Assembly: GCA_018262095.1 (NCBI GenBank) | Contig: JAGTRW010000007.1 | Coordinates: forward strand, 1-64,000 | DNA: 64,000 nt | From: Pseudomonadota bacterium | GTDB lineage: Bacteria > Pseudomonadota > Gammaproteobacteria > Burkholderiales > Rhodocyclaceae | Direction: 5' to 3' | Shown here: positions 1 through 64,000 of the stretch, piece by piece | Numbering within the stretch: the stretch's first letter is position 1 | How the letters are laid out: the number at the start of each line of letters is the position of its first letter | Notes under the pieces: model-generated | What the model saw: the letters and a program-made list of their open reading frames with translations, nothing else | What the model was told of the DNA's origin: nothing | Databases searched by the model: none | Position numbers and translations under genes: made by a program

Positions 1-412
1 GCCGGTGTTCGACGGCGGTGCCGCGCGCGCCCAGGTTCGCGCCCAGCAGGCAGCGCTCGACCAGGCGACGATCGCCTATCAGGCGGCGATCCTGAGCGCG
101 CTCAAGGACGTCGAAAACGCGCTGGTCGCGCTTGACGGCGACCGCCAGCGCCTCTCACGATTGCAACGCGCCGCGCAGGCCGCCGGCAACGCCGCGGCGC
201 TGGCGCGCCAGCGTTACAGCAGCGGACTCGTCGACTTCCAGGTGGTGCTCGAAACGCAACGCACCCAGCTCGTCACGCAGGAGAGCGTGGCGATTTCCAG
301 CGCCAACGTCAGCACCGACCACGTACAACTCTACAAGGCGCTCGGCGGCGGCTGGCAGCCGACGCCAGCCGACCTTTCGATCAACGCAGCAACCCGGAAA
401 TCCACCCCATGA
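1..412 (+). CDS. Outer-membrane efflux protein, TolC/NodT type (C-terminal part)
   Basis: This is the last part (about 136 codons) of a TolC-like outer-membrane channel; the frame is already open at the window edge, so the N-terminus lies upstream. The segment starting near SALKDVENALVAL is the characteristic second-repeat coiled-coil helix of the outer membrane efflux family, followed by the second helix (YSSGLVDFQVVLETQRT). Its stop overlaps the start of the next gene (ATGA at 409-412), so it is translationally coupled to a MacA-like adaptor and a MacB-like transporter. Together they would make a complete tripartite exporter through inner membrane, periplasm and outer membrane. Confidence 0.9.
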   Translation, partial: PVFDGGAARAQVRAQQAALDQATIAYQAAILSALKDVENALVALDGDRQRLSRLQRAAQAAGNAAALARQRYSSGLVDFQVVLETQRTQLVTQESVAISSANVSTDHVQLYKALGGGWQPTPADLSINAATRKSTP

Positions 413-1730
413 GCACCCCGCCCTCCACCGCCCCTTCACCCGGCTCCGAAAGCGCGGAAACCGACCTGGCGACGCTGCTCGCCGAACCGGCGCCGGCGCT
501 CTGGTATCGCCGGCGCAGCGTCTGGTGCGGCGTCTTGGCGCTGCTACTGCTGGCCGCCGCCATCGGCTACTGGCTGACGCAGCGCAGCGCCAACGGCAAA
601 CCGACCTATACCACGCAGCGCGCCGCGCGCGGCGACCTGACGCTGTCGGTCATCGCCAACGGCACGCTGCAGCCGACGCGGACGATCAGCATCGGCAGCG
701 AACTCTCGGGAACCGTGCTCAAGGTCAATGTCGACGTCAATGACCGCATCGTCAAAGGCCAGGTGCTGGTCGAACTCGACCCATCCAAGCTCAAGGACCA
801 GATCCTGCGCTCGCGCGCCGCGCTGGCCACCGCCGAAGCGCTGCTGGTACAGACCGCCGCCACCGTCCGCGAATCCGCCGCCAACCTGGCGCGGCTCGAG
901 GAAGTCGCGCGCCTGTCGGGCGGCAAGGTGCCGTCGAAGAGCGAACTCGATACCGGCCGCGCGACGCACGAACGCGCGCTGGCCAGCGAAGCGAGCGCGC
1001 GCGCCGGCGTCGCCGACGCCAAGGCGGCGCTATCGACCGACGAGATCAACCTCGACAAGTCGTCGATCCGCGCGCCGTCGAACGGCGTCGTCCTCACCCG
1101 CAGCGTCGAACCCGGCAACGCGGTCGCCGCGTCCTTGCAGGCGGTGACGCTGTTCACGCTGGCCGAGGACTTAAGCCAGCTGCGCCTGCAGGTCTATGTC
1201 GACGAAGCCGACGTCGGCTCGGTCAGCGTCGACCAGAACGCCAGCTTCATCGTCAGCGCCTACCCGGGCCGCAAGTATCCGGCCAAGATCACGCGCGTCG
1301 CCTACGGCTCGACGATCACCGACAACGTCGTCACCTATCTGACCTACCTCGGCGTCGACAACAAGGACCTCTCGCTGCGCCCGGGAATGACTGCCACCGC
1401 GACGATCACCGCCAAAGAGCACCAGGACGTGCTGCTGGTGCCCAACACCGCGCTGCGCTTCACGCCGACGGCGAGCGGTCCGGCGGCGGGCGGCGGCGGC
1501 TTTGCCGCCAGCCTGATGCCCGGCCCGCCGCCGAACAGCGCGCGCAAACCGGCGGCAGCCAACGCGCGTACGACGGCCGCCAAGCAGCTGTGGGTGCTGC
1601 GCGACGGCGAACCGGTCGCGGTTGCGGTGACGCCCGGAATCAGCGACGGACGCATGACCGAAATCGTCGGCGGCGAACTGCAGGCCGACATGCTGGTGAT
1701 CACCGACCAGAAGAGCGCGGTGGCGAAAAA

Positions 1731-1734
<4 letters not shown>
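409..1734 (+). CDS. macA: MacA-like periplasmic adaptor (HlyD/RND membrane fusion protein)
   Basis: A 441-residue membrane-fusion protein. An N-terminal cytoplasmic tail is followed by one membrane anchor (about residues 39-58, VLALLLLAAAIGYWL), a lipoyl half-motif (GTVLKVNVDVNDRIVKGQVL, about 100-125), an alpha-helical hairpin (about 128-210) and a second lipoyl half (SIRAPSNGVVLTRSVEPGNAV). The C-terminal third carries the beta-barrel and a Gly/Pro-rich insertion near residues 355-390. It bridges the MacB transporter to the TolC channel. The start overlaps the preceding stop and the stop overlaps the GTG of the next gene, which supports a tight operon. The exported substrate cannot be read from the sequence. 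Confidence 0.9.
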
Positions 1735-3703
<1,969 letters not shown>

Positions 3704-3833
3704 CCATGGGCCACGCGTAGGCGGCAGTCACCAGAACAACGCCGGCGATGCGGCGCAGGCCGCACGCCACGGACGCCGCAGGCGGCGATTTCTGCTATTG
3801 TCTTGTCCCGCCATCACTCCCTAATCTACTGCC

Positions 3834-5207
3834 ATGCCCCACGAAGTCGTCGACGCGCAAATCTCACCAACCGGTCGGCTTGAGGTGCTCTCGCGCGCCG
3901 AAGCCGCCAGCCTTCTCAACGGTGGTCACGGCGGCCTGCACGAGCTGTTCCGCAACTGCTCGCTGGCCGTGCTCAACTGCGGCAACGAGACCGACGACGG
4001 CAAGCAACTGCTCGAGCGCTACAGCTCGTTCGACATCCGCATGATCAGCCGCGAACGCGGCATCAAGCTCGACATCAACGATGCGCCGGCCAGCGCCTTC
4101 GTCGATGGCAAGATGATCACCGGCATCCAGGAGCACCTGTTCGCGGTGCTGCGCGACGTCATCTACCTCGGTGACGAAATCCGCGGCAACCCCAGGTTCG
4201 ACCTGTCGACGTCCGATGGCGTCACCGATACGGTTTTCCACATCCTGCGCAATGCCGGCGTGCTGGCGCCGGTCAGCACGCCGAATCTGGTGGTGTGCTG
4301 GGGCGGTCACTCGATCAGCCGCGAGGAATACGATTACAGCAAGTGGGTCGGTTACCAATTGGGACTGCGCGGCATGGACATCTGTACCGGCTGCGGTCCT
4401 GGCGCGATGAAGGGACCGATGAAAGGCGCCGCGATCGGTCACGCCAAACAGCGTCATGGCGGCCGCTATCTCGGCTTCACCGAACCGGGAATCATCGCCT
4501 CCGAGCCGCCCAATCCGATCTGCAACGGATTGGTCATTTTCCCCGACATCGAGAAGCGGCTCGAAGCTTTCGTTCGCACCGGCCACGGCATCATCGTTTT
4601 CCCCGGCGGCGTCGGGACCGCCGAGGAGATCCTCTATCTGCTGGGGATCCTGCTCCATCCGGACAACGCCGACCTGCCTTTTCCACTGGTCCTCACCGGC
4701 CCCCGGAGCGCCGAGGCGTATTTCCGGCGAATCGATCAGTTCGTCGGCGAGACGCTCGGCGTTGAAGCGCAGCGCCGCTACAAGATCATCATCGACAATC
4801 CGGAGCGGGTGGCGCGCGAACTCAAGACCGGGCTGCAACTCGTCCGCGATTTCCGCAAGGTTCGCCAGGATGCCTACAACTTCAACTGGGGAATCAATAT
4901 CGGCGACGACTTCCAGCAGCCGTTCGTCGCCAGCCATGAAACCATGCGCAGCCTCAAGCTGCGGCGCGATCAGCCCAAGCACCGGCTGGCGGCCGACCTG
5001 CGCCGCGCCTTCTCGGGACTGGTCGCGGGCAATGTCAAGGCCGACGGAATCCGCGAGATCGAGCAGCACGGCGTCTTTGAGATTTACGGCGAGTCGGCGA
5101 TCATGGGACCGCTGGACGAGTTGTTGTCGTCCTTCGTCGAGCAACGGCGAATGAAGCTTCCGGGCAAGGAATACAACCGGTGTTACCGCATCGTTGGCGA
5201 TCGCTGA
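3834..5207 (+). CDS. ppnN: Pyrimidine/purine nucleotide 5'-monophosphate nucleosidase (LOG family)
   Basis: A 457-residue protein of the YgdH/PpnN type (E. coli PpnN is 454). It cleaves nucleoside monophosphates to base and ribose-5-phosphate and in E. coli is activated by (p)ppGpp. The central Rossmann-like domain shows GGHSISREEY, CTGCGPGAMKGPM and the nucleotide-binding FPGGVGTAEEILYLLG motif of lysine-decarboxylase-like (LOG) proteins. The flanking N- and C-terminal domains specific to PpnN are present, so this is not a short plant-type LOG. A weak extended -10 (TGCTATTGT) lies about 40 bases upstream. The protein is cytosolic. Confidence 0.92.
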   Translation: MPHEVVDAQISPTGRLEVLSRAEAASLLNGGHGGLHELFRNCSLAVLNCGNETDDGKQLLERYSSFDIRMISRERGIKLDINDAPASAFVDGKMITGIQEHLFAVLRDVIYLGDEIRGNPRFDLSTSDGVTDTVFHILRNAGVLAPVSTPNLVVCWGGHSISREEYDYSKWVGYQLGLRGMDICTGCGPGAMKGPMKGAAIGHAKQRHGGRYLGFTEPGIIASEPPNPICNGLVIFPDIEKRLEAFVRTGHGIIVFPGGVGTAEEILYLLGILLHPDNADLPFPLVLTGPRSAEAYFRRIDQFVGETLGVEAQRRYKIIIDNPERVARELKTGLQLVRDFRKVRQDAYNFNWGINIGDDFQQPFVASHETMRSLKLRRDQPKHRLAADLRRAFSGLVAGNVKADGIREIEQHGVFEIYGESAIMGPLDELLSSFVEQRRMKLPGKEYNRCYRIVGDR

Positions 5208-5250
5208 CCGCCGCCCGGGCGTCTTGAGCGAGACTCACCAGGACCTTGCA

Positions 5251-5793
5251 ATGCCTGCAGCAGGAATCGAAAGCGAAATCCGGAGCCGCTATCTTGCCGT
5301 CCGCTCGGCGCTCCCGCACGCACCTCGGATTGCCGTGCTGCACATCGGCCCCGAACAAACGGCGATGGCGTTTGGCGACCATCACGAAGCCGCGCAGATC
5401 GCGCTTCTGGCGATCGGCTGGCAATCGATCGCCGAGCACTATTTCAAGCACGCACCGGCCACTGCGCTCGAACTCGAAAACGCGATCGTCACCGTCGAGG
5501 ACGAGATTGCCCGTGCGCGATCGATGCTTCACGGCAATTGGCAACTGCACACCGCCGACGCGGCGTTGCGCGAGATCGCCGTACTTTCGGGAGTCAACGA
5601 GATTTCGCCAATGGTCTTGAGTATCGATGCGATGGAGCAGACTTTCGACCGGATGGCTCAAGTCGCCTTGGGCAGGCCGGCTGCCCGATCGGGTCTGCCG
5701 GCCAGCAACGAATTCGCGGCAAGACTGCTGATCCTGCGCGAACTCATGCACCATCTGCAGTTTTCGACGATCACTTGCCACCTCGGCGCTTGA
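5251..5793 (+). CDS. Hypothetical protein
   Basis: I do not recognise this family. The 180-residue product starts at ATG 5251, preceded by an AGGA about 8 bases upstream; a longer form from 5194 would overlap the ppnN stop. It is predicted soluble, with no signal peptide. An early segment (RIAVLHIGPEQTAMAFGDH) looks like a beta-hairpin of an actin-like or nucleotide-binding fold, and the rest is helical. It directly follows ppnN on the same strand and may be cotranscribed with it. No catalytic motif is evident. Confidence 0.7.
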   Translation: MPAAGIESEIRSRYLAVRSALPHAPRIAVLHIGPEQTAMAFGDHHEAAQIALLAIGWQSIAEHYFKHAPATALELENAIVTVEDEIARARSMLHGNWQLHTADAALREIAVLSGVNEISPMVLSIDAMEQTFDRMAQVALGRPAARSGLPASNEFAARLLILRELMHHLQFSTITCHLGA

Positions 5794-5910
5794 CCCCGGC
5801 GGCAAACCTGCCGCGCATCGCAGGGAAAACGCCAGTCAATGGCTGCGTTGCAACAAGTGTAAGATTCATAGCGTCTCAAAACTGCGTCTGATCAGGCAGG
5901 ACTAGCCGAC

Positions 5911-6729
5911 ATGAAAACGTCCCGTATCAAAAACGGAATTTTTGCCGTCCTCGTTGCGCTTTTTATTGCTGATGCCGTTGCTGCCGATTCGATGCTTGCA
6001 CAGCGAGGCCGTTATTGGAGTTGGACGGCGCCCACCAACTGGCGACATAGCGAATCCATCGCCGGAGTGACGATCGTTTCGCCCGACGGACGCTACACCG
6101 CGGCGCTGGTCGGGCTGATGCGCTCGCCGGGACGGAACGCGCCACAGGCTTTCCTCGCCCGAGCGCTCGGCATGGCTTATCAGAACGTCAAAATCACCCA
6201 GTTTAGAAATCTGCCCAGGCAACAGAGGGGTTCTCAGACGTGGGACTGGGTTGAGGCTGAAGTCACCGCCGCTGACAAAAACGGCAGCCTCCTCAAGGGA
6301 TCGTGGAAAAGCGGTGTCGCGAACTATTACAATCTCAACGATTCGCTGGTCGTCGGCTATTGGGCACCCCCCGCCGAATACGACAAGGCGAAATCGTGGC
6401 TGGAACCGATTGCCGCAAGCATCAAGCTGATCAATTCAGCCGAAGCATTTGGCAACAATCAGTTGATCTCGCCGCGCAATAATCCGAACACCTCGGCTGA
6501 CACCATCGCGCAAAGCTGGAAAGACAAGAACAAATCGCAAGACAAGTCGATGCAGAGGTGGTCGAACACCACGCGCGGCAGCGAGCCCACTTTCGACCCG
6601 TCGACCGGAACCCGATACAGCACCCCGAACACCGCCTGGGATGGCGCCCGCGGGGGTTACGTCAACCCGCGTGACCCAAGCCAGTTACTGCAGTGCGGAA
6701 CGCCCGAAAACCCACAGCCTTGCCGGTGA
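5911..6729 (+). CDS. Secreted hypothetical protein
   Basis: A 272-residue protein with a clear Sec signal peptide (Lys-rich start, hydrophobic core, cleavage after about ADAVAA, residue 24), so it is probably periplasmic. The body (about 28-180) resembles small lipid- or stress-response beta-sandwich proteins in pattern (YWSWTAPTNWRHSESIAGV, later DWVEAEVTAADKNG), but I cannot name a family. The C-terminal 80 residues are Ser/Asn/Thr/Gly-rich and probably disordered, ending in a Cys pair (LLQCGTPENPQPCR). A weak AGGA lies upstream of the ATG. It stands alone between ppnN and the convergent galM. Confidence 0.75.
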   Translation: MKTSRIKNGIFAVLVALFIADAVAADSMLAQRGRYWSWTAPTNWRHSESIAGVTIVSPDGRYTAALVGLMRSPGRNAPQAFLARALGMAYQNVKITQFRNLPRQQRGSQTWDWVEAEVTAADKNGSLLKGSWKSGVANYYNLNDSLVVGYWAPPAEYDKAKSWLEPIAASIKLINSAEAFGNNQLISPRNNPNTSADTIAQSWKDKNKSQDKSMQRWSNTTRGSEPTFDPSTGTRYSTPNTAWDGARGGYVNPRDPSQLLQCGTPENPQPCR

Positions 6730-6753
6730 CGACGGCCAGCTCGGCAGCGGCGC

Positions 6754-7791
6754 TCAGGCCGAGCGGAAGGCGAGCACGGTGCTGTGTTGATACGTTTCGC
6801 CGGGGTACAGCCAGCAATCGGGCTGCGGCCATTCGGGATGGTTGGGGCTGTCGGGCAGGAACTGCGTTTCGAGCGCGAAGCCCTGATGGGCAGAGTAAGT
6901 TCCCCCGTCGCGCGCAGGAACTCCCGCCAGAAAGTTGCCGCTGTAGAACTGCAACGCCGGCTTGCTGGTATAGACGTCCATCGCCAGCCGACCATCACCG
7001 GCGACGACGGTCGCCGCAACGCCAGCCATTCCCCGGCATTGCTGATCGAGCAGATAGGCGTGGTCGTAGCCCTGCGCGAGTCGCTGCTGTTCGTCGCTCA
7101 AAAAATCGCTGCCGATCAGCTTGGCCTTGGAAAAGTCGAAACCCGTGCCGGCCACCCGCTGCAGTTGCCCGAGCGGGATCAGCTCACAGTCGACGGGCAG
7201 GTAATGCTGGGCGTGAATCTGCAGGCGATGCTGGCGAATGTCGGTCGCCGCGCCATCGAGGTTGAAATAGGCATGATTGGTCAGATTGACCGGACACGGC
7301 GCATCGACCTTGGCCGTGTAGTCGATGCCAAGGCGCCCTTCGCCGTCGAGGCGATAGCGCACGGTCGCGCTTAGCTTGCCGGGAAAGCCCTGATCGCCAG
7401 CGGCCGATTCGATGCCGAGAACGACAGCGTTCGCCTGCTGCTGCACGATTCGCCAGCGGCGGCGATCAAAGCCCTGCGGTCCGCCATGCAACTGGTGACC
7501 GTCCGCGGTCGGCGTCAGCGCGATAGTCCGCCCGCCGTGAGTAAACTGCGCGCCGCCGATGCGATTGGCGTAACGCCCGATGGTCGCGCCGAGAAAGGCG
7601 GTCTGCGTAAAGTAATCGGCCAGGCGGGCGCAGCCCAGCAGCACCTCGCGTTCGGCGCCACCGACCGCAACGCGGCACGACAGGAGGGTGCCGCCCCAAT
7701 CCATCAACGACAAACGCGTGCCGCAGTCAGCGGCGAGTTCGATCAGACGCGGCGGCTGCCCGTCCGGGCAAAGGGCTTCGGCACAGCTCAT
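6754..7791 (-). CDS. galM: Aldose 1-epimerase (mutarotase)
   Basis: A 345-residue galactose mutarotase-like protein that interconverts alpha and beta anomers of aldoses. Family motifs seen are [46 protein letters not shown] (catalytic His) and the C-terminal [17 protein letters not shown] with the catalytic Glu. I chose ATG at 7791 because it overlaps the araC stop (ATGA); the in-frame extension upstream lies inside araC. It is the last gene of chvE-mmsAB-araC-galM, so it would prepare imported arabinose or galactose for AraA and GalK. Confidence 0.93.
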
Positions 7792-8702
7792 GGCTGGGCC
7801 TGGACGGCGACGCCAGCCTCCGGCGTCTCGCAACACGCCGGAGGCGCCTCGCTGCTCTGGCGAAACTCGCTCGGGCTGGTGCCGACGCGCTTGCGGAAAA
7901 CCCGCGAAAAATACATCTGATCGTCGTAGCCGACGGTGCTCGCGATCCGGGTGATCGGCAAGCAGGTGCTATGCAACAGATGCTTGGCCAGGATCATCCG
8001 TTGGTCTTCACGCCAGCGAACGATGTTGACGCCCATCTGGTCGCGGAACAGATGCGCCAGGCGCGATGGCGACAGGCAGACGTGGCGCGCGATCTCGGCG
8101 AGATTGACCTCTTCGGCGAGGTTGCGCGACAGGAACTGGCAGGCCTGCTCGATGCGTTGATCGATCGGGCTAATGCGGTTTTCGGGCGTCTCTTCGAAAC
8201 AGCGGATCAGCAATCGCTCAAGCAAGTTGATGGCCAGTTCTTCGGACGAGCGACGACCGGCCTTGTAGGTCTGTTCGATTTGCTGGAACAGCTCGTCGAA
8301 TTCGGTGATCAGCGCCTTGTCGGACAGCGTCAAGCGACCGACCTTGTTGACCTGGTTGCGCCATTTGAGCCAGTGCGCCCAGTAGGCGCGCGGGCGAAAG
8401 TAGATCCAGCGGTGATACCAGTCCGGACTGTCCGGCGCGCGGCCATAGAAATGCGCGGCTTCGGGCGGAAACAACAATAGATCGCCCGGATTGCAGTCGA
8501 ACGCGTCGTCGCCGTCAAAGACCTTGCCGCGCCCCTTGACGGTCATGTTGATGATGAAGCCGCTCATCCCGTTCTTGCGGTCGATGAAGAAATCGAGCGG
8601 GCCGTTCTCGATGATCGGTGTCGTACCGGCCACGAGATAGATGTTGAACGAATAACCCGGAAGCAAGGGGTTGAGTTGTTGCCCGGTCTCGTAATGAAGC
8701 AT
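7788..8702 (-). CDS. araC: Arabinose operon regulator AraC
   Basis: A 304-residue orthologue of E. coli AraC, not merely a family member. The N-terminal sugar-binding arm and barrel keep the residues that contact arabinose in E. coli: PLLPGYSF arm, Thr in VAGTTPI, Arg in FFIDRK, Tyr in FYGR and Trp in [15 protein letters not shown]. The C-terminal domain has both helix-turn-helix units ([38 protein letters not shown]). ATG 8702 with GGGAAAG upstream is preferred over an upstream start at 8753. It is encoded behind the importer rather than divergent from araB as in enterics. It should act at the sites near 12865-12902. Confidence 0.93.
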
Positions 8703-8801
8703 TTTCTTTCCCAGAATTGCCCGGCATTGCCCAGGCTGCCGCCAATAAGTCAAAACCCGATCAACGCGCAGGACCAGGCCGCAGGACCGCCGGCCAGCGG
8801 C

Positions 8802-9998
8802 CTACTTGTTCTTGTTATAGACGTCGACGAAGACGGCGGCGACCAACACCACCCCCTTGATGATCTGCTGCCAGTCGATGCCGATCCCGAGAATCGACAT
8901 CCCGTTGTTCATCACGCCCATCACGAAAGCGCCGATCACCGCACCCATCACCTTGCCGACGCCACCGGTCGCCGACGCGCCGCCGATGAAGCAGGCGGCG
9001 ATCACGTCGAGTTCAAAGCCGACGCCGGCCTTCGGCGTCGCGGTATTGAGGCGCGCGGCGAAGACCAGTCCGGCGAGCGCCGCAAGAACGCCCATATTGA
9101 CGAAGGTATAGAACGACAAGCGGTCGGTCTTGATACCCGACAGGCGCGCCGCCTTTTCATTGCCGCCCAGCGCGTAGATTCGCCGACCGATCGTCGTTCG
9201 GTTGGTGATGAAGTCAAACACCATCATCAACACGAACATGATCACCAGAACGTTGGGCAAGCCCTTGTACGACGCCAACAGGTAACTGAAGTAGACGATC
9301 GCCGCGGCGAAAGCCACATTTTTCGCAATCAGGAAGCCGAGCGGTTCGGCGGCGGCGCCGTAATGCAGCTTGTTGGCGCGCTCGCGCAGGCTCATGGTAA
9401 ACAGCACCAGAGCGACCACCCCGCCGAGCAGCAGCGAGGTCAAGCGCAGCCCGTCCGCACCGAACGGGTCGGGAATGAAGCCTGAACTGAGCAGTTGGAA
9501 TTCGCGCGGGAAAGGCCCGACCGACTGGCCTTTGAGCAGCGCCAGCGCAGCACCGCGGAAAACCAGCATGCCGCCCAGCGTGACGATGAACGAGGGAATG
9601 CGGTGAAAGGCGACGAAGTAGCCCTGGATCCCGCCGATCAGCGCGCCGGCGAGCAGGCAGACCAGCGTCGCCGGAATGTAGTGCCAGTGGAAATCGACCA
9701 TCAACACGGCCGCCAGCCCGCCGATGAAGCCGGCCACCGAACCGACCGAGAGATCGATATGGCCGGCGACGATCACCAGCAGCATGGCCAGCGCCATGAT
9801 CACGATGTAGCTGTTTTGCAGCAACAGGTTGGTGATATTGAGCGGCTGCATCAGCGTGCCGTCGGTCATGTACTCGAAGAAGGCCATGATCGCCGCCAAT
9901 GAGATCAGCATGCCGTATTCGTGGACGTTCTTCTTGATGAGGGTCGCGGTGGAAATCTTCCCGGCCGCCGGGGCTGCGGTTTCGACGATGCTGTTCAT
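8802..9998 (-). CDS. mmsB: Multiple-monosaccharide ABC transporter permease (MmsB/GguB)
   Basis: A 398-residue sugar permease of the XylH/GguB group with about ten membrane helices; the conserved LVIVAGHIDLSVGSVAGFIGG and CFIGGASATGGVGKVMGAVIG segments are clear. It forms the inner-membrane channel for ChvE-delivered sugars with MmsA. I chose ATG 9998, which lies just after the mmsA stop (10000-10002) and has AAAGG upstream. Agrobacterium ChvE-GguAB, the closest known system, takes up arabinose, galactose, glucose and related sugars; the arabinose/galactose context here agrees. Confidence 0.92.
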   Translation of the reverse strand: MNSIVETAAPAAGKISTATLIKKNVHEYGMLISLAAIMAFFEYMTDGTLMQPLNITNLLLQNSYIVIMALAMLLVIVAGHIDLSVGSVAGFIGGLAAVLMVDFHWHYIPATLVCLLAGALIGGIQGYFVAFHRIPSFIVTLGGMLVFRGAALALLKGQSVGPFPREFQLLSSGFIPDPFGADGLRLTSLLLGGVVALVLFTMSLRERANKLHYGAAAEPLGFLIAKNVAFAAAIVYFSYLLASYKGLPNVLVIMFVLMMVFDFITNRTTIGRRIYALGGNEKAARLSGIKTDRLSFYTFVNMGVLAALAGLVFAARLNTATPKAGVGFELDVIAACFIGGASATGGVGKVMGAVIGAFVMGVMNNGMSILGIGIDWQQIIKGVVLVAAVFVDVYNKNK

Positions 9999-9999
9999 A

Positions 10000-11529
<1,530 letters not shown>

Positions 11530-11585
11530 CGTTTCCCCTTTTTTTCTGAACCGCTATCGGGATGATCGGCACCGCTCAGGCCAAG

Positions 11586-11606
11586 GGCGCGCTCGTTGAA
11601 CGCGCC
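11586..11606 (-). other. Stem-loop in the chvE-mmsA intergenic gap
   Basis: A 6-bp perfect GC stem (GGCGCG / CGCGCC) closes a 9-base loop just downstream of the chvE stop. There is no following T-run, so it is not a standard terminator. Stem-loops behind binding-protein genes commonly protect the upstream mRNA and make the binding protein more abundant than the membrane parts; that role here is inference. Confidence 0.45.
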
Positions 11607-11632
11607 GGCGCCAGGCGGTGCCTGCCAGCGCA

Positions 11633-12697
11633 CTACTTCAACTGGGCTTCGGTGTAGTAGCCGCTGCCGACCAGAATTTCCTTGTAGTTGCTCTTGTCTA
11701 CGCTGACCGGCTTGAGCAGGTAGGACGGCAGAATCTTGACGCCGTTGTTGTAGGTCTTGGTGTCGTTGATCTCCGGCTTCTTGCCAAGCAGCAGCGCATC
11801 GACCATGCCGACCGCAACCTTGGCCAGTTGCCGCGTGTCCTTGAACACCGTCGAATACTGTTCGTCGCGCAGCATCGACTTGACCGAAGCGACTTCCGCA
11901 TCCTGGCCGCTGACGAACGGACAGGGTTGTTGCGCCGTGCAATAGCCGACGCCCTTGAGCGAAGAGAGGATGCCGATCGACAGGCCGTCATACGGCGACA
12001 GCACGGCGTGAATCTTGTCCTTGCCATAGAAGGCCGACAACAGGTTGTCCATGCGCGCCTGGGCGACGGCGCCGTCCCAGCGCAGCGTACCGACCTTCTC
12101 CATGCCCAGCTGCTTGCTGCGGACGACCAGCTTGCCACTATCGAGATAGGGCTTGAGCACCGACATGGCGCCGTCGTAGAAGAAGAAGGCGTTGGTATCG
12201 TCGGGCGAGCCGCCGAACAGCTCGATGTTGAACGGCCCCTTGCCTTCCTTGAGCTTCAAGGCGGTGACCAGCGATCCGGCCTGCAGCACGCCGACCGCGA
12301 AATTGTCGAAGGTAGCGTAGTAATCGACGTTCTTGGTCTTGGTGATCATGCGGTCATACGAGATGACCTTGACACCCTTGTCGGCTGCCTTTTGCAGCAC
12401 GTCGGAGAGCGTGGTGCCGTCGATGGCGGCGATCACCAGCACCTTGGCGCCCTTGGTGACGAGGTTCTCGACCTGCGCGAGCTGGTTCGGGATGTCGTCT
12501 TCGGCGTATTGCAGATCGACCTTGTAACCGGCTTCCTTGAGGTACTTGACCATGCTGTCGCCGTCCGAGATCCAGCGCGCCGAAGACTTGGTCGGCATCG
12601 AGACGCCAACCAGGCCCTTGTCCTGGGCTTGGGCGAAGTTCGCGCAACACATCGCGCCAACCAGCAAAGAGGCTACCAGCATTTTCCTTCTGTTCAT
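11633..12697 (-). CDS. chvE: ChvE-type periplasmic monosaccharide-binding protein
   Basis: A 354-residue periplasmic binding protein with a Sec signal peptide (cleavage near ANFAQA, residue 24). Mature features match Chv[40 protein letters not shown] and [20 protein letters not shown]. In Agrobacterium ChvE binds arabinose, galactose, glucose and other aldoses, and also signals to VirA; no VirA is present here. It is the first gene of the minus-strand operon and divergent from araB, with AraC-like sites between. Confidence 0.94.
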
Positions 12698-12830
12698 GAT
12701 CCAGTCTCCGATTCAAATGAAGAAATTGGTGAAAAAAAACGACCTCACCCCAAACCACCCGCCCGCCGATTTTGATCATGCGATCGTCGTCCGGCGGCAA
12801 CGCGATGAAGGTAACTCCAATGCTCATGAC

Positions 12831-12847
12831 TATGGAAGTAGGCATAG
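12831..12847 (-). promoter_or_regulatory. Possible AraC half-site facing chvE
   Basis: On the minus strand this 17-mer ends in TCCATA, the strongest part of the E. coli araI1 site, about 135 bases upstream of chvE. The TAGC part is poorly kept. It would allow AraC to activate the importer operon; this is inference from the motif and position. Confidence 0.4.
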
Positions 12848-12864
12848 ACACAAAGCAGCGATAA

Positions 12865-12902
12865 AAGCACAAAAATCCATATCTGCGACTCTATATTCCA
12901 GG
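12865..12902 (+). promoter_or_regulatory. AraC operator pair (I1-I2-like) upstream of araB
   Basis: Positions 12865-12881 read AAGC, seven bases, TCCATA, which differs from E. coli araI1 mainly in the first base and the A-rich spacer. Exactly 21 bases downstream (12886-12902) a second copy ends in TCCAGG. A 17-bp site repeated with 4 bp between is the araI1-I2 geometry used by AraC with arabinose. A weak -35/-10 pair (GGATAA 12901-12906, CCTAAT 12924-12929, 17-base spacer) would overlap the second site as in the E. coli araBAD promoter. Confidence 0.65.
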
Positions 12903-12982
12903 ATAAATGCCGAATTTAATCCGCCTAATCCGGGAGCTAAGCCGTTCTGTGCATATAAATGACCGCAGAATCCTAACAGCCA

Positions 12983-13013
12983 CAGGCATAAAGTCCATAT
13001 CGTTTAGTCCATA
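12983..13013 (+). promoter_or_regulatory. Two further TCCATA half-sites near the araB start
   Basis: TCCATA occurs at 12994-12999 and again at 13008-13013, 14 bases apart, just before the araB ribosome-binding site. The 14-base spacing does not fit the I1-I2 pair, so both cannot be filled in the same way. One could be a looping partner for the sites 118 bp upstream, analogous to araO2 in function. Confidence 0.35.
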
Positions 13014-13050
13014 CCGTTGCGCTGGTTTTCTAAAGTTCAAGGATTACGGA

Positions 13051-14724
13051 ATGTCAGAAAGAATCGCACTTGGCCTTGATTTCGGCAGCGACTCAGTCAG
13101 GACGCTGGCGGTCAGTTGCCTTGATGGCGCAGAGATCGCCTCGGCCGTTTCCTTCTATCCGCGCTGGTCACAAGGCCTTTACAGCGACCCCGCGGCCAAC
13201 CAGTTCCGCCACCACCCGCAGGATTACATCGACGCGATGGTCGCTTCGCTGCGAGAAACGCTGGCGGCTCTCAGCGAAGCGCAACGGCGCAGCATCGTCG
13301 GCATCGGCGTCGACAGCACCGGTTCGACCCCCGCGCCGATCGACGAGAACGGCGAAGTCCTGGCGCTGCGCCCCGAGTTCGCCGAAAACCCCAACGCCAT
13401 GTTCGTGCTGTGGAAAGACCACACCGCCATCGACGAGGCCGAGGAGATCACCGCGCTGTGCCACAGCGGCAGGTTTCCCGATTACAGCCGCTATATCGGC
13501 GGAGTCTATTCGTCCGAATGGTTCTGGGCCAAGCTGCTGCACGTCTCGCGGCACGATGAAAAAGTCCGCGCCGCGGCAAAAAGCTGGATTGAATTGTGCG
13601 ACTGGGTTCCGGCACTGCTTTCCGGCACCACGCGTCCGCACCAGATCCGCCGCGGGCGCTGCGCCGCCGGGCACAAGACCTTGTGGCATCCGCAATGGGG
13701 CGGCTTGCCGCAGCGCGCTTTCCTGGCCGAACTCGACCCCTGCCTGGTCGATGACCTGCCCTACCCCTTGTTCACCGAGACCTTTACGGCCGACCTGCCG
13801 GTCGGCCGCATCACGGCGCAGTGGGCGCAGCGCCTCGGATTGCCTGAAGACGTCATGATCTCCGGCGGCGCCTTCGACTGCCACATGGGCGCCGTCGGCG
13901 CCGGCGCCAAGGATCAGGCGCTGGTCAAGGTCATCGGCACCTCGACCTGCGACATCCTGATCGCCGACGCAACGTTGATCGAGCAAAGAGCGATCGAGGG
14001 AATCTGCGGCCAGGTCGATGGCAGCGTGGTTCCCGGCAAAGTCGGTCTGGAGGCCGGACAGTCGGCCTTCGGCGACATGTACGCGTGGTTCTCGCGCCTG
14101 CTCGCCTGGCCGCTGCAACTGGCGGCACAACAGCACCCCGAGCTGACGGCGCAACTGCAACAGGTCGAGGACGATCTGCTGCCGGCGCTGACCGAGGCGT
14201 GGGCGGCGAATATCGACTACGCGCGTCTGCCCGTCGTGCTCGACTGGTTCAATGGCCGGCGCACCCCGTTTGCCAACCAGCGGCTCAAAGGGGTCATCAC
14301 CGACCTCAACCTGGGCAGCGATGCACCGGCGATTTTCGGCGGTTTCATCGCCTCGACGGCCTTTGGCGCTCGCGCCATCATGGAATGCTTCGTCGATCAG
14401 GGCGTCGCGGTCGACAGCGTGGTCGCGCTCGGCGGCATCGCGCGCAAATCGCCGACGGTGATGCAAGTCTGCGCCGACGTGATGAACCGCCCGATCGAAG
14501 TGGTTGCCTCCGACCAGTGCTGCGCGCTCGGCGCGGCGATCTTCGCCGCCGTCGCCGCGGGCGCCTACGGCGACGTTGCCACAGCCCAGCGCGCGATGGC
14601 CAGCCGCATCGAACGGATTTATGACCCCGACCCCGCCGCCGTTGCTCACTTCGAGCGCCTCTACCAACGTTATCGGCACTGGGCGAAGCAGGCCGAACCG
14701 CTCTACGCCCAAAGCCAAGGCTGA
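13051..14724 (+). CDS. araB: L-ribulokinase
   Basis: A 557-residue FGGY-family kinase that phosphorylates L-ribulose to L-ribulose-5-phosphate. It is close to enterobacterial AraB throughout: [10 protein letters not shown] near the N-terminus, [63 protein letters not shown] and [22 protein letters not shown] 13051 with AAGGA about 8 bases upstream gives the family length (E. coli 566); in-frame codons upstream are in the promoter region. It is the first gene of araB-araA-ytfQ'RT-yjfF. Confidence 0.96.
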
Positions 14725-14797
14725 TCGCGTCAGCCTGGCAAAACCCCTCAACCCTCACCGCCAACGAGACCATCGCTCGGTACAAAGGACAGCAATC

Positions 14798-16303
14798 ATG
14801 GAATTTTTCAAAAAAGTCGAAGTCTGGTTCGTCGTCGGCAGCCAGCATCTGTACGGCCCGAAGATCCTGCAACAGGTCGCCGACAATGCGCGCGTCGTCG
14901 TCGACGGGCTCAATGCCAGCGGCCGCTTCCCAGTCAAGATCGTGCTCAAGCCAACGGTCAAGACGCCGGACGAGATCCTCGCCGTCTGCCGTGCGGCCAG
15001 TCACTCGGAAACCTGCATCGGGCTGATCACCTGGATGCATACCTTCTCGCCGGCCAAGATGTGGATAGCCGGTCTGTCGGTGCTCGACAAGCCTTTCATG
15101 CAGCTCCATACCCAGTTCAATTCGCAGATCCCGTGGGACAGCATGGACATGGACTTCATGAACCTCAACCAGACCGCGCACGGCGGCCGCGAGTTCGGCT
15201 TTATCGGCGCGCGCATGCGCCAGCACTACACCGTCGTCGTCGGCCACTGGCAGGATGACGGCGCGCAGCGCAAGATCGACCGCTGGATTCGCGTCGCCGC
15301 CGCGGTCTACGACAGCCGCCGCATGAAGGTCGCGCGCTTTGGCGACAATATGCGCGAAGTGGCGGTCACCGAAGGCGACAAGGTTGCGGCGCAGATCAAG
15401 TTCGGCTACTCGGTCAACGGTTACGCAATGGGCGATCTGGTCGAATCGATCGAAGCCGTCGGCGACGCCAGCGTGTCGCAACTGGTCGCCGAATACGAAG
15501 CGAGCTACGAATTATCGGCCGCGGTCAAAGCGGGCGGCGAAAAACGCCAGCATCTGCTCGACGCCGCGCGAATCGAGCTGGGAATCAGGAATTTCCTGGT
15601 CGAGGGCGGCTTTGGCGCATTCACCACCACCTTCGAAAACCTCTACGGCCTGGCGCAATTGCCGGGTCTCGCGGTGCAGCGGCTGATGCAGCAAGGCTTC
15701 GGTTTCGGCGCCGAGGGCGACTGGAAAACGGCGGCATTGCTGCGCACCGCCAAGGTCATCGGCCACGGTCTGGCGGGCGGCACCTCGTTCATGGAGGATT
15801 ACACCTATGACTTCACGCCGGGCAACGAGCTGGTGATCGGCGCCCACATGCTCGAAGTCTGCCCGTCGATTGCGCGCGAGCCAAAACCGCTGCTCGACGT
15901 GCAGCCGCTGTCGATCGGCCACAAGGACGACCCGGCGCGCTTACTATTTTCGGCGCGTCCCGGCCCGGCGCTCAACGCCAGCCTGATCGACATGGGCGAT
16001 CGCTTCCGGTTGATCGTCAACGAGATCGAAACGGTCGAGCAGCCCCAGCCGCTACCCCAGCTGCCGGTTGCGCGCGCCGTCTGGAAAGCCTTGCCGAGCC
16101 TCGAAGTGGCCGCCGAAGCGTGGATTCTTGCGGGCGGCGCGCACCACGCGGTCTATAGCCAGGCGATCACGTCCGAGCACCTGCGCATTCTGGCCGAGAT
16201 CTTCGGCATCGAGTTCCTGTTGATCGACAGCAAGACCGAGATTGCTGCCTTCAAGAACGAAATCAACTGGAACGATCTGGCATTCGGCCTGCGCCGTCAA
16301 TGA
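14798..16303 (+). CDS. araA: L-arabinose isomerase
   Basis: A 501-residue isomerase converting L-arabinose to L-ribulose (E. coli AraA is 500). Seen are [12 protein letters not shown] at the start, [14 protein letters not shown], the metal-site region [22 protein letters not shown] (Glu and His ligands) and GGAHHAVYS near the C-terminus (His ligand). ATG 14798 follows AAAGGAC. Its stop overlaps the ATG of the shortened ytfQ gene (ATGA at 16300-16303). The gene that should complete the pathway, araD, is not in this window. Confidence 0.96.
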
Positions 16304-17034
16304 CGGCGGGCCGCATTACTGTTGCCGCGAAGGTCGATGTCATCGCCTTTGCCCCGGTCGTCACGACCGGCTGGGATACCGTTCTCAAGGAAGCCAAGAC
16401 CGCCAAGATCCCGGTGATCCTGACCGATCGCAGCATCGAAACCAAGGACGATTCGCTCTACGTGACGATGATCGGCTCCGACTTTACCGAAGAAGGCCGC
16501 AAAGCCGGCAAGTGGTTGCTCGAAAACTACAAGGGCCAGGGCGACGTCAACATCGTCGAACTGCAGGGGACGGTCGGTTCAGCGCCGGCCATCGAGCGCA
16601 AGAAGGGATTTGAAGAAGTGATCAAGGCCGACCCGCGCTTCAAGATCACCCGCTCGCAAACCGGCGACTTTACGCGCAGCAAGGGCAAGGAAGTCATGGA
16701 AGCCTTCCTCAAGACCGACAAGAAAGTCAACGTGCTGTTCGCCCACAACGACGACATGGCGATCGGCGCGATCCAGGCCATCGAAGCCGCCGGAATGAAG
16801 CCGGGCAGCGACATCATCATCGTCTCGATCGATGCCGTCAAAGGCGCTTTTGAAGCGATGATGGCCGGCAAGCTCAACGTCTCGGTCGAATGCAACCCGC
16901 AGCTCGGGCCGCAGCTGATGGAGATCGTCAAGGCGGTGAAGGCCGGAACGCCGCAGCCGAAGCGGATCAATACCAAGGAAGGCGTCTTCCCGATGGAAAC
17001 CGCCGCCAAGGAATTCCCGAACCGCAAGTACTGA
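16300..17034 (+). pseudogene. ytfQ: N-terminally truncated YtfQ-type sugar-binding protein
   Basis: The 244 codons match the C-terminal three quarters of YtfQ, the galactofuranose-binding protein (E. coli 318): VDVIAFAPVVTTGWDTVL, VELQGTVGSAPAIERKKG, SQTGDFTRSKGKEVMEAF, FAHNDDMAIGAIQAIEAAG. The signal peptide and about 75-85 residues of the first lobe are absent, and the sequence immediately upstream is araA, so the missing part is not in another frame. Without a signal the product cannot reach the periplasm. The remaining coding sequence is free of stops, which suggests a recent deletion between araA and ytfQ or an assembly join. Confidence 0.8.
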
Positions 17035-17052
17035 GCATCGATCGCTTTCCGG

Positions 17053-17082
17053 CCGTCATTCCGGCGCAAGCTTGAATGACGG
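17053..17082. repeat. REP-like palindrome downstream of truncated ytfQ
   Basis: A 9-bp perfect inverted repeat (CCGTCATTC ... GAATGACGG) with a 12-base loop. GTCATTCC/GGAATGAC palindromes are common dispersed intergenic repeats in betaproteobacteria. Here it sits between the binding-protein remnant and ytfR and could stabilise or attenuate the transcript. Confidence 0.55.
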
Positions 17083-17188
17083 ATTCCGGCGCTACTTTCG
17101 CGATATCCTTAACCTCAACCGATCCGCAGCGGACTGGACCCACAGCCCGCGCGCCGGATCGCTGACCCCGCTCAATGGAGCACTTTCG

Positions 17189-18700
17189 ATGACCGTCGAA
17201 CCCATCCTGGTAATGCAGGGAATCTGCAAGTCGTTTCCCGGGGTTAACGCGTTGAAAAACGCGCAACTGCGCTTGTTTCCAGGCGAAGTCCATGCGCTGA
17301 TGGGGCAAAACGGTGCCGGAAAATCGACGCTGATCAAGGTCCTGACCGGAGTCGAAACGCCTGACGCTGGCGAGATCCGGCTCAATGGACAAGCGATCAG
17401 CCCGGCGTGCGTCGGCGAAGCCCAGAAGATGGGAATCACCGCCGTCTACCAGGAAATCAACCTGTGCCCCAACCTCTCGGTCGCCGAAAACATCTTCATC
17501 GGCCGCTTCCCGATGCGCGCCATCGGCATCGACTGGAAAACGATAGAGCATCAAGCCGCCGCGGAATTGGCCGCGCTCAACATCCATATCGACGTCAGCC
17601 TGCCGCTCGCCAGCTACCCGGTCGCCATCCAGCAGATGGTGGCCATCGCGCGTGCGCTGACCACCGAAGCGCAGGTACTGATCCTCGACGAGCCGACCTC
17701 CAGCCTCGACGAAGGCGAAGTCGAGCGACTGTTCCAGGCTTTGCGCCAGCTCAAACAAAAAGGCATGGCGATCGTCTTCATCACCCACTTCCTCGATCAG
17801 ACCTACGCCATTGCCGACCGCATCACGGTGCTCAGGAACGGCGAATTCATCGGTGAATACCCGGCGAGCACGCTATCGCGCCTCGATCTGATCAACACCA
17901 TGGTCGGCCGCGAAATCAACGAAGCGAGCTATGCCGCCAATAGCTCGGCGCAGGCTGCCAGCGTCGCCGACAAACCGTACGTCTCGGCCAGAGGACTCGG
18001 ATCGACCGGCGGCATGCACCCGTTCGATCTCGATCTCTACCGGGGCCAGGTCACCGGGCTGGGCGGTCTGCTCGGCTCGGGTCGCACCGAAACCGCCCGT
18101 CTGCTGTTCGGCATCGACCGCGCCGACAGCGGAACGATCCGCGTCGACGGCCACGCCGTCAAGCTCAACTCGCCGCGCCAGGCGGTGCGCTACGGCATCG
18201 CCTTCTGCCCAGAGGATCGCAAGAACGAAGGCATCGTCGCCGACCTCTCGATCCGCGAAAACATCATTCTGGCGCTGCAGGCGCGGCGCGGAATCTTCCA
18301 CTACCTGCCCAAACGCGCGCAGAGCGCAATCGCCGAACAGTACATCGAGCAGCTGGGAATCCGCACCTCCGACGCCGAAAAGCCGATCGGCCAGTTGTCC
18401 GGAGGCAATCAGCAGAAAGCGCTGCTGGCGCGCTGGCTGGCGACCGATCCGAAGATGCTGATCCTCGACGAACCGACGCGCGGAATCGACATCGCCGCCA
18501 AACTGGAAATCATGGAACTGGTCAAGGCGCAGTGCAAGAAAGGCCTGGCGATCCTGTTCATCTCTTCCGAGATGAGCGAGGTGCTGCGCGTCAGCGACCG
18601 CATCGCGGTGCTGCGCGACCGCCAGAAGATCGGCGAGATCGCCGGCCACGACGCCGATGAACAAAATGTCTTTCGCATGATCGCCGGAGCCGAAGCATGA
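17189..18700 (+). CDS. ytfR: Galactofuranose-type ABC transporter ATP-binding protein
   Basis: A 503-residue tandem ABC ATPase like YtfR. The first cassette has GQNGAGKST and LILDEPTSSLDEGE; the second has the degenerate [25 protein letters not shown] and [15 protein letters not shown]. The start at ATG 17189 follows GGAG; the frame stays open further upstream but without homology. It pairs with the two permeases YtfT and YjfF, the usual layout for this importer. Its own binding protein is truncated, so the importer may be idle or may borrow another binding protein. Confidence 0.92.
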   Translation: MTVEPILVMQGICKSFPGVNALKNAQLRLFPGEVHALMGQNGAGKSTLIKVLTGVETPDAGEIRLNGQAISPACVGEAQKMGITAVYQEINLCPNLSVAENIFIGRFPMRAIGIDWKTIEHQAAAELAALNIHIDVSLPLASYPVAIQQMVAIARALTTEAQVLILDEPTSSLDEGEVERLFQALRQLKQKGMAIVFITHFLDQTYAIADRITVLRNGEFIGEYPASTLSRLDLINTMVGREINEASYAANSSAQAASVADKPYVSARGLGSTGGMHPFDLDLYRGQVTGLGGLLGSGRTETARLLFGIDRADSGTIRVDGHAVKLNSPRQAVRYGIAFCPEDRKNEGIVADLSIRENIILALQARRGIFHYLPKRAQSAIAEQYIEQLGIRTSDAEKPIGQLSGGNQQKALLARWLATDPKMLILDEPTRGIDIAAKLEIMELVKAQCKKGLAILFISSEMSEVLRVSDRIAVLRDRQKIGEIAGHDADEQNVFRMIAGAEA

Positions 18701-19752
18701 AACGCCTGCCCACCACCTGGCGCGACCTCGCGCGCCACCCGTTGTTCTGGCCCGGCGTGACGCTGGTTCTGCTGTGCCTGGTCAATGTCTACTTCAACCG
18801 CAGCTTCTTCGCGATCGAGATCAAATCCGGCCATCTCTACGGCAGCGTGATCGACATCCTCAACCGCGCCGCGCCGCTGATGCTGGTCGCAATGGGAATG
18901 ACGCTGGTGATCGCGACGCGCGGCATCGACATCTCGGTGGGCGCCACGGTCGCCATCTCCGGCGCGGTGGTGGCGTCGCTGATCGGCGGCTCGCTGATCA
19001 TCCAGAACGGCGTTCAAACCTATGTTTCGAACGTGCCGATGCCGCTCGCGATCATCGCCGCGCTGGCCGTCGCGCTGCTCTGCGGGCTGTGGAATGGCCT
19101 GCTGGTGGCCGGCGCCGGAATGCAGCCGATCATCGCCACGCTGATCCTGATGGTCGCCGGCCGCGGCATCGCGCAATTGATCACCGAAGGCCAGATCGTC
19201 ACCGTCTATTACGAACCTTTCTTCATCATCGGCAACGGCTTTCTGCTCGGCATTCCGGTTTCGCTGTACATCGTCGCACTGGTGTTGGCGATCATGCTGC
19301 TGCTGATTCACCGCACCGCGCTGGGCCTCTTCATCGAATCGGTCGGAATCAATCCGGTCGCCGCGCGCTTTTCCGGAATCAGCGCGCGTGCGCTGGTGTT
19401 CTGGGTCTATGCCTTCTGCGCGCTGACCGCCGGAATCGCCGCGCTGATCATCACCTCCAACGTCAAGAGCGCCGACGGCAACAACGCCGGGCTGCTGCTC
19501 GAACTCGATGCGATCCTGGCGGTGACGCTGGGCGGCACCTCGCTCGCCGGTGGACGTTTCAGCATCATGGGCAGCCTGCTCGGGTCGCTGATCATCCAGA
19601 CGCTGACCTACGCGATCTACTCGCTCGGCGTGCCGCCCGAAATCAATATGGTGGTCAAGGCGCTGGTGGTGTTTGGCGTCTGCCTGATCCAATCGGAGGC
19701 GCTGCGCGCGATGCTCGGCAAACACCTCTTCCGCACCGGAGAAGCCGCATGA
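18697..19752 (+). CDS. ytfT: Galactofuranose-type ABC transporter permease YtfT
   Basis: A 351-residue sugar permease with about nine or ten membrane helices; the conserved LVIATRGIDISVGATVAISGAV and VTLGGTSLAGGRFSIMGSLLG segments place it in the YtfT/RbsC group. It overlaps the ytfR stop (ATGA) and its own stop overlaps the yjfF start (ATGA), so the three are translationally coupled. It would form a heterodimeric channel with YjfF. Confidence 0.92.
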   Translation: MKRLPTTWRDLARHPLFWPGVTLVLLCLVNVYFNRSFFAIEIKSGHLYGSVIDILNRAAPLMLVAMGMTLVIATRGIDISVGATVAISGAVVASLIGGSLIIQNGVQTYVSNVPMPLAIIAALAVALLCGLWNGLLVAGAGMQPIIATLILMVAGRGIAQLITEGQIVTVYYEPFFIIGNGFLLGIPVSLYIVALVLAIMLLLIHRTALGLFIESVGINPVAARFSGISARALVFWVYAFCALTAGIAALIITSNVKSADGNNAGLLLELDAILAVTLGGTSLAGGRFSIMGSLLGSLIIQTLTYAIYSLGVPPEINMVVKALVVFGVCLIQSEALRAMLGKHLFRTGEAA

Positions 19753-20777
19753 GATTTTCTCACCATATCAATTCGCGCACCTTGCCGCTGATCGTCACCA
19801 GCCTGCTCTTCGTGATCCTCTTCGGCTTCGGTTCGATCGCCTATCCGAGCTTCTTTTCGGCGCAGGTGTTCATCAACCTGCTGATCGACAACGCCTTCCT
19901 CTGCGTGGTGGCGATCGGCATGACCTTCGTCATCCTCTCGGGCGGAATCGACCTGTCGGTCGGCTCGATCGTCGCGCTGACGACGATGGTGACGGCGTCG
20001 CTGGTCGAGCATCAGCACTGGAGCATTTACAGCGTGATCCCGCTGGTGCTGTTGATGGGCGCCGCTTTCGGCATGCTCATGGGCGTGCTGATTTATGTCT
20101 TCAAGCTGCAGGCCTTCATCGTGACGCTGGGCGGCATGTTCCTGGCGCGCGGGCTGTGCTACGTCATCAGCATCGACTCGATCGCCATCACCGATGCCGC
20201 TTACACCGAAATCTCGCAATACCGCATCATGCTCGGCGACGAAGTCTTCATCTCGATCAACGCCGTGATCGCGCTGATCACGCTGGCCGTGGCGATCTAT
20301 CTCGCGCAGTACACGCGCTTTGGCCGCACGGTCTATGCCATCGGCGGCAACGAGCGCTCGGCGCAACTGATGGGGCTGCCGGTCGGCCAGACCACCATCC
20401 TGGTCTATACGCTGAGCGGTTTTTGCTCGGCGCTGGGCGGCGTGCTGGTCACCTTCTACATGCTTTCGGGTTACGGCCTGCATGCGCTGGGAATGGAGCT
20501 CGACGCGATCGCTGCGGCGGTGATCGGCGGGACGCTGCTGACCGGCGGCGTCGGCTACGTCGCCGGATCGCTGGTCGGCGTACTGATACTCGGGGTCATC
20601 CAGTCGCTGATCTCATTCGATGGTACGCTGAGCTCGTGGTGGACGCGCATCGCCGTCGGCGTGCTGCTATGCCTGTTCTGCCTGATGCAGCGCCTGTTCG
20701 AACGCGGCGGCACAAGCTTCAGCGCGCTCTTTGCGTACTGGAAGAAACCGCTCGAACCTGCGGGCCGCGCCGACTAG
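19749..20777 (+). CDS. yjfF: Galactofuranose-type ABC transporter permease YjfF
   Basis: A 342-residue permease (E. coli YjfF 331) with FVILSGGIDLSVGSIVALTTM, VTLGGMFLARGLCYVI and AVIGGTLLTGGVGYVAGSLVG. It starts at ATG 19749 inside the ytfT stop. The stop codon TAG (20775-20777) is part of the left inverted repeat of the mobile-element remnant that follows, so the last residues may have been altered by the insertion. Confidence 0.92.
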   Translation: MRFSHHINSRTLPLIVTSLLFVILFGFGSIAYPSFFSAQVFINLLIDNAFLCVVAIGMTFVILSGGIDLSVGSIVALTTMVTASLVEHQHWSIYSVIPLVLLMGAAFGMLMGVLIYVFKLQAFIVTLGGMFLARGLCYVISIDSIAITDAAYTEISQYRIMLGDEVFISINAVIALITLAVAIYLAQYTRFGRTVYAIGGNERSAQLMGLPVGQTTILVYTLSGFCSALGGVLVTFYMLSGYGLHALGMELDAIAAAVIGGTLLTGGVGYVAGSLVGVLILGVIQSLISFDGTLSSWWTRIAVGVLLCLFCLMQRLFERGGTSFSALFAYWKKPLEPAGRAD

Positions 20778-20942
20778 GAGCCTGCCGGACTTAATGGGTC
20801 GAAGCGAAAAATGTGGGGGGCGAGAACAGTTTTGCACGGGTTTCAAGCGAATAGTTATTCTATTCGCGCAGGAACACGGGCGAAAATGGGCCGCCTTCCC
20901 ACTTTTTGCAGCCGACTTGGTTAAGTCCGACAGGCTGCTAGG
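20774..20942. mobile_element. MITE-like element between yjfF and galT
   Basis: About 169 bp bounded by near-perfect 21-bp inverted repeats: left CTAG(G)AGCCTG(C)CGGACTTAA from 20774, right the complement ending at 20941, with two mismatches. An internal palindrome (GCGAATAG, 5 bases, CTATTCGC near 20849-20869) lies in the middle. Both ends carry CTAG, which could be a target-site duplication. No transposase gene fits inside, so it would need one in trans; IS1182-type elements are my guess for the parent. It supplies the yjfF stop codon and separates galT from its upstream promoter. Confidence 0.6.
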
Positions 20943-20960
20943 CCCGATTCTGAAAGCCTT

Positions 20961-22019
20961 ATGGACAGCCGACCTTTGAAGTTCGACCCGAGCGACCATC
21001 CGCACCGCCGCCGCAACCCGCTGACCGGATCGTGGGTGCTGGTTTCGCCGCACCGCGCCAAACGCCCCTGGCAGGGTCAGCAGGAGGCCGCCGAACGCAG
21101 CGCCCGGCCGGCGCACGACGCGGACTGTTACCTGTGTCCAGGCAATACGCGAGTCACCGGCGAGCACAACCCCGACTACCGCGCAACCTTCGTGTTCACC
21201 AACGACTTCGCCGCGCTGACCGCCGACGCGCCCGACGTGCCGAGTTCGTCGGATCCGTTCAACCCGCTCTTCCAGACGGCAAGCGCGCGCGGCACCAGCC
21301 GGGTCATCTGCTTTTCGCCCGATCACAGCAAGAGCCTGCCCGAACTGTCGCTGCCGGCCATCGGCCAGATCATCGAGACCTGGTGCGAGCAAAGCACCGA
21401 GCTCGGCGCCCTCTACCCCTGGGTGCAAGTCTTCGAGAACAAGGGCGCGATGATGGGCTGCTCGAACCCGCATCCGCACGGCCAGATCTGGGCCAACAGC
21501 TTCCTGCCCAACGAAGCCGCCAACGAAGACCTGCAGCAGCGCAGCTACCTGGCCGCCAACGGTCGGCCGCTGCTGCTCGACTACGTCCAGGCCGAAAGCG
21601 GCGGCAGCCGCGTCGTCGTCGACACCGCGCACTGGCTGGCGCTGGTCCCGTACTGGGCGGCGTGGCCGTTCGAGACCTTGTTGCTGCCCAAAGCCCACGT
21701 CCGGCGCCTGCCCGAGCTCGACGACGAACAGCGGCGCGACCTGGCGGTGGCGCTCAAGCAGCTGACCAGCCGCTACGACAACCTCTTCCAGTGTTCATTC
21801 CCCTACTCGATGGGCTGGCATGGCGCCCCCTTCAACGGCGAGAACGCCGACCACTGGCAGCTGCACGCCCATTTCTACCCGCCGCTGCTGCGCTCGGCGA
21901 GCGTGCGAAAATTCATGGTCGGCTACGAAATGCTCGCCGAGCCGCAGCGCGACCTGACGCCCGAGCAGGCCGCCGAGACCTTGCGCGCGGTCAGCGCCGT
22001 TCATTACCGCGAATCCTGA
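20961..22019 (+). CDS. galT: Galactose-1-phosphate uridylyltransferase
   Basis: A 352-residue GalT (E. coli 348) of the Leloir pathway, exchanging UMP between UDP-glucose and galactose-1-phosphate. Motifs: [23 protein letters not shown] at the N-terminus, a CYLC zinc site, the active-site [13 protein letters not shown] and GWHGAPF near the C-terminus. The start lies 19 bases after the MITE-like element and has only a weak ribosome-binding site. It overlaps no neighbour and is followed after one base by galK. Confidence 0.95.
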
Positions 22020-22020
22020 G

Positions 22021-23172
22021 ATGAACCCGCTCGACAAGACCCGCAGCGCCTTTGCCGCCGCCTTCGGCGCGCCGGCCGCGCTGTCGGTCCAGGCGCCCGG
22101 ACGCGTCAACCTGATCGGCGAGCACACCGATTACAACGACGGTTTCGTGCTGCCCTGCGCCATCGACTACCACACGGTGATTTGCGGCTCGCCGCGCAGC
22201 GACCGCCGCGTTCATGTCATCGCCGTCGACTATGCGGGCGAAGACGACCAATTCTCGCTCGACGCAGCGATCGAGCCGCGCAGCGACCGGCTATGGGCCA
22301 ACTATGTGCGCGGCGTCGTCAAATGCCTGGTCGAAGCCGGCCATCTTGTCACCGGCGCCAACCTGGCGATCAGCGGCAACGTCCCGCAAGGCGCCGGACT
22401 GAGCTCGTCGGCATCGCTCGAAGTCGCCACCGGGCAGTTCTTCAAGACGCAGAACGGCTTGCCCATCACACCGGCCGAACTGGCGCGTATCGGCCAGCGC
22501 GCCGAAAACCTGTTTGTCGGCTGCAACTGCGGAATCATGGATCAACTGATCTCGGCGCAAGGCGAGTCCGGCCACGCGCTGCTGATCGACTGCCGCAGCC
22601 TGGCCAGCCAAGCCGTCGCCATCCCGGCCGGAATCGCCGTCGTGATCGTCAATTCCAACGTCAAGCGCGGCCTGGTCGGCAGCGAATACAACACGCGCCG
22701 CCGGCAATGCGAGGAAGCGGCGCGCTTTTTCGGCGTCAAGGCGCTGCGCGACATCGATCTGCCAGCCTTCAACGCCCGCCCGCCCGGGCTCGATCCGATC
22801 ACCGCGCGACGCGCCCGCCACATCATCACCGACAGCCGGCGCGCGATCGACCTCTCGGCTGCGCTGGAAACAAGCGACCTCGCACGGATCAGCGAACTGA
22901 TGGCGCAGTCACACGCCTCGATGCGCGACGATTTCGAGATCACCGTCCCGCCGGTCGACGCCCTGGTCGACATCGTCAAGAACGTGCTCGGCGACGCCGG
23001 CGGCGTCAGGATGACCGGCGGTGGATTCGGCGGCTGTGTCGTCGCGCTGATGCCCGACGAGTTCGTCTCGCGCGTGCGCGCTGCCGTCGCCGAAAGATAC
23101 CCGGCCGCCAGCGGGCTCAACGCCTCGATCTACGTCTGCCACGCCTCGGCCGGCGCCGGCGTCTGCGCGTGA
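22021..23172 (+). CDS. galK: Galactokinase
   Basis: A 383-residue GHMP kinase (E. coli GalK 382) that phosphorylates galactose at C1. The three family motifs are present: [20 protein letters not shown] (about 24-43), the phosphate loop [16 protein letters not shown] (about 121-136) and [13 protein letters not shown] (about 325-337). It follows galT after one base. No galE is present in the window, so UDP-galactose epimerisation must be encoded elsewhere. Confidence 0.95.
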
Positions 23173-23321
23173 TTCACGCGTTGCCGTAGCGCCAAGGCAT
23201 GGCACGGCAGAGATCGGCTGCCAACGGACCGCGCAACAACCCGCCTGAGCGCTCACGCGACGACCTCGGCCCGAGCCGCCCGGCTGGTCGATGACGCAGC
23301 GCTTGTGGTGACGTCCCATGG

Positions 23322-23327
23322 TATTAT
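23322..23327 (+). promoter_or_regulatory. Extended -10 promoter for the ParD-like gene
   Basis: TGGTATTAT has an extended -10 form (TG, one base, TATTAT) 36 bases before the GTG start. No good -35 is visible, as expected for such promoters. It sits in a sharply AT-richer stretch after galK. Confidence 0.4.
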
Positions 23328-23363
23328 ACGAACCGACTACAAAACATATACAAGGAACCCGCC

Positions 23364-23594
23364 GTGGGAATTGTCAAGATCTCAGAGCCAATGCACGAGA
23401 ACCTGCGCTTGACCAGCGCAGCCCTGAGCCGATCGATCAACGCGCAGGCGGAACATTGGCTGCGCGTGGGCATGCTTGCTGAACTGAACCCAAACCTGCG
23501 CTACGCCGAGATATGCCAGTTGCTGATCCAAGCCGAACACCAGTCGGCCGAGGATGCCGGTTTTCCTGTTTCATTGTCGGCGAAGGCGGCATGA
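23364..23594 (+). CDS. ParD-like antitoxin-family protein
   Basis: A 76-residue small protein starting at GTG 23364 behind AAGGAA. The pattern (ISEPMHENLRLTSAALSRSINAQAEHWLRVGML) is that of the ParD-like family with an N-terminal ribbon-helix-helix fold, which binds DNA as a dimer. No ParE or other toxin gene lies next to it; the next gene, one base downstream, is methionine aminopeptidase. The pairing of ParD-like genes with map is one I recall from other proteobacteria, so the two may form a conserved unit rather than a classical toxin-antitoxin pair. Confidence 0.75.
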   Translation: MGIVKISEPMHENLRLTSAALSRSINAQAEHWLRVGMLAELNPNLRYAEICQLLIQAEHQSAEDAGFPVSLSAKAA

Positions 23595-23595
23595 C

Positions 23596-24426
23596 ATGAT
23601 TGACGCCAAGCGAGTCCCCATCCGCTGCGAAGCTGAGCTAGCCATGTCGCGGCGTGCGGGGAGGCTGGCCGCCGACGTTTTGCGAATGATTGCCGACCAT
23701 GTCAGGCCGGGCGTCACGACCGATGAGCTGGACCGGCTATGCCATGACTACATCGTCAATGTGCAGCAGGCAATTCCGGCCAATGTCGGCTATCGCGGCT
23801 ATCCCAAGACAATTTGCGCTTCGCTCAACCATGTCGTCTGCCATGGCATTCCGTCCGACAAGAAATTGAAGAACGGTGACATCCTCAATATCGACGTCGC
23901 CATCATCAAGGACGGTTGGTTTGGTGACACCAGCCGCATGTTCTTCGTCGGCGAACCAGGAATCCTGGCCAAGCGGTTGGTGCGCACGACCTACGCGGCG
24001 ATGCGCGCAGGCATTGAGCAGGTGCGCCCGGGAGCCACGCTGGGCGATGTCGGTCATGCCATCCAGCGCGTCGCCGAACGGGAAGGATTCAGCGTCGTTC
24101 GCGAGTACGGCGGTCACGGTATTGGAACGATCTATCACGATGACCTTCATGTGGCTCACTACGGCAGCCCGGGTACGGGCTTGAAGCTCGAAGCGGGCAT
24201 GGTGTTCACCATCGAACCGATGATCAATGCCGGCAAAGCCGCGATCAGGCATCTGCCGGATGGCTGGACGGTCGTGACCAAGGACCGTTCGCTCTCAGCC
24301 CAGTGGGAGCATATGGTGACCGTCACCGAGAGCGGCTTCGAGGTACTCACGCCTTGGCCGGATGGCTGCGGAGATTACCCCGACATCATGTCAGTCAGCA
24401 CCGAGCGAATCGCCGCACAGGAGTAG
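23596..24426 (+). CDS. map: Type I methionine aminopeptidase
   Basis: A 276-residue MetAP that removes the initiator Met from nascent proteins. Metal ligands and flanks are intact: NHVVCHG (His), NIDVAIIKDGWFGDTSR (two Asp), YGGHGIGTIYH (His), FTIEPMIN (Glu) and SAQWEHMVTV (Glu). ATG 23596 lies one base after the ParD-like stop. It is slightly longer than the usual 264 residues, with a C-terminal tail. A second, housekeeping map near rpsB is expected elsewhere, which would make this a paralogue. Confidence 0.93.
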   Translation: MIDAKRVPIRCEAELAMSRRAGRLAADVLRMIADHVRPGVTTDELDRLCHDYIVNVQQAIPANVGYRGYPKTICASLNHVVCHGIPSDKKLKNGDILNIDVAIIKDGWFGDTSRMFFVGEPGILAKRLVRTTYAAMRAGIEQVRPGATLGDVGHAIQRVAEREGFSVVREYGGHGIGTIYHDDLHVAHYGSPGTGLKLEAGMVFTIEPMINAGKAAIRHLPDGWTVVTKDRSLSAQWEHMVTVTESGFEVLTPWPDGCGDYPDIMSVSTERIAAQE

Positions 24427-24524
24427 AAAGCTGACGGGCCGAAATAGGTCGGGGGTGTGAAAACGGAGAACTCCGATGGCCTTTTGCAGTCCATCAGCAC
24501 CGTACCCCCTCCCAAGGAGCAACA

Positions 24525-25163
24525 GTGCAACTTATCGGCATGCTTGACTCACCTTACGTTCGTCGCGTGGCAATCTCGATGCAACTACTTGATTTGCGTT
24601 TTGAGCATCGCTCCGTATCCGTGTTCAGCACCTTCGAGCAATTTCAGCAGATCAATCCGGTGGTCAAGGCTCCCACGCTCATCTGTGATGACGGGACGGT
24701 GTTGATGGATTCAACGCTCATTCTTCAATACGCCGAAGCACTCGCCAACTCGGAAAGAAGTCTTTTACCCACCGGTATTGCGGCGCTTCAGCGCGCTCTG
24801 CGCACTATCGGGCTGGCCCTTGCCGCATGCGAGAAGAGCGTTCAGATCGTCTATGAACACAAGCTCCGCCCGGCAGAGAAACTTCACGAACCATGGCTGA
24901 ACCGCGTCACAGGCCAGCTTCTTGCGGCCTATGGTGAGCTTGAAGCAGATCTCAACTCCGCGCCGTCTTCGCCCACAAGCAAGACTATTGACCAAGGGGG
25001 TGTGAGCACCGCCGTGGCGTGGCACTTTACGCAGCAAATGCTGCCAGGGCTTGTTCCCGCCTCAGAGTACCCAGCGCTGCGCGAGTTCTCGGCAAAGGCG
25101 GAGGCGTTGGCAGAGTTCATTGCAGCCCCTCATGGCGCAGGCACTTATTACCGTGCCGACTAA
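24525..25163 (+). CDS. Glutathione S-transferase family protein
   Basis: A 212-residue GST. The N-terminal thioredoxin-like domain starts MQLIGMLDSPYVRRVAISM (Ser/Tyr of the active-site region), with VVKAPTLICDDG (cis-Pro region) and LMDSTLILQYAE (Glu/Ser that bind the glutathione gamma-Glu). The C-terminal helical domain follows from about residue 85. The GTG start at 24525 is 5 bases behind a strong AAGGAG. It stands alone between map and an integrase remnant; no substrate can be inferred. Confidence 0.9.
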   Translation: MQLIGMLDSPYVRRVAISMQLLDLRFEHRSVSVFSTFEQFQQINPVVKAPTLICDDGTVLMDSTLILQYAEALANSERSLLPTGIAALQRALRTIGLALAACEKSVQIVYEHKLRPAEKLHEPWLNRVTGQLLAAYGELEADLNSAPSSPTSKTIDQGGVSTAVAWHFTQQMLPGLVPASEYPALREFSAKAEALAEFIAAPHGAGTYYRAD

Positions 25164-25226
25164 GGCTTCAATCGAGAGGACGTCACCCGGCAAGCCGCGT
25201 GCTGCCTCTCATCGAAAACCTTAGTT

Positions 25227-25711
25227 ATCAGCGTGGCCTTTGTTCGCCGCATCGTTTGCGTGCCATAGACCGTTGGATCGAGGCCGATGGCGGCAACCCG
25301 TTGATGGACGATCCGGGCGTACTGTCGCGTTGAAACATGTGGTGACTTGGCGAGGCGGCTGCAAAACAGGCATTGCTCCGGCTTCAATTTCGCCTTCTCG
25401 ATCCACGCGGTGACTGCGGCTCTGGTCGGTTCTGTCAGTTCGAACTGCAGCGGCCGTTGCGTTTTTCGCTGAACGACGATCGCCCGGGCCAATACCTGGG
25501 CTCCGTGCGTGACGTCGCGGGCGCGGAGATTGACGAGATCGCAACCGCGCAGCTTGCTGTCGATCGCCAAATTGAACATAGCCAAGTCTCGAACCTGATG
25601 CGCGTTCTGAAGCTGAATCGTGATCGCCCAGATGTCCTTCGGCTTCAGCGGCGGCTTCTGACCGACAAGCTTGCCTTTGTTTCAAGGTTCCCTACGGTGG
25701 TTTGATTCCAT
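25227..25711 (-). pseudogene. Broken phage-type integrase (tyrosine recombinase)
   Basis: From ATG 25711 the frame reads MESNHRREP and then TGA, where homologues I know carry Trp, then continues NKGKLVGQKPPLKPKDIW, DLAMFNLAIDSKLRGCDLV (with the catalytic Arg of this family) and YGTQTMRRTKATLI. Homology stops at about 25228; the usual continuation with RAVQLLLGHTKLEST and the catalytic Tyr is replaced by unrelated sequence. The gene thus has an early nonsense codon and no active-site Tyr. An 8-bp inverted repeat (25714-25721 with 25735-25742) lies just upstream of the start. Confidence 0.85.
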
Positions 25712-26049
25712 TACAGACTCCTTCGTCATTGATCGGAGTCTGATTGTTCTCCCTTTCGTTGAAGGTCGGCTTTCCGGCTTGATGCTCTATGCGTACCATC
25801 GGCCATGAAGAGACAGGCCTTTCTTCTCCATTGCGGTCATTGCCTCGGCGCGCCACTCCGAAGCGGCCGTTGGCCTTGGCATACAATGCTGCCGTACTTG
25901 GCCAATTGTGGACGTTCGACGATTCCGAAAAGCAACTATCCGAACGACGGTTGTACTTCGGTACTTGCCGGAAGGCCTATTCGCGCACGAAGCTCTCAAT
26001 TGTTAACCTGTCGCCGTGAGCTGAGACAAGTACACAAGACCCTTCTGAA
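25712..26049. other. Intergenic stretch with an inverted repeat, no gene
   Basis: This 338-base gap between the integrase remnant and nrsF contains the perfect inverted repeat CAGACTCC / GGAGTCTG at 25714-25742 and otherwise nothing I can assign. Short open frames here show no family features and look like remnants of the integrase leader. Confidence 0.5.
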
Positions 26050-26691
26050 TTACCATCGCAGTAGAGCGCGGCCAAGCACAGCGCCCACTCCGGCAGGGAT
26101 CAGCATCCCGAGCACATACCAGAAGCCGATAAAGGGGGCCTCGATTTCGGGACAGTGCAGACAGTAAACCAGCGCAGCAGTCGCCCCGGAGAGCAGTCCT
26201 GCGGCAAAGCCGGCCAGGCGCGGCCGGGTTGGCGCGAGGGCCTTCATTGCCCAGGTTAGCGAAACAAACGCTGGCACCGACAACAGGGCGATCAGGAACG
26301 GGCAATAGGCCGCCGTTGAACCAAAAAACAGCTCGGCCCGCTCTGACGGATCCGCCTCTATCAGCACGCAAGCGGCGATGAACCACATCACCAAAAGCGG
26401 CGCTGCAATCAGGCGCGGCACCCAGTCGATCCTGACCCCCGGTCGAGACAGACGCAAGACGGCGAACAGGCTGGCGGCCACCACGCTGGCGACAAAGCCG
26501 ATCTTGAGCCAGAACATCGGCAACAGGGCCGCGTCGGCCAGATCGCGGCGGATGCTCAGCATGGACAGCATCACCAGCAGCGCGCCAAGCGCACCAGCAA
26601 CCATGGCCTTGGCGTAGCGGCGCTCCGCTGCGTGAGGTTCGACGGCGCCAGCGCCGGTCGCCAGCATGTTGATCAGATCGTCCGTTTTCAT
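26050..26691 (-). CDS. nrsF: NrsF, anti-sigma factor of SigF (DUF1109)
   Basis: A 213-residue inner-membrane protein with six predicted helices (from [19 protein letters not shown] to [18 protein letters not shown]), matching the DUF1109/NrsF family that holds the ECF factor SigF inactive until an oxidative signal arrives. It has the short cytoplasmic N-terminus ([15 protein letters not shown]) typical of the family and a Cys pair in YCLHCPE plus a Cys in AAYCPF; in Caulobacter and Azospira Cys residues of NrsF are implicated in sensing. It overlaps the sigF stop by 4 bases (ATGA). Confidence 0.9.
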
Positions 26692-27260
26692 GCGCTACCT
26701 CGTATTCTTGCGGCCAGTGCCTTCAGCCCGCGATGCACGCCGACCTTGATCGCCGATTCCGACATGCCGGTCAGCTTGGCGGCTTCCTGCACCGACAAAC
26801 CCTCCAGTTTGGTGTGAATGATCGGCAGGCGGTGTTGATCAGGCAATTCATCGAGCAGCTTGTTGAGGTCCCGGCGCGCCTCGGCAGCCTGCGCATCGGC
26901 CGTTGAAAAGAAGTCGGCTTCATCATCCAGCGGATCATTCAATACGTCCTGCGCCGCCCGCCGACGTAGCAGATCGACCAGCTTGTATCGGGCGATGGCC
27001 TGCACCCAGGCCGACAGCGGCTGTCCGGCGTCGTAGGTATGGCGCTGGTTATGAACGGCAATCAGTGATTCTTGCACCAGATCCTCCACCTCGTCCGGCA
27101 AGCGCGCCAGGCGTTTTCGCAAGAAGGCTCTCAGGTGCGCGCTCAGTTCTGTGAGAAAAACCTGGTAGGCCGGGTTGTCGCCGGCGAGCCCGGCCAGCAG
27201 CAGTTCACGAAGGTGAACTTCTTTCGCACGCCATCCCTCTTCTCTGGTTGTTCGTTGCAT
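26688..27260 (-). CDS. sigF: ECF sigma factor SigF
   Basis: A 190-residue ECF sigma factor. Region 2 includes [24 protein letters not shown] and [16 protein letters not shown]; region 4 has [44 protein letters not shown]. It heads sigF-nrsF and is divergent from yedZ1. The annotated ATG at 27260 is questionable: the promoter-like motif on this strand (27246-27277) would start transcription downstream of it, leaving no ATG in frame. A rarer start, or an independent promoter further upstream, is possible. It is expected to activate itself and the repair operon. Confidence 0.9.
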
Positions 27261-27277
27261 CGAGGCCTTTGGTTACA
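27246..27277 (-). promoter_or_regulatory. SigF-type promoter motif facing sigF
   Basis: On the minus strand: TGTAACC (27271-27277), 16 bases, CGAACAACC (27246-27254). It matches the motif facing yedZ1 base for base in both boxes except one position and has the same spacing. It resembles the GTAACC-16-CGAA promoter I recall for Caulobacter SigF. It overlaps the presumed sigF start codon, which makes the start of that gene uncertain. Confidence 0.6.
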
Positions 27278-27309
27278 GCCGAATGAAAAAATAAATTTTT
27301 GCCGGATCG

Positions 27310-27341
27310 TGTAACCGATTGCCGCGTCCGGACGAACTACC
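27310..27341 (+). promoter_or_regulatory. SigF-type promoter motif facing yedZ1-yedY1-mrpX
   Basis: TGTAACC (27310-27316), 16 bases, CGAACTACC (27333-27341), about 85 bases upstream of the yedZ1 ATG. It is the outward-facing partner of the motif on the other strand, 32 bases away. The shared boxes and identical spacing support one ECF factor, most simply SigF, driving both transcripts. Confidence 0.7.
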
Positions 27342-27425
27342 TTGCATAGCGCACTGAAAACAGCGGCTCCCGATGTTCAAGCCGTTCTTCAGACGAAATA
27401 TAACCCGCAACCTGATGGAGAAACC

Positions 27426-28031
27426 ATGGAAGCAATTCGAAACGACGTGGTCAGCATCCACCCGCGCTGGTTGCGGGTGACGCACTGGCTCAATGCCGTC
27501 GCCGTGGTGATTCTGGCGATGAGCGGCTGGCGCATCTATAACGCTGCGCCGTTTTTCGCTTTCGTCATCCCGAAAGACATCACCCTCGGCGGTTGGCTGG
27601 GCGGCGCGATTCAATGGCATTTCGCCGCGATGTGGCTTCTGGCCGGCAACGGGCTGATCTACCTCTCCTGCAACGTCGCCAGCGGGCGCCTGCTGAAGAA
27701 ATTCTTCCCGATCTCCCCGCGCGCTCTGTTTGCCGATGTTTGCGACGCCCTCAAGGGTCGCCTGTCACACGCGGACCCCGCGCACTACAACGCCGTACAA
27801 CGTGTGGCCTACCTCGTCGTGATCGTCGATGTGCTGGTCCTCGTCGCGTCGGGTCTGGTGCTGTGGAAGTCCGTTCAATTCCCGATCCTGCGCGAACTGC
27901 TGGGCGGTTACGAGGTGGCGCGACGGGTGCACTTCCTGGCGATGGCCGCGCTCACGGCCTTCGTCGGCGTTCACCTGGTGATGGTGGCGCTGGTGCCAAG
28001 AACACTGCTCGCGATGATTCGCGGACGATAA
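27426..28031 (+). CDS. yedZ1: Cytochrome b561-type membrane subunit (YedZ1)
   Basis: A 201-residue cytochrome b with four main membrane helices. Candidate haem His residues sit in VTHWLNA (helix 1), QWHFAAMWLL, RRVHFLAMAAL and FVGVHLVMVAL. It belongs to the Ni/Fe-hydrogenase b-type/cytochrome b561 fold rather than the MsrQ fold. ATG 27426 follows TGGAG. It precedes the Mo-enzyme by 12 bases and should pass electrons from the quinone pool to it for repair of methionine sulfoxide in the periplasm. Confidence 0.88.
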   Translation: MEAIRNDVVSIHPRWLRVTHWLNAVAVVILAMSGWRIYNAAPFFAFVIPKDITLGGWLGGAIQWHFAAMWLLAGNGLIYLSCNVASGRLLKKFFPISPRALFADVCDALKGRLSHADPAHYNAVQRVAYLVVIVDVLVLVASGLVLWKSVQFPILRELLGGYEVARRVHFLAMAALTAFVGVHLVMVALVPRTLLAMIRGR

Positions 28032-28043
28032 GGAGCGCTGAGC

Positions 28044-28832
28044 ATGAACACCCCGCACGCCAACTGGCTGGTCGACAAGTGCGACACGATCCTGCGCGAT
28101 GCGCGCAAGGAAATTGGCCGCGTCGTCGAGCAACCGGCACGCCGCGCCTTCCTGCGACGCTCTCTGACCCTCGGTGGCCTCTCCTTGCTCAGCGGCTGCG
28201 CACTCGTTGATGAAGCGAGCATCGATACGGCCTTGTCCGGCATCTCGCGCTTCAACGACAAGGTGCAGGGCTGGCTGTTCGACCCGAATCGTCTGGCACC
28301 GACCTATCCCGACTCGATGATCACGCGACCGTTCCCGTTCAACGCCTATTACGGCGAGGACGAGATCCGTCAGGTCGACGCGCAGAGTTTTCGCCTCGAA
28401 GTGACCGGCCTGGTTGCCGACCGCAAAGTGTGGACGCTGGAAGAACTGCGCGTCCTGCCGCAAACCGACCAGGTCACGCGCCACATCTGCGTCGAAGGCT
28501 GGAGCGCCATCGGCAAGTGGGGCGGCGTTCCCTTCGCCAGCTTCCTGCGCCGCGTCGGCGCGGACCTCTCCGCCAAGTACGTCGGCTTCAAGTGTGCCGA
28601 CGACTACTACACCAGCATTGACATGGCCACCGCGCTGCATGCGCAAACGCTGCTGGCGCTGACCTACGACAGCCAGCCGTTGCCGCCGCGTTACGGCTTC
28701 CCGATGAAGCTGCGCATGCCGACCAAGCTGGGTTACAAGAATCCGAAACACATCCAGGCCATTTTCGTCACCAATACCTACCCCGGGGGCTACTGGGAAG
28801 ACCAGGGGTACAACTGGTTCGGAGGCAGTTGA
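28044..28832 (+). CDS. yedY1: Periplasmic molybdopterin methionine-sulfoxide reductase (YedY1)
   Basis: A 262-residue sulfite-oxidase-fold oxidoreductase. It has a Tat signal (RRAFLRRSLTLGG) ending in a lipobox-like LLSGC, so it may be a Tat-exported lipoprotein. The Mo-cofactor region contains the ligand Cys in RHICVEGWSAIGKW; GFPMKLRMPTKLGYKNPKHI is the usual C-terminal motif. It is shorter than MsrP of E. coli. In Azospira suillum the homologous YedY1 reduces oxidised MrpX; the same neighbour order here supports that role. Confidence 0.9.
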   Translation: MNTPHANWLVDKCDTILRDARKEIGRVVEQPARRAFLRRSLTLGGLSLLSGCALVDEASIDTALSGISRFNDKVQGWLFDPNRLAPTYPDSMITRPFPFNAYYGEDEIRQVDAQSFRLEVTGLVADRKVWTLEELRVLPQTDQVTRHICVEGWSAIGKWGGVPFASFLRRVGADLSAKYVGFKCADDYYTSIDMATALHAQTLLALTYDSQPLPPRYGFPMKLRMPTKLGYKNPKHIQAIFVTNTYPGGYWEDQGYNWFGGS

Positions 28833-28901
28833 GCCATCGCGCTCGTCTGCCCTGACTACCTGGCAATACTGCCATTCAATCACCACCAAAGGAGTTACAC
28901 C

Positions 28902-29144
28902 ATGAACAAAATGACTATCGCCTCAAGCCTGATGTCCCTCTCTCTTCTGCTCGCTGGCGGTTCGGCGTTTGCGGCCGACGAAATGAAGAAGGATGACATG
29001 GCCAAGGACGGAATGAAAAAGGAAGCCATGGCCAAAGATGGAATGAAGAAGGACGCGATGGCCAAGGACGGCATGAAGAAGGATGAAATGCACAAGGACG
29101 GGATGAAGAAAGACGAGATGAAAAAGGACGAAATGAAAAAGTAG
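28902..29144 (+). CDS. mrpX: Methionine-rich periplasmic peptide (MrpX-like)
   Basis: An 80-residue protein: Sec signal peptide (cleavage after GSAFA, residue 24), then a mature chain built almost only of Met, Lys, Asp, Gly and Ala in an about 10-residue repeat (DGMKKDAMAK and variants). Eleven of roughly 56 mature residues are Met, and there is no Cys or aromatic residue. This composition and position behind yedY1 match MrpX of Azospira, a sacrificial scavenger whose Met residues are oxidised by hypochlorite and re-reduced by YedY1. ATG 28902 follows AAAGGAG. Confidence 0.9.
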   Translation: MNKMTIASSLMSLSLLLAGGSAFAADEMKKDDMAKDGMKKEAMAKDGMKKDAMAKDGMKKDEMHKDGMKKDEMKKDEMKK

Positions 29145-29173
29145 GCCCGATTCTTTCGCCTTCCCCATCCCCA

Positions 29174-29196
29174 GCCCTCCCCTTGACGGGGAGGGC
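29174..29196 (+). other. Strong hairpin between mrpX and the thioredoxin gene
   Basis: A 9-bp perfect GC-rich stem (GCCCTCCCC / GGGGAGGGC) with a 5-base loop, 30 bases after the mrpX stop and without a T-run. It could block 3' decay and so raise mrpX over the downstream genes, or partly end transcription. Confidence 0.55.
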
Positions 29197-29223
29197 GAAC
29201 ACCGTCAATCGCCAGGAGAAATC

Positions 29224-29601
29224 ATGATTACCAGAGTAATTGCTACGGCACTACTACTGACGGCCAGCGCCGCCTCGTTCGCTCTCGACATCAAACCCTA
29301 CTCGGCACAGGCGCTGAGTGCCGAGCAGCAGGCCGGCAAGCCGGTCACCCTGCACTTCCACGCCGACTGGTGCCCGACCTGCCGGGCGCAGGACAAGGTG
29401 CTGCAGCAGTGGCAAGGCGACGCCAGCGTTCCCGGCACCCTGTTGGTGGTCGACTACGACAAGGAAAAGGAGCTCAGGAAGCAGCTAGGCGTGCGCACGC
29501 AATCGACCTTGATTGCCTACCGCGGCAGTGTCGAGAAAGCACGCGTCGCTGGTGAAACGGATGCCGACAAGCTTCGCGCTGCCTTGCTCTCGGCCAACTG
29601 A
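29224..29601 (+). CDS. Periplasmic thioredoxin-like protein
   Basis: A 125-residue thioredoxin-fold protein with a Sec signal peptide (cleavage near SASFA, residue 20). The active site is WCPTC in HFHADWCPTCRAQDK. It is two bases before the CcdA-type gene, so the pair forms a membrane-to-periplasm thiol relay. The likely client is the MsrA just downstream. It resembles DsbD gamma-type or TlpA-like partners, but no fusion is present. Confidence 0.9.
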   Translation: MITRVIATALLLTASAASFALDIKPYSAQALSAEQQAGKPVTLHFHADWCPTCRAQDKVLQQWQGDASVPGTLLVVDYDKEKELRKQLGVRTQSTLIAYRGSVEKARVAGETDADKLRAALLSAN

Positions 29602-29603
29602 AC

Positions 29604-30335
29604 ATGGACGCATTGTCCCTCAGCCATGTCGGACTCAGCCTGGCGGCCGGCAGCCTGACCACGCTCTCGCCCTGCGTCTTCCCGATTCTGCCGCTGGTCC
29701 TGGGCGGAGCGGTGCAGGGCAACCGTCTGGCGCCGCTGGCCATGGGCTCGGGGATGGTCATTTCGTTTGCCTTGATCGGGCTGGTCATCGGCACGCTGGG
29801 TCCGGCGCTGGGCATTGACTCCGACAACGTGCGCATTTTTGGCGCGCTGCTGCTGATCGTCTTTGGCCTCGTCATGCTGGTTCCCGCGCTCAACCGGCGC
29901 TTTACCGAATGGATGCTGCCGATTGCCTCGTCGGCCAATGCGGCGTCTTCACACCTCGATGGCGGTTCGCTGGGCGGTGCATTTCTGCTCGGTGGCGTAC
30001 TCGGGCTGGTCTGGAGCCCATGTTCCGGGCCACTGCTCGCCTCGGCGCTGACGCTGGTGGCCAGTGAGGACGGCGCTTCGCGTGGTGCGCTGATTCTCGG
30101 TTTGTTCGGCGTCGGCGCCGCCATTCCACTGGTCGCCGTGGCCTACGCGTCGCGCAGCGGATTTTCGCGTGCCCGGAGCTGGGTGCTGGGGAATATCGAC
30201 GCGTTCAAGAAGGGTTTCGGCGTCGTCATTTTCGCGACCGGAGTCGCCATCCTGACCGGCGGCGACAAATGGATCGAGGCCAGGGTCGTCAGTCTGCTGC
30301 CGGATGTCTGGATTAGAACTGCGACCCTGTTTTAG
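29604..30335 (+). CDS. CcdA/DsbD-type transmembrane thiol-disulfide carrier
   Basis: A 243-residue protein with six or seven membrane helices and the two reactive Cys motifs of the family, LSPCVFPILP (about 22-31) and VWSPCSGPLL. It moves reducing power from cytoplasmic thioredoxin to a periplasmic acceptor, here most simply the thioredoxin encoded directly upstream. It differs from full-length DsbD, which has periplasmic domains on both ends; those functions are split into separate genes here. Confidence 0.9.
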   Translation: MDALSLSHVGLSLAAGSLTTLSPCVFPILPLVLGGAVQGNRLAPLAMGSGMVISFALIGLVIGTLGPALGIDSDNVRIFGALLLIVFGLVMLVPALNRRFTEWMLPIASSANAASSHLDGGSLGGAFLLGGVLGLVWSPCSGPLLASALTLVASEDGASRGALILGLFGVGAAIPLVAVAYASRSGFSRARSWVLGNIDAFKKGFGVVIFATGVAILTGGDKWIEARVVSLLPDVWIRTATLF

Positions 30336-30365
30336 CCCTCAACATCAAATAAGGAGAGATTCATC

Positions 30366-31016
30366 ATGGACAAGCTGACAACACCCACCGCCTCAATGAC
30401 CAAGATTCGGATAGCCTGCGCGGCAATCGCTCTTGCGCTGTGCTTGAACGCCCGCGCAGAATCGCCGACCAGACCAGCAACGGGTTTGCAAACCGCAGTC
30501 TTTGCCGGCGGCTGTTTCTGGGGCGTCGACGCCGTGTTCAAGCACGTCAAGGGCGTCACCGAGGTCGAGTCCGGCTATGCCGGCGGCGAGGCTAGCACCG
30601 CCCGGTACGAAAAAGTCAGCAGCGGCGCGACCGGACACGCCGAAGCGGTGCGCATCAGATTCGACCCGGCGCAGGTGAGTTACGGGCAACTCCTCAACAT
30701 CTTCTTCAGCGTGGCGCATGACCCGAGCCAACTCAACCGCCAGGGACCGGACGTCGGCAGCCAATATCGTTCGGCGGTCTTCTTCACCGATAGCGAACAG
30801 CAGAAGATGACCCTGGCTTACATCCAGAAACTTGTCGATTCACGCGCTTTTCCCAAGCCGGTCGTGACCCAGGTTGCCGCTCTGCAGGAATTCTATCCCG
30901 CGGAAAAGTACCACCAGAACTATCTGGCCCGGCATCCTGATCAGCCCTATATCGTTTACAACGACTTACCCAAACTGGAACAATTGCGCCACCAGTTTCC
31001 AGCGTTGTATCAGTAG
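30366..31016 (+). CDS. msrA: Periplasmic peptide-methionine (S)-S-oxide reductase
   Basis: A 216-residue MsrA with the active-site FAGGCFWGVDAVF and the conserved GYAGG, YEKVSSGATGHAEAV, QYRSAVFF and FYPAEKYHQNYL motifs. Unlike cytosolic MsrA it has an N-terminal hydrophobic stretch (RIACAAIALALCLNARA) that reads as a signal peptide, so it should work on oxidised proteins or MrpX in the periplasm. No MsrB domain is fused. It is the last gene of the presumed SigF operon; ATG 30366 follows AAGGAGA. Confidence 0.92.
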   Translation: MDKLTTPTASMTKIRIACAAIALALCLNARAESPTRPATGLQTAVFAGGCFWGVDAVFKHVKGVTEVESGYAGGEASTARYEKVSSGATGHAEAVRIRFDPAQVSYGQLLNIFFSVAHDPSQLNRQGPDVGSQYRSAVFFTDSEQQKMTLAYIQKLVDSRAFPKPVVTQVAALQEFYPAEKYHQNYLARHPDQPYIVYNDLPKLEQLRHQFPALYQ

Positions 31017-31288
31017 CCGATTTCTGTGAACAGCTGACCCTCCAAAACTGGATCATTCTCTGATTAGCTTTAGCCGTTCAGGCCAGAAAAGCGAATGACC
31101 AAGTGACGGGCAGCTTTCGATTTCTCGGCTCCTTTGGGCAATGGCCGCTTGCATTTCCCTCCAGCGACCGCCATCTCTCCGAATTCATCAGCGGAAAGCA
31201 GTCGGTGAAATTTCGCTCCCAGAAAGCGGCCTGACGTCACCGAGTATTTTCGACCCAGAGCGGCCAGTCAGACTCTCGGAAAGCGGAC
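31017..31288. other. Gene-free, AT-richer junction
   Basis: After msrA the base composition drops and no convincing gene is found up to the first attC-like site. The stretch has the look of decayed cassette or insertion-sequence DNA, but I cannot identify a parent. Confidence 0.4.
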
Positions 31289-31357
31289 GTCTAGCGTCTT
31301 AATTAACCGGTTGGCGTGGCTTTATCGCGCCAATCCGTGTTGAACGATGGGCTAGGC
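31289..31357 (-). other. attC-like site 1
   Basis: On the minus strand it begins GCCTAGC and ends GCTAGAC, the expected R' and R'' ends of an integron attC (RYYYAAC / GTTRRRY) with one substitution in each that keeps the two ends complementary. Inside is a 9-bp stem (CGGTTGGCG / CGCCAATCCG on plus) with a single unpaired base, as in real attC hairpins. It lies 10 bases beyond the stop of the minus-strand gene at 31367, where the attC of that cassette would sit. Confidence 0.45.
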
Positions 31358-31366
31358 CTTGCCGTT

Positions 31367-31984
31367 CTAGCCATTAACATCCGAAACCCTGAGGCTTGAG
31401 TTCGGAATTCGGTGGCGCTTCTCGATAATGTCCAAGATTTCGCCGCCAAGCTGCCGTGCTCTCTTGGTAATGCGTAGGGCCTCCTGGAATCCCTCCGCCG
31501 GAGCCGGCATCGCGTTCAATATACCGCCTGGCTTAACGTCTTGGGCTACGGCTTCCAGTAGTTGATAGAATTCGACCACCTTAACTTGGATGTTGACTTC
31601 GAGCATGCCAAGGCGATCTAGGCTGCTTTTGAAGATGAGGAATCTGTCCTCAGGCACTTGGATATGATACGTACACGAGGTTATCTGTTTGGAATGGAAC
31701 GCCTCTACCACGCGTTCCAGTTGCTGTATGTAGTTTCGGTGTTCGGTAAGCTCGATAGTTGCCTTTATCTCCGCATATAGCTGAAAGGTGGTGGAACGTC
31801 TGTCTTTACGGTCTTTGAGCTTGCCAATTATGTAGTTGGGAAAGAAGGACGATACCGCTCCGACGAAAGCGCCGCCAAGGGCGCTGTATACTGGAAGGTA
31901 TGGGTTCTATTCAATGAATAGAGACTTGAATGCTCGTATGATCTCAATGGTTTCGAGAATGCTATTCGGATTGATGTCGGCCAT
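31367..31984 (-). pseudogene. Membrane-anchored hypothetical protein, interrupted by a stop
   Basis: From ATG 31984 the frame reads MADINPNSILETIEIIRAF to SLFIE, then TAG (31907-31909), then NPYLPVYSALGGAFVGAVS and on for about 180 more residues to a stop at 31367. The second part has one membrane segment (YSALGGAFVGAVSSFFPNYII) and a helical soluble domain (LYAEIKATIELTEHRNYIQQ, later EGFQEALRITKRARQLGGEI). I do not know the family. The continuous pattern across the stop suggests one gene with a nonsense mutation, or a base-calling error. It is followed by attC-like site 1. Confidence 0.5.
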
Positions 31985-32002
31985 GGGAGAACTTATGGTG
32001 AT

Positions 32003-32078
32003 GTCTAGCGTCTGGATTCACCGGCCTGCGCGGCTTTTCGCGCAGGCCCAGTGGAATGATGGGGTGTCATGCCTTTTA
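32003..32078 (-). other. attC-like site 2
   Basis: It shares GTCTAGCGTCT (plus strand, 32003-32013) and an AATGATGGG core with site 1, and has a perfect 10-bp stem (GGCCTGCGCG / CGCGCAGGCC, 32023-32048) with a 6-base loop. The other end (GTGTCATGCC) departs from the consensus. It lies within about 10 bases of the stop of the minus-strand gene at 32084. Confidence 0.4.
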
Positions 32079-32083
32079 TGACA

Positions 32084-32401
32084 TTAACACGAAACATTCA
32101 ATAGGCTCTTTGCCGCTGTGCAGTTCAGAGCAAGCTCAAGCGTCCTGCCTTCCTTGGCATTGAACATTGTGAAGACAAGATAATCTGTTCCACCACATTT
32201 GGCCCGAATAGACCCATCTGAATTCCGGGTGGCGTTCGAGACGCGCTTGCACTCAGGAAAGTTGTGCTTGATTATCCTTGACGAAACTGTCATTGGATCA
32301 CCCTTGGGAGCAGCACCGACGGCAGGCCCTGTTGCCAATGCTGGCCAAGCAGCCGAAAGCAACGATGCCGTAATAAGGACAGGGACTAACCTAGACTTCA
32401 T
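32084..32401 (-). CDS. Small secreted hypothetical protein
   Basis: A 105-residue protein from ATG 32401: Sec signal peptide (MKSRLVPVLITASLLSAAWP, cleavage near ALA), then about 80 residues with three Cys (FPECKRVS, RAKCGGTDYLVF, LALNCTAAKSL and a terminal SC). The Cys pattern suggests disulfides and a small periplasmic fold. I do not recognise the family. It is typical of a cassette-borne gene in size, base composition and the attC-like site behind it. Confidence 0.65.
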   Translation of the reverse strand: MKSRLVPVLITASLLSAAWPALATGPAVGAAPKGDPMTVSSRIIKHNFPECKRVSNATRNSDGSIRAKCGGTDYLVFTMFNAKEGRTLELALNCTAAKSLLNVSC

Positions 32402-32447
32402 GCAGTTTCCTAAACGAGTGTGAGCGTTTGCGGCAGTTAACGTTTGA

Positions 32448-33152
32448 CTAGATTCGCACACGACAGGCTTCAACAAAGGCTTTTCCCAATAACGTGGGGG
32501 TCACGCGGGTGAAGCTTCCCCCGCCACCATAGGTCATGCCAAGCCTCAAGCAGCCGACTCGTTCTAGATTTGACATAGCCAATTTGACGTCATCGGTAGG
32601 CTCTTGCTTTCTATCATCTTTCCTATCTTCACTGTCTGTGATAGCAATATCCGGAAGGGAATGCGTGAGAATTCCGGCGTGCTGAATAGCTTCGAACGGC
32701 AATGCGTACACCGCATCAAGAATCTTTGCTTCCAACGAAGATATCTGCCCGAGTATCTCAACATATGCTCGGTGTATTTCCACGCCGCTATCTGCGTTAG
32801 CCGCGTTTACCAAGAGGTTGACCCACTTGTCTTGAAGATTGTCGTCATCCTCAATCGAGGCAGCTTGCAATAAAGGGATGGCAAGTTTCAGAGGGACAGC
32901 CCTTGTTGGCCCTTCAAGTCCAAGCTCTTCCAACAGTTCGTTTACCTTCTGCATTAGACGAACCTGTCGCTCCCAACGCATATAGCGAAGCTTGTCTTCG
33001 AAAATGCCCATTCCCTGCTCTAATGGCCCGGATACAACGCGGGCAATGAACCCGCCAGCTTCTCTTGCCGCATCAACTGCTTTTCCCGTTGTCTTGGCAA
33101 TTTCTTGTGCCGCTTTCGCTGATTCGATGACAGTTTGATTCGGATCGTTCAT
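32448..33152 (-). CDS. Abi-alpha family protein (DUF4393)
   Basis: A 234-residue protein from ATG 33152. The sequence EIAKTTGKAVDAAREAGGFI, then VSGPLEQGMGIFEDKLRYMRW and LKLAIPLLQAASIEDDDNLQ, DKWVNLLVNAAN and SLEAKILDAVYALP fit the DUF4393/Abi-alpha family, named for abortive infection. A short hydrophobic amphipathic segment near residues 25-40 may bind membrane. It lies between the HEPN-motif gene and the small secreted gene on the same strand. A phage-defence role is inference from family and neighbourhood. Confidence 0.75.
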   Translation of the reverse strand: MNDPNQTVIESAKAAQEIAKTTGKAVDAAREAGGFIARVVSGPLEQGMGIFEDKLRYMRWERQVRLMQKVNELLEELGLEGPTRAVPLKLAIPLLQAASIEDDDNLQDKWVNLLVNAANADSGVEIHRAYVEILGQISSLEAKILDAVYALPFEAIQHAGILTHSLPDIAITDSEDRKDDRKQEPTDDVKLAMSNLERVGCLRLGMTYGGGGSFTRVTPTLLGKAFVEACRVRI

Positions 33153-33186
33153 GTAGTCTCCATACGAACCTAATGTGAAGGTGATG

Positions 33187-33254
33187 GGCGGCCAGAGCAC
33201 GGGGCGCGGAGGGCACCTGCAAGCGCAGCTTGCAGGTCGTCCCTCTCGGCCGCC
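33187..33254. repeat. Nested inverted repeat between two minus-strand genes
   Basis: Outer arms GGCGGCC (33187-33193) and GGCCGCC (33248-33254), middle arms GGG/CCC (33211-33213, 33241-33243) and a perfect inner hairpin ACCTGCAAG / CTTGCAGGT (33215-33237, 5-base loop). It lies between the stop of the HEPN-motif gene and the start of the Abi-alpha gene. The layout is attC-like in position, but the R-box consensus is absent; a terminator-like or structured 5' leader is equally possible. Confidence 0.5.
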
Positions 33255-33279
33255 GGGTTGCGGCCTGCTATTGATGCTG

Positions 33280-33870
33280 CTATGCATGCTGGCGCCCCTT
33301 TGCGCGTTGACTACGCAAGGCTTCAAGAAGCTCCGTGTTTCCGCCCACAACTTCCAAAAGCATCTGAAGCGACAGAATGGCTCCCGGAACGATGCTCTCT
33401 TCATCGACTTCTGTATCGGCGTAGTCCGGATCGATTGCAAGCTCAACATTTACAACCCACCACACCTCAATCTTCCGTAGCAGCTCAACTAGTACTTGGA
33501 ACTGTTCCGTGTGATTGGATTCAGCTTGACCCGTGACGATGTCGAAGAGTTGGTGAGCAACAAGGTTTCTAGTGCTCTTAAGCTGCTCGAATATATCCAA
33601 GTCATCGTCATTTACCACTTGGTTCTCATGTAGCCAATTTAGAGATGCATAGACTGGGCTCTTATCGCGCGAAAGAACCTTTGCCTTGTACTCAGGGGAG
33701 ACAGTCGATCCTTCCTCCGACCATCCAATCGAGTAGAAATCTCGGATGCGATCGACTATCGAGTTTTTAAGAATCTCAAAGGTAGTGATGAACATCGTGG
33801 CCATGAAGAGTGATGGCCTGACAACGTCCGGATCGAGAAAGCGCTCCCACCGTTCTTCGTGTGTAGTCAT
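33280..33870 (-). CDS. HEPN-motif hypothetical protein
   Basis: A 196-residue, mostly helical protein from ATG 33870 (GGGG a few bases upstream). The segment LKSTRNLVAHQLFDIVTG contains RNLVAH, the RNxxxH motif of HEPN domains, many of which are RNases in toxin-antitoxin or abortive systems. An acidic stretch follows (DPDYADTEVDEESIVPG). I cannot place it in a named family. It is upstream of the Abi-alpha gene on the same strand, separated by a large inverted repeat; the two could form a defence pair. Confidence 0.65.
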   Translation of the reverse strand: MTTHEERWERFLDPDVVRPSLFMATMFITTFEILKNSIVDRIRDFYSIGWSEEGSTVSPEYKAKVLSRDKSPVYASLNWLHENQVVNDDDLDIFEQLKSTRNLVAHQLFDIVTGQAESNHTEQFQVLVELLRKIEVWWVVNVELAIDPDYADTEVDEESIVPGAILSLQMLLEVVGGNTELLEALRSQRAKGRQHA

Positions 33871-34069
33871 AAGCCCCAACTTTGTTATAGGGCACAGTTC
33901 TGCTGCATAACTCCGGCACCAGCTCCCTAACTCGGCGCGACAAATATCTCTGTAAGCCTCTTCACGACAGGGTTTTCGGTGCCCGAGAGCCGTTTTTATA
34001 CCGTACTAAGTAAACCGCAAAAGGCAGCACGTCGAAACGTAGGGCGTTAGCATACACTCTGGACGCTTC

Positions 34070-34340
34070 AATGGCTGCTTTGGGATGCTTTCTTGAGAGA
34101 CCGCTTCTGGCCGGGTCGAGGCATTGTAGTCGTCAACTTGCTTGCCGAATACCGGCCATTCAACTGGCTCAGCGTATGCCCCGACTATTGAAATTGGATC
34201 GCCACCTTGACCGTCGTCTTGTGGCCGAGTCAAGACATTGTAGATGTCAATTTGCCCGCCGAATACGCGTCGCTCAGCAAGGTTTCCGAAAACCTTAGCT
34301 ATCAAAATTGGATGCCCGCCTCGACCGGCGGCTCCTGGCC
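34070..34340 (-). repeat. 114-bp tandem repeat array
   Basis: About 2.4 degenerate units. Landmarks recur at exactly 114 bases: TGGCCG at 34108, 34222 and 34336; GCCGAATAC at 34144 and 34258; AAATTGGAT at 34190 and 34304. 114 is 38 codons, and one minus-strand frame (open from about 34430 to 34006) runs through all units, giving a protein repeat such as VFGGQIDIYNVLTRP and VFGKQVDDYNASTRP. It may be a remnant of a repeat-protein gene or a decayed non-coding array. Confidence 0.65.
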
Positions 34341-34632
34341 GGGAGTACGCGTACGACGTGTTGCCACAAAGCGACCTTTGGCGAAAATCTCCTGGCTGGC
34401 GAAGGTCAGCTCATCGGAACCAGCGGGAACTCACCCTCCCGGCCACGAGCGGTCCGTCAGTTGCTCACGAAGCCGTCACTCAAAAGCCTGCTCAACTCTG
34501 TAACCTGCCAGATTCACCAAGGCAGCCATCGCGAAAGTGCATCGCCAGCGGCGAGGCCGGTGTCCCTCGTACCGGTCCTGCCGGGGCCTTCAATGCGCTG
34601 CGCTTTTCGCCACAGCCCGTGTCGTGGCGCGC
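34341..34632. other. Gene-free stretch before the DedA-rhodanese gene
   Basis: No gene, RNA or clear signal is visible here beyond the tail of the repeat frame. A short imperfect hairpin (CGAGGCCGGTG region near 34553) is the only structure noted. Confidence 0.4.
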
Positions 34633-35565
34633 TTACCGAGAGGCAGGTCTGGCCTGCTCTGCCAGCCAGGCCTCGTAGCCGCCGCGCAACGGCTTGACCG
34701 ACAAATAACCAGTCTTGAGCAGAGCTCGCGCCGCCTGCACTGCACCGGCATCGTCCGGGCAAGCGCAGAGGGTCACGATAGGCCGATCCTTGGGCCAATC
34801 GCCGACCGCCTGATCAAGGAAATCGTGTTCGGCGATCCGGGCACCGTTGATCGTGCCGGTTTCGGCAATCATCGTTGCCCCGCGCAAATCGAGCAACAGC
34901 GGCGGTTCGGCGGTCGCCATCGCCGCGATCAGTTCGTCGGCCGAGATATGGGGAACCGCGCAAAACATCCGGAAACGGTATTTTTGCCACAGCTTCCAGC
35001 CAAGCCAGCTGCCAAGCAGCAACAGCAGCACCGTCAAGGCGCGGGCGGCATTCCGGTCGAGCGCGGCAACGACGGACTGGACGGTATCCTTGAGCAGCCA
35101 ACCGGCGCCAATCGACAGACCGGCCCACAGCCCCGCCCCGACGCCTGCCGCCAGCAGGAAACCGGGCAGGCTCATGCGCAGCGCCCCGGCAATCGGCGGC
35201 GCCACGGTCGAAAAGCCGGGGATGAACTTGGCGACCACCAGCGACGAGACGCCCCAACGGATGAAGCGCGCTTCGGTCTGGCTAACGCAGGAAGAGGGGT
35301 TGATCGACAGCTTGCACAGACTGGCCAGCACGCGGTAGCCGAACAGCCGGCCGGACCAGTACCAAAGCCAGTCGGCGAGCACCGAAGCGACGATGGCCGC
35401 GGCCAGCAGTTGCCCCAGACTGCCTGAACTCGTCGCCAGGCTGCCGGCCAAGAGCAAGGTGGGAACCGCGGGCACCGGCAAACCGATTTGCTGCAGCAGG
35501 ACGTTGAGGAATACGACCCAGACGGCATCGCGCTGGAGCGTTTCGATCAATTGGGTGATTTCCAT
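34633..35565 (-). CDS. DedA family membrane protein fused to a rhodanese domain
   Basis: A 310-residue fusion. Residues about 1-200 are a DedA/SNARE-associated membrane protein (LADWLWYWSGRLFGYR, FIRWGVSSLVVAKFIPGFST, GAGLWAGLSIGAGWL) and 205-305 a rhodanese-like domain (LLLDLRGATMIAETGTINGA; active-loop Cys in VTLCACPDDAGAV; VKPLRGGYEAWL). DedA proteins act in lipid flipping and membrane homeostasis; the rhodanese part transfers or senses sulfane sulfur. The order DedA-rhodanese is seen in other proteobacteria. It starts the next conserved block and is not obviously in an operon with wrbA, 190 bases upstream. Confidence 0.88.
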   Translation of the reverse strand: MEITQLIETLQRDAVWVVFLNVLLQQIGLPVPAVPTLLLAGSLATSSGSLGQLLAAAIVASVLADWLWYWSGRLFGYRVLASLCKLSINPSSCVSQTEARFIRWGVSSLVVAKFIPGFSTVAPPIAGALRMSLPGFLLAAGVGAGLWAGLSIGAGWLLKDTVQSVVAALDRNAARALTVLLLLLGSWLGWKLWQKYRFRMFCAVPHISADELIAAMATAEPPLLLDLRGATMIAETGTINGARIAEHDFLDQAVGDWPKDRPIVTLCACPDDAGAVQAARALLKTGYLSVKPLRGGYEAWLAEQARPASR

Positions 35566-35754
35566 CAGTTAAAATCCAGGTAGAAATCCTGACGACGAGG
35601 ACACCGATGGTGCCCAAGCATAAGCGTACGATCATGCCGCCTTGCCGATCTGCGGTCAAATGACGCAGCGCTTGCGAAGCGATGGCGCAGTGGCGTCGGT
35701 CATCGCGCCGCAAGCATCAGACGAAGGACAGGGGCAAGCTTGCCGCGTCGCTCA

Positions 35755-36354
35755 TCAACTGAACAGCTTGTTTGCCGTTTCAGCGATCAGCCTGCCCTGG
35801 AAACGCGCTCCATCGAGTTCGATCACGCTGGGCTGACGCTGCCCCTGGCCGCCGGCGATCGTCGTAGCACCATATGGGCTGCCGCCGACGATCTCGTCGA
35901 GCGACATCTGACCCTGATAGCTGTAGGGCAGCCCGACGATGGTCATGCCGAAGTGCAGCAGATTGGTGATGATCGAAAACAACGTCACTTCCTGCCCGCC
36001 ATGCTGCGTGGCGGTGGACGTGAACGCGCCGCCGACCTTGCCGTTGAGTGCGCCGCGCGCCCACAGGCCGCCGGCCTGGTCGAGGAAACTGGCCATCTGC
36101 GACGGCATGCGCCCGAAGCGGGTCGGGCAGCCAACGATAATGGCATCGTAGCCTTCGAGTTCGCTGACGGAGGCGACTGCGGCGGCCTGCTCCAGCTTGA
36201 AATGGCCCGCCTTGGCGATTTCCTGCGGAACGGTCTCGGGAACACGTTTCACATCGACGCTGGCGCCGGTCGAGCGCGCGCCTTCGGCCATGGCCTGCGC
36301 CATGGTTTCGATGTGACCGTAGGTCGAGTAATAGAGGACGAGGACTTTTGACAT
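35755..36354 (-). CDS. wrbA: NAD(P)H:quinone oxidoreductase WrbA
   Basis: A 199-residue flavodoxin-like FMN protein (E. coli WrbA 198) that reduces quinones by two electrons. N-terminal FMN loop [20 protein letters not shown], then [20 protein letters not shown] and [16 protein letters not shown]. It is the last gene of the long minus-strand operon starting at 42642 and follows pirin after 80 bases. With pirin and DoxX it suggests defence against quinones and other electrophiles. Confidence 0.93.
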
Positions 36355-36434
36355 GGTATTTCTCCTTAAATGAGATGCGACGGTTCAAGTACAGCTGAAT
36401 TATGCGCTTCGCCGGGCCTCCACGTTCCGGCCCA

Positions 36435-37136
36435 CTAGACGGCCAGATCGAAGACCAGGACCTCGGCATCACGGCCCTGGGCCAGGGTGACCTGGTCTTC
36501 GCCTTCGAGCAGCAGCGCGTCGCCCGCTTCGAGCGGCTGACCATTGACTTCGAGCGCGCCGCGCACCAGATGCACATAGGCCTTGCGCGCCGGGTCGAGT
36601 CGCAGTTCGGCACGCTCGCCGCCGTCGAACAGGCCCGCGTAGACCGCCGCATCGGCGTTGATGCTGACCGAATCGTGCGCGCCGTCGGGCGAGGCGACCA
36701 GGCGCAGCGCTCCGCGCTTGTCGTTCGCGGCAATCGTCTTCTGCTCGTAGCCGGGCCTGATGCCGGTGATCTTCGGTTCGATCCAGATCTGCAGAAAGTG
36801 CGTGGTCTGGTCCTTGGCGTGGTTGAATTCGCTGTGCGTCACCCCGGAACCGGCGCTCATGCGCTGCACGTCGCCCGGTGGAATGCCCTTGACGTTGCCC
36901 AGGCTGTCCTCGTGCGCGAGTTCTCCGGACAGCACGTAGCTGATGATTTCCATGTCGCGGTGGCTGTGCTTGCCGAAGCCGGCGCCGGCTTCGATGCGGT
37001 CCTCGTTGATCACGCGCAGATTGCCCCAGCCCATATGCGCCGGATCGTAATAGCCGGCAAAGGAGAACGAGTGATAGCTCTTGAGCCAGCCGTGGTCGGC
37101 GTAGCCGCGGTCTGACGATTTGCGCAGGGTAAGCAT
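36435..37136 (-). CDS. Pirin family protein (quercetin 2,3-dioxygenase type)
   Basis: A 233-residue bicupin of the YhhW type. The N-terminal cupin holds the metal motif in GFGKHSHRDMEIISYVLSG and ELAHEDSLG, with GSGVTHSEFNH. YhhW cleaves quercetin in vitro; the natural substrate is unknown. The C-terminal cupin is shorter and lacks the metal His, as in the family. It lies between DUF1275 and wrbA on the same strand. Confidence 0.92.
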   Translation of the reverse strand: MLTLRKSSDRGYADHGWLKSYHSFSFAGYYDPAHMGWGNLRVINEDRIEAGAGFGKHSHRDMEIISYVLSGELAHEDSLGNVKGIPPGDVQRMSAGSGVTHSEFNHAKDQTTHFLQIWIEPKITGIRPGYEQKTIAANDKRGALRLVASPDGAHDSVSINADAAVYAGLFDGGERAELRLDPARKAYVHLVRGALEVNGQPLEAGDALLLEGEDQVTLAQGRDAEVLVFDLAV

Positions 37137-37214
37137 GATTGGAACTCCTGGTTGATGTATCTTTGGGTTTAGAAATGGTTAAAGACAGTCAAATGAACGC
37201 TCAAGTTGCGAGCT

Positions 37215-37943
37215 TCAATATTGTCTGCCGTTGGTCGGGTCGCGAATGCGCGTTGCCGTCTGCAGCGCCGGCTGCCGATCGACCGGCCTGGCGAGCAATT
37301 GCATCAGGAGGATGAACAGCGGCAGCAGCAGCGCCCAGAAGGACCATTGGACGTACGCCATGGCGCCCGAAATGGCGCCCGTGCCGAAAGCCACGATCGG
37401 CCAGATGAACTTGATGAGGCGTTCTCCTATGGCCGGATCACGTTCGCCGCAAAGGAAATCGACGAGGTCGACGATCACTTGCGTGACGTTGCCGGTCATC
37501 ACCGTGGTCGGCGCCAGATTGGCCCAGACCAGCTTGCTGGCGGCATTCTGGACGCCCATCGCGGCGGCGCCGAAAATACCGGTCAGGATCGGCAGCAGCG
37601 TGTCGGCATTACGCAGCGGCGACGCGATCAAGCCGAGCATCATGCACAGCGCCAGAAAAAATGCCTGCAGCGCGAGGATCGGTCGCAGGGCGTGGCGCGG
37701 ATGCCGATTGCAGGCACGTGCCACCAGCCGGGTCAGCGCAACGGCGACGATGAACGCCGGGAAAGCCAGCCACTTGATCAGCAGACCATGCCCGGACTGT
37801 GCCAGCTCGGCGCCGATCAGCACGAAATTGCCGGTCACATGCGCGGTGAACAGGCCGAATAGCGCGACGAAACCGAGCGTATCGACATAGCCGGCGATGA
37901 AGCCCGCGGCCATGCCCTGCACGATGTCGTTGCGCGCGCGCAT
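37215..37943 (-). CDS. YoaK/DUF1275 family membrane protein
   Basis: A 242-residue protein with six membrane helices; the family motif FVALFGLFTAHVTGNFVLIG and GVQNAASKLVWANLAPTTVMTGNVTQ are present (given here in two parts). ATG 37943 is one base after the DoxX stop. Function of the family is unknown; members are often in oxidative-stress operons. Confidence 0.88.
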   Translation of the reverse strand: MRARNDIVQGMAAGFIAGYVDTLGFVALFGLFTAHVTGNFVLIGAELAQSGHGLLIKWLAFPAFIVAVALTRLVARACNRHPRHALRPILALQAFFLALCMMLGLIASPLRNADTLLPILTGIFGAAAMGVQNAASKLVWANLAPTTVMTGNVTQVIVDLVDFLCGERDPAIGERLIKFIWPIVAFGTGAISGAMAYVQWSFWALLLPLFILLMQLLARPVDRQPALQTATRIRDPTNGRQY

Positions 37944-37944
37944 C

Positions 37945-38355
37945 TCAGCCCGGCTCCGCCAGATGCTGGTCAAGCGAGTAATGGCCCGGCCCGGCCAGGG
38001 CAATCGCGCCAAAGGTAATGATCAGCAGCCAGCCGAACTGCCCGTCGGCGATGCTCCAGTCGGGGTGGACAAGGAACATCGAAACCAGCAGCAAGACCAG
38101 GATCGGCACGCTTGCCAAGCGCGTTCGCCAGCCGACGGCAATGGCCAGGGGGCAAACGATTTCGGCCAGCAAGGCAAAGCCCAGCGTCAGCCCTCGACCC
38201 AGATGCAGCGGGTCGTCGATCTGCTGGAGCTCCGAAGCGAAGTGCAGCAGCTTGGGCAGGCCGTGGACATAGATCAGCAAGGCGGCGGCCGTCAGTCGCA
38301 GGTAGAGCAGGCCGATATTCGGCGTCGGGATGCGGGTGGTCAGAAAGCGCTTCAT
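37945..38355 (-). CDS. DoxX family membrane protein
   Basis: A 136-residue four-helix protein of the DoxX family (LLYLRLTAAALLIYVHGLPKLL, GWRTRLASVPILVLLLVSMF). ATG 38355 follows AGGAG and gives the usual length; upstream in-frame codons are in the intergenic gap. DoxX proteins of mycobacteria work with thiol and superoxide defence; the role here is inferred only from neighbours. Confidence 0.9.
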   Translation of the reverse strand: MKRFLTTRIPTPNIGLLYLRLTAAALLIYVHGLPKLLHFASELQQIDDPLHLGRGLTLGFALLAEIVCPLAIAVGWRTRLASVPILVLLLVSMFLVHPDWSIADGQFGWLLIITFGAIALAGPGHYSLDQHLAEPG

Positions 38356-38432
38356 GTTCGCAGGCTCCTGAGGCAGAGTGGTGAATAGGGGCAGACGGTC
38401 CGCCGCGCGCGTGGAGTGTCTGGCCATGATGC

Positions 38433-38588
38433 CTAGACGAACATCCCGGCGGTCACGAAACCGGCGGTCATGGCCACCACCAGCAGCGCGCCGATCGGCG
38501 ACGGCGGCGCCGGCGAGGGGATGTCGAGCCAGCGGCAGAGCGCGCCGACCAGCGTGCCGAGGACGACTCCAGTCAATAATGAGATCAT
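38433..38588 (-). CDS. XapX domain membrane protein (second copy)
   Basis: A 51-residue protein (MISLLTGVVLGTLVGALCRW ... MFV) with two membrane helices joined by a Pro-rich turn (LDIPSPAPPSPIGALL). This is the XapX pattern. It overlaps the upstream XapX stop by 4 bases (ATGA), so the two are coupled. The function of XapX is not known. Confidence 0.82.
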   Translation of the reverse strand: MISLLTGVVLGTLVGALCRWLDIPSPAPPSPIGALLVVAMTAGFVTAGMFV

Positions 38589-38809
38589 TGCCGCCGCCCT
38601 TGGTCCAGATCGTGACCGCCGCAGTTGCCCTTTTGCTCGGCCGGCCGGGCGACCAGATAGCGATCGACCAGCCAGTAACCGAGGCTCATCACGAACACCA
38701 GCAATGCGCCGGTCAGCACCGGCGGCGACGGCACGGGAATGTGGGCGAGCTGGCAGACGACGCCGACCATGAACGACAGCAGAAGACCGAGCAGCACTTT
38801 GGTGTTCAT
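38585..38809 (-). CDS. XapX domain membrane protein (first copy)
   Basis: A 74-residue protein with two helices and the XapX Pro motif LAHIPVPSPPVLTGALL, then a polar His/Asp-containing tail (EQKGNCGGHDLDQGRRQ). It starts 11 bases after the amidohydrolase stop and overlaps the next XapX start. Tandem XapX genes could make a heteromeric membrane protein. Confidence 0.85.
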   Translation of the reverse strand: MNTKVLLGLLLSFMVGVVCQLAHIPVPSPPVLTGALLVFVMSLGYWLVDRYLVARPAEQKGNCGGHDLDQGRRQ

Positions 38810-38820
38810 CGCGTCACTCC

Positions 38821-40677
38821 TCAAAAGGCAAAGCACGAGCAGCCCAGCGCGCCCCAGAACCCGATCAGATCGGCGGCCGGCACCGTCGACTGCCGGGCGT
38901 GGTCGTGCGCGTGCTGATGGACGCCGCACGGACCGCTGCACTGGTGGGGCAGCGCGGCGCGTTGCAGCGGTGCCGCGGCGGGCCCCCGGTAGTGACCGGG
39001 CACCCAGCCTACCGGGGACCAGTCGGGCAGCACGGGAAGCGGTTGCGGAGCGATGTCGCCGAAGTCGCCGCTGCCGTACACAATCTTGCCATCGACGACG
39101 GTCAGGACCGACTCGATCGACTTGATATCGTCTTCCGGCACGCTGAAGTAATCGGCCGACAGCACGGCCAGATCGGCGAGTTGCCCGACCTTGATCTGCC
39201 CCTTTTTGCCCTGTTCGTTGGAGAACCAGGCGCTGCCGCGGGTCCACAGCTCGAGCGCGGTTTCGCGCGACAACTGGCTGTCCGCATCGGCGAGCCGCAG
39301 GCCGCCGACCGTGCGCCCAGAGGTCAGCCAGTAGAGCGCCGTCCAGGGGTTGTAGCTGGCGACGCGGGTGGCATCGGTGCCGCCGCCGACCGCAACGCCC
39401 GCCGCCAGCATGCGTTGGACCGGCGGCGTGTGCTTGGCCGCGTCGATGCCGTAGCGTTCGACGAAATACTCGCCCTGAAAGGCCATGCGATGCTGGATGG
39501 CGATGCCGCCGCCGAGCGCCTTGACGCGGTCGATGTTGCGCAGCGAAATGGTCTCGGCGTGGTCGAACAACCAATGCATGCCGTCGAAAGGGATCTCGCG
39601 ATTGACCTTCTCGAACACATCGAGCATGCGGCTGATCGATTCGTCGTAGGTCGCGTGCAGGCGGAACGGCCAGCGGTTGATGACCAGGTGGCGCACCACC
39701 TGCTCGAGCTCGTCCTCCATGCCGGCGGCGAGCTCGGGACGCGGCTCGAGAAAATCCTCGAAATCGGCGGCCGAGAAGACCAGCATTTCGCCAGCGCCGT
39801 TGTGGCGCAGGAAATCATCACCCTGCCCCGGCTTGACCATCCCGGTCCATTGCGCGAAGTCCTCGAGCTCCAGCCCTTTGCGCTGGGTAAACAGGTTGTA
39901 GGCGATGCGAATGGTGAGCTGCCTGTCGCGCGCCAGCTGTTCGATGATGGCGTAGTCCTCTGGATAGTTCTGGAATCCGCCGCCGGCGTCGATGGCGCTG
40001 GTCACCCCCAGGCGGTTGAGTTCGCGCATGAACTGGCGCGTCGAATTGACCTGATATTCCAGTGGCAATTTGGGCCCCCGGGCCAGCGTGGCATAGAGGA
40101 TCATGGCGTTGGGCCGCGCGATCAGCAGGCCGGTCGGATTGCCGGCGGCGTCGCGCTGAATCTCGCCGCCCGGCGGATTGGGCGTGTCCCGGGTGTAGCC
40201 GACGGCGCGCAGCGCGGCGCGATTGAGCAGCGCGCGATCGTAGAGGTGCAGGATGAATACCGGCGTATCGGGCGCGGCGGCGTTGATCTCGTCGAGCGTC
40301 GGCAGACGGCGCTCGGCGAACTGGAATTCGGTCCACCCGCCGACGACGCGCACCCATTGCGGACTGGGGGTGCGCTCGGCCTGTTGCCTGAGCATGCGCA
40401 GCGCGTCAGCCAGCGAGGGAACGCCCTCCCAGCGCAGCTCGAGGTTGTAGTTCAAGCCACCACGGATCAGATGCAGATGCGAGTCGTTGAGGCCCGGAAC
40501 GACGGTACGTCCCTTGAGGTCCACCACCTGCGTGGTCTCGCCTCGATGCCTCATCACCTCGGAGTACTCGCCGACGGCCACGAATTTCCCGTCGGCGATC
40601 GCCACCGCGCTGGCCTTCGGCTGGCTGGGGTCTACCGTATGGCAACGGCCGTTGAAAAAGATCAGGTTTGCGGACAT
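38821..40677 (-). CDS. YtcJ-like amidohydrolase with Cys/His tail
   Basis: A 618-residue metal-dependent hydrolase of the amidohydrolase-3 group. Metal-site elements: VVPGLNDSHLHLIRGG, FRLHATYDES, LFDHAETIS and VGGGTDATRV. The last 50 residues form an unusual tail with CSGPCGVHQHAHDHA and a final FWGALGCSCFAF, a likely metal-binding or redox extension. ATG 40677 follows GGAGCG. The substrate is unknown. Neighbours are the XapX pair and a cysteine hydrolase, an association I recall from other electrophile-response clusters. Confidence 0.88.
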   Translation of the reverse strand: MSANLIFFNGRCHTVDPSQPKASAVAIADGKFVAVGEYSEVMRHRGETTQVVDLKGRTVVPGLNDSHLHLIRGGLNYNLELRWEGVPSLADALRMLRQQAERTPSPQWVRVVGGWTEFQFAERRLPTLDEINAAAPDTPVFILHLYDRALLNRAALRAVGYTRDTPNPPGGEIQRDAAGNPTGLLIARPNAMILYATLARGPKLPLEYQVNSTRQFMRELNRLGVTSAIDAGGGFQNYPEDYAIIEQLARDRQLTIRIAYNLFTQRKGLELEDFAQWTGMVKPGQGDDFLRHNGAGEMLVFSAADFEDFLEPRPELAAGMEDELEQVVRHLVINRWPFRLHATYDESISRMLDVFEKVNREIPFDGMHWLFDHAETISLRNIDRVKALGGGIAIQHRMAFQGEYFVERYGIDAAKHTPPVQRMLAAGVAVGGGTDATRVASYNPWTALYWLTSGRTVGGLRLADADSQLSRETALELWTRGSAWFSNEQGKKGQIKVGQLADLAVLSADYFSVPEDDIKSIESVLTVVDGKIVYGSGDFGDIAPQPLPVLPDWSPVGWVPGHYRGPAAAPLQRAALPHQCSGPCGVHQHAHDHARQSTVPAADLIGFWGALGCSCFAF

Positions 40678-40827
40678 GGTGCTCGCTCCAGTTTGGGTGG
40701 TGACTTGGTGATGCGCTTGGCGACGGCTGCCGGCGCAAGTGCCAAGGATTTGCCAAGGTGAGTGCGCCGATCTGGCCGGCGCACTCACCGCGTCCCCCGA
40801 GCGCCGGGGGAATACGACGGTCAGCGG

Positions 40828-41514
40828 TCAGCGTGCCGGTACCGGCGGGATCGACGGGTGTACGCCGGCGGTGCGCTGCGGCGCCTTGTGCACCATGGTG
40901 TAGGCATAGTCGACGCCCATCCCGTAGGCGCCGGAGTGTTCCTTCACCAGCTTCATCACGCTGTCGTACGTCTCGCGACGCGCCCAGTCGCGCTGCCACT
41001 CGAGCAGGACCTGCTGCCAGGTCATCGGCACCACGCCGGCCTGTACCATGCGCTGCATGGCGTAGTCGTGCGCTTCCTTGGACGTCCCGCCGGAAGCGTC
41101 GGCGACCATGTAGATCTCGTAACCGCCTTCGAGCATCGCGCTCAGGGCAAAGGTGGTATTGCACACTTCGGTCCACAGCCCGGCGACGACGACCTTGTTG
41201 CGGCCATTGGCCTTGAGCGCATCGCGCACCTTCTGGTCGTCCCACGAGTTCATCGAGGTTCGCTCGAGCGTCGGCTGGTCGGGGAAGACGTCGAGCAGCT
41301 CGGGATAGCTGTAGCCCGAGAAGGACTCGGACTCGACCGTCGTGATGATGGTCGGAATGGCGAACACCTTGGCCGCCTTGGCCAGGCCGAGCACATTGTT
41401 CTTCATTGCCTGGCGATCCATCGACTGGACGCCGAAGGCCATCTGCGGCTGATGATCGATAAAGATGAGCTGACAGTTCTGCGGCGTCAGGACTTCGAGT
41501 TTGCTATTGCTCAT
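40828..41514 (-). CDS. Isochorismatase-like cysteine hydrolase (YcaC type)
   Basis: A 228-residue cysteine hydrolase. Asp of the triad is in LIFIDHQPQMAFG and the nucleophile in VVAGLWTEVCNTTFAL. The length and SMNSWDD segment match YcaC. ATG 41514 is used; upstream in-frame codons have no homology. It shares 9-residue blocks with the homologue at 47380, which lacks the Cys. Confidence 0.92.
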   Translation of the reverse strand: MSNSKLEVLTPQNCQLIFIDHQPQMAFGVQSMDRQAMKNNVLGLAKAAKVFAIPTIITTVESESFSGYSYPELLDVFPDQPTLERTSMNSWDDQKVRDALKANGRNKVVVAGLWTEVCNTTFALSAMLEGGYEIYMVADASGGTSKEAHDYAMQRMVQAGVVPMTWQQVLLEWQRDWARRETYDSVMKLVKEHSGAYGMGVDYAYTMVHKAPQRTAGVHPSIPPVPAR

Positions 41515-41658
41515 GGCGTTCTCCTGGTTGGGGTTGGCTACGGTTGCACGGGGTTTCACCGCTGCCGGCTTGGCGATGACCGGCATGGTTTTATCGCTTC
41601 ACTCTGCTTTTGAGGGTTGGATGGGGCGGCAGTTCTGCCGGGATCGACGACGTCGCGG

Positions 41659-42642
41659 TCAGGCCTTGACGAAGTCGAGCAGCGCCTTGTTGACGATGTC
41701 CTTGTGCGTGGTGCATAAACCATGCGGCGCGCCGGCGACGACCTGCAGCGTGGCCAGGGGAGCCAGTGCCGCGGCCGCCTTGCCGGTCGTCTCCAGCGGC
41801 ACGATCTGATCGTCGTCACCGTGCAGCACGAGGGTCGGGATGGTCATCTTCTTGAGGTCCTCACGCTGATCGGTTTGCGAGAAGGCCTTGACGCACTCGT
41901 ACTGCGCCAGAATGCTGCCGGCCATGCCCTGCAGCCAGAAGCTCTCGCGCACGCCTGCGGAGATCTTCACTCCCGGCCGGTTATAGCCATAGAAGGGCAG
42001 CGTGAGATCCTTGTAGAACTGCGAGCGGTCATTCAGAACACCGGAGCGGATGCCATCGAACACTTCCAGAGGCACGCCATTCGGGTTCCAGTCGGTCTTC
42101 GCCATGATCGGCGTGATGGCGCCGATCAGCACCGCCTTGGCGACGCGCTGCACGCCGTGGCGAGCGATGTAACGCGCGACCTCGCCGCCACCGGTGGAGT
42201 GCCCGACGTGCACGGCGCCCTTCAGATCAAGCGCCCGCGTCAGATCGGCGAGATCGTCGGCGTACTGGTCCAGGGTGTTGCCGACGCCAGGCTGTGAAGA
42301 GCGACCGTGGCCGCGGCGGTCATGGGCGATGACGCGGTAACCGTGTTGCGCCAGGAAGAGCATCTGGTCTTCGAAGGCATCCGCAGTGAGCGGCCAGCCG
42401 TGGCTGAAAACGACGGGCTGGGCGTTGCGCGGGCCCCAGTCCTTGAAGTAGATCTGCGTGCCGTCCTTGGTCGTGAGGGTATTCATAAGGGGTTTACCTT
42501 TGCGAGAGTCGAGGGAGGAAGTCGCTGCCAAAGCGGGACCCGTCGACATCGCGAGACCTGCCGATGCAGCGAGGCCGACGCCCTGCAGCAGGACGCGACG
42601 ACGGGGTGCGGGGGTTTCTGACGGTGGATTTTCTTGCGGCAT
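41659..42642 (-). CDS. Tat-exported alpha/beta hydrolase (non-haem chloroperoxidase type)
   Basis: A 327-residue protein. A Tat signal ([18 protein letters not shown], cleavage near ALA, residue 39) precedes an alpha/beta-hydrolase domain: oxyanion region [23 protein letters not shown], nucleophile elbow VGHSTGGGE, acid in [10 protein letters not shown] and His in GAPHGL. It resembles cofactor-free haloperoxidase/esterase enzymes. It is the first gene of the minus-strand operon and divergent from the sensor kinase. Confidence 0.9.
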
Positions 42643-42950
42643 GGGGCGTCCTTTCTAGATGTTGAATGCGCGATGATCACTAAGCCAGGGGAGCCCGGTC
42701 GTCCGGGTGACCGGGCCAAGCGTGATGCGCAGGAGCCATTCTGGTTTGCTCAGCGATCGCTCGACAGCCCTGTTTGGTCAGGGTGCGACTCTCCCAAATG
42801 GGAGAGTGCCGAACGCCGAGACATCTACGATTCGCACTTCCGAACGCACCGGCTCCCCGGCTTGTCCAAGCAGTCAGTCGTTGTGTTGCCCGTGCGGCGT
42901 ATCGTCCACGCGTGGCGTCGCCCGGCCCATTTGTGCACAAGGAGTTGCCG
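42643..42950. promoter_or_regulatory. Divergent control region with palindromes
   Basis: This 308-base gap separates the stress operon from the histidine-kinase gene. It contains a 20-bp near-perfect palindrome ACTCTCCCA AA TGGGAGAGT (42788-42807), a CCCGGT / ACCGGG hairpin near 42697-42718 and AGCGATCGCT at about 42746-42755. The first is a good candidate operator for the NarL-type regulators encoded downstream. Confidence 0.5.
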
Positions 42951-45900
42951 TTGATAGACTCAGAGCAGAACCCTGCGCGCGCGGCAACGCATCGCCACGC
43001 GGCCGCCGATGTATTCGCGCACCTGCCCGACGCCACGTTCATCGTCGACCGCGAGGCGCGGATCGTTGACGCGAATCCTGCGGCGAGCGCCCTGCTCGGC
43101 TACACGAAAGACGAGCTCGTCGAGATGTACCCGTGGGATTTCGTGACCAGTGCATCGCGCGAGGAAATCCTCGACCTGACGCACCACCTGCCGCCCCATG
43201 AGGTGTCCACCGTCCAGCGCACCTACCACCGGCGCGATGGCGCCGAACTGACGATAGCGCTGCGCCTGAACCGTGCCCCGCTGTGCGGACGCGACCTGAT
43301 CATCGTCTCGTGCCGCGATATCACCGAGCAGAAGCGCCTTGAAGCGCGCCTGCGGCGCAGCGAAGCCAGGCTGGCCGAGGGGCAACGTCTGACCAAGACC
43401 GGAATCTGGGAGCTCGATTTCAAAACCGGCGAGACTGATTGGTCGGTCGAGACCTGCCGCATTTTCGGCTTCCCGCCCGCGCCGCCCTCGCCGCATTACA
43501 GCGCCTTCCGCGAACGCGTGTTGCCGGACGATCGCGAGGCCGTCGATCGCGGTTTGCGCGAGAGCTTCGAGAGCGGCGAGCCGCGGCCGCTCAAATACGT
43601 TTTCGTGATGCCCGATGGCACGCGCAAACACATCGAGACCATTGCGCAGCCGGTGGTCGACGGCGAGGGCCGCAGCGTCAAATTGATGGGAACGGTGATG
43701 GATGTCACCGACCGTGTGCTGGCGGCGGAAGCCTTGCACAGCAGTGAATACTCGATGCGCCGCGTGCTTGACACCATTCCGGGCCTGGTCTGGAGCGCCA
43801 GCGCCAATGGCGAAGTCGAGTATCACAACCAGCGCTGGACCGAATACACCGGTCTCACCGTCGCCCAGGCCAACGGTCAGGGCTGGCAGCAGGCGGTCGC
43901 GCCGGGCGATCTGCCGGCGCTCGTGCGACGCTGGCGGGAGCTGCTGGCGTCCGGCGTGGCGGGTGAAGCCGAGGCGCGCCTGCGGCGCCACGACGGCAGC
44001 TACCGCTGGTACCTCTTTCGCGGCGTACCGCTGCGCGACGATGACGGCAACGTGGTCAAGTGGTTCGGCATGAACACCGACATCGAAGAGCGCAAATCGG
44101 CGGAGTTCCTGCTCTCCGGCGAAAAACGTGTGCTCGAGATGATCGCGCGCGGCAGACCCTTGTCCGAAGTGTTCGGGACGCTCTGCGCGATCGTCGAAAG
44201 CCTGTCGGGCGACTGCCGGTGCGCGGTGACGCTGCTCGATCCCGGCGGCACGCCGCAGCCCAGCCGCGTCGATCGCGTTGGCGACTGCGCCCGGCCCGGG
44301 TCGGTCCCGCTTCCGCCAAATGAACTGCTGGTCCAGGCGAGCACCCGGAACGATCTCCTCTGCATCGAGAACATCGCCGCCGATGAGCGCTGGGCGGGCG
44401 ACGCATGGATCTCCGGCGGCTTGAACGCCTGCTGGATTTTTCCCATCCGTTCTTCGCGCGACGAGTCGATTGGCGCCTTCGTCGTCTACTCGCCGACGAC
44501 CGGCGAACCGACGCCGCAGCACGGCAAGATGATCGAACAGATCGCGCGTCTGGCGGCCGTCGTGATCGAGCGCGAGCAGGCCGAAGCGCAACTCAAACGC
44601 AGCGAGGCGACGCTCTCTACGGCGCAGTTCCTGAGCGCCACGGGCAGTTTCAACTGGTTGCCGGGACGCAGCGAAATGAGCTGGTCGCCGGAAATGTATC
44701 GCATCTGCGGCATCTCGCCGACGCTCAGACCCGATCTCGATCTGCTGCGCCGGCTGATCGACCCGGACGACCTGACCCGCTTGCGCGGGAGCGTCGATCA
44801 CACGCGGCAAAGCATCCGCATCGAGTGTCGGCTGCGCCGGCCGGACGGCGCTGTCCGCCATCTCGAAATCGTCGCCAATGCCTTGCGCGACGCCGAAGGG
44901 CTGGCGCTCGAGTGGACCGGAGCGGTGATGGACGTCACTGAACAGCGCCACTCACAGGAAGCGATGCGCAGCGCCAAAGCGCGTTTCGAAGGCATTCTCG
45001 CCATCGCTGACGACGCCATCATCGCAACCGACAAACAGCGGCGCATCTCGCTGTTCAACCACGGCGCCGAGAAAGTATTCGGCTACGCCGCGGCCGAGAT
45101 CATCGGCCAGTCGCTCGACCGGCTGCTGCCACCGCGCTTTCACGCCCGGCACGCGGCGCATCTGCAGGCCTTTGCGCAGTCCGCCGACGTCGCCCGCGGC
45201 ATGGCTGAGCGGCGTGAGGTCGTCGGTTTGCGCAAGGACGGCAGCGAGTTCCCGGCCGAAGCCTCGATCTCGCGCCTCGATCTTGCCGGCGAACAGGTGT
45301 TCACGGTTATCCTGCGCGACATCAGCGATCGCAAGTGTGCCGCCGAAGCCTTGCGCGCTGCGGTCCAACTGGCCCGCGGCCAGGTCGAGGCGCTGACGCG
45401 AACGGTAGACGCCCTGGCCGCGGAGTCCGCGCCCGACAGGATCGCCGAGCACGTGCTGCGCACCATCACCAGCCAACTCGGCGCACTCGGCTGCAGCCTT
45501 TGGCGGCGCGATGAAGCCAGCGGTCTGGTGGCCTTCGAGACGGCTTTCGAACACGGTCGGCTGGTGACCCCGGGCGACCCAGAGGCCGCCGTCAGCCCGG
45601 CGTTGCGCGTCGACGACGTCTGGCCATGGCCCGAGGTGTTCCGTACCGGCAAGCCCTACCTGCTGCCCGACATCCGCCAGGAACCGCCGTTTCCGTGGCG
45701 CGACCGGGTCATCGCGATGGGCGTGATCTCAATTCTCGTCGTCCCGATGTCGGTCGCCGGACAGGTGGAGGGCGTCATCGGCATCCGCTTTGGCAGCCGG
45801 CGCGCCTTCAGCCACGACGAGATGGATCTGGCACAGGCGCTGGCGAACCTCGCCATGCTGGCCATCCAGCTGACCCGCATGGCGATGCAAAGCCGCAGCG

Positions 45901-46529
45901 CGGCCGTCCTGGCAGAGCGCAATCGCCTGGCGCGCGACATTCACGACACCCTCGCCCAAGGCTTTACCGGCGTCATCGTGCAACTGGAAGCGGCCGCCGA
46001 TGCCAGTTCGAAGCAACTGGCCCGGGAAGCGAATGAACACCTTGGCCGGGCGGCCGAGGTGGCGCGCGAAAGCCTCAAGGAGGCGCGCCGTTCGGTTCTG
46101 GCGCTACGTCCGCAGGCGCTGGAAGGCAGCAATCTTTGCCAGGCCCTGGCCAGCCTGATCCATAAGATGACCGCTGGTACGCCCCTGCGGGCCGAATTTT
46201 CGGTCAGCGGAACCGTGCCGGTCCTGCCCGCGCAATGGGAGGAAAATCTGCTGCGCATCGGTCAGGAGGTCCTGACCAATACGCAGCGCCATGCCCGGGC
46301 GGGTCACTTTGTCGCGCAGCTCGTCTTCAATGCGCAGGGCCTTGAACTAAATCTGAGCGACGACGGTCAAGGTTTCGACCCGCAGCGCCGGCACGATGGC
46401 TTCGGCCTGCGCGGTATCCGCGAACGCGTCGAGGGCATGGGCGGAGAAATCCACATCGATAGCCGGGCGGGCGCCGGCAGTTCGATTCGTATCAGCTTGC
46501 CGCACACCGCACAAGGCGCTGAAAAATGA
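42951..46529 (+). CDS. Multi-PAS/GAF sensor histidine kinase (HisKA_3, NarX type)
   Basis: A 1192-residue soluble kinase. In order: PAS (FAHLPDATFIVDREARIVDAN), PAS, PAS (IPGLVWSASANGEVEYHNQRW), GAF, PAS, PAS (DDAIIATDKQRRISLFNHGAE), GAF, HisKA_3 with ERNRLARDIHDTLAQGF (phospho-His) and HATPase_c (N-box VLTNTQRHAR, LSDDGQGFDP, FGLRGIRERVEGMGG). No membrane helix is evident, so it senses inside the cell. The TTG at 42951 is preferred: it is 6 bases behind AAGGAG. Its partner should be the NarL-type regulator 10 bases downstream. Confidence 0.92.
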   Translation: MIDSEQNPARAATHRHAAADVFAHLPDATFIVDREARIVDANPAASALLGYTKDELVEMYPWDFVTSASREEILDLTHHLPPHEVSTVQRTYHRRDGAELTIALRLNRAPLCGRDLIIVSCRDITEQKRLEARLRRSEARLAEGQRLTKTGIWELDFKTGETDWSVETCRIFGFPPAPPSPHYSAFRERVLPDDREAVDRGLRESFESGEPRPLKYVFVMPDGTRKHIETIAQPVVDGEGRSVKLMGTVMDVTDRVLAAEALHSSEYSMRRVLDTIPGLVWSASANGEVEYHNQRWTEYTGLTVAQANGQGWQQAVAPGDLPALVRRWRELLASGVAGEAEARLRRHDGSYRWYLFRGVPLRDDDGNVVKWFGMNTDIEERKSAEFLLSGEKRVLEMIARGRPLSEVFGTLCAIVESLSGDCRCAVTLLDPGGTPQPSRVDRVGDCARPGSVPLPPNELLVQASTRNDLLCIENIAADERWAGDAWISGGLNACWIFPIRSSRDESIGAFVVYSPTTGEPTPQHGKMIEQIARLAAVVIEREQAEAQLKRSEATLSTAQFLSATGSFNWLPGRSEMSWSPEMYRICGISPTLRPDLDLLRRLIDPDDLTRLRGSVDHTRQSIRIECRLRRPDGAVRHLEIVANALRDAEGLALEWTGAVMDVTEQRHSQEAMRSAKARFEGILAIADDAIIATDKQRRISLFNHGAEKVFGYAAAEIIGQSLDRLLPPRFHARHAAHLQAFAQSADVARGMAERREVVGLRKDGSEFPAEASISRLDLAGEQVFTVILRDISDRKCAAEALRAAVQLARGQVEALTRTVDALAAESAPDRIAEHVLRTITSQLGALGCSLWRRDEASGLVAFETAFEHGRLVTPGDPEAAVSPALRVDDVWPWPEVFRTGKPYLLPDIRQEPPFPWRDRVIAMGVISILVVPMSVAGQVEGVIGIRFGSRRAFSHDEMDLAQALANLAMLAIQLTRMAMQSRSAAVLAERNRLARDIHDTLAQGFTGVIVQLEAAADASSKQLAREANEHLGRAAEVARESLKEARRSVLALRPQALEGSNLCQALASLIHKMTAGTPLRAEFSVSGTVPVLPAQWEENLLRIGQEVLTNTQRHARAGHFVAQLVFNAQGLELNLSDDGQGFDPQRRHDGFGLRGIRERVEGMGGEIHIDSRAGAGSSIRISLPHTAQGAEK

Positions 46530-46539
46530 AAAAATCAGC

Positions 46540-47217
46540 ATGAACCCTGCCGACAGATCCGCATCACGCACCGTCGCCGCGGCGGCAGCCCGGCCCGTCG
46601 AGAAGATTCGCGTGCTGATTGCCGATGACCACGTGACGGTGCGCGAGGGCCTGGCGGCAATGATCGGACGGCAGGCAGACATGGCCGTCGTCGGCGAAGC
46701 GGCGACCGGACGCCAGGCGGTCGAGCTGTGGTTCAGCCTGCGCCCGGACATCGTGCTGCTCGATCTGCGCATGCCGGAACTCGACGGCGTTGGCGCGATC
46801 GGAGAAATCCGCCAACGCGACGCCGCGGCGCGCATCATCGTCTTGACCACCTTCGATACCGACAGCGACATCGCCAATGCCATCCGGGCGGGGGCTCGCG
46901 GCTATCTGCTCAAGGACTCGCAGCGCGAAGAGCTGCTCGACAGCATTCGCCGGGTACACGCCGGCGAAACCAGTATTTCACCGTCGTTGGTGGCCAAGCT
47001 GGCAGCCGGCATCAGCAGTGAAACGCTGACCGGACGGGAACTGGACGTCTTGATCCTGCTCGCCCACGGCAAAAGCAACAAGGAAATCGGCGCCAATTTG
47101 TACATCAGCGAAACCACCGTCAAATCGCACCTGCGCAACATCTTCGCCAAGCTCGACGTGTTGAGCCGCACGGAAGCCATCACCGTCGCCTGCCGCCGAG
47201 GCCTGGTCACGCTCTGA
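46540..47217 (+). CDS. NarL/FixJ-type response regulator
   Basis: A 225-residue regulator. Receiver: IRVLIADDHVTVREGL (acidic pair), DIVLLDLRMPELDG (phospho-Asp), VLTTFDTD (Thr) and RGYLLKDSQREEL (Lys), all key residues present. The LuxR-type HTH is LTGRELDVLILLAHGKSNKEI, with ETTVKSHLRNIFAKLDVLSR. ATG 46540 lies 10 bases after the kinase stop. It likely controls the divergent stress operon and the genes downstream. Confidence 0.93.
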   Translation: MNPADRSASRTVAAAAARPVEKIRVLIADDHVTVREGLAAMIGRQADMAVVGEAATGRQAVELWFSLRPDIVLLDLRMPELDGVGAIGEIRQRDAAARIIVLTTFDTDSDIANAIRAGARGYLLKDSQREELLDSIRRVHAGETSISPSLVAKLAAGISSETLTGRELDVLILLAHGKSNKEIGANLYISETTVKSHLRNIFAKLDVLSRTEAITVACRRGLVTL

Positions 47218-47379
47218 GCGCGGTCCCACCTGACCCGCCAGGCGCCAACGCCTCGTTCGAATGGCGTAGGCCGGCCCCCTCCTTTCGCCGCCCGAATAAT
47301 CCCATCCTCCAGTCAATGGCGGCCATTGCTTCAACGCGCCATGATGGCCGCGTCGACAAGGTCAACGGGAGGAAGGCAC

Positions 47380-48045
47380 ATGAGCATCTGTTCAACCGAC
47401 AAGGGGCTGCTGACCCCGCAAAACTGTGCCATCGTCTTCATCGATCATCAGGCGGGGATGCTCCTTGGCGTCGCCGAGACGGATCGGCGAGCCCTGCTCA
47501 ACAACGTCTTGATCCTGGCCAAGGCGGCGAGAATTTTCGCCGTGCCGGTCGTCCTGAGCGCCTCGGCGTCACCTCTGTTCAGTGGCGACATCGTCCCGCA
47601 ACTGAGCGGACTGTTCCCCGATCTGGATGTCATCAAACACTCCAGCATTAACGCCTGGGAGTGCACCGAATTCGTCACTGCGATCCGCCGGACCGGGCGG
47701 CAGAACGTGCTCATCGCGGCGCTGTGGAGCGAGGCCAGCCTGGTCTTTCCGGCGCTACAAATGATGGAAGAAGGCTACTACATCTACGTTGTGGCGAATG
47801 CCTCTGGAGGCATCAGTACCGCCTCGCAGGAGGCCGCGATTCGTCGCCTGGAGCAGGCCGGCGCCGTATCGCTCTCGGCCGTGCAGGTCCTGCTTGAGTT
47901 CCAGCGCGATTGGGCGCGCAGCGAACATCGCGACGAAGTCGTCGCGGTGCTGAGCGAACACCGCGAGGCCGGAGCTCAACGCGCCGGGAACAGCGATGTC
48001 GCCGATGGAGTGTCTCCTGCCGCCAGCGGAGCGGAGGGCGTGTGA
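47380..48045 (+). CDS. Cysteine-hydrolase homologue lacking the catalytic Cys
   Basis: A 221-residue protein of the isochorismatase/YcaC family, starting at ATG 47380 after GGGAGGAAGG. It keeps the Asp in IVFIDHQAGMLLG and the fold, but where the 40828 homologue has WTEVCNTTFAL it has WSEASLVFPAL, so the nucleophilic Cys is Ser. It lies between two response-regulator genes. It is probably a non-enzymatic sensor or partner, or a serine variant; this is inference. A 25-residue Ala/Gly-rich tail is unique to it. Confidence 0.88.
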   Translation: MSICSTDKGLLTPQNCAIVFIDHQAGMLLGVAETDRRALLNNVLILAKAARIFAVPVVLSASASPLFSGDIVPQLSGLFPDLDVIKHSSINAWECTEFVTAIRRTGRQNVLIAALWSEASLVFPALQMMEEGYYIYVVANASGGISTASQEAAIRRLEQAGAVSLSAVQVLLEFQRDWARSEHRDEVVAVLSEHREAGAQRAGNSDVADGVSPAASGAEGV

Positions 48046-48722
48046 TGATCCCCTGGCCCAAAAACCACGTAGACAAGGCGCCGCCAATACCGATCGGCGA
48101 ACGAATCAGGATTCTGGTTCGCTACGACGACCCTTTGCTTGCCGCCGGTCTGATGGCGATCATACGCGAGCAGCGCGACTTCGAGCTGGTCGCGGGCACC
48201 GCTGATCTGGCGAGCGACGACGCCGGTCTCTGTGCCGACGTCGTCATCGCCGATTATGTGCGCGGGCTCGAGTGCATTGCCGGCGCCCGCCACCGTGCGC
48301 GCACCAGACCGTCGAAGATGCCCTGCGTTCTGATTCTGACGCAACGGGACAGCGAGCGGGAAATCCGGCACGCGCTCGAAAACGGGGCGCAGGGTTACCT
48401 CACGCTCGGCTGCGATCTCGACGAACTGCTCATCGCCGTACGCACTTTGCACCGAGGCCTGCGCCATCTCGGCGCGGTCGCTGCCCGCAGAATGGCTGAC
48501 AGCATTGCTTCGGAGTTGCTCACGGCACGGGAAATGGACGTGTTGCGCCTGCTCGTCGAGGGCCACGCCAACAAGAGCATAGCCAAGCGTCTGGATATTG
48601 CGGCCGGAACGGTCAAGACGCACCTGAAGGGGATCTTCCAGAAGCTCGGCGCCGCCACCCGGACCGAAGTTGCCGCCGTCGCTGAACGACGCGGACTGCT
48701 CGGCAGCCCCCTCTGGCAGTAA
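48045..48722 (+). CDS. LuxR-type response regulator with atypical receiver
   Basis: A 225-residue protein. Its receiver has the acidic pair (VRYDDPLLAAG), a candidate phospho-Asp (VVIADYVRG) and Thr (LILTQRDS), but the invariant Lys region reads GYLTLGCDLDEL instead of GYLLKD. The HTH is intact (LTAREMDVLRLLVEGHANKSI, AGTVKTHLKGIFQKLGAATR). Loss of the Lys suggests phosphorylation-independent control. The start overlaps the stop of the previous gene (TGATG), so the two are coupled. Confidence 0.88.
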   Translation: MIPWPKNHVDKAPPIPIGERIRILVRYDDPLLAAGLMAIIREQRDFELVAGTADLASDDAGLCADVVIADYVRGLECIAGARHRARTRPSKMPCVLILTQRDSEREIRHALENGAQGYLTLGCDLDELLIAVRTLHRGLRHLGAVAARRMADSIASELLTAREMDVLRLLVEGHANKSIAKRLDIAAGTVKTHLKGIFQKLGAATRTEVAAVAERRGLLGSPLWQ

Positions 48723-48996
48723 AACAGCGCCGCGGCAATCCAAGCAGCCCGGCCAAACCGTCTTGGGTAATGGCTCAGGCGCTGACCCCGCCAGCAAGGG
48801 CTGCGCAGCCGACAAGCGCTGGCGTCTTGGTGTTCTGATTCAAGGCAACCAGTCGAGGCGGCCAAGGTCAAAAAAACGGGTGGCCGACTAGATAGTAGTA
48901 CCCACAGGATAGCGGCCGATAACCGAAAAGCCGCCGGTCTTTCTTGGGCACGATCCATTGCTAACGCAGTTTTTTTCAACGCACGGGGGATACTCG

Positions 48997-49590
48997 ATGG
49001 GAATGAGCCGACTCGAAGCATTCAGTGACGGTGTGATGGCCATCATCATTACGATTATGGTTCTGGAGTTGAAGGTGCCGCATGGCGAGCATTTCGACGC
49101 GCTGGCATCCTTGATGCCGGTGTTTTCAAGCTATGTATTGAGTTATGTCTACGTCGGCATCTACTGGAACAACCACCACCATCTGCTGCAGGCGGCTCGC
49201 AACGTCACCGTGCCTATCCTGTGGGCGAACCTGCATCTGTTGTTCTGGCTTTCGCTGTTTCCATTTGCCACCGGCTGGATGGGCGAGAATCACTTCGCTG
49301 CGGCGCCGTCCGCCATCTACGGCCTGGTTCTGTTCATGGCTGCCGTCGCCTACAGGATACTTCAGATGAGCATTATCTCTTCGCACGGCGACAGTTCTTT
49401 CTTGAGCAGGGCATTGGGAAGTGATTGGAAAGGAAAGTCTTCACCGATAGTCTACGCCGTCGCAATGCTGTTGGCCTTCTGGTCGCCATCACTGGCGCAA
49501 GGACTCTACGCGCTCGTGGCTTTGATCTGGCTAATACCGGACCAGCGCATCGAGAAGGCCCTGCTGGACAAGAAAACTCGCGCCGAGTAA
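48997..49590 (+). CDS. TMEM175-like potassium channel (DUF1211)
   Basis: A 197-residue membrane protein of the bacterial TMEM175 family. The first helix holds the selectivity motif RLEAFSDGVMAIIITIMVLEL; further helices include VLSYVYVGIYWNNHHHLLQ and ANLHLLFWLSLFPFATGW. Four such subunits make a K+ channel. ATG 48997 (GGGGG upstream) gives the family start MGMSRLEAFSDG; an earlier in-frame codon at 48958 has no homology. Confidence 0.93.
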   Translation: MGMSRLEAFSDGVMAIIITIMVLELKVPHGEHFDALASLMPVFSSYVLSYVYVGIYWNNHHHLLQAARNVTVPILWANLHLLFWLSLFPFATGWMGENHFAAAPSAIYGLVLFMAAVAYRILQMSIISSHGDSSFLSRALGSDWKGKSSPIVYAVAMLLAFWSPSLAQGLYALVALIWLIPDQRIEKALLDKKTRAE

Positions 49591-50218
49591 AAGCCGGTTT
49601 TGTCGAGCGCAGACCTATCAGCCAGACATCGCTGTTTTTTTGGCGGGCGGCTGTTCTGCCTCAGCTGTCTCAGTTTCACGATGTTGATCGCTGACAGTCA
49701 GATTCGAAACACCGTGAGCTCACCGCGTGGACTGCTGCCACTCACCCCGGATCCGAGATCAGGGGCAGATAAGTCCAACATTACAGATCAAGCTGGCGGA
49801 GAAACCGAGCAGCCGCTCTGTCCGATCACTTGCCCGTGGCCCGGCGGCACGCAATGGCTGCTCGCATTTGAAATCCGCCGTTGAACCGTTCGGAGACGAA
49901 TGAGCGCTCGACTCTGTAAAGGGCCATTGAACCGTGTCGGCGACGAATGACAGCTCAGGCTCGAACTGAGACCAGCGGGCTCGCTGCGCCTGCGCCAAAC
50001 GGGGATTCGCCCGCCTCGCCGCAGCACGAAGATCTGAAATCAATCGCGGTCGATGCCGTCCTCAAGAACCGACGGCTCGTTCGTCGTCAACGCGACCTGT
50101 GCCTTGCCGGTCCTCGCGAGCAAGGTCGGCAAGACGGCGGTCGCCGGCTTTGCTATGCTAGCGGCTTTTCGCTGGCCGCCAAGCTGGGCCAGCCGACACT
50201 ATTTACGGAGCTGCGCCG
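49591..50218. other. Gene-free region with two imperfect repeats
   Basis: No gene is recognised in these 628 bases. Two copies of an about 30-base repeat occur at roughly 49880 and 49926 (TTGAACCG, then GACGAATGA about 8-9 bases later), and GAGCGCTC/GCTCAGGCTCG-like palindromes flank them. They look like remnants of an insertion. An extended -10 (TGCTATGCT near 50151-50159) may serve the next gene. Confidence 0.45.
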
Positions 50219-50755
50219 ATGGCGTCTTTGCAAGAGCAGTTTTTGAAAGCCGGCCTGGTCGACAAAAACAAGGTCAAGGTGGCCAACCAGGACAAGAGCA
50301 GGCAGAAGAAGGTCGAGCGGCGAACCGGAACGCAGAGCGTCGATGAAGTGCGCCTGGCGGCACTCGAAACGCAACGCAAGAATGCCGAGCGGGCCCGCGA
50401 ACTCAACGCCCAGCGCGATGCGGCAGCGACCCAAAAAGCGATCGTCGCGCAAATTGCCCAGATGGTGCAGAAGAATCGCCAGAGCAAGGGGGCCGGAGAC
50501 ATCGCCTACAACTTCACCCACGGCAACAAGATCGAGCGCATGTATGTCTCGGCCGCGGTCCAGGCGCATTTGATGGCCGGCCGCCTGGTCATCGTCTGCC
50601 TGGGCGGCGCCGCCGAATTGGTGCCGAAGGTCATCGCCGACAAGATCGCCGAGCGCGACGCCTCGCTCGTCGTTCGCGTGAACAAGATTAGTTCCGCGGT
50701 CGATGACGACGATCCGTACGCGGCGTTCCAGATCCCCGACGACTTGATGTGGTAG
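50219..50755 (+). CDS. DUF2058 family protein (YaiL-like)
   Basis: A 178-residue basic, helix-rich cytosolic protein. MASLQEQFLKAGLVDKNKVK with a following Lys/Gln-rich stretch, then GDIAYNFTHGNKIERMYVS and a C-terminal acidic DDDDPYAAFQIPDDLMW are the family pattern. DUF2058 is described as a possible nucleoprotein or polynucleotide-associated protein; the function is unproven. Confidence 0.9.
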   Translation: MASLQEQFLKAGLVDKNKVKVANQDKSRQKKVERRTGTQSVDEVRLAALETQRKNAERARELNAQRDAAATQKAIVAQIAQMVQKNRQSKGAGDIAYNFTHGNKIERMYVSAAVQAHLMAGRLVIVCLGGAAELVPKVIADKIAERDASLVVRVNKISSAVDDDDPYAAFQIPDDLMW

Positions 50756-50799
50756 CTCGCCCGCCCGCCTGACACGGGGCAAGCGGCGAACGCGAAATC

Positions 50800-51180
50800 C
50801 TAGACGAAGCTGTCGATCGCGTTGCCGAGCGTCGTCAGGCTGAGCACCGCTTTCGACGCGCTTGCCGGGTCGCTGGCGTCGGCGCTGCCGCCCTGTTGCT
50901 CTTGCGCCTTTTGCGCCTTGAGCGCCTCAAGCTGAGCAATTCTCGCCTGCAGAATCTCCAACTGCTGGGCAATGAGTTTGGCCTGTGCCAACGCCGCTTT
51001 CGACGCATCGCTTCCCGGGTCTTCGGCAACCTGCTTTTGCAGGGCCTGCAGCTGCTTTTGCAGACCCTCGATCTGCTTTTGCGTCGCCGCGATCTGGGCG
51101 TCAATGCTCGCACTGCCGCCGCTGCTGCCGCTAGCGCTGCTGGCCGAAACGCTGCTGAGGTTCACGCTGATTGAGCTCAT
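50800..51180 (-). CDS. FlxA-like protein
   Basis: A 126-residue protein: Ser/Gly-rich N-terminus (about 1-25), a predicted coiled coil (IDAQIAATQKQIEGLQKQLQ to about residue 90, with AAALAQ/Gln-rich heptads) and a short hydrophobic tail (SLTTLGNAIDSFV). Matches the FlxA-like family, often linked to flagella in Enterobacteria, role unproven. Monocistronic on the minus strand. Confidence 0.82.
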   Translation of the reverse strand: MSSISVNLSSVSASSASGSSGGSASIDAQIAATQKQIEGLQKQLQALQKQVAEDPGSDASKAALAQAKLIAQQLEILQARIAQLEALKAQKAQEQQGGSADASDPASASKAVLSLTTLGNAIDSFV

Positions 51181-51278
51181 TTCGAATCCCTTTCGGTTTT
51201 TTATTTAGCTTTCATATCGGCAGGTCGCCGACAAACTTGAGCCTGCGCAAAAGCGGTCGAATCTGCGCAGCGCCGCGC

Positions 51279-52181
51279 TCACCCCGGGTCGGCGCCCTGC
51301 CCCTCGATCTGCCAGTGGTCACGCAGCACCGAGAGCATGCCGACGATCGCCGGATCGTGCTCTTCGGCAACCCGGTAGATGAACGACAGATTGCTTTCGA
51401 TACGGCCATGCGGCCAGATCGCGACCTCGCCCTTTTCGGCGGCGACCAGCGCCAGATCCTCGCGGACCAGCCCCATGCCCAGACCCGAGCGAACCAGATC
51501 GAGCATCGACGGCAACTGGTCGCACTCGACCGCCTCGTTGGGCAGCACGCCCTGCTGCGCGAACAGCAGGCGCAGCAAGCGCGAGACGTGCGAGCGCTCG
51601 GGGCCGGCGATCCACGGCAGCTCGGCGACCGCGCGCCAGCCGGCCTGCGCCAGTTGCTCGCCGTAAGCGGCCGGACCGACGCTGCAGTAGGCGATGCTGC
51701 GCAAGGGCTGGACGGCAAAATCGGGGTGGTCGACCGCGCCGATGTAAAAGCCGGCGTCGAAGAGCCCGCTCTTGACCCCGCTCACGACGTCGTCGGCGAG
51801 CACCAGGCGGGTCTTGATCTGCAGCAGCGGCAGCGCCGCACGCAGGCCGTAAAGCAGCCCGCCGAGCTTGATGAAATCGGCGTCGTCGATCGTCGCAATG
51901 AGCATGCTGCCGGTGACTTCGCCCTTGATCTGCCGGGCCTTGCGCGCAAAGCCCTCGAATACCGAGAGGACGTGCTCGGCCTCGCCGAGCAGCACTTCGC
52001 CCGAGCGCGTCAGCGTGATCTTGCCCGGCGAACGATCGAACAGCGCGATCCCGATCTCCTGCTCGATGGCCTTGATATGCGCCGTCACCGCCGGCTGCGT
52101 CAGCGACAAGCGATCGGCGGCGCGGGTCAGATGACCGAGCCGGGCGACCATCACAAAAGAGCGAAGCTTGAGGATGTCCAT
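51279..52181 (-). CDS. LysR family transcriptional regulator
   Basis: A 300-residue regulator. The winged HTH is LGHLTRAADRLSLTQPAVTAH with IKAIEQEIGIALFDRS; the substrate-binding domain runs from about residue 90. It starts 4 bases after the stop of the ABC ATPase gene and is thus the last gene of the importer operon rather than divergent from it, which is unusual for LysR. It probably responds to the importer's substrate. Confidence 0.92.
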   Translation of the reverse strand: MDILKLRSFVMVARLGHLTRAADRLSLTQPAVTAHIKAIEQEIGIALFDRSPGKITLTRSGEVLLGEAEHVLSVFEGFARKARQIKGEVTGSMLIATIDDADFIKLGGLLYGLRAALPLLQIKTRLVLADDVVSGVKSGLFDAGFYIGAVDHPDFAVQPLRSIAYCSVGPAAYGEQLAQAGWRAVAELPWIAGPERSHVSRLLRLLFAQQGVLPNEAVECDQLPSMLDLVRSGLGMGLVREDLALVAAEKGEVAIWPHGRIESNLSFIYRVAEEHDPAIVGMLSVLRDHWQIEGQGADPG

Positions 52182-52185
52182 CGCG

Positions 52186-53316
52186 TCAGTCGTGTTCTGC
52201 GGCAGGAACCATCGCCGCAGACGCCGGGAAAAGCCGCGCGCGCGACGGATCGAAGCCGACCAGCACGGCGGTTCCCGACGGCGTCACCGGCGAGCAGGTG
52301 AAATGTGCCTGGTTGACGCTGACGGAGAGCGAACCGACATCGACCTGGTAGCGCACCACCTCGCCGAGAAACTCGCTGGTCGTGATTCTGCCTTCGAGCC
52401 ACAGATAGCGACCATCGCGAAAGCCGTCGATCGGCGCCAGGTGCAGCGCGTGCGGCCGGATGCTGAGCACTGCCGGCCCTTCCGGCGGCGCGTCGCGGCC
52501 GGTCGGCCAGCGCAGGCTGCCGACGTCGGGCGACGAGAACTCGACCCGCTGGTTCTCGACATATTTGATCGTTCCCGGAACGAAGTTGCTGACGCCGACG
52601 AAACGCGCGACGTCGATCGAGTTGGGGAAATCGTAAATCGCCGCCGGCGTACCGACCTGCCGGATCGTCCCGTGGGCGACCACGGCGACGCGATCGGCAA
52701 TGCTCAGCGCGTCCTGCTGATCGTGCGTCACCAGGATCGTGGTGATCCCCAGGCGGCGCTGCAGCAGGCGCAGATCGTGACGCATCTGCACGCGCAACTC
52801 GTATTCGAGATTGGAAAACGGATCGTCGAGCAGCAACAGGCGCGGCTCGGTGACCAGCGCGCGCGCCAGCGCGACGCGCTGCTGCTGTCCGACCGACAGG
52901 CAGTCGGGACGGATGTCGCGCGTCTCGGCGATATCGAGCAGCTCGAGAATCCCGGCGACCCGCGCCTCGAGTTCGGCGCCGCCAAGATGACGGTCGACGA
53001 CGCCGAAAGCGACGTTGTCGAAGACCGACATGTGCGGCCACAGCGAAAAATTCTGGAAGACCATGCCGACATTGCGCTGCGCCGGCGGAATGTCGAAGAC
53101 GTCGTCCCGGTTGATCCGGATCGACCCCGCCGACGGCCGCTCAAGGCCGGCGAGCAAGCGCAGCAGCGTCGTCTTCCCGGACCCCGACGGCCCGAGCACG
53201 GCGAACATCTCGCCGGCCTCGATCGACAGGCTGATGTCGCGCAGCACCGGCTTGGCCGCGTAGGAAAAATCCAGGTTGCGAACCTCGATCGTGACTCGGT
53301 TCATTTCATATCTCAA
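52186..53316 (-). CDS. ABC transporter ATP-binding protein (FbpC/PotA type)
   Basis: A 376-residue ATPase. Walker A GPSGSGKTTLLRLLAG, signature LSVGQQQRVALARAL (Val for the usual Gly), Walker B LLLLDDPFSNLE, H-loop LVTHDQQDALSIADR, then a C-terminal TOBE-like domain (from about residue 245). It energises the fused permease encoded upstream. Neighbour spacing 6 bases to the permease stop. Confidence 0.92.
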   Translation of the reverse strand: MRYEMNRVTIEVRNLDFSYAAKPVLRDISLSIEAGEMFAVLGPSGSGKTTLLRLLAGLERPSAGSIRINRDDVFDIPPAQRNVGMVFQNFSLWPHMSVFDNVAFGVVDRHLGGAELEARVAGILELLDIAETRDIRPDCLSVGQQQRVALARALVTEPRLLLLDDPFSNLEYELRVQMRHDLRLLQRRLGITTILVTHDQQDALSIADRVAVVAHGTIRQVGTPAAIYDFPNSIDVARFVGVSNFVPGTIKYVENQRVEFSSPDVGSLRWPTGRDAPPEGPAVLSIRPHALHLAPIDGFRDGRYLWLEGRITTSEFLGEVVRYQVDVGSLSVSVNQAHFTCSPVTPSGTAVLVGFDPSRARLFPASAAMVPAAEHD

Positions 53317-53322
53317 TCGCGT

Positions 53323-55017
53323 TTAGCTTGCCGTGAAAACGAATTTTCTGAAACTCGATGCGGCCTTTGATTTGGGGCGAAGCAGCGCCAGCAGCACGAA
53401 CAAGGAGAGCGTAACCAGCGCGATCGACAAGACGGCGAGCGCCGATCCGGCGCCGCGCCCGGTCGTCGACTGCATGTTGAGGTAGATGCTGTAGGCGACC
53501 GGCGCGTCGGTCTCGCTGGGGACCAGCAGCATCGCCGAAGACAGATCGACGGCGGCGACGCCGAAGCAGAGCAGGAAAGCGACGAACAGCCCGAAAGCGA
53601 GCATCGGCAGAACGATTTTCGTCGCCACCCGCAAGCGGCTGCCGCCCGACAGACTGGCCGCGTCGACGTAACTCTTCGGCAGCCGCTGCAGCGCGATGGT
53701 GCAGGCGCGAATCGCAAAAGGCAGACCGCGCACCGAAAAGGCCATCGGCAGCATGAACCAGCTCGCATCGATCGTTTGATTGAAGAACGGCAATTCGACG
53801 ACGCGGAAGAACTGCAGGTAGGCAATCGCCAGCGCGACGCCCGGAACGCTCAAGAGACCGGCCGCCGCCCAGGTCAGCCCGGTTTTCCAGCGCGGCGCGG
53901 CGCGGTCGATCGCGTAGGCCATCAGCAGACCGACCAGCACGTCGACGACCGCGGCGAATCCGCAATAGATCAGGGTATTGATGAAACTGCCGCGCTCGTC
54001 GCCAAGCGCGGTCAGGTAATGGCTCAGCGTGAACGACTCGGGCAGCAGCGTATAGCTCCAGATGCGCGCGATCGAAGTGAGCGCGACGCCGGCGTAGAGC
54101 GTCGCATAAAGCATCACGATGCCGCCCAGACAGCTTAGGCCGACGATCGTTTGCCGCCGCGAAGGCGCCGCCGCCGCGAAGGCGCCACTGCGCCAGCTCA
54201 CGTGCTGGCGAACCAGGCGAATCGACGCCAGCCAGGCGAGTGCTGAGATGACCACCATCAGCGTCGCGATCAGCGACGACAGCGGGTCCTGCGAGCCGTA
54301 GGCCGAAACCCTGAAAAAAGCCTGCGGCGCCAAGAGGTTGGTGACGCCGAGCGAGAGCGGCGTGGCCAGATCGTCCATCGCCTTGAGAAAGGTGATCGAC
54401 ATCCCGAAGGCCAGGCCGGGCATCCCAAGCGGCAGAAAAATCCGCGTCATCAGTCGCCACCAGCTGCTGCCCAGCCGGGCCGCTTCGCAGGCCTGCTGAC
54501 TCGAAGCGCTAGTGGTCATGACCAGCGTCATCAAGACCAGCGGGAAGTAATGCAGCGCCTCGACCAGCATCACGCTGGGCAGTCCGAGAATGGCCGGATC
54601 GAGATCGCCGCCCAACAGCCAGCCCAGCGCGCCGCCGCGGCCGAGCAGATTCTGCAAGGACAGCGCGAGAACGAAGGGCGGAACGAACAAGGGCAGGAAG
54701 CCGCACAGTTCGATATAGATCGACGGGCGAACGTGGTGCCGCCACAGCAGCATGGCGATCGGCAGCGCGGCCAGCGCCGCGAGCAGCGCGGCGCCGCAAG
54801 CGACGACCAGGCTGTTGCCGAGGCTTTCGAGGTAGACCGGGTTGGCCAGCAGCAAGGTCAAATGGTCGGTGGAAAAGCGGCCTTCGGTATTAGTGACGCC
54901 GCGCAGCACCATGGCGCCGACCGGCAGCGCCAGGAAGGCGAGCAGGTAGAGCGCCAGTACCGAGAAGAGCACTGGCGACCTGCCAAACAGCCATCCTGAT
55001 CTGACTCTCACCGTCAT
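53323..55017 (-). CDS. Fused ABC permease (FbpB type, importer 1)
   Basis: A 564-residue protein made of two permease halves with about twelve helices. Each half ends with an EAA-type coupling loop: EAARLGSSWWRLMTRIFLPL and DAASLSGGSRLRVATKIVLP. This arrangement is typical of Fe3+ and some phosphonate or polyamine importers. ATG 55017 gives MTVRVRSGWLFG; upstream codons are in the gap after the binding-protein gene. The substrate is not deducible. Confidence 0.9.
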   Translation of the reverse strand: MTVRVRSGWLFGRSPVLFSVLALYLLAFLALPVGAMVLRGVTNTEGRFSTDHLTLLLANPVYLESLGNSLVVACGAALLAALAALPIAMLLWRHHVRPSIYIELCGFLPLFVPPFVLALSLQNLLGRGGALGWLLGGDLDPAILGLPSVMLVEALHYFPLVLMTLVMTTSASSQQACEAARLGSSWWRLMTRIFLPLGMPGLAFGMSITFLKAMDDLATPLSLGVTNLLAPQAFFRVSAYGSQDPLSSLIATLMVVISALAWLASIRLVRQHVSWRSGAFAAAAPSRRQTIVGLSCLGGIVMLYATLYAGVALTSIARIWSYTLLPESFTLSHYLTALGDERGSFINTLIYCGFAAVVDVLVGLLMAYAIDRAAPRWKTGLTWAAAGLLSVPGVALAIAYLQFFRVVELPFFNQTIDASWFMLPMAFSVRGLPFAIRACTIALQRLPKSYVDAASLSGGSRLRVATKIVLPMLAFGLFVAFLLCFGVAAVDLSSAMLLVPSETDAPVAYSIYLNMQSTTGRGAGSALAVLSIALVTLSLFVLLALLRPKSKAASSFRKFVFTAS

Positions 55018-55037
55018 TCCCCCGTGCTTGACCGGCG

Positions 55038-56372
55038 CTAGTGCAGCATGGCCAAGGCCTGCTCGGCCAACTCTTTGGCAGCAGCGTAATCGCTGCCGGC
55101 TTGCCTCGCCCACTGCGCCTCACGACCGGCGATCGCCGCGACCTGCGCGCGCGACGGCGCGGCGCTCATCAATTCGTCGCTTTCGGCAACGCCAGAGCGA
55201 TAGGCCAGGCCGCGCGCCTGCTCGATCAAGGCCTGCGCTTGCGGATTCGGGCGCTGGCGTAACAGGCGCTCGGCGGCATGAATGGCGCGCGTGACGACGA
55301 CCAGTTCGCGGTGCCGAAAGCTGACCCGCTGGCTGAAAATGGCGTTGACAACCAGGTGGCGCGCCGCCGAGACGTCCGGGTCATAGACCGACGGGTTGCT
55401 GCCGATGACGTCGACCAGGTCGGGATAATCGGCGGGCTTGTCGGCGGGTTTGTCACGACTCGAATAAATCTCGGCAAGCACCGGCAAGCGACTGATTTCG
55501 GGCCGCAGCAGCAGGCGCTGCCCCTCGGCCGACAAGGCGAAATCGATGAACGTCGCGCCGCCTGCCGGGTTGCGCGCGCCGGCGACCAGCGCAATGCTGG
55601 CCGGGATGATGGCGCTGGGCGACGCATACGAAAAATCAACCGGGAATCCCGAGTATTTTCCCGACAGCGCCAGAAAATCGACCACCAGGCCGACGCCGAA
55701 ACGCCCGCTGGTGACGCTGTTCGGGACGTCGAAGCTGCGGTCGGTGATCGTCGCGCAGTTGCCGGCGATCTGCACGATCAGCGACCAGCCCGGTTCCCAG
55801 CCGGCGCCTTGCAGGATCGATTCGACGATCAGGTGGGTGGTTCCCGAACGCGACGCCGACGACATCACGACATGGCCGGAATACTCGGGCCGAACGAGGT
55901 CGCTCCAGGTCGCCGGCGGCGCGATCGAGCGCGCCGCCAGGTAACGCGTATTCCACATCACGCCGGAGCCCGAAAGCGCCTGTCCTTTGTAGAAACCCTG
56001 AGCGTCGTCAATGTTGACACCGCCGATCTTCGCCGGGGTCTCGTGGCGATCGCCGATCGGTTGCAGCAGATCGTGGCGCAGCAAGGCGCGGAAACTGTCG
56101 GCTGACGAACTCCAGAAGACATCGGGCCTCGACCCCGCCGGGTGATCGGCGAGATAAGACATGATGTGGGTTCCCGGGAAGTTGACGAACTCGACGCGGT
56201 ACTGCGGATAGCGTTCGTCAAAAGCCTTCTTGTAGGCGACCAGCACTTCCTTGGGAAACGACGAAGCGACGACGACGCTCTCCGAAGCTGCGACGCCTAC
56301 CGACAACAGCGACAGCAGCAGGCCAACGACGCAGGCTGAACGATTGATCGGCCGCAAGCAGTTCCCTTTCAT
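55038..56372 (-). CDS. Periplasmic substrate-binding protein (importer 1)
   Basis: A 444-residue binding protein with a Sec signal (cleavage near VGVAA, residue 29). Class II-type fold: VVVASSFPKEVLVAYKKAF, PDVFWSSSADSFRALL, GSGVMWNTRYLA, SSASRSGTTHLIVES and GFPVDFSYASPSAIIPASIA. About 80 residues longer at the C-terminus than FutA-like proteins, with a helical extension (RAIHAAERLLRQRPNPQAQA). First gene of the four-gene importer operon, followed by permease, ATPase and LysR. Confidence 0.88.
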   Translation of the reverse strand: MKGNCLRPINRSACVVGLLLSLLSVGVAASESVVVASSFPKEVLVAYKKAFDERYPQYRVEFVNFPGTHIMSYLADHPAGSRPDVFWSSSADSFRALLRHDLLQPIGDRHETPAKIGGVNIDDAQGFYKGQALSGSGVMWNTRYLAARSIAPPATWSDLVRPEYSGHVVMSSASRSGTTHLIVESILQGAGWEPGWSLIVQIAGNCATITDRSFDVPNSVTSGRFGVGLVVDFLALSGKYSGFPVDFSYASPSAIIPASIALVAGARNPAGGATFIDFALSAEGQRLLLRPEISRLPVLAEIYSSRDKPADKPADYPDLVDVIGSNPSVYDPDVSAARHLVVNAIFSQRVSFRHRELVVVTRAIHAAERLLRQRPNPQAQALIEQARGLAYRSGVAESDELMSAAPSRAQVAAIAGREAQWARQAGSDYAAAKELAEQALAMLH

Positions 56373-56429
56373 CGACGCTCGAAAAAACGACCATTGTAGG
56401 AGTAATACCGTTCGCTCAAGAGAAAAACC

Positions 56430-56535
56430 GCCGTTCGCCCTGAGCCGTGAGCTTGCCGAACGGTCGAAGGGGGGATGGCGGCTTTTTCCTGGTAGCGAAG
56501 CCGCTCATGGTTCGACAGGCTCACCACGAACGGCT
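56430..56535. repeat. Dispersed TTCG repeat pair
   Basis: Between importer operons: GTTCGCCCTGAGC with TTGCCGAACGGTCGAAGGG, and 40 bases later CATGGTTCGACAGGCTCACC with ACGAACGG. I know this CGTTCGCCCTGAGCTTGTCGAAGGG type as a frequent intergenic repeat in beta- and alphaproteobacteria. It can form long hairpins. Confidence 0.6.
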
Positions 56536-56599
56536 TAAGTGAACGGCATTAACCATTGCCGGGGCGGATTCATTCGCCAGGTGCGCTGAGGCTCGTCGT

Positions 56600-57658
56600 T
56601 CAATCGACCGGATACCAGTGCGGGCGCAAGAAATCGAGCCCACAGAACTCGCCGACCGCCGGTCCGGCAACGCGCCGCGTCTTCTGCACGCGCACTTCGG
56701 CCTGCCCGACCATTACGCGATAGTCGATGGTCTCGCCCAGGTAGGCCTTGCGCACCACTTCGCCGCGAACGCCGCGCTCGCTCACGAAATCGATCTCGGT
56801 CGGCCGCGCGGCGAGCAGCCCGCTGCCCGCGGCGACGAGCTCATCAGGCGGAACGACGCCGGCCGGCCACGGATGGGCGACGCCATCAATGCTCATCCCG
56901 GCCGGCGACAGCCCGGCCTGCAGGAAGCACGACAGGCCGATGAACTCGAAGACGAAGCGGTTGGCCGGCGAGCCGTAGACCTCGAGCGGCGTGCCGACCT
57001 GCTGGACGAGCCCGCTGCGCATCACCAGGATGCGGTCTGAGAGCGCCATCGCTTCGGACTGGTCGTGCGTCACGTAGAGGATCGAAAAGCCGAAGCGGCG
57101 CTGCAGGTCCTTGATCTCGAAGCGCATCTCCTCGCGAAAATGCGGGTCGAGGCTGGAGAGCGGCTCGTCGAGCAGCATCACGTCGGGACGGATGGCCAGC
57201 GCGCGCGCCAGCGCGACGCGCTGCTTGCCGCCGCCCGACAGATCGTCGGGGCTGCCGGCGGCGGCGGTCAGCAGATTGGTATGTTTGAGTGCCTCCTCGG
57301 TGCGCGCGACGATCTCGGCTTTCGGCAGCTTGCGAACGCGCAGCGGGAAAGCGACGTTCTCGAAAACCGAGAGGTGCGGCCACACCGCGAAGGCCTGGAA
57401 GACCATGCCGAAATTGCGCTGTTCGGGCGGCAGATAGTATTTTTCGCGCTTCGATGAAATGAGCTTGTCGCCGACGCGAATCTCGCCGTCGTCGAGGTCC
57501 TCGAAACCGGCGACCATGCGCAGCGTCGTCGTCTTGCCGCAGCCCGATGGCCCGAGCATCGCGACGCATTCGCCCTGGGCGATCGAGAGGTCGAGCTGAT
57601 TGACGGCGACGACTTCGCCGAAGCGCTTGGTCACCTGATTGAGTTCGATATACGCCAT
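56600..57658 (-). CDS. ABC transporter ATP-binding protein (importer 2, second ATPase)
   Basis: A 352-residue ATPase: Walker A GPSGCGKTTTLRMVAG, signature LSGGGKQRVALARAL (Gly where Gln is usual), Walker B MLLDEPLSSLDPHFRE, H-loop VTHDQSEAMALSDR, C-terminal TOBE domain. It is the last gene of importer 2, beyond the permease, whereas another ATPase lies on the other side. The two may make a heterodimer, or this one may serve another permease. Confidence 0.9.
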   Translation of the reverse strand: MAYIELNQVTKRFGEVVAVNQLDLSIAQGECVAMLGPSGCGKTTTLRMVAGFEDLDDGEIRVGDKLISSKREKYYLPPEQRNFGMVFQAFAVWPHLSVFENVAFPLRVRKLPKAEIVARTEEALKHTNLLTAAAGSPDDLSGGGKQRVALARALAIRPDVMLLDEPLSSLDPHFREEMRFEIKDLQRRFGFSILYVTHDQSEAMALSDRILVMRSGLVQQVGTPLEVYGSPANRFVFEFIGLSCFLQAGLSPAGMSIDGVAHPWPAGVVPPDELVAAGSGLLAARPTEIDFVSERGVRGEVVRKAYLGETIDYRVMVGQAEVRVQKTRRVAGPAVGEFCGLDFLRPHWYPVD

Positions 57659-57667
57659 GACCGTTCC

Positions 57668-59359
57668 CTAGGAATTGTTCTTGCCGGTGACCAGGCGCTT
57701 GATCAGCACCTCGCCGAGCACGATGATGACCAGCGCGATCCCGGCGAGCGCCGCCGAATAGACCGTCTCGCCGTCCTCGTTGAGCGTGTAGATGGCCACG
57801 CCAATGGTTCGCGTCGTCGGGCCGTAGAGCAGCACCGAAACGGTGAGTTCGCGCAGCGCCGGCAGGAAGATCAGGAAGAAAGCGGCGATCATCCCGGGCC
57901 GCACCAGCGGAATCACGATGTCCCTGAGCGCCTGCGCCATCGTCGCTCCCGAGGCGCGCGCCGCCTCGACCAGCGAGTCATGCACCTGCTCGAGCGCCGC
58001 CGAGTTGGCCTTGAGCGAGAACGCCATGTAGCGTGCGATGTAGGCGAGCAGGATGATCCACACGGTGTTGTAGAGGTTGACGCCGAACTTGCCGCTCCAG
58101 GCCAGGATCACGCCGAGCGCGATCACCGAACCGGGAACCGAGAACGGCAGCATTCCCAGGAATTCGAGGATTCCCTTGCCGCGCACCTTCATCTTGACGA
58201 TCACGTACGAGATGACGACGCCGGCGAACATGGTGACCAGTGCTGAAGAAAGGCCCAGACTGATGCTGTTCCAGATCGCGTCGCGCGTCAGATCCCACTC
58301 GAACAGGATGTGATTGTAGTTGGCGAGCGTCAGGTTCTCGGCGGTAAATGGCAGGCCGTAGGTCTTGAGTCCGCCGACCATGAAGATCGTCGCCGTCGGC
58401 AGCACGATGGTAAAGCCGATATAGAGCAGGCAGAAGACGAAGAGCGGGACGCGCAATCCGCGCAGCTTGAGTTCGGTCGGGCGGAAGCTCTTGCCCGCGA
58501 TGATCTGGTAGCGGCCCTTGCTCAAGACCTTGTTCTGCAGCCAGAGGATCAGCGCGGCGGTGATCACCAGCACCGTCGCCAGCACCGTCGCGGTGCGGAT
58601 CGAATCGAAGCTGCCGGCGCTCTGGTGGATCTTCTCGTAAATCAGCGTCGGGATGTTGTAGATCCCGGTCTCGATGCCGAGCACGGCGACCGTGCCGAAG
58701 TGCGCCATCGAGTAGAGCATGATCAGCAAGGCGCCCGACAGGATGGACGGCAGCACCAGCGGGATGGTGATCTTGCGCGTGATGGTAAAGAGGTCGGCGC
58801 CCGAGATTCGCGCCGACTCCTCGAGCGTCGGGTCCATTCGTTCGAGCGCGCCGCTGACCTGGATGAAGACGAAGGGGAAGAGATACATCGTCTCGACCAG
58901 GATGATCCCGGCATACGTGTAGATGTCGAAGATCGGCCCGTCGAAGCCGAGCACGTCCATGAAGAAGCGGTTGATGTAGCCGGCGCGCGGCGAGAGCAGC
59001 ATCTTCCAGGCGAGCGCGCCGATGAACGCCGGCAGCATGAAGGGCACCAGGAACAGGAGCTTCATCGACTTCTTGAACGGCAGGTCGGTGCGCGTCACCA
59101 GCCAGGCGAAAAAGGTGCCGACGATCGTTCCGGTGATCGTCACGCCGACCGAGAGCACCAGCGAGTTGCCGAGCGCCTTGTAGGTTTCCGGGTGGCGCAG
59201 AACCTTGACGACGTCGGCGACGTTGAAATGCCCATCAACCCAGAAGGCGTTGAAGAAAATCAGCAGCATCGGGACGGCGACGACGATCACCAGCACGGCG
59301 ACCGACAGGCCGAAGAGGATTTCGGGCGTACCGAAACGCGAGTCTTTGGCGGTACTCAT
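57668..59359 (-). CDS. Fused ABC permease (FbpB type, importer 2)
   Basis: A 563-residue double permease with about twelve helices and two coupling loops, ESARISGADLFTITRKITIP and EAARASGATMAQALRDIVIP. It overlaps the upstream ATPase stop by 4 bases (ATGA) and precedes the second ATPase by 9 bases. Confidence 0.92.
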   Translation of the reverse strand: MSTAKDSRFGTPEILFGLSVAVLVIVVAVPMLLIFFNAFWVDGHFNVADVVKVLRHPETYKALGNSLVLSVGVTITGTIVGTFFAWLVTRTDLPFKKSMKLLFLVPFMLPAFIGALAWKMLLSPRAGYINRFFMDVLGFDGPIFDIYTYAGIILVETMYLFPFVFIQVSGALERMDPTLEESARISGADLFTITRKITIPLVLPSILSGALLIMLYSMAHFGTVAVLGIETGIYNIPTLIYEKIHQSAGSFDSIRTATVLATVLVITAALILWLQNKVLSKGRYQIIAGKSFRPTELKLRGLRVPLFVFCLLYIGFTIVLPTATIFMVGGLKTYGLPFTAENLTLANYNHILFEWDLTRDAIWNSISLGLSSALVTMFAGVVISYVIVKMKVRGKGILEFLGMLPFSVPGSVIALGVILAWSGKFGVNLYNTVWIILLAYIARYMAFSLKANSAALEQVHDSLVEAARASGATMAQALRDIVIPLVRPGMIAAFFLIFLPALRELTVSVLLYGPTTRTIGVAIYTLNEDGETVYSAALAGIALVIIVLGEVLIKRLVTGKNNS

Positions 59360-60453
59360 GCTCTGTCTCCGGCGACGATATTTCCCTCAAACCACTGCAC
59401 GCTCGCGAGCTCAACGCGGCAGCGGTCGCCCTCGACGAACAGCAGATTGCGCGCCAGGCACTCGTGGCTCGGCAGCGCGGCGCGCACCAGCGTCCCGGCG
59501 ATGTCGATCAGGTAATCGACCTGCGCGCCGAGGAAACTCGCGCGGCGGATAATCCCGGGAAGTCCGTCCGACCCGCCCTCGTCGCGCGCGAGCAGCACGT
59601 CGCTCGGGCGAAAGCCGGCGGTGAGCGTCGCCCCCGGCTTGTCGGGCGGCGGCCCGACCCAGGCCGCCATCGACCCGCCGATATAGAGCGAGTCGCCGTC
59701 GCGCCGCACCGGCAGGAAGTTGGCGATTCCCAGGAAGCGGAAAACGAAGTCGTCGACGGGTCTTTCGTAGACTTCCTCGGGCGCGCCGATCTGGCGCAGA
59801 ACGCCGTTCTCGTCCATCACCGCCAGGCGGTCGGAAATGCCGAGCGCGATTTCCTGGTCGTGCGTCACGTAGAGAATGGTGATTCCGAGCTTTTGCTGCA
59901 GCGCCTTGATCTCGAAGCGCATTTCCTCGCGCAGGTTGGCATCCAGATTGTTGAGCGGCTCGTCGAGCAGCAGCAGCCGCGGTTCGGAGACCAGCGCTCG
60001 GGCCAGCGCGACGCGCTGCTGCTGGCCGCCCGAGAGCTGCGACGGCAAGCGCGCTTCGAGGCCGGAAAGTCCCACCAGGCCGACCGCGCGCAACGTGCGT
60101 TCGCGCAGCGCGACGGCGTCGGTCCCGGCAAGCTTGAGCGGATAGGCGACGTTGTCGAAAACGCTCATGTGCGGCCAGACCGCGTAGTCCTGGAAGACCA
60201 TTCCCAGGCCGCGCTTGTCGGGCGGCAGCATCTGCCCGCTCGCGGCGTCGGCCACCGGCTCGCCGCCGATCGAAATGACGCCGCAGTCCGGCGTCTCGAA
60301 GCCGGCGATCAGCCGCATCAGCACGGTCTTGCCGCAACCGGACGGACCGAGCAGCGTGAAGCACTCGCCGTCGTTAAGCGTCAGCGAAAGATCGGACAAA
60401 ACCGCCCGCCCGGCGTACTTTTTCCCGACGCCGTCAATCCGAACATCAGCCAT
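59356..60453 (-). CDS. ABC transporter ATP-binding protein (importer 2, first ATPase)
   Basis: A 365-residue ATPase: Walker A GPSGCGKTVLMRLIAG (Val after Lys-Thr), signature LSGGQQQRVALARAL, Walker B LLLLDEPLNNLDANLREE, H-loop VTHDQEIALGISDR and a TOBE-like C-terminus. It lies between the binding protein (8 bases) and the permease (overlap). Confidence 0.92.
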   Translation of the reverse strand: MADVRIDGVGKKYAGRAVLSDLSLTLNDGECFTLLGPSGCGKTVLMRLIAGFETPDCGVISIGGEPVADAASGQMLPPDKRGLGMVFQDYAVWPHMSVFDNVAYPLKLAGTDAVALRERTLRAVGLVGLSGLEARLPSQLSGGQQQRVALARALVSEPRLLLLDEPLNNLDANLREEMRFEIKALQQKLGITILYVTHDQEIALGISDRLAVMDENGVLRQIGAPEEVYERPVDDFVFRFLGIANFLPVRRDGDSLYIGGSMAAWVGPPPDKPGATLTAGFRPSDVLLARDEGGSDGLPGIIRRASFLGAQVDYLIDIAGTLVRAALPSHECLARNLLFVEGDRCRVELASVQWFEGNIVAGDRA

Positions 60454-60461
60454 GATTCAGA

Positions 60462-61454
60462 TCACTTCTGCATGATGTCGGTGAATTTCTTGATCGTCGC
60501 TTCCTTCTCGGCCATGATCTGCTGGTAATCGATCTTCATCGCGCGTTTGACGGCTTCGTCGACCGGCGGCAGTTTATAGCGTTCGGGGATCTTGACGTCG
60601 GCGCGAACCGGCAGCGTTCCTTCGTTGGCGATGATCGTCTGACCGTCTTTGGACAGCACGAAGTCGACGAACTTCTTGGCCGCCTCGGCGTTCGGGCTGT
60701 TCTTGATAATCGCGATCGGACTCGGGATCACCAGCATTTCGGGCGGATAAACGAGCGCCAGCGTGGCGCCCTTGTCGACCTTGTCGAGCGTGATGTAATC
60801 GACCGCCAGGCTGGCCAGCAGATCGCCCGAAGCGGTGTCATCGACGACCTGCCCCGAGCCCTTGCCCATCTTCGCGCCGTTGGCGCGTAGCGCTTCAAAG
60901 TAGCTCCAGCCGAAGGTCTTGGAGAGCACCGCGACGCTCATGTAGGCGGTCCCCGAGAGCGCCGGATTGGCGATGCCGTAAGCGCCCTTGAACATCGGCT
61001 TCTGCAGATCGGCCCAGGTCTTGGGCGCTTCCTTGATCAGCCGCGTGTTGTAGGCGATTCCCAGCGTGCCGAGGCGAACCGCGGTAAACGAGCCGTCGTA
61101 GTCGGGCAAGGGGTTCAAGAGCGACTTGATTTCGGTCGGCACGTATTGCATCAGCAGGTTCTGCGACTTCATCTGGTAGAAGTCGGGAACTTCGCTGGTC
61201 CACAATACGTCGGCCAGTATTTTCCCCGACTCGCGTTCGGCGGCGATTTTGGCCATCAGCTTGCCGGCGCCGGCCGACTGGAAATCGAGCTTGATCTCGG
61301 GATGCTTCTTGACGAAAGCCGTCTTGAGTTCGCCGATCATCGACTCCTTCATCGACGTATAGACAAACAGCTTCTGCTGCGCACTGGCGCCCAGCGACAA
61401 GCCCCCCAGCAGCAGCGAAACGGTCAGCAGCGAAAGCATTTTCATTGAGCGCAC
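60462..61454 (-). CDS. Periplasmic substrate-binding protein (importer 2)
   Basis: A 330-residue Fe3+-type binding protein. Signal peptide (cleavage near GASA, residue 25), then KLFVYTSMKESMIGELKTAF, DVLWTSEVPDFYQMKSQNLL, GTLGIAYNTRLIKEAPKTWADL and PPEMLVIPSPIAIIKNSPNAEAAKKF in parts. GTG 61454 is used because AAGGAG lies 7 bases upstream; ATG 61445 is an alternative. First gene of the importer-2 operon. No Tyr pair of the Fe-binding kind is obvious, so a phosphonate or polyamine ligand is possible. Confidence 0.88.
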   Translation of the reverse strand: MRSMKMLSLLTVSLLLGGLSLGASAQQKLFVYTSMKESMIGELKTAFVKKHPEIKLDFQSAGAGKLMAKIAAERESGKILADVLWTSEVPDFYQMKSQNLLMQYVPTEIKSLLNPLPDYDGSFTAVRLGTLGIAYNTRLIKEAPKTWADLQKPMFKGAYGIANPALSGTAYMSVAVLSKTFGWSYFEALRANGAKMGKGSGQVVDDTASGDLLASLAVDYITLDKVDKGATLALVYPPEMLVIPSPIAIIKNSPNAEAAKKFVDFVLSKDGQTIIANEGTLPVRADVKIPERYKLPPVDEAVKRAMKIDYQQIMAEKEATIKKFTDIMQK

Positions 61455-61749
61455 GGTAATTCTCCTTGATCGATAAAGATGATGAAAGCCTTACAAGCGA
61501 GCAACTGCAATTGATTCGTTGAATTCCAAAGCTCCAGCCACGCCCGCCGCAACACGCGGACAGCACCAGCCACGACGAGAATGTAAGTTTCGCACCAATA
61601 GCGGGCAAATCACTATTTTTGATGGTGCCGATAAGCCGGTGGCGTAGTGCGGCAGCGGGTCAGTGTTACAGAACCCTGCTTGTCGGGGCCGGCGAACTGG
61701 CGCAGACTGCGCGGCGCCCTCAAAACACTCGCGCCGCGTTCGAACGACC

Positions 61750-62625
61750 ATGGAACACCTCAAATCAAGAACCGAAAAAATCGACATTCGCGGCCTGCGC
61801 TACAACGTCCGGCACTGGGGTCCTGACAGCGCGCCGACTGTTTTTTTCCTGCACGGCTGGATGGATTGCTCGCCGACCTTTCAGTTCGTCGTCGACGCGC
61901 TGCAACAATCGTGGCACGTGATCGCGCCGGACTGGCGCGGCTACGGCGAATCGGAATGGCTGTCGCGCCCCTACTGGTATCCCGACTACTACGCCGACCT
62001 CGACGCCTTGCTCACGCATTATTCGCCCGAGCGGCCGGCGCGGATCGTCGCGCACAGCATGGGCGCCAATATCGCCGGCACCTACGCCGGGATTTTCCCG
62101 CAGCGCGTCGCGCAGCTCGTCATGCTCGACTTTCTGGGACTCAAACCGGCGATCGACGACGATTCGCCGACGCTGATCGGCAACTGGCTCAGGAATCTGC
62201 AGAAAGGTCCGCCGCTGCGGCTATTTGGCAGTTGCGAAGCGCTCGCCAGCCGACTGCTCGAGCGCAACCCGCGACTGAGCGAAGAACGCGCCGAGTTCCT
62301 GTCGTGGAACGTCAGCCGGGTGCGCGCTGACGGCACGCTTGAAATGGCTTGCGACCCCTGGCACCGGATCCCCTCGCCGGCCGTCTATCACATCGACGAC
62401 ACGCTCGCCAACTGGCAGCGGATCAGCGCGCCGGTGCTGCTCCTGATCGCCGACTACGGTCTGGTCAACCGCCGCTTCGGCAACGACCCGGTCGAATTCA
62501 AGCGCCGCACCGGCAGTTTTCAACAGCTGCAGACTGAAACCATCCCGGATTGCGCGCACAACCTGCAGCACGACCAGCCCGAGCTCACGGCGGCGGCGAT
62601 CGAACGCTTCCTGTCGCGCGACTAA
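61750..62625 (+). CDS. Alpha/beta hydrolase
   Basis: A 291-residue cytosolic hydrolase: HGWMDCSPTFQFVVDAL (oxyanion), DWRGYGESEW, nucleophile elbow VAHSMGANIAG, acid in LIADYGLVN and His in DCAHNLQHDQP. ATG 61750; the gap upstream holds the divergent importer promoter. Substrate unknown. Confidence 0.88.
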   Translation: MEHLKSRTEKIDIRGLRYNVRHWGPDSAPTVFFLHGWMDCSPTFQFVVDALQQSWHVIAPDWRGYGESEWLSRPYWYPDYYADLDALLTHYSPERPARIVAHSMGANIAGTYAGIFPQRVAQLVMLDFLGLKPAIDDDSPTLIGNWLRNLQKGPPLRLFGSCEALASRLLERNPRLSEERAEFLSWNVSRVRADGTLEMACDPWHRIPSPAVYHIDDTLANWQRISAPVLLLIADYGLVNRRFGNDPVEFKRRTGSFQQLQTETIPDCAHNLQHDQPELTAAAIERFLSRD

Positions 62626-62662
62626 AAGCGGCGCCATTACGCCGCACTTTTCGGACGACTAG

Positions 62663-64000
62663 ATGACTTTTCCGCCGCCAGCCGCTTCGTTTGACAATCT
62701 GTCGGCGCGTTACGGGTCGCGCTACAAGTGGCTGGTACTGCTGGTGGTCGGCATGGGCTCGGTGGCCGGCGTGCTGTCGACGTCGAGCTTCAACGTCGCC
62801 GTACCGACGCTGACGCGCTATTTCGGTCTCGGCCAGGACCAGGTGCAATGGGCGATGACCGGCTTCATGGCGGCGATGACGGTGGCCATGTTACCGGCGT
62901 CGTGGCTGCTCGATCGACTCGGTTTCCGGCGGGTCTTCCTGAGCGCGCTCACGGTACTGGCGGTGACCAGCGTCGCCGGCAGCCTGTCGCCGAATTTCGC
63001 CTGCGTCGTCGCGGCGCGAATCATCCAGGGCGCCGCCGCCGGAATCCTGCAGCCGATGGGCGTGCTGGTGGTCATGCGCCTATTCCCGATCCCGAGCCAG
63101 GGCAAGGCGTCGGGCGTGCTGAGCTTTTCCATCGTGCTGGCGCCGGCGGTCGCCCCGGCGCTCGGCGGCATGCTGCTCGATCTCTTCGGCTGGCAGGCGA
63201 TCTTCCTGCTCAATCTGCCGTTCTGCCTGCTCGCCGGCGTTTCCGGACTCTATCTGTTGCCGCTGCCGCGCGAGATCGTGCGCAAACGTTTCGACTGGAT
63301 CGGCGTTGGCCTGCTGACGCTGGCGACGCTGGCGCTGATCGAGAGCGTCGTCAGCCTGCAGCAGCGTGGCCTGTTTTCGCCATGGACCTTGGCGCAGCTG
63401 GCGCTGGCGCTGGCCGCGACCGCATTTTTCATCCGCCATGCCGGTCGCAAGAAAGCGGCTATCATCAGCCTCGGCCTGTTCCGCCACCGCGCCTTCGCGA
63501 TGGGCAGCCTGGTTTCGTTTGCCTACGGCTTCGGCCTCTACGCGTCGACTTACCTGATCCCCGTTTTCCTGCAAAATGCGCTCGATTTTTCGGCAACCGC
63601 CGCCGGACTCGCGCTGATCCCCGCCGGCATCGCGCTGGCGCTGACCATCCCGCTCGCCGGTCGGACGGCTGACCGCCACTCGCCGCAATGGATCACCGCC
63701 GCCGGACTCACGCTCTTCGGCCTGTCGTTTCTGCTGTTCGCGCTGCTCGGCGGGCTGATCTCTTACCCGCAACTGATCGGCGTCACCGTGCTCGGCCGCG
63801 TCGGTCTGGGCTTGATTCTGCCGGCGCTGAGCCTGGCGACGTTGCGCCACCTCGAAGCGCATCACCTGGCGCAGTCGTCGGTGGTGATCAGCTATGTGCG
63901 GCAGCTCGGCGGCGTGCTCGGCATCGCGATTGCCGCGGTCTTCGTCGAATGGCGCGAAGCCGTCTATGGCCGAGTCGCGCCCGGCGTCTTTTCGGCGTAT
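62663..64000 (+). CDS. MFS transporter, DHA2 (EmrB/QacA) type, cut by the window end
   Basis: At least 446 residues, open to the window end. From ATG 62663: MTFPPPAASFDNLSARYGSR, a first helix WLVLLVVGMGSVAGVLSTSS with NVAVPTLTRYFG, the motif A-like LLDRLGFRRVFL and motif C-like region SIVLAPAVAPALGGMLLD, so it is a drug/H+ antiporter with about 14 helices. It follows the hydrolase gene after 37 bases on the same strand. The true stop is beyond 64000. Confidence 0.9.
   Translation, partial: MTFPPPAASFDNLSARYGSRYKWLVLLVVGMGSVAGVLSTSSFNVAVPTLTRYFGLGQDQVQWAMTGFMAAMTVAMLPASWLLDRLGFRRVFLSALTVLAVTSVAGSLSPNFACVVAARIIQGAAAGILQPMGVLVVMRLFPIPSQGKASGVLSFSIVLAPAVAPALGGMLLDLFGWQAIFLLNLPFCLLAGVSGLYLLPLPREIVRKRFDWIGVGLLTLATLALIESVVSLQQRGLFSPWTLAQLALALAATAFFIRHAGRKKAAIISLGLFRHRAFAMGSLVSFAYGFGLYASTYLIPVFLQNALDFSATAAGLALIPAGIALALTIPLAGRTADRHSPQWITAAGLTLFGLSFLLFALLGGLISYPQLIGVTVLGRVGLGLILPALSLATLRHLEAHHLAQSSVVISYVRQLGGVLGIAIAAVFVEWREAVYGRVAPGVFSAY

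Follow-up and report, generated by a model that had tools for sequence, protein, structure and literature searches.

A SigF–NrsF locus combining predicted molybdenum- and thiol-based methionine repair around an MXKDX-repeat protein, with natural deletions in close relatives

The window (the whole 64,000-nucleotide stretch analysed) carries a locus in which nrsF and sigF are divergent from yedZ1, yedY1, mrpX, trx, ccdA and msrA (Table 1). All eight open reading frames were found, and their order and strands agree with those that the initial annotation had given for positions 26,050–31,016. We read the locus, with a probability of roughly two in three, as a defence of the cell envelope against reactive chlorine or similar oxidants that is under SigF/NrsF control and in which two arms recharge an MrpX sink. 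All parts are of known kinds; only their combination and the natural deletions in relatives look new. Two routes of methionine repair in the envelope would here share a single switch and a single bait protein.

In the proposed mechanism, SigF would fire from a divergent pair of boxes, so that yedZ1-yedY1-mrpX-trx-ccdA-msrA would be read as one operon. Exported MrpX would then absorb oxidant on its methionines, as others have reported for homologues. Two arms could reduce the oxidised forms of MrpX and of other proteins of the envelope: a first running from quinol through YedZ1 to YedY1, a putative molybdoenzyme that is probably membrane-tethered, and a second running from cytoplasmic thioredoxin through CcdA and the exported Trx to MsrA. 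Since an MsrA with a single cysteine cannot form a disulfide within itself, its sulfenic acid would presumably be reduced directly by the exported Trx. Around an unchanging SigF–NrsF–MrpX core, the two arms would be separable and could partly stand in for each other.

Gene content of the locus

Table 1. Genes, SigF boxes and hairpin of the locus, in window positions
Feature	Position	Strand	Evidence
nrsF, anti-sigma factor	26050..26691	-	PF06532, 2.6e-68
sigF, ECF sigma factor (SigF/ECF16 type)	26688..27260	-	PRK12536, 308 bits (cut-off 250)
SigF box GTAACC-N16-CGAA towards sigF	27251..27276	-	spans sigF ATG
SigF box GTAACC-N16-CGAA towards yedZ1	27311..27336	+	pattern search
yedZ1, b561-type membrane cytochrome	27426..28031	+	PF01292, 1.2e-25
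yedY1, molybdopterin oxidoreductase, twin-arginine and lipobox-like motif	28044..28832	+	PF00174, 1.7e-30
mrpX, MXKDX repeats after signal-like N-terminus	28902..29144	+	TIGR02953, 81.7 bits (cut-off 41)
9-bp GC hairpin 3′ of mrpX, no T run	29174..29196		not a terminator by terminator prediction
trx, thioredoxin, signal-like N-terminus, CPTC motif (Cys50/53)	29224..29601	+	PF00085, 8.7e-10
ccdA, DsbD/CcdA-type membrane thiol carrier, Cys24 and Cys140	29604..30335	+	PF02683, 1.5e-20
msrA, methionine-S-sulfoxide reductase, signal-like N-terminus	30366..31016	+	PF01625, 5.1e-60; TIGR00401

Pfam profiles match NrsF, SigF (Sigma70 r2/r4), YedZ1 (Ni_hydr_CYTB), YedY1 (Oxidored_molyb), Trx (Thioredoxin), CcdA (DsbD_TM) and MsrA (PMSR). 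By these matches an ECF sigma factor adjoins a DUF1109/NrsF anti-sigma factor, the arrangement of SigF/NrsF (ECF16) loci, and the two genes overlap by 4 nt. SigF, MrpX (as a pentapeptide MXKDX repeat protein) and MsrA (TIGR00401) also exceed the cut-offs of their more specific families. NrsF falls below that of NF042994 (158 vs 300) and is well above Pfam's, while CcdA and Trx match general thiol families only and stay under NCBIfam cut-offs.

YedY1 scores 75 bits against MsrP (NF003767), for which the cut-off is 207, and because of this score we file it by sequence as YedY1-type rather than MsrP. Its N-terminus follows a permissive twin-arginine plus lipobox pattern seen in 95 of 95 YedY1 sequences. 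YedZ1 gave no MsrQ/YedZ (ferric-reductase-type) match in the profile search, which returned only the b561 family PF01292 and a sub-cut-off DUF4405 match at E 0.001; by profile it is a cytochrome b561-like protein. We place its start at ATG 27,426; the mechanical ORF begins at TTG 27,342.

Mature MrpX contains 11 methionines in 56 residues and no cysteine, with the cleavage site set by eye. MsrA has the PMSR domain and the GCFW catalytic cysteine. This residue, Cys50, is the only cysteine past the signal-like N-terminus; the recycling cysteine of two- and three-Cys enzymes is lacking, and MsrA is thus of the one-Cys type. Carrier, exported-looking Trx and exported-looking Msr are adjacent, as expected of a CcdA–Trx–Msr export relay, although export is a prediction made by eye from the N-termini of Trx and MsrA and not with a signal predictor.

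SigF boxes and transcription

Two GTAACC-N16-CGAA boxes lie within positions 27,251–27,336, as expected of SigF/NrsF (ECF16) promoters. Boxes are expected at a mean of 0.19 per window, and two or more occurred in 3 of 100 shuffles. Among the YedY1 loci compared, counted with the pattern GTAAC-N16 to 18-CG[AT]A, a forward box precedes yedY1 in all 34 entries with SigF and in 3 of the 61 without; at least one entry, and probably two, are repeats. No box was found 3′ of the yedY1 start in these 34 entries, 29 of which extend at least 2.5 kb downstream. A wider SigF regulon was considered and rejected, as the genome-wide search gave five box matches and the reversed control seven.

Because the box pair lies between sigF and yedZ1, and the pattern search found none before mrpX, trx or msrA, the arrangement and spacing fit a single six-gene SigF operon. 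The gaps measure 69 nt (yedY1–mrpX), 79 nt (mrpX–trx), 2 nt (trx–ccdA) and 30 nt (ccdA–msrA). Alternatively, SigF could drive yedZ1-yedY1-mrpX only, with trx-ccdA-msrA expressed from an unseen promoter or cut off at the hairpin that separates mrpX from trx. The width of the mrpX–trx gap, the hairpin itself and the existence of free trx–ccdA pairs elsewhere are consistent with such separate units. However, we rejected a terminator after mrpX, as the hairpin lacks a T run, drew no terminator call and has a fold z-score of −1.34; nor was a sigma-70-like promoter called before trx. Moreover, in one relative (G159, below) a SigF box is fused straight to mrpX-trx-ccdA-msrA with all frames intact. 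We therefore think separate units unlikely. The hairpin is possibly a 3′ stabiliser or an attenuator, and it could cut off the distal genes. SigF control of the module, implied in the initial annotation, is upheld in part, by the box reading into yedZ1, the colinear genes and the failure of the search to find a second box.

Cys130 and Cys180 of NrsF occur without exception in the alignment (33 of 33 NrsF sequences), as expected of conserved anti-sigma cysteines. They resemble C129 and C179 of Bradyrhizobium OsrA in number and spacing, the residues being equated by numbering and not by alignment, and by analogy with OsrA their oxidation may free SigF. The signal could also be metals, peroxide or singlet oxygen rather than hypochlorite, which would make the operon a general envelope methionine-repair unit: SigF-class systems are described as responding to chromate/cadmium in Caulobacter and to H2O2/singlet oxygen in Bradyrhizobium (PMC3420878). 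Yet the SigF systems that bear MrpX, those of Azospira and Brucella, are linked in the reports to reactive chlorine, and we regard a different signal as possible but doubtful.

Partial loci in relatives and the role of the thiol arm

Of the 28 genomes examined from the genus, five carry the locus, and all five keep SigF, NrsF, MrpX and both boxes. The full set of eight genes, and with it the exact six-gene order, recurs only in G153 and is thus rare (2 of 28 genus genomes including the window's own, G000). Close relatives each lack one part. In G159, yedZ1 is gone and yedY1 is reduced to about 19 codons by a clean deletion; the boxes, mrpX, trx, ccdA, msrA and the other ORFs are intact despite the lost molybdenum arm, with pairwise dN/dS of 0.06–0.20. 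Among the five carriers, an MsrB with a signal-like N-terminus was seen in G159 alone. G152 has no trx–ccdA. In G105 msrA is lost except for its first codons, a remnant that suggests a once complete set and later loss. These part-by-part losses make it directly testable which reductase recharges the methionine sink and whether sulfoxide stereoisomers are divided between them.

We extended the comparison to the 80 nearest YedY1 loci with a search distance of 6 kb, assigning downstream genes by profile searches, as ORF clustering was noisy (antisense frames were mixed in). Since 66 of the 80 have 3 kb on each side and some end less than 3 kb from yedY1, locus counts are lower bounds. MsrA lies within 6 kb in at least 30 of the 80 loci, and the YedY1–MsrA association is therefore beyond chance. 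YedY1–MrpX–MsrA neighbourhoods are frequent in this set, so we rejected the idea that the module is unique. A CcdA domain lies within 6 kb in at least five loci, and the full set occurs in one, whose sequence is G153's own contig (L007). Four other candidates were set aside because their layout differs: a single fused CcdA-TlpA-like protein (by eye) is encoded in L026 and likewise in L049, the CcdA domain of L071 comes before msrA, and in L020 the pair lies upstream, next to a different ECF sigma factor. A single entry of trx–ccdA and msrA into SigF loci was likewise rejected, as the tree leaves SigF-locus and free-standing pairs unresolved.

The MsrA beside YedY1 is of the one-Cys form in 26 of 30 loci, which gives a chemical reason for Trx–CcdA. 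This form is also common without a local CcdA, and trx–ccdA occurs in SigF loci without msrA (G105, G125) and stands alone, lacking both msrA and yedY1, in G112, G133 and G005. The tie to MsrA is therefore loose, and the MsrA route is one of several possible uses. Trx–CcdA might instead reset the oxidised NrsF cysteines, whose invariance would suit such a role, and so shut down the response; it might repair YedY1 or other sulfenylated envelope proteins, or act as a general DsbC/DsbG-like reductant, leaving msrA a mere neighbour. Against this, msrA directly follows ccdA in the window, G153 and G159, the Trx–CcdA pairs of Haemophilus (PMC9404787) and pneumococcus (PMC3914529) are described as feeding an Msr, and the msrA remnant makes G105 weak evidence. 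We judge a role apart from MsrA improbable and retain the two-arm reading.

The initial annotation had proposed an electron route to a periplasmic MsrA and dual molybdenum- and thiol-based repair. Signal-like N-termini and catalytic motifs in MsrA and Trx, and G159 with its thiol genes but no molybdenum arm, favour the proposal; the pairs without msrA, the rarity of the full set and the scarcity of CcdA domains near YedY1 compared with MsrA weaken it. It had also held that conservation of trx-ccdA-msrA without yedY1–mrpX would speak against the module. Such conservation is seen for trx–ccdA, and by half for trx-ccdA-msrA (G159 keeps mrpX and lacks yedY1). The functional proposal is plausible, partly supported and largely anticipated in print for related systems. 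More speculatively, and with some scepticism, we conjecture a rechargeable oxidant sponge, in which lineages with a fixed MrpX core keep or drop a quinol–molybdenum or an NADPH–thiol charger and the choice tracks sulfoxide handedness. If so, the dedicated exported Trx would clear the sulfenic acid of the one-cysteine MsrA, and the MsrB of G159 would stand as if replacing the absent YedY1 for R-sulfoxides.

Comparison with known systems

We found no description of this layout in the limited collection of literature searched; its closest counterparts each share part of it. The sigF-nrsF / yedZ1-yedY1-mrpX system of Azospira suillum PS (Melnyk 2015, via citing papers) has in common with the window the sigma/anti-sigma pair, the molybdenum reductase and the methionine-rich peptide. 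Relative to what these papers describe, the window adds trx-ccdA-msrA. Perchlorate islands of P. militaris MP and D. hydrogenophilus LT-1 combine exported msrA and msrB with sigF/yedYZ/mrpX (PMC4623255); they differ in their island context, and the sections consulted do not mention trx–ccdA. The Brucella BcrS–AbcS / bcrXQP locus shares the SigF-class pair, an MXKDX peptide, an MsrPQ-like pair and a GTAACC..CGAA box, but no thiol arm is described in the portions seen (PMC8315932).

Other systems share the thiol arm. In Bradyrhizobium, the SigF-class sigma factor of the EcfF–OsrA pair controls a periplasmic Msr together with a DsbD-type carrier and a Trx anchored in the membrane, and the authors propose the same electron route to Msr; the regulon genes are scattered, and the text available describes no MrpX–YedY1 operon (PMC3420878). 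The pneumococcal CcdA1–Etrx1–MsrAB2 system is a three-gene carrier–thioredoxin–Msr operon, and a second CcdA–Etrx pair lacks msr, as in some relatives of the window; unlike the window's genes, these are Gram-positive and encode a lipoprotein Trx and an MsrAB protein (PMC3914529). The msrAB-trx-ccdA genes of Haemophilus are under the ECF sigma factor RpoE2 and linked to hypochlorite, and Trx–CcdA is proposed to feed the exported Msr; the molybdenum reductase MtsZ is under the same sigma factor. This system differs from the window in its MsrAB protein and in having MtsZ instead of YedY1, with no MrpX described in the parts consulted (PMC9404787). The steps of the proposed mechanism thus have precedents, in BcrX/MrpX with YedY1 on the one hand and in Trx–CcdA–Msr on the other (PMC9404787, PMC3914529).

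Gene content and predicted SigF-dependent expression

The eight genes named in the initial annotation, nrsF-sigF divergent from yedZ1-yedY1-mrpX-trx-ccdA-msrA, are all present as stated. Profile libraries name their products as NrsF, a SigF-type ECF sigma factor, a b561-type cytochrome (YedZ1), a YedY-type molybdopterin protein, an MXKDX repeat protein (MrpX), a thioredoxin with CPTC, a CcdA/DsbD membrane carrier, and MsrA. The molybdopterin protein falls below the cut-off of the MsrP model and is therefore labelled YedY1-type. Judged by eye, the N-termini of MrpX, Trx, and MsrA are signal-like. A permissive pattern of a twin arginine followed by a lipobox fits every one of the 95 YedY1 N-termini inspected, which suggests that YedY1 is probably a membrane-tethered Tat lipoprotein. 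Close to the module lies a fragment of a phage integrase (29 bits against a Pfam cut-off of 27.1), possibly a mark of horizontal arrival.

Two SigF boxes, GTAACC-N16-CGAA, occupy the sigF/yedZ1 gap (see table). The chance expectation is 0.19 matches per whole window, and two or more matches arose in 3 of 100 shuffles. We surveyed this box in 95 rows, comprising the window itself, 80 YedY1 loci (the best 80 of at least 592 confirmed relatives), and 14 stretches from the family; one sequence occurs twice among these, as loci L081 and L154, and apparently so does a second, as L023 and L151. A forward box lies upstream of yedY1 in 34/34 rows with SigF nearby, but in only 3/61 without it; one of these three, L153, has the box in its standard position, and its contig stops ∼2.5 kb upstream. 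Downstream of the yedY1 start, no forward box was found in the 34 SigF rows, 29 of which extend at least 2.5 kb in that direction. Because the box is upstream in every SigF row and absent downstream, the simplest reading is that a single SigF promoter would serve yedZ1 to msrA. A stricter pattern gave five matches in the whole genome versus seven in a reversed control, so a wider SigF regulon is not indicated there. Directly after mrpX is a GC-rich 9-bp hairpin with no T run, which could act as a stabiliser or dose control of the bait transcript. Pseudomonas, Achromobacter, and Variovorax loci (e.g., L011, L041, L074) carry yedZ1-yedY1-mrpX with sigF and the SigF box absent nearby; these loci must depend on some other regulator or on a remote SigF that uses a different motif.

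A same-strand box also lies at the sigF start in 28 of 34 sigF genes examined. The reading frame opens within the box at a constant distance in all 28, and in 27 the start codon precedes the expected transcript start, which we set 6 nt past the box after the Bradyrhizobium mapping (PMC3420878). Nine of the 28, the window among them, have no later in-frame ATG, GTG, or TTG within 75 nt. Since the start codon precedes the expected transcript start, SigF-driven transcripts might carry nrsF without a translatable sigF, forming a built-in brake. Alternatively, sigF may have an atypical start or be read from a second promoter. For Bradyrhizobium ecfF, where box and start overlap similarly and the 5′ end was mapped, the authors picked a more distal start codon (PMC3420878).

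Features of the locus and of related stretches
Feature	Sequence	Position	Strand	Remark
SigF box	window	27251-27276	-	sigF/yedZ1 gap, faces sigF
SigF box	window	27311-27336	+	sigF/yedZ1 gap, faces yedZ1
sigF start codon inside/at own SigF box	window	27243-27276	-	start-codon survey of 28 boxed rows
Hairpin	window	29174-29196		after mrpX
Phage-integrase fragment	window	25160-25585	-	near module
yedZ1/yedY1 clean deletion	L191 (G159:C128)	around 6638-6683		box fused to mrpX-trx-ccdA-msrA
msrA break	L142 (G105:C2)	about 6730-6760		unrelated sequence follows
Free trx-ccdA neighbourhood	L144 (G112)	7112-12212		

Co-occurrence and natural deletions

Among the 80 nearest YedY1 loci, SigF is found in 26, MsrA within 6 kb in 30, MsrB in 10, and a CcdA domain in 5. 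The complete eight-gene order occurs in one, L007, which contains letter for letter a 13-kb stretch of the congeneric genome G153 and is therefore not an independent case. L026 and L049 have a fused CcdA-TlpA-like protein after mrpX, replacing trx-ccdA, and L071 has a CcdA domain ahead of msrA.

Within the genus (28 genomes, the window's own counted; several incomplete), NrsF is found in five, which are the locus carriers. All five retain MrpX, SigF, NrsF, and both boxes. The eight genes are complete in the window's genome (G000) and G153; G152 has yedZ1-yedY1-mrpX-msrA and lacks trx-ccdA, and in G105 msrA breaks off after its first codons behind ccdA. The DNA alignment of G159 runs to window position 27363 and resumes at 28774; thus ∼1.4 kb, yedZ1 and all but ∼19 codons of yedY1, has been lost. 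The SigF box now directly precedes mrpX-trx-ccdA-msrA, and the other frames are whole. Between G159 and the window, dN/dS is 0.07 for Trx, 0.12 for CcdA, 0.20 for MsrA, 0.09 for SigF, 0.15 for NrsF, and, with synonymous sites near saturation, 0.06 for MrpX; these pair averages give no date for the deletion. Completeness of the G159 genome is 85%, and the loss could be an assembly fault.

MsrA acts on S-sulfoxides only. By eye, no signal peptide was seen on MsrB of G000 (two copies), G153, G152, or G105 (fused), whereas in G159, which lacks YedY1, one MsrB (L211) bears a twin-arginine-like signal and another is plain. That a signal-bearing MsrB tracks the absence of YedY1 (1/1 versus 0/4 carriers) is suggestive only.

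The thiol arm

Mature MsrA of the window has a single cysteine, the catalytic one. This recognised type (PMC4479559) accounts for 26 of 30 YedY1-adjacent MsrA in the 80 loci (exceptions L017, L022, L037, and L081) and is also found in G159, G153, and G152; extra cysteines occur in several of the other MsrA from these relatives. Because a one-Cys MsrA depends on an external thiol to resolve its sulfenic acid, the neighbouring Trx-CcdA would be the obvious candidate source. However, a CcdA domain lies within 6 kb in three of the 26 one-Cys loci (L007, L020, and L071) and is absent from that range in the other 23, and G125 and G105 have a trx-ccdA pair without msrA, which counts against a tight bond between the two. 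Three further genomes (G112, G133, G005; 14 kb taken from each) point the same way, having trx-ccdA without matches to NrsF, YedY1, MsrA, or MrpX. G147 also has the pair, but its ccdA is split across two frames. In a trx-ccdA tree, SigF-locus pairs were not set apart from free pairs. The free pair in L144 (from G112, with a weak ECF sigma match) lies near genes that by eye resemble a DUF692/DUF2063-like pair, one for a small Cys-repeat protein, and one for an ECF sigma factor, a neighbourhood reminiscent of Caulobacter SigF targets.

Relation to known systems

The initial annotation proposed an electron route to periplasmic MsrA, so that molybdenum- and thiol-based repair would both act on MrpX and other proteins. 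This is sound, yet largely anticipated, because published work already describes the established sigF/nrsF-yedYZ-mrpX hypochlorite system (citing papers PMC8315932, PMC4623255), exported msrA/msrB in such islands (PMC4623255), a regulon of a SigF-class factor that includes periplasmic Msr, Trx, and a DsbD-type carrier and for which the electron route was proposed (PMC3420878), and thiol and molybdenum Msr under a single hypochlorite-responsive ECF sigma factor in Haemophilus (PMC9404787). New here are the one-Cys MsrA pattern, the deletion series, and the contiguous eight-gene layout, of which a literature search of limited range found no published description. The window's box consensus matches those given for Brucella BcrS (PMC8315932) and the ECF16 group (PMC3420878). 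Likewise, Cys130 and Cys180 of NrsF, invariant in 33/33, are alike in number and spacing, compared by numbering, to C129 and C179 of Bradyrhizobium OsrA, in which C179 is essential to sigma factor release (PMC3420878).
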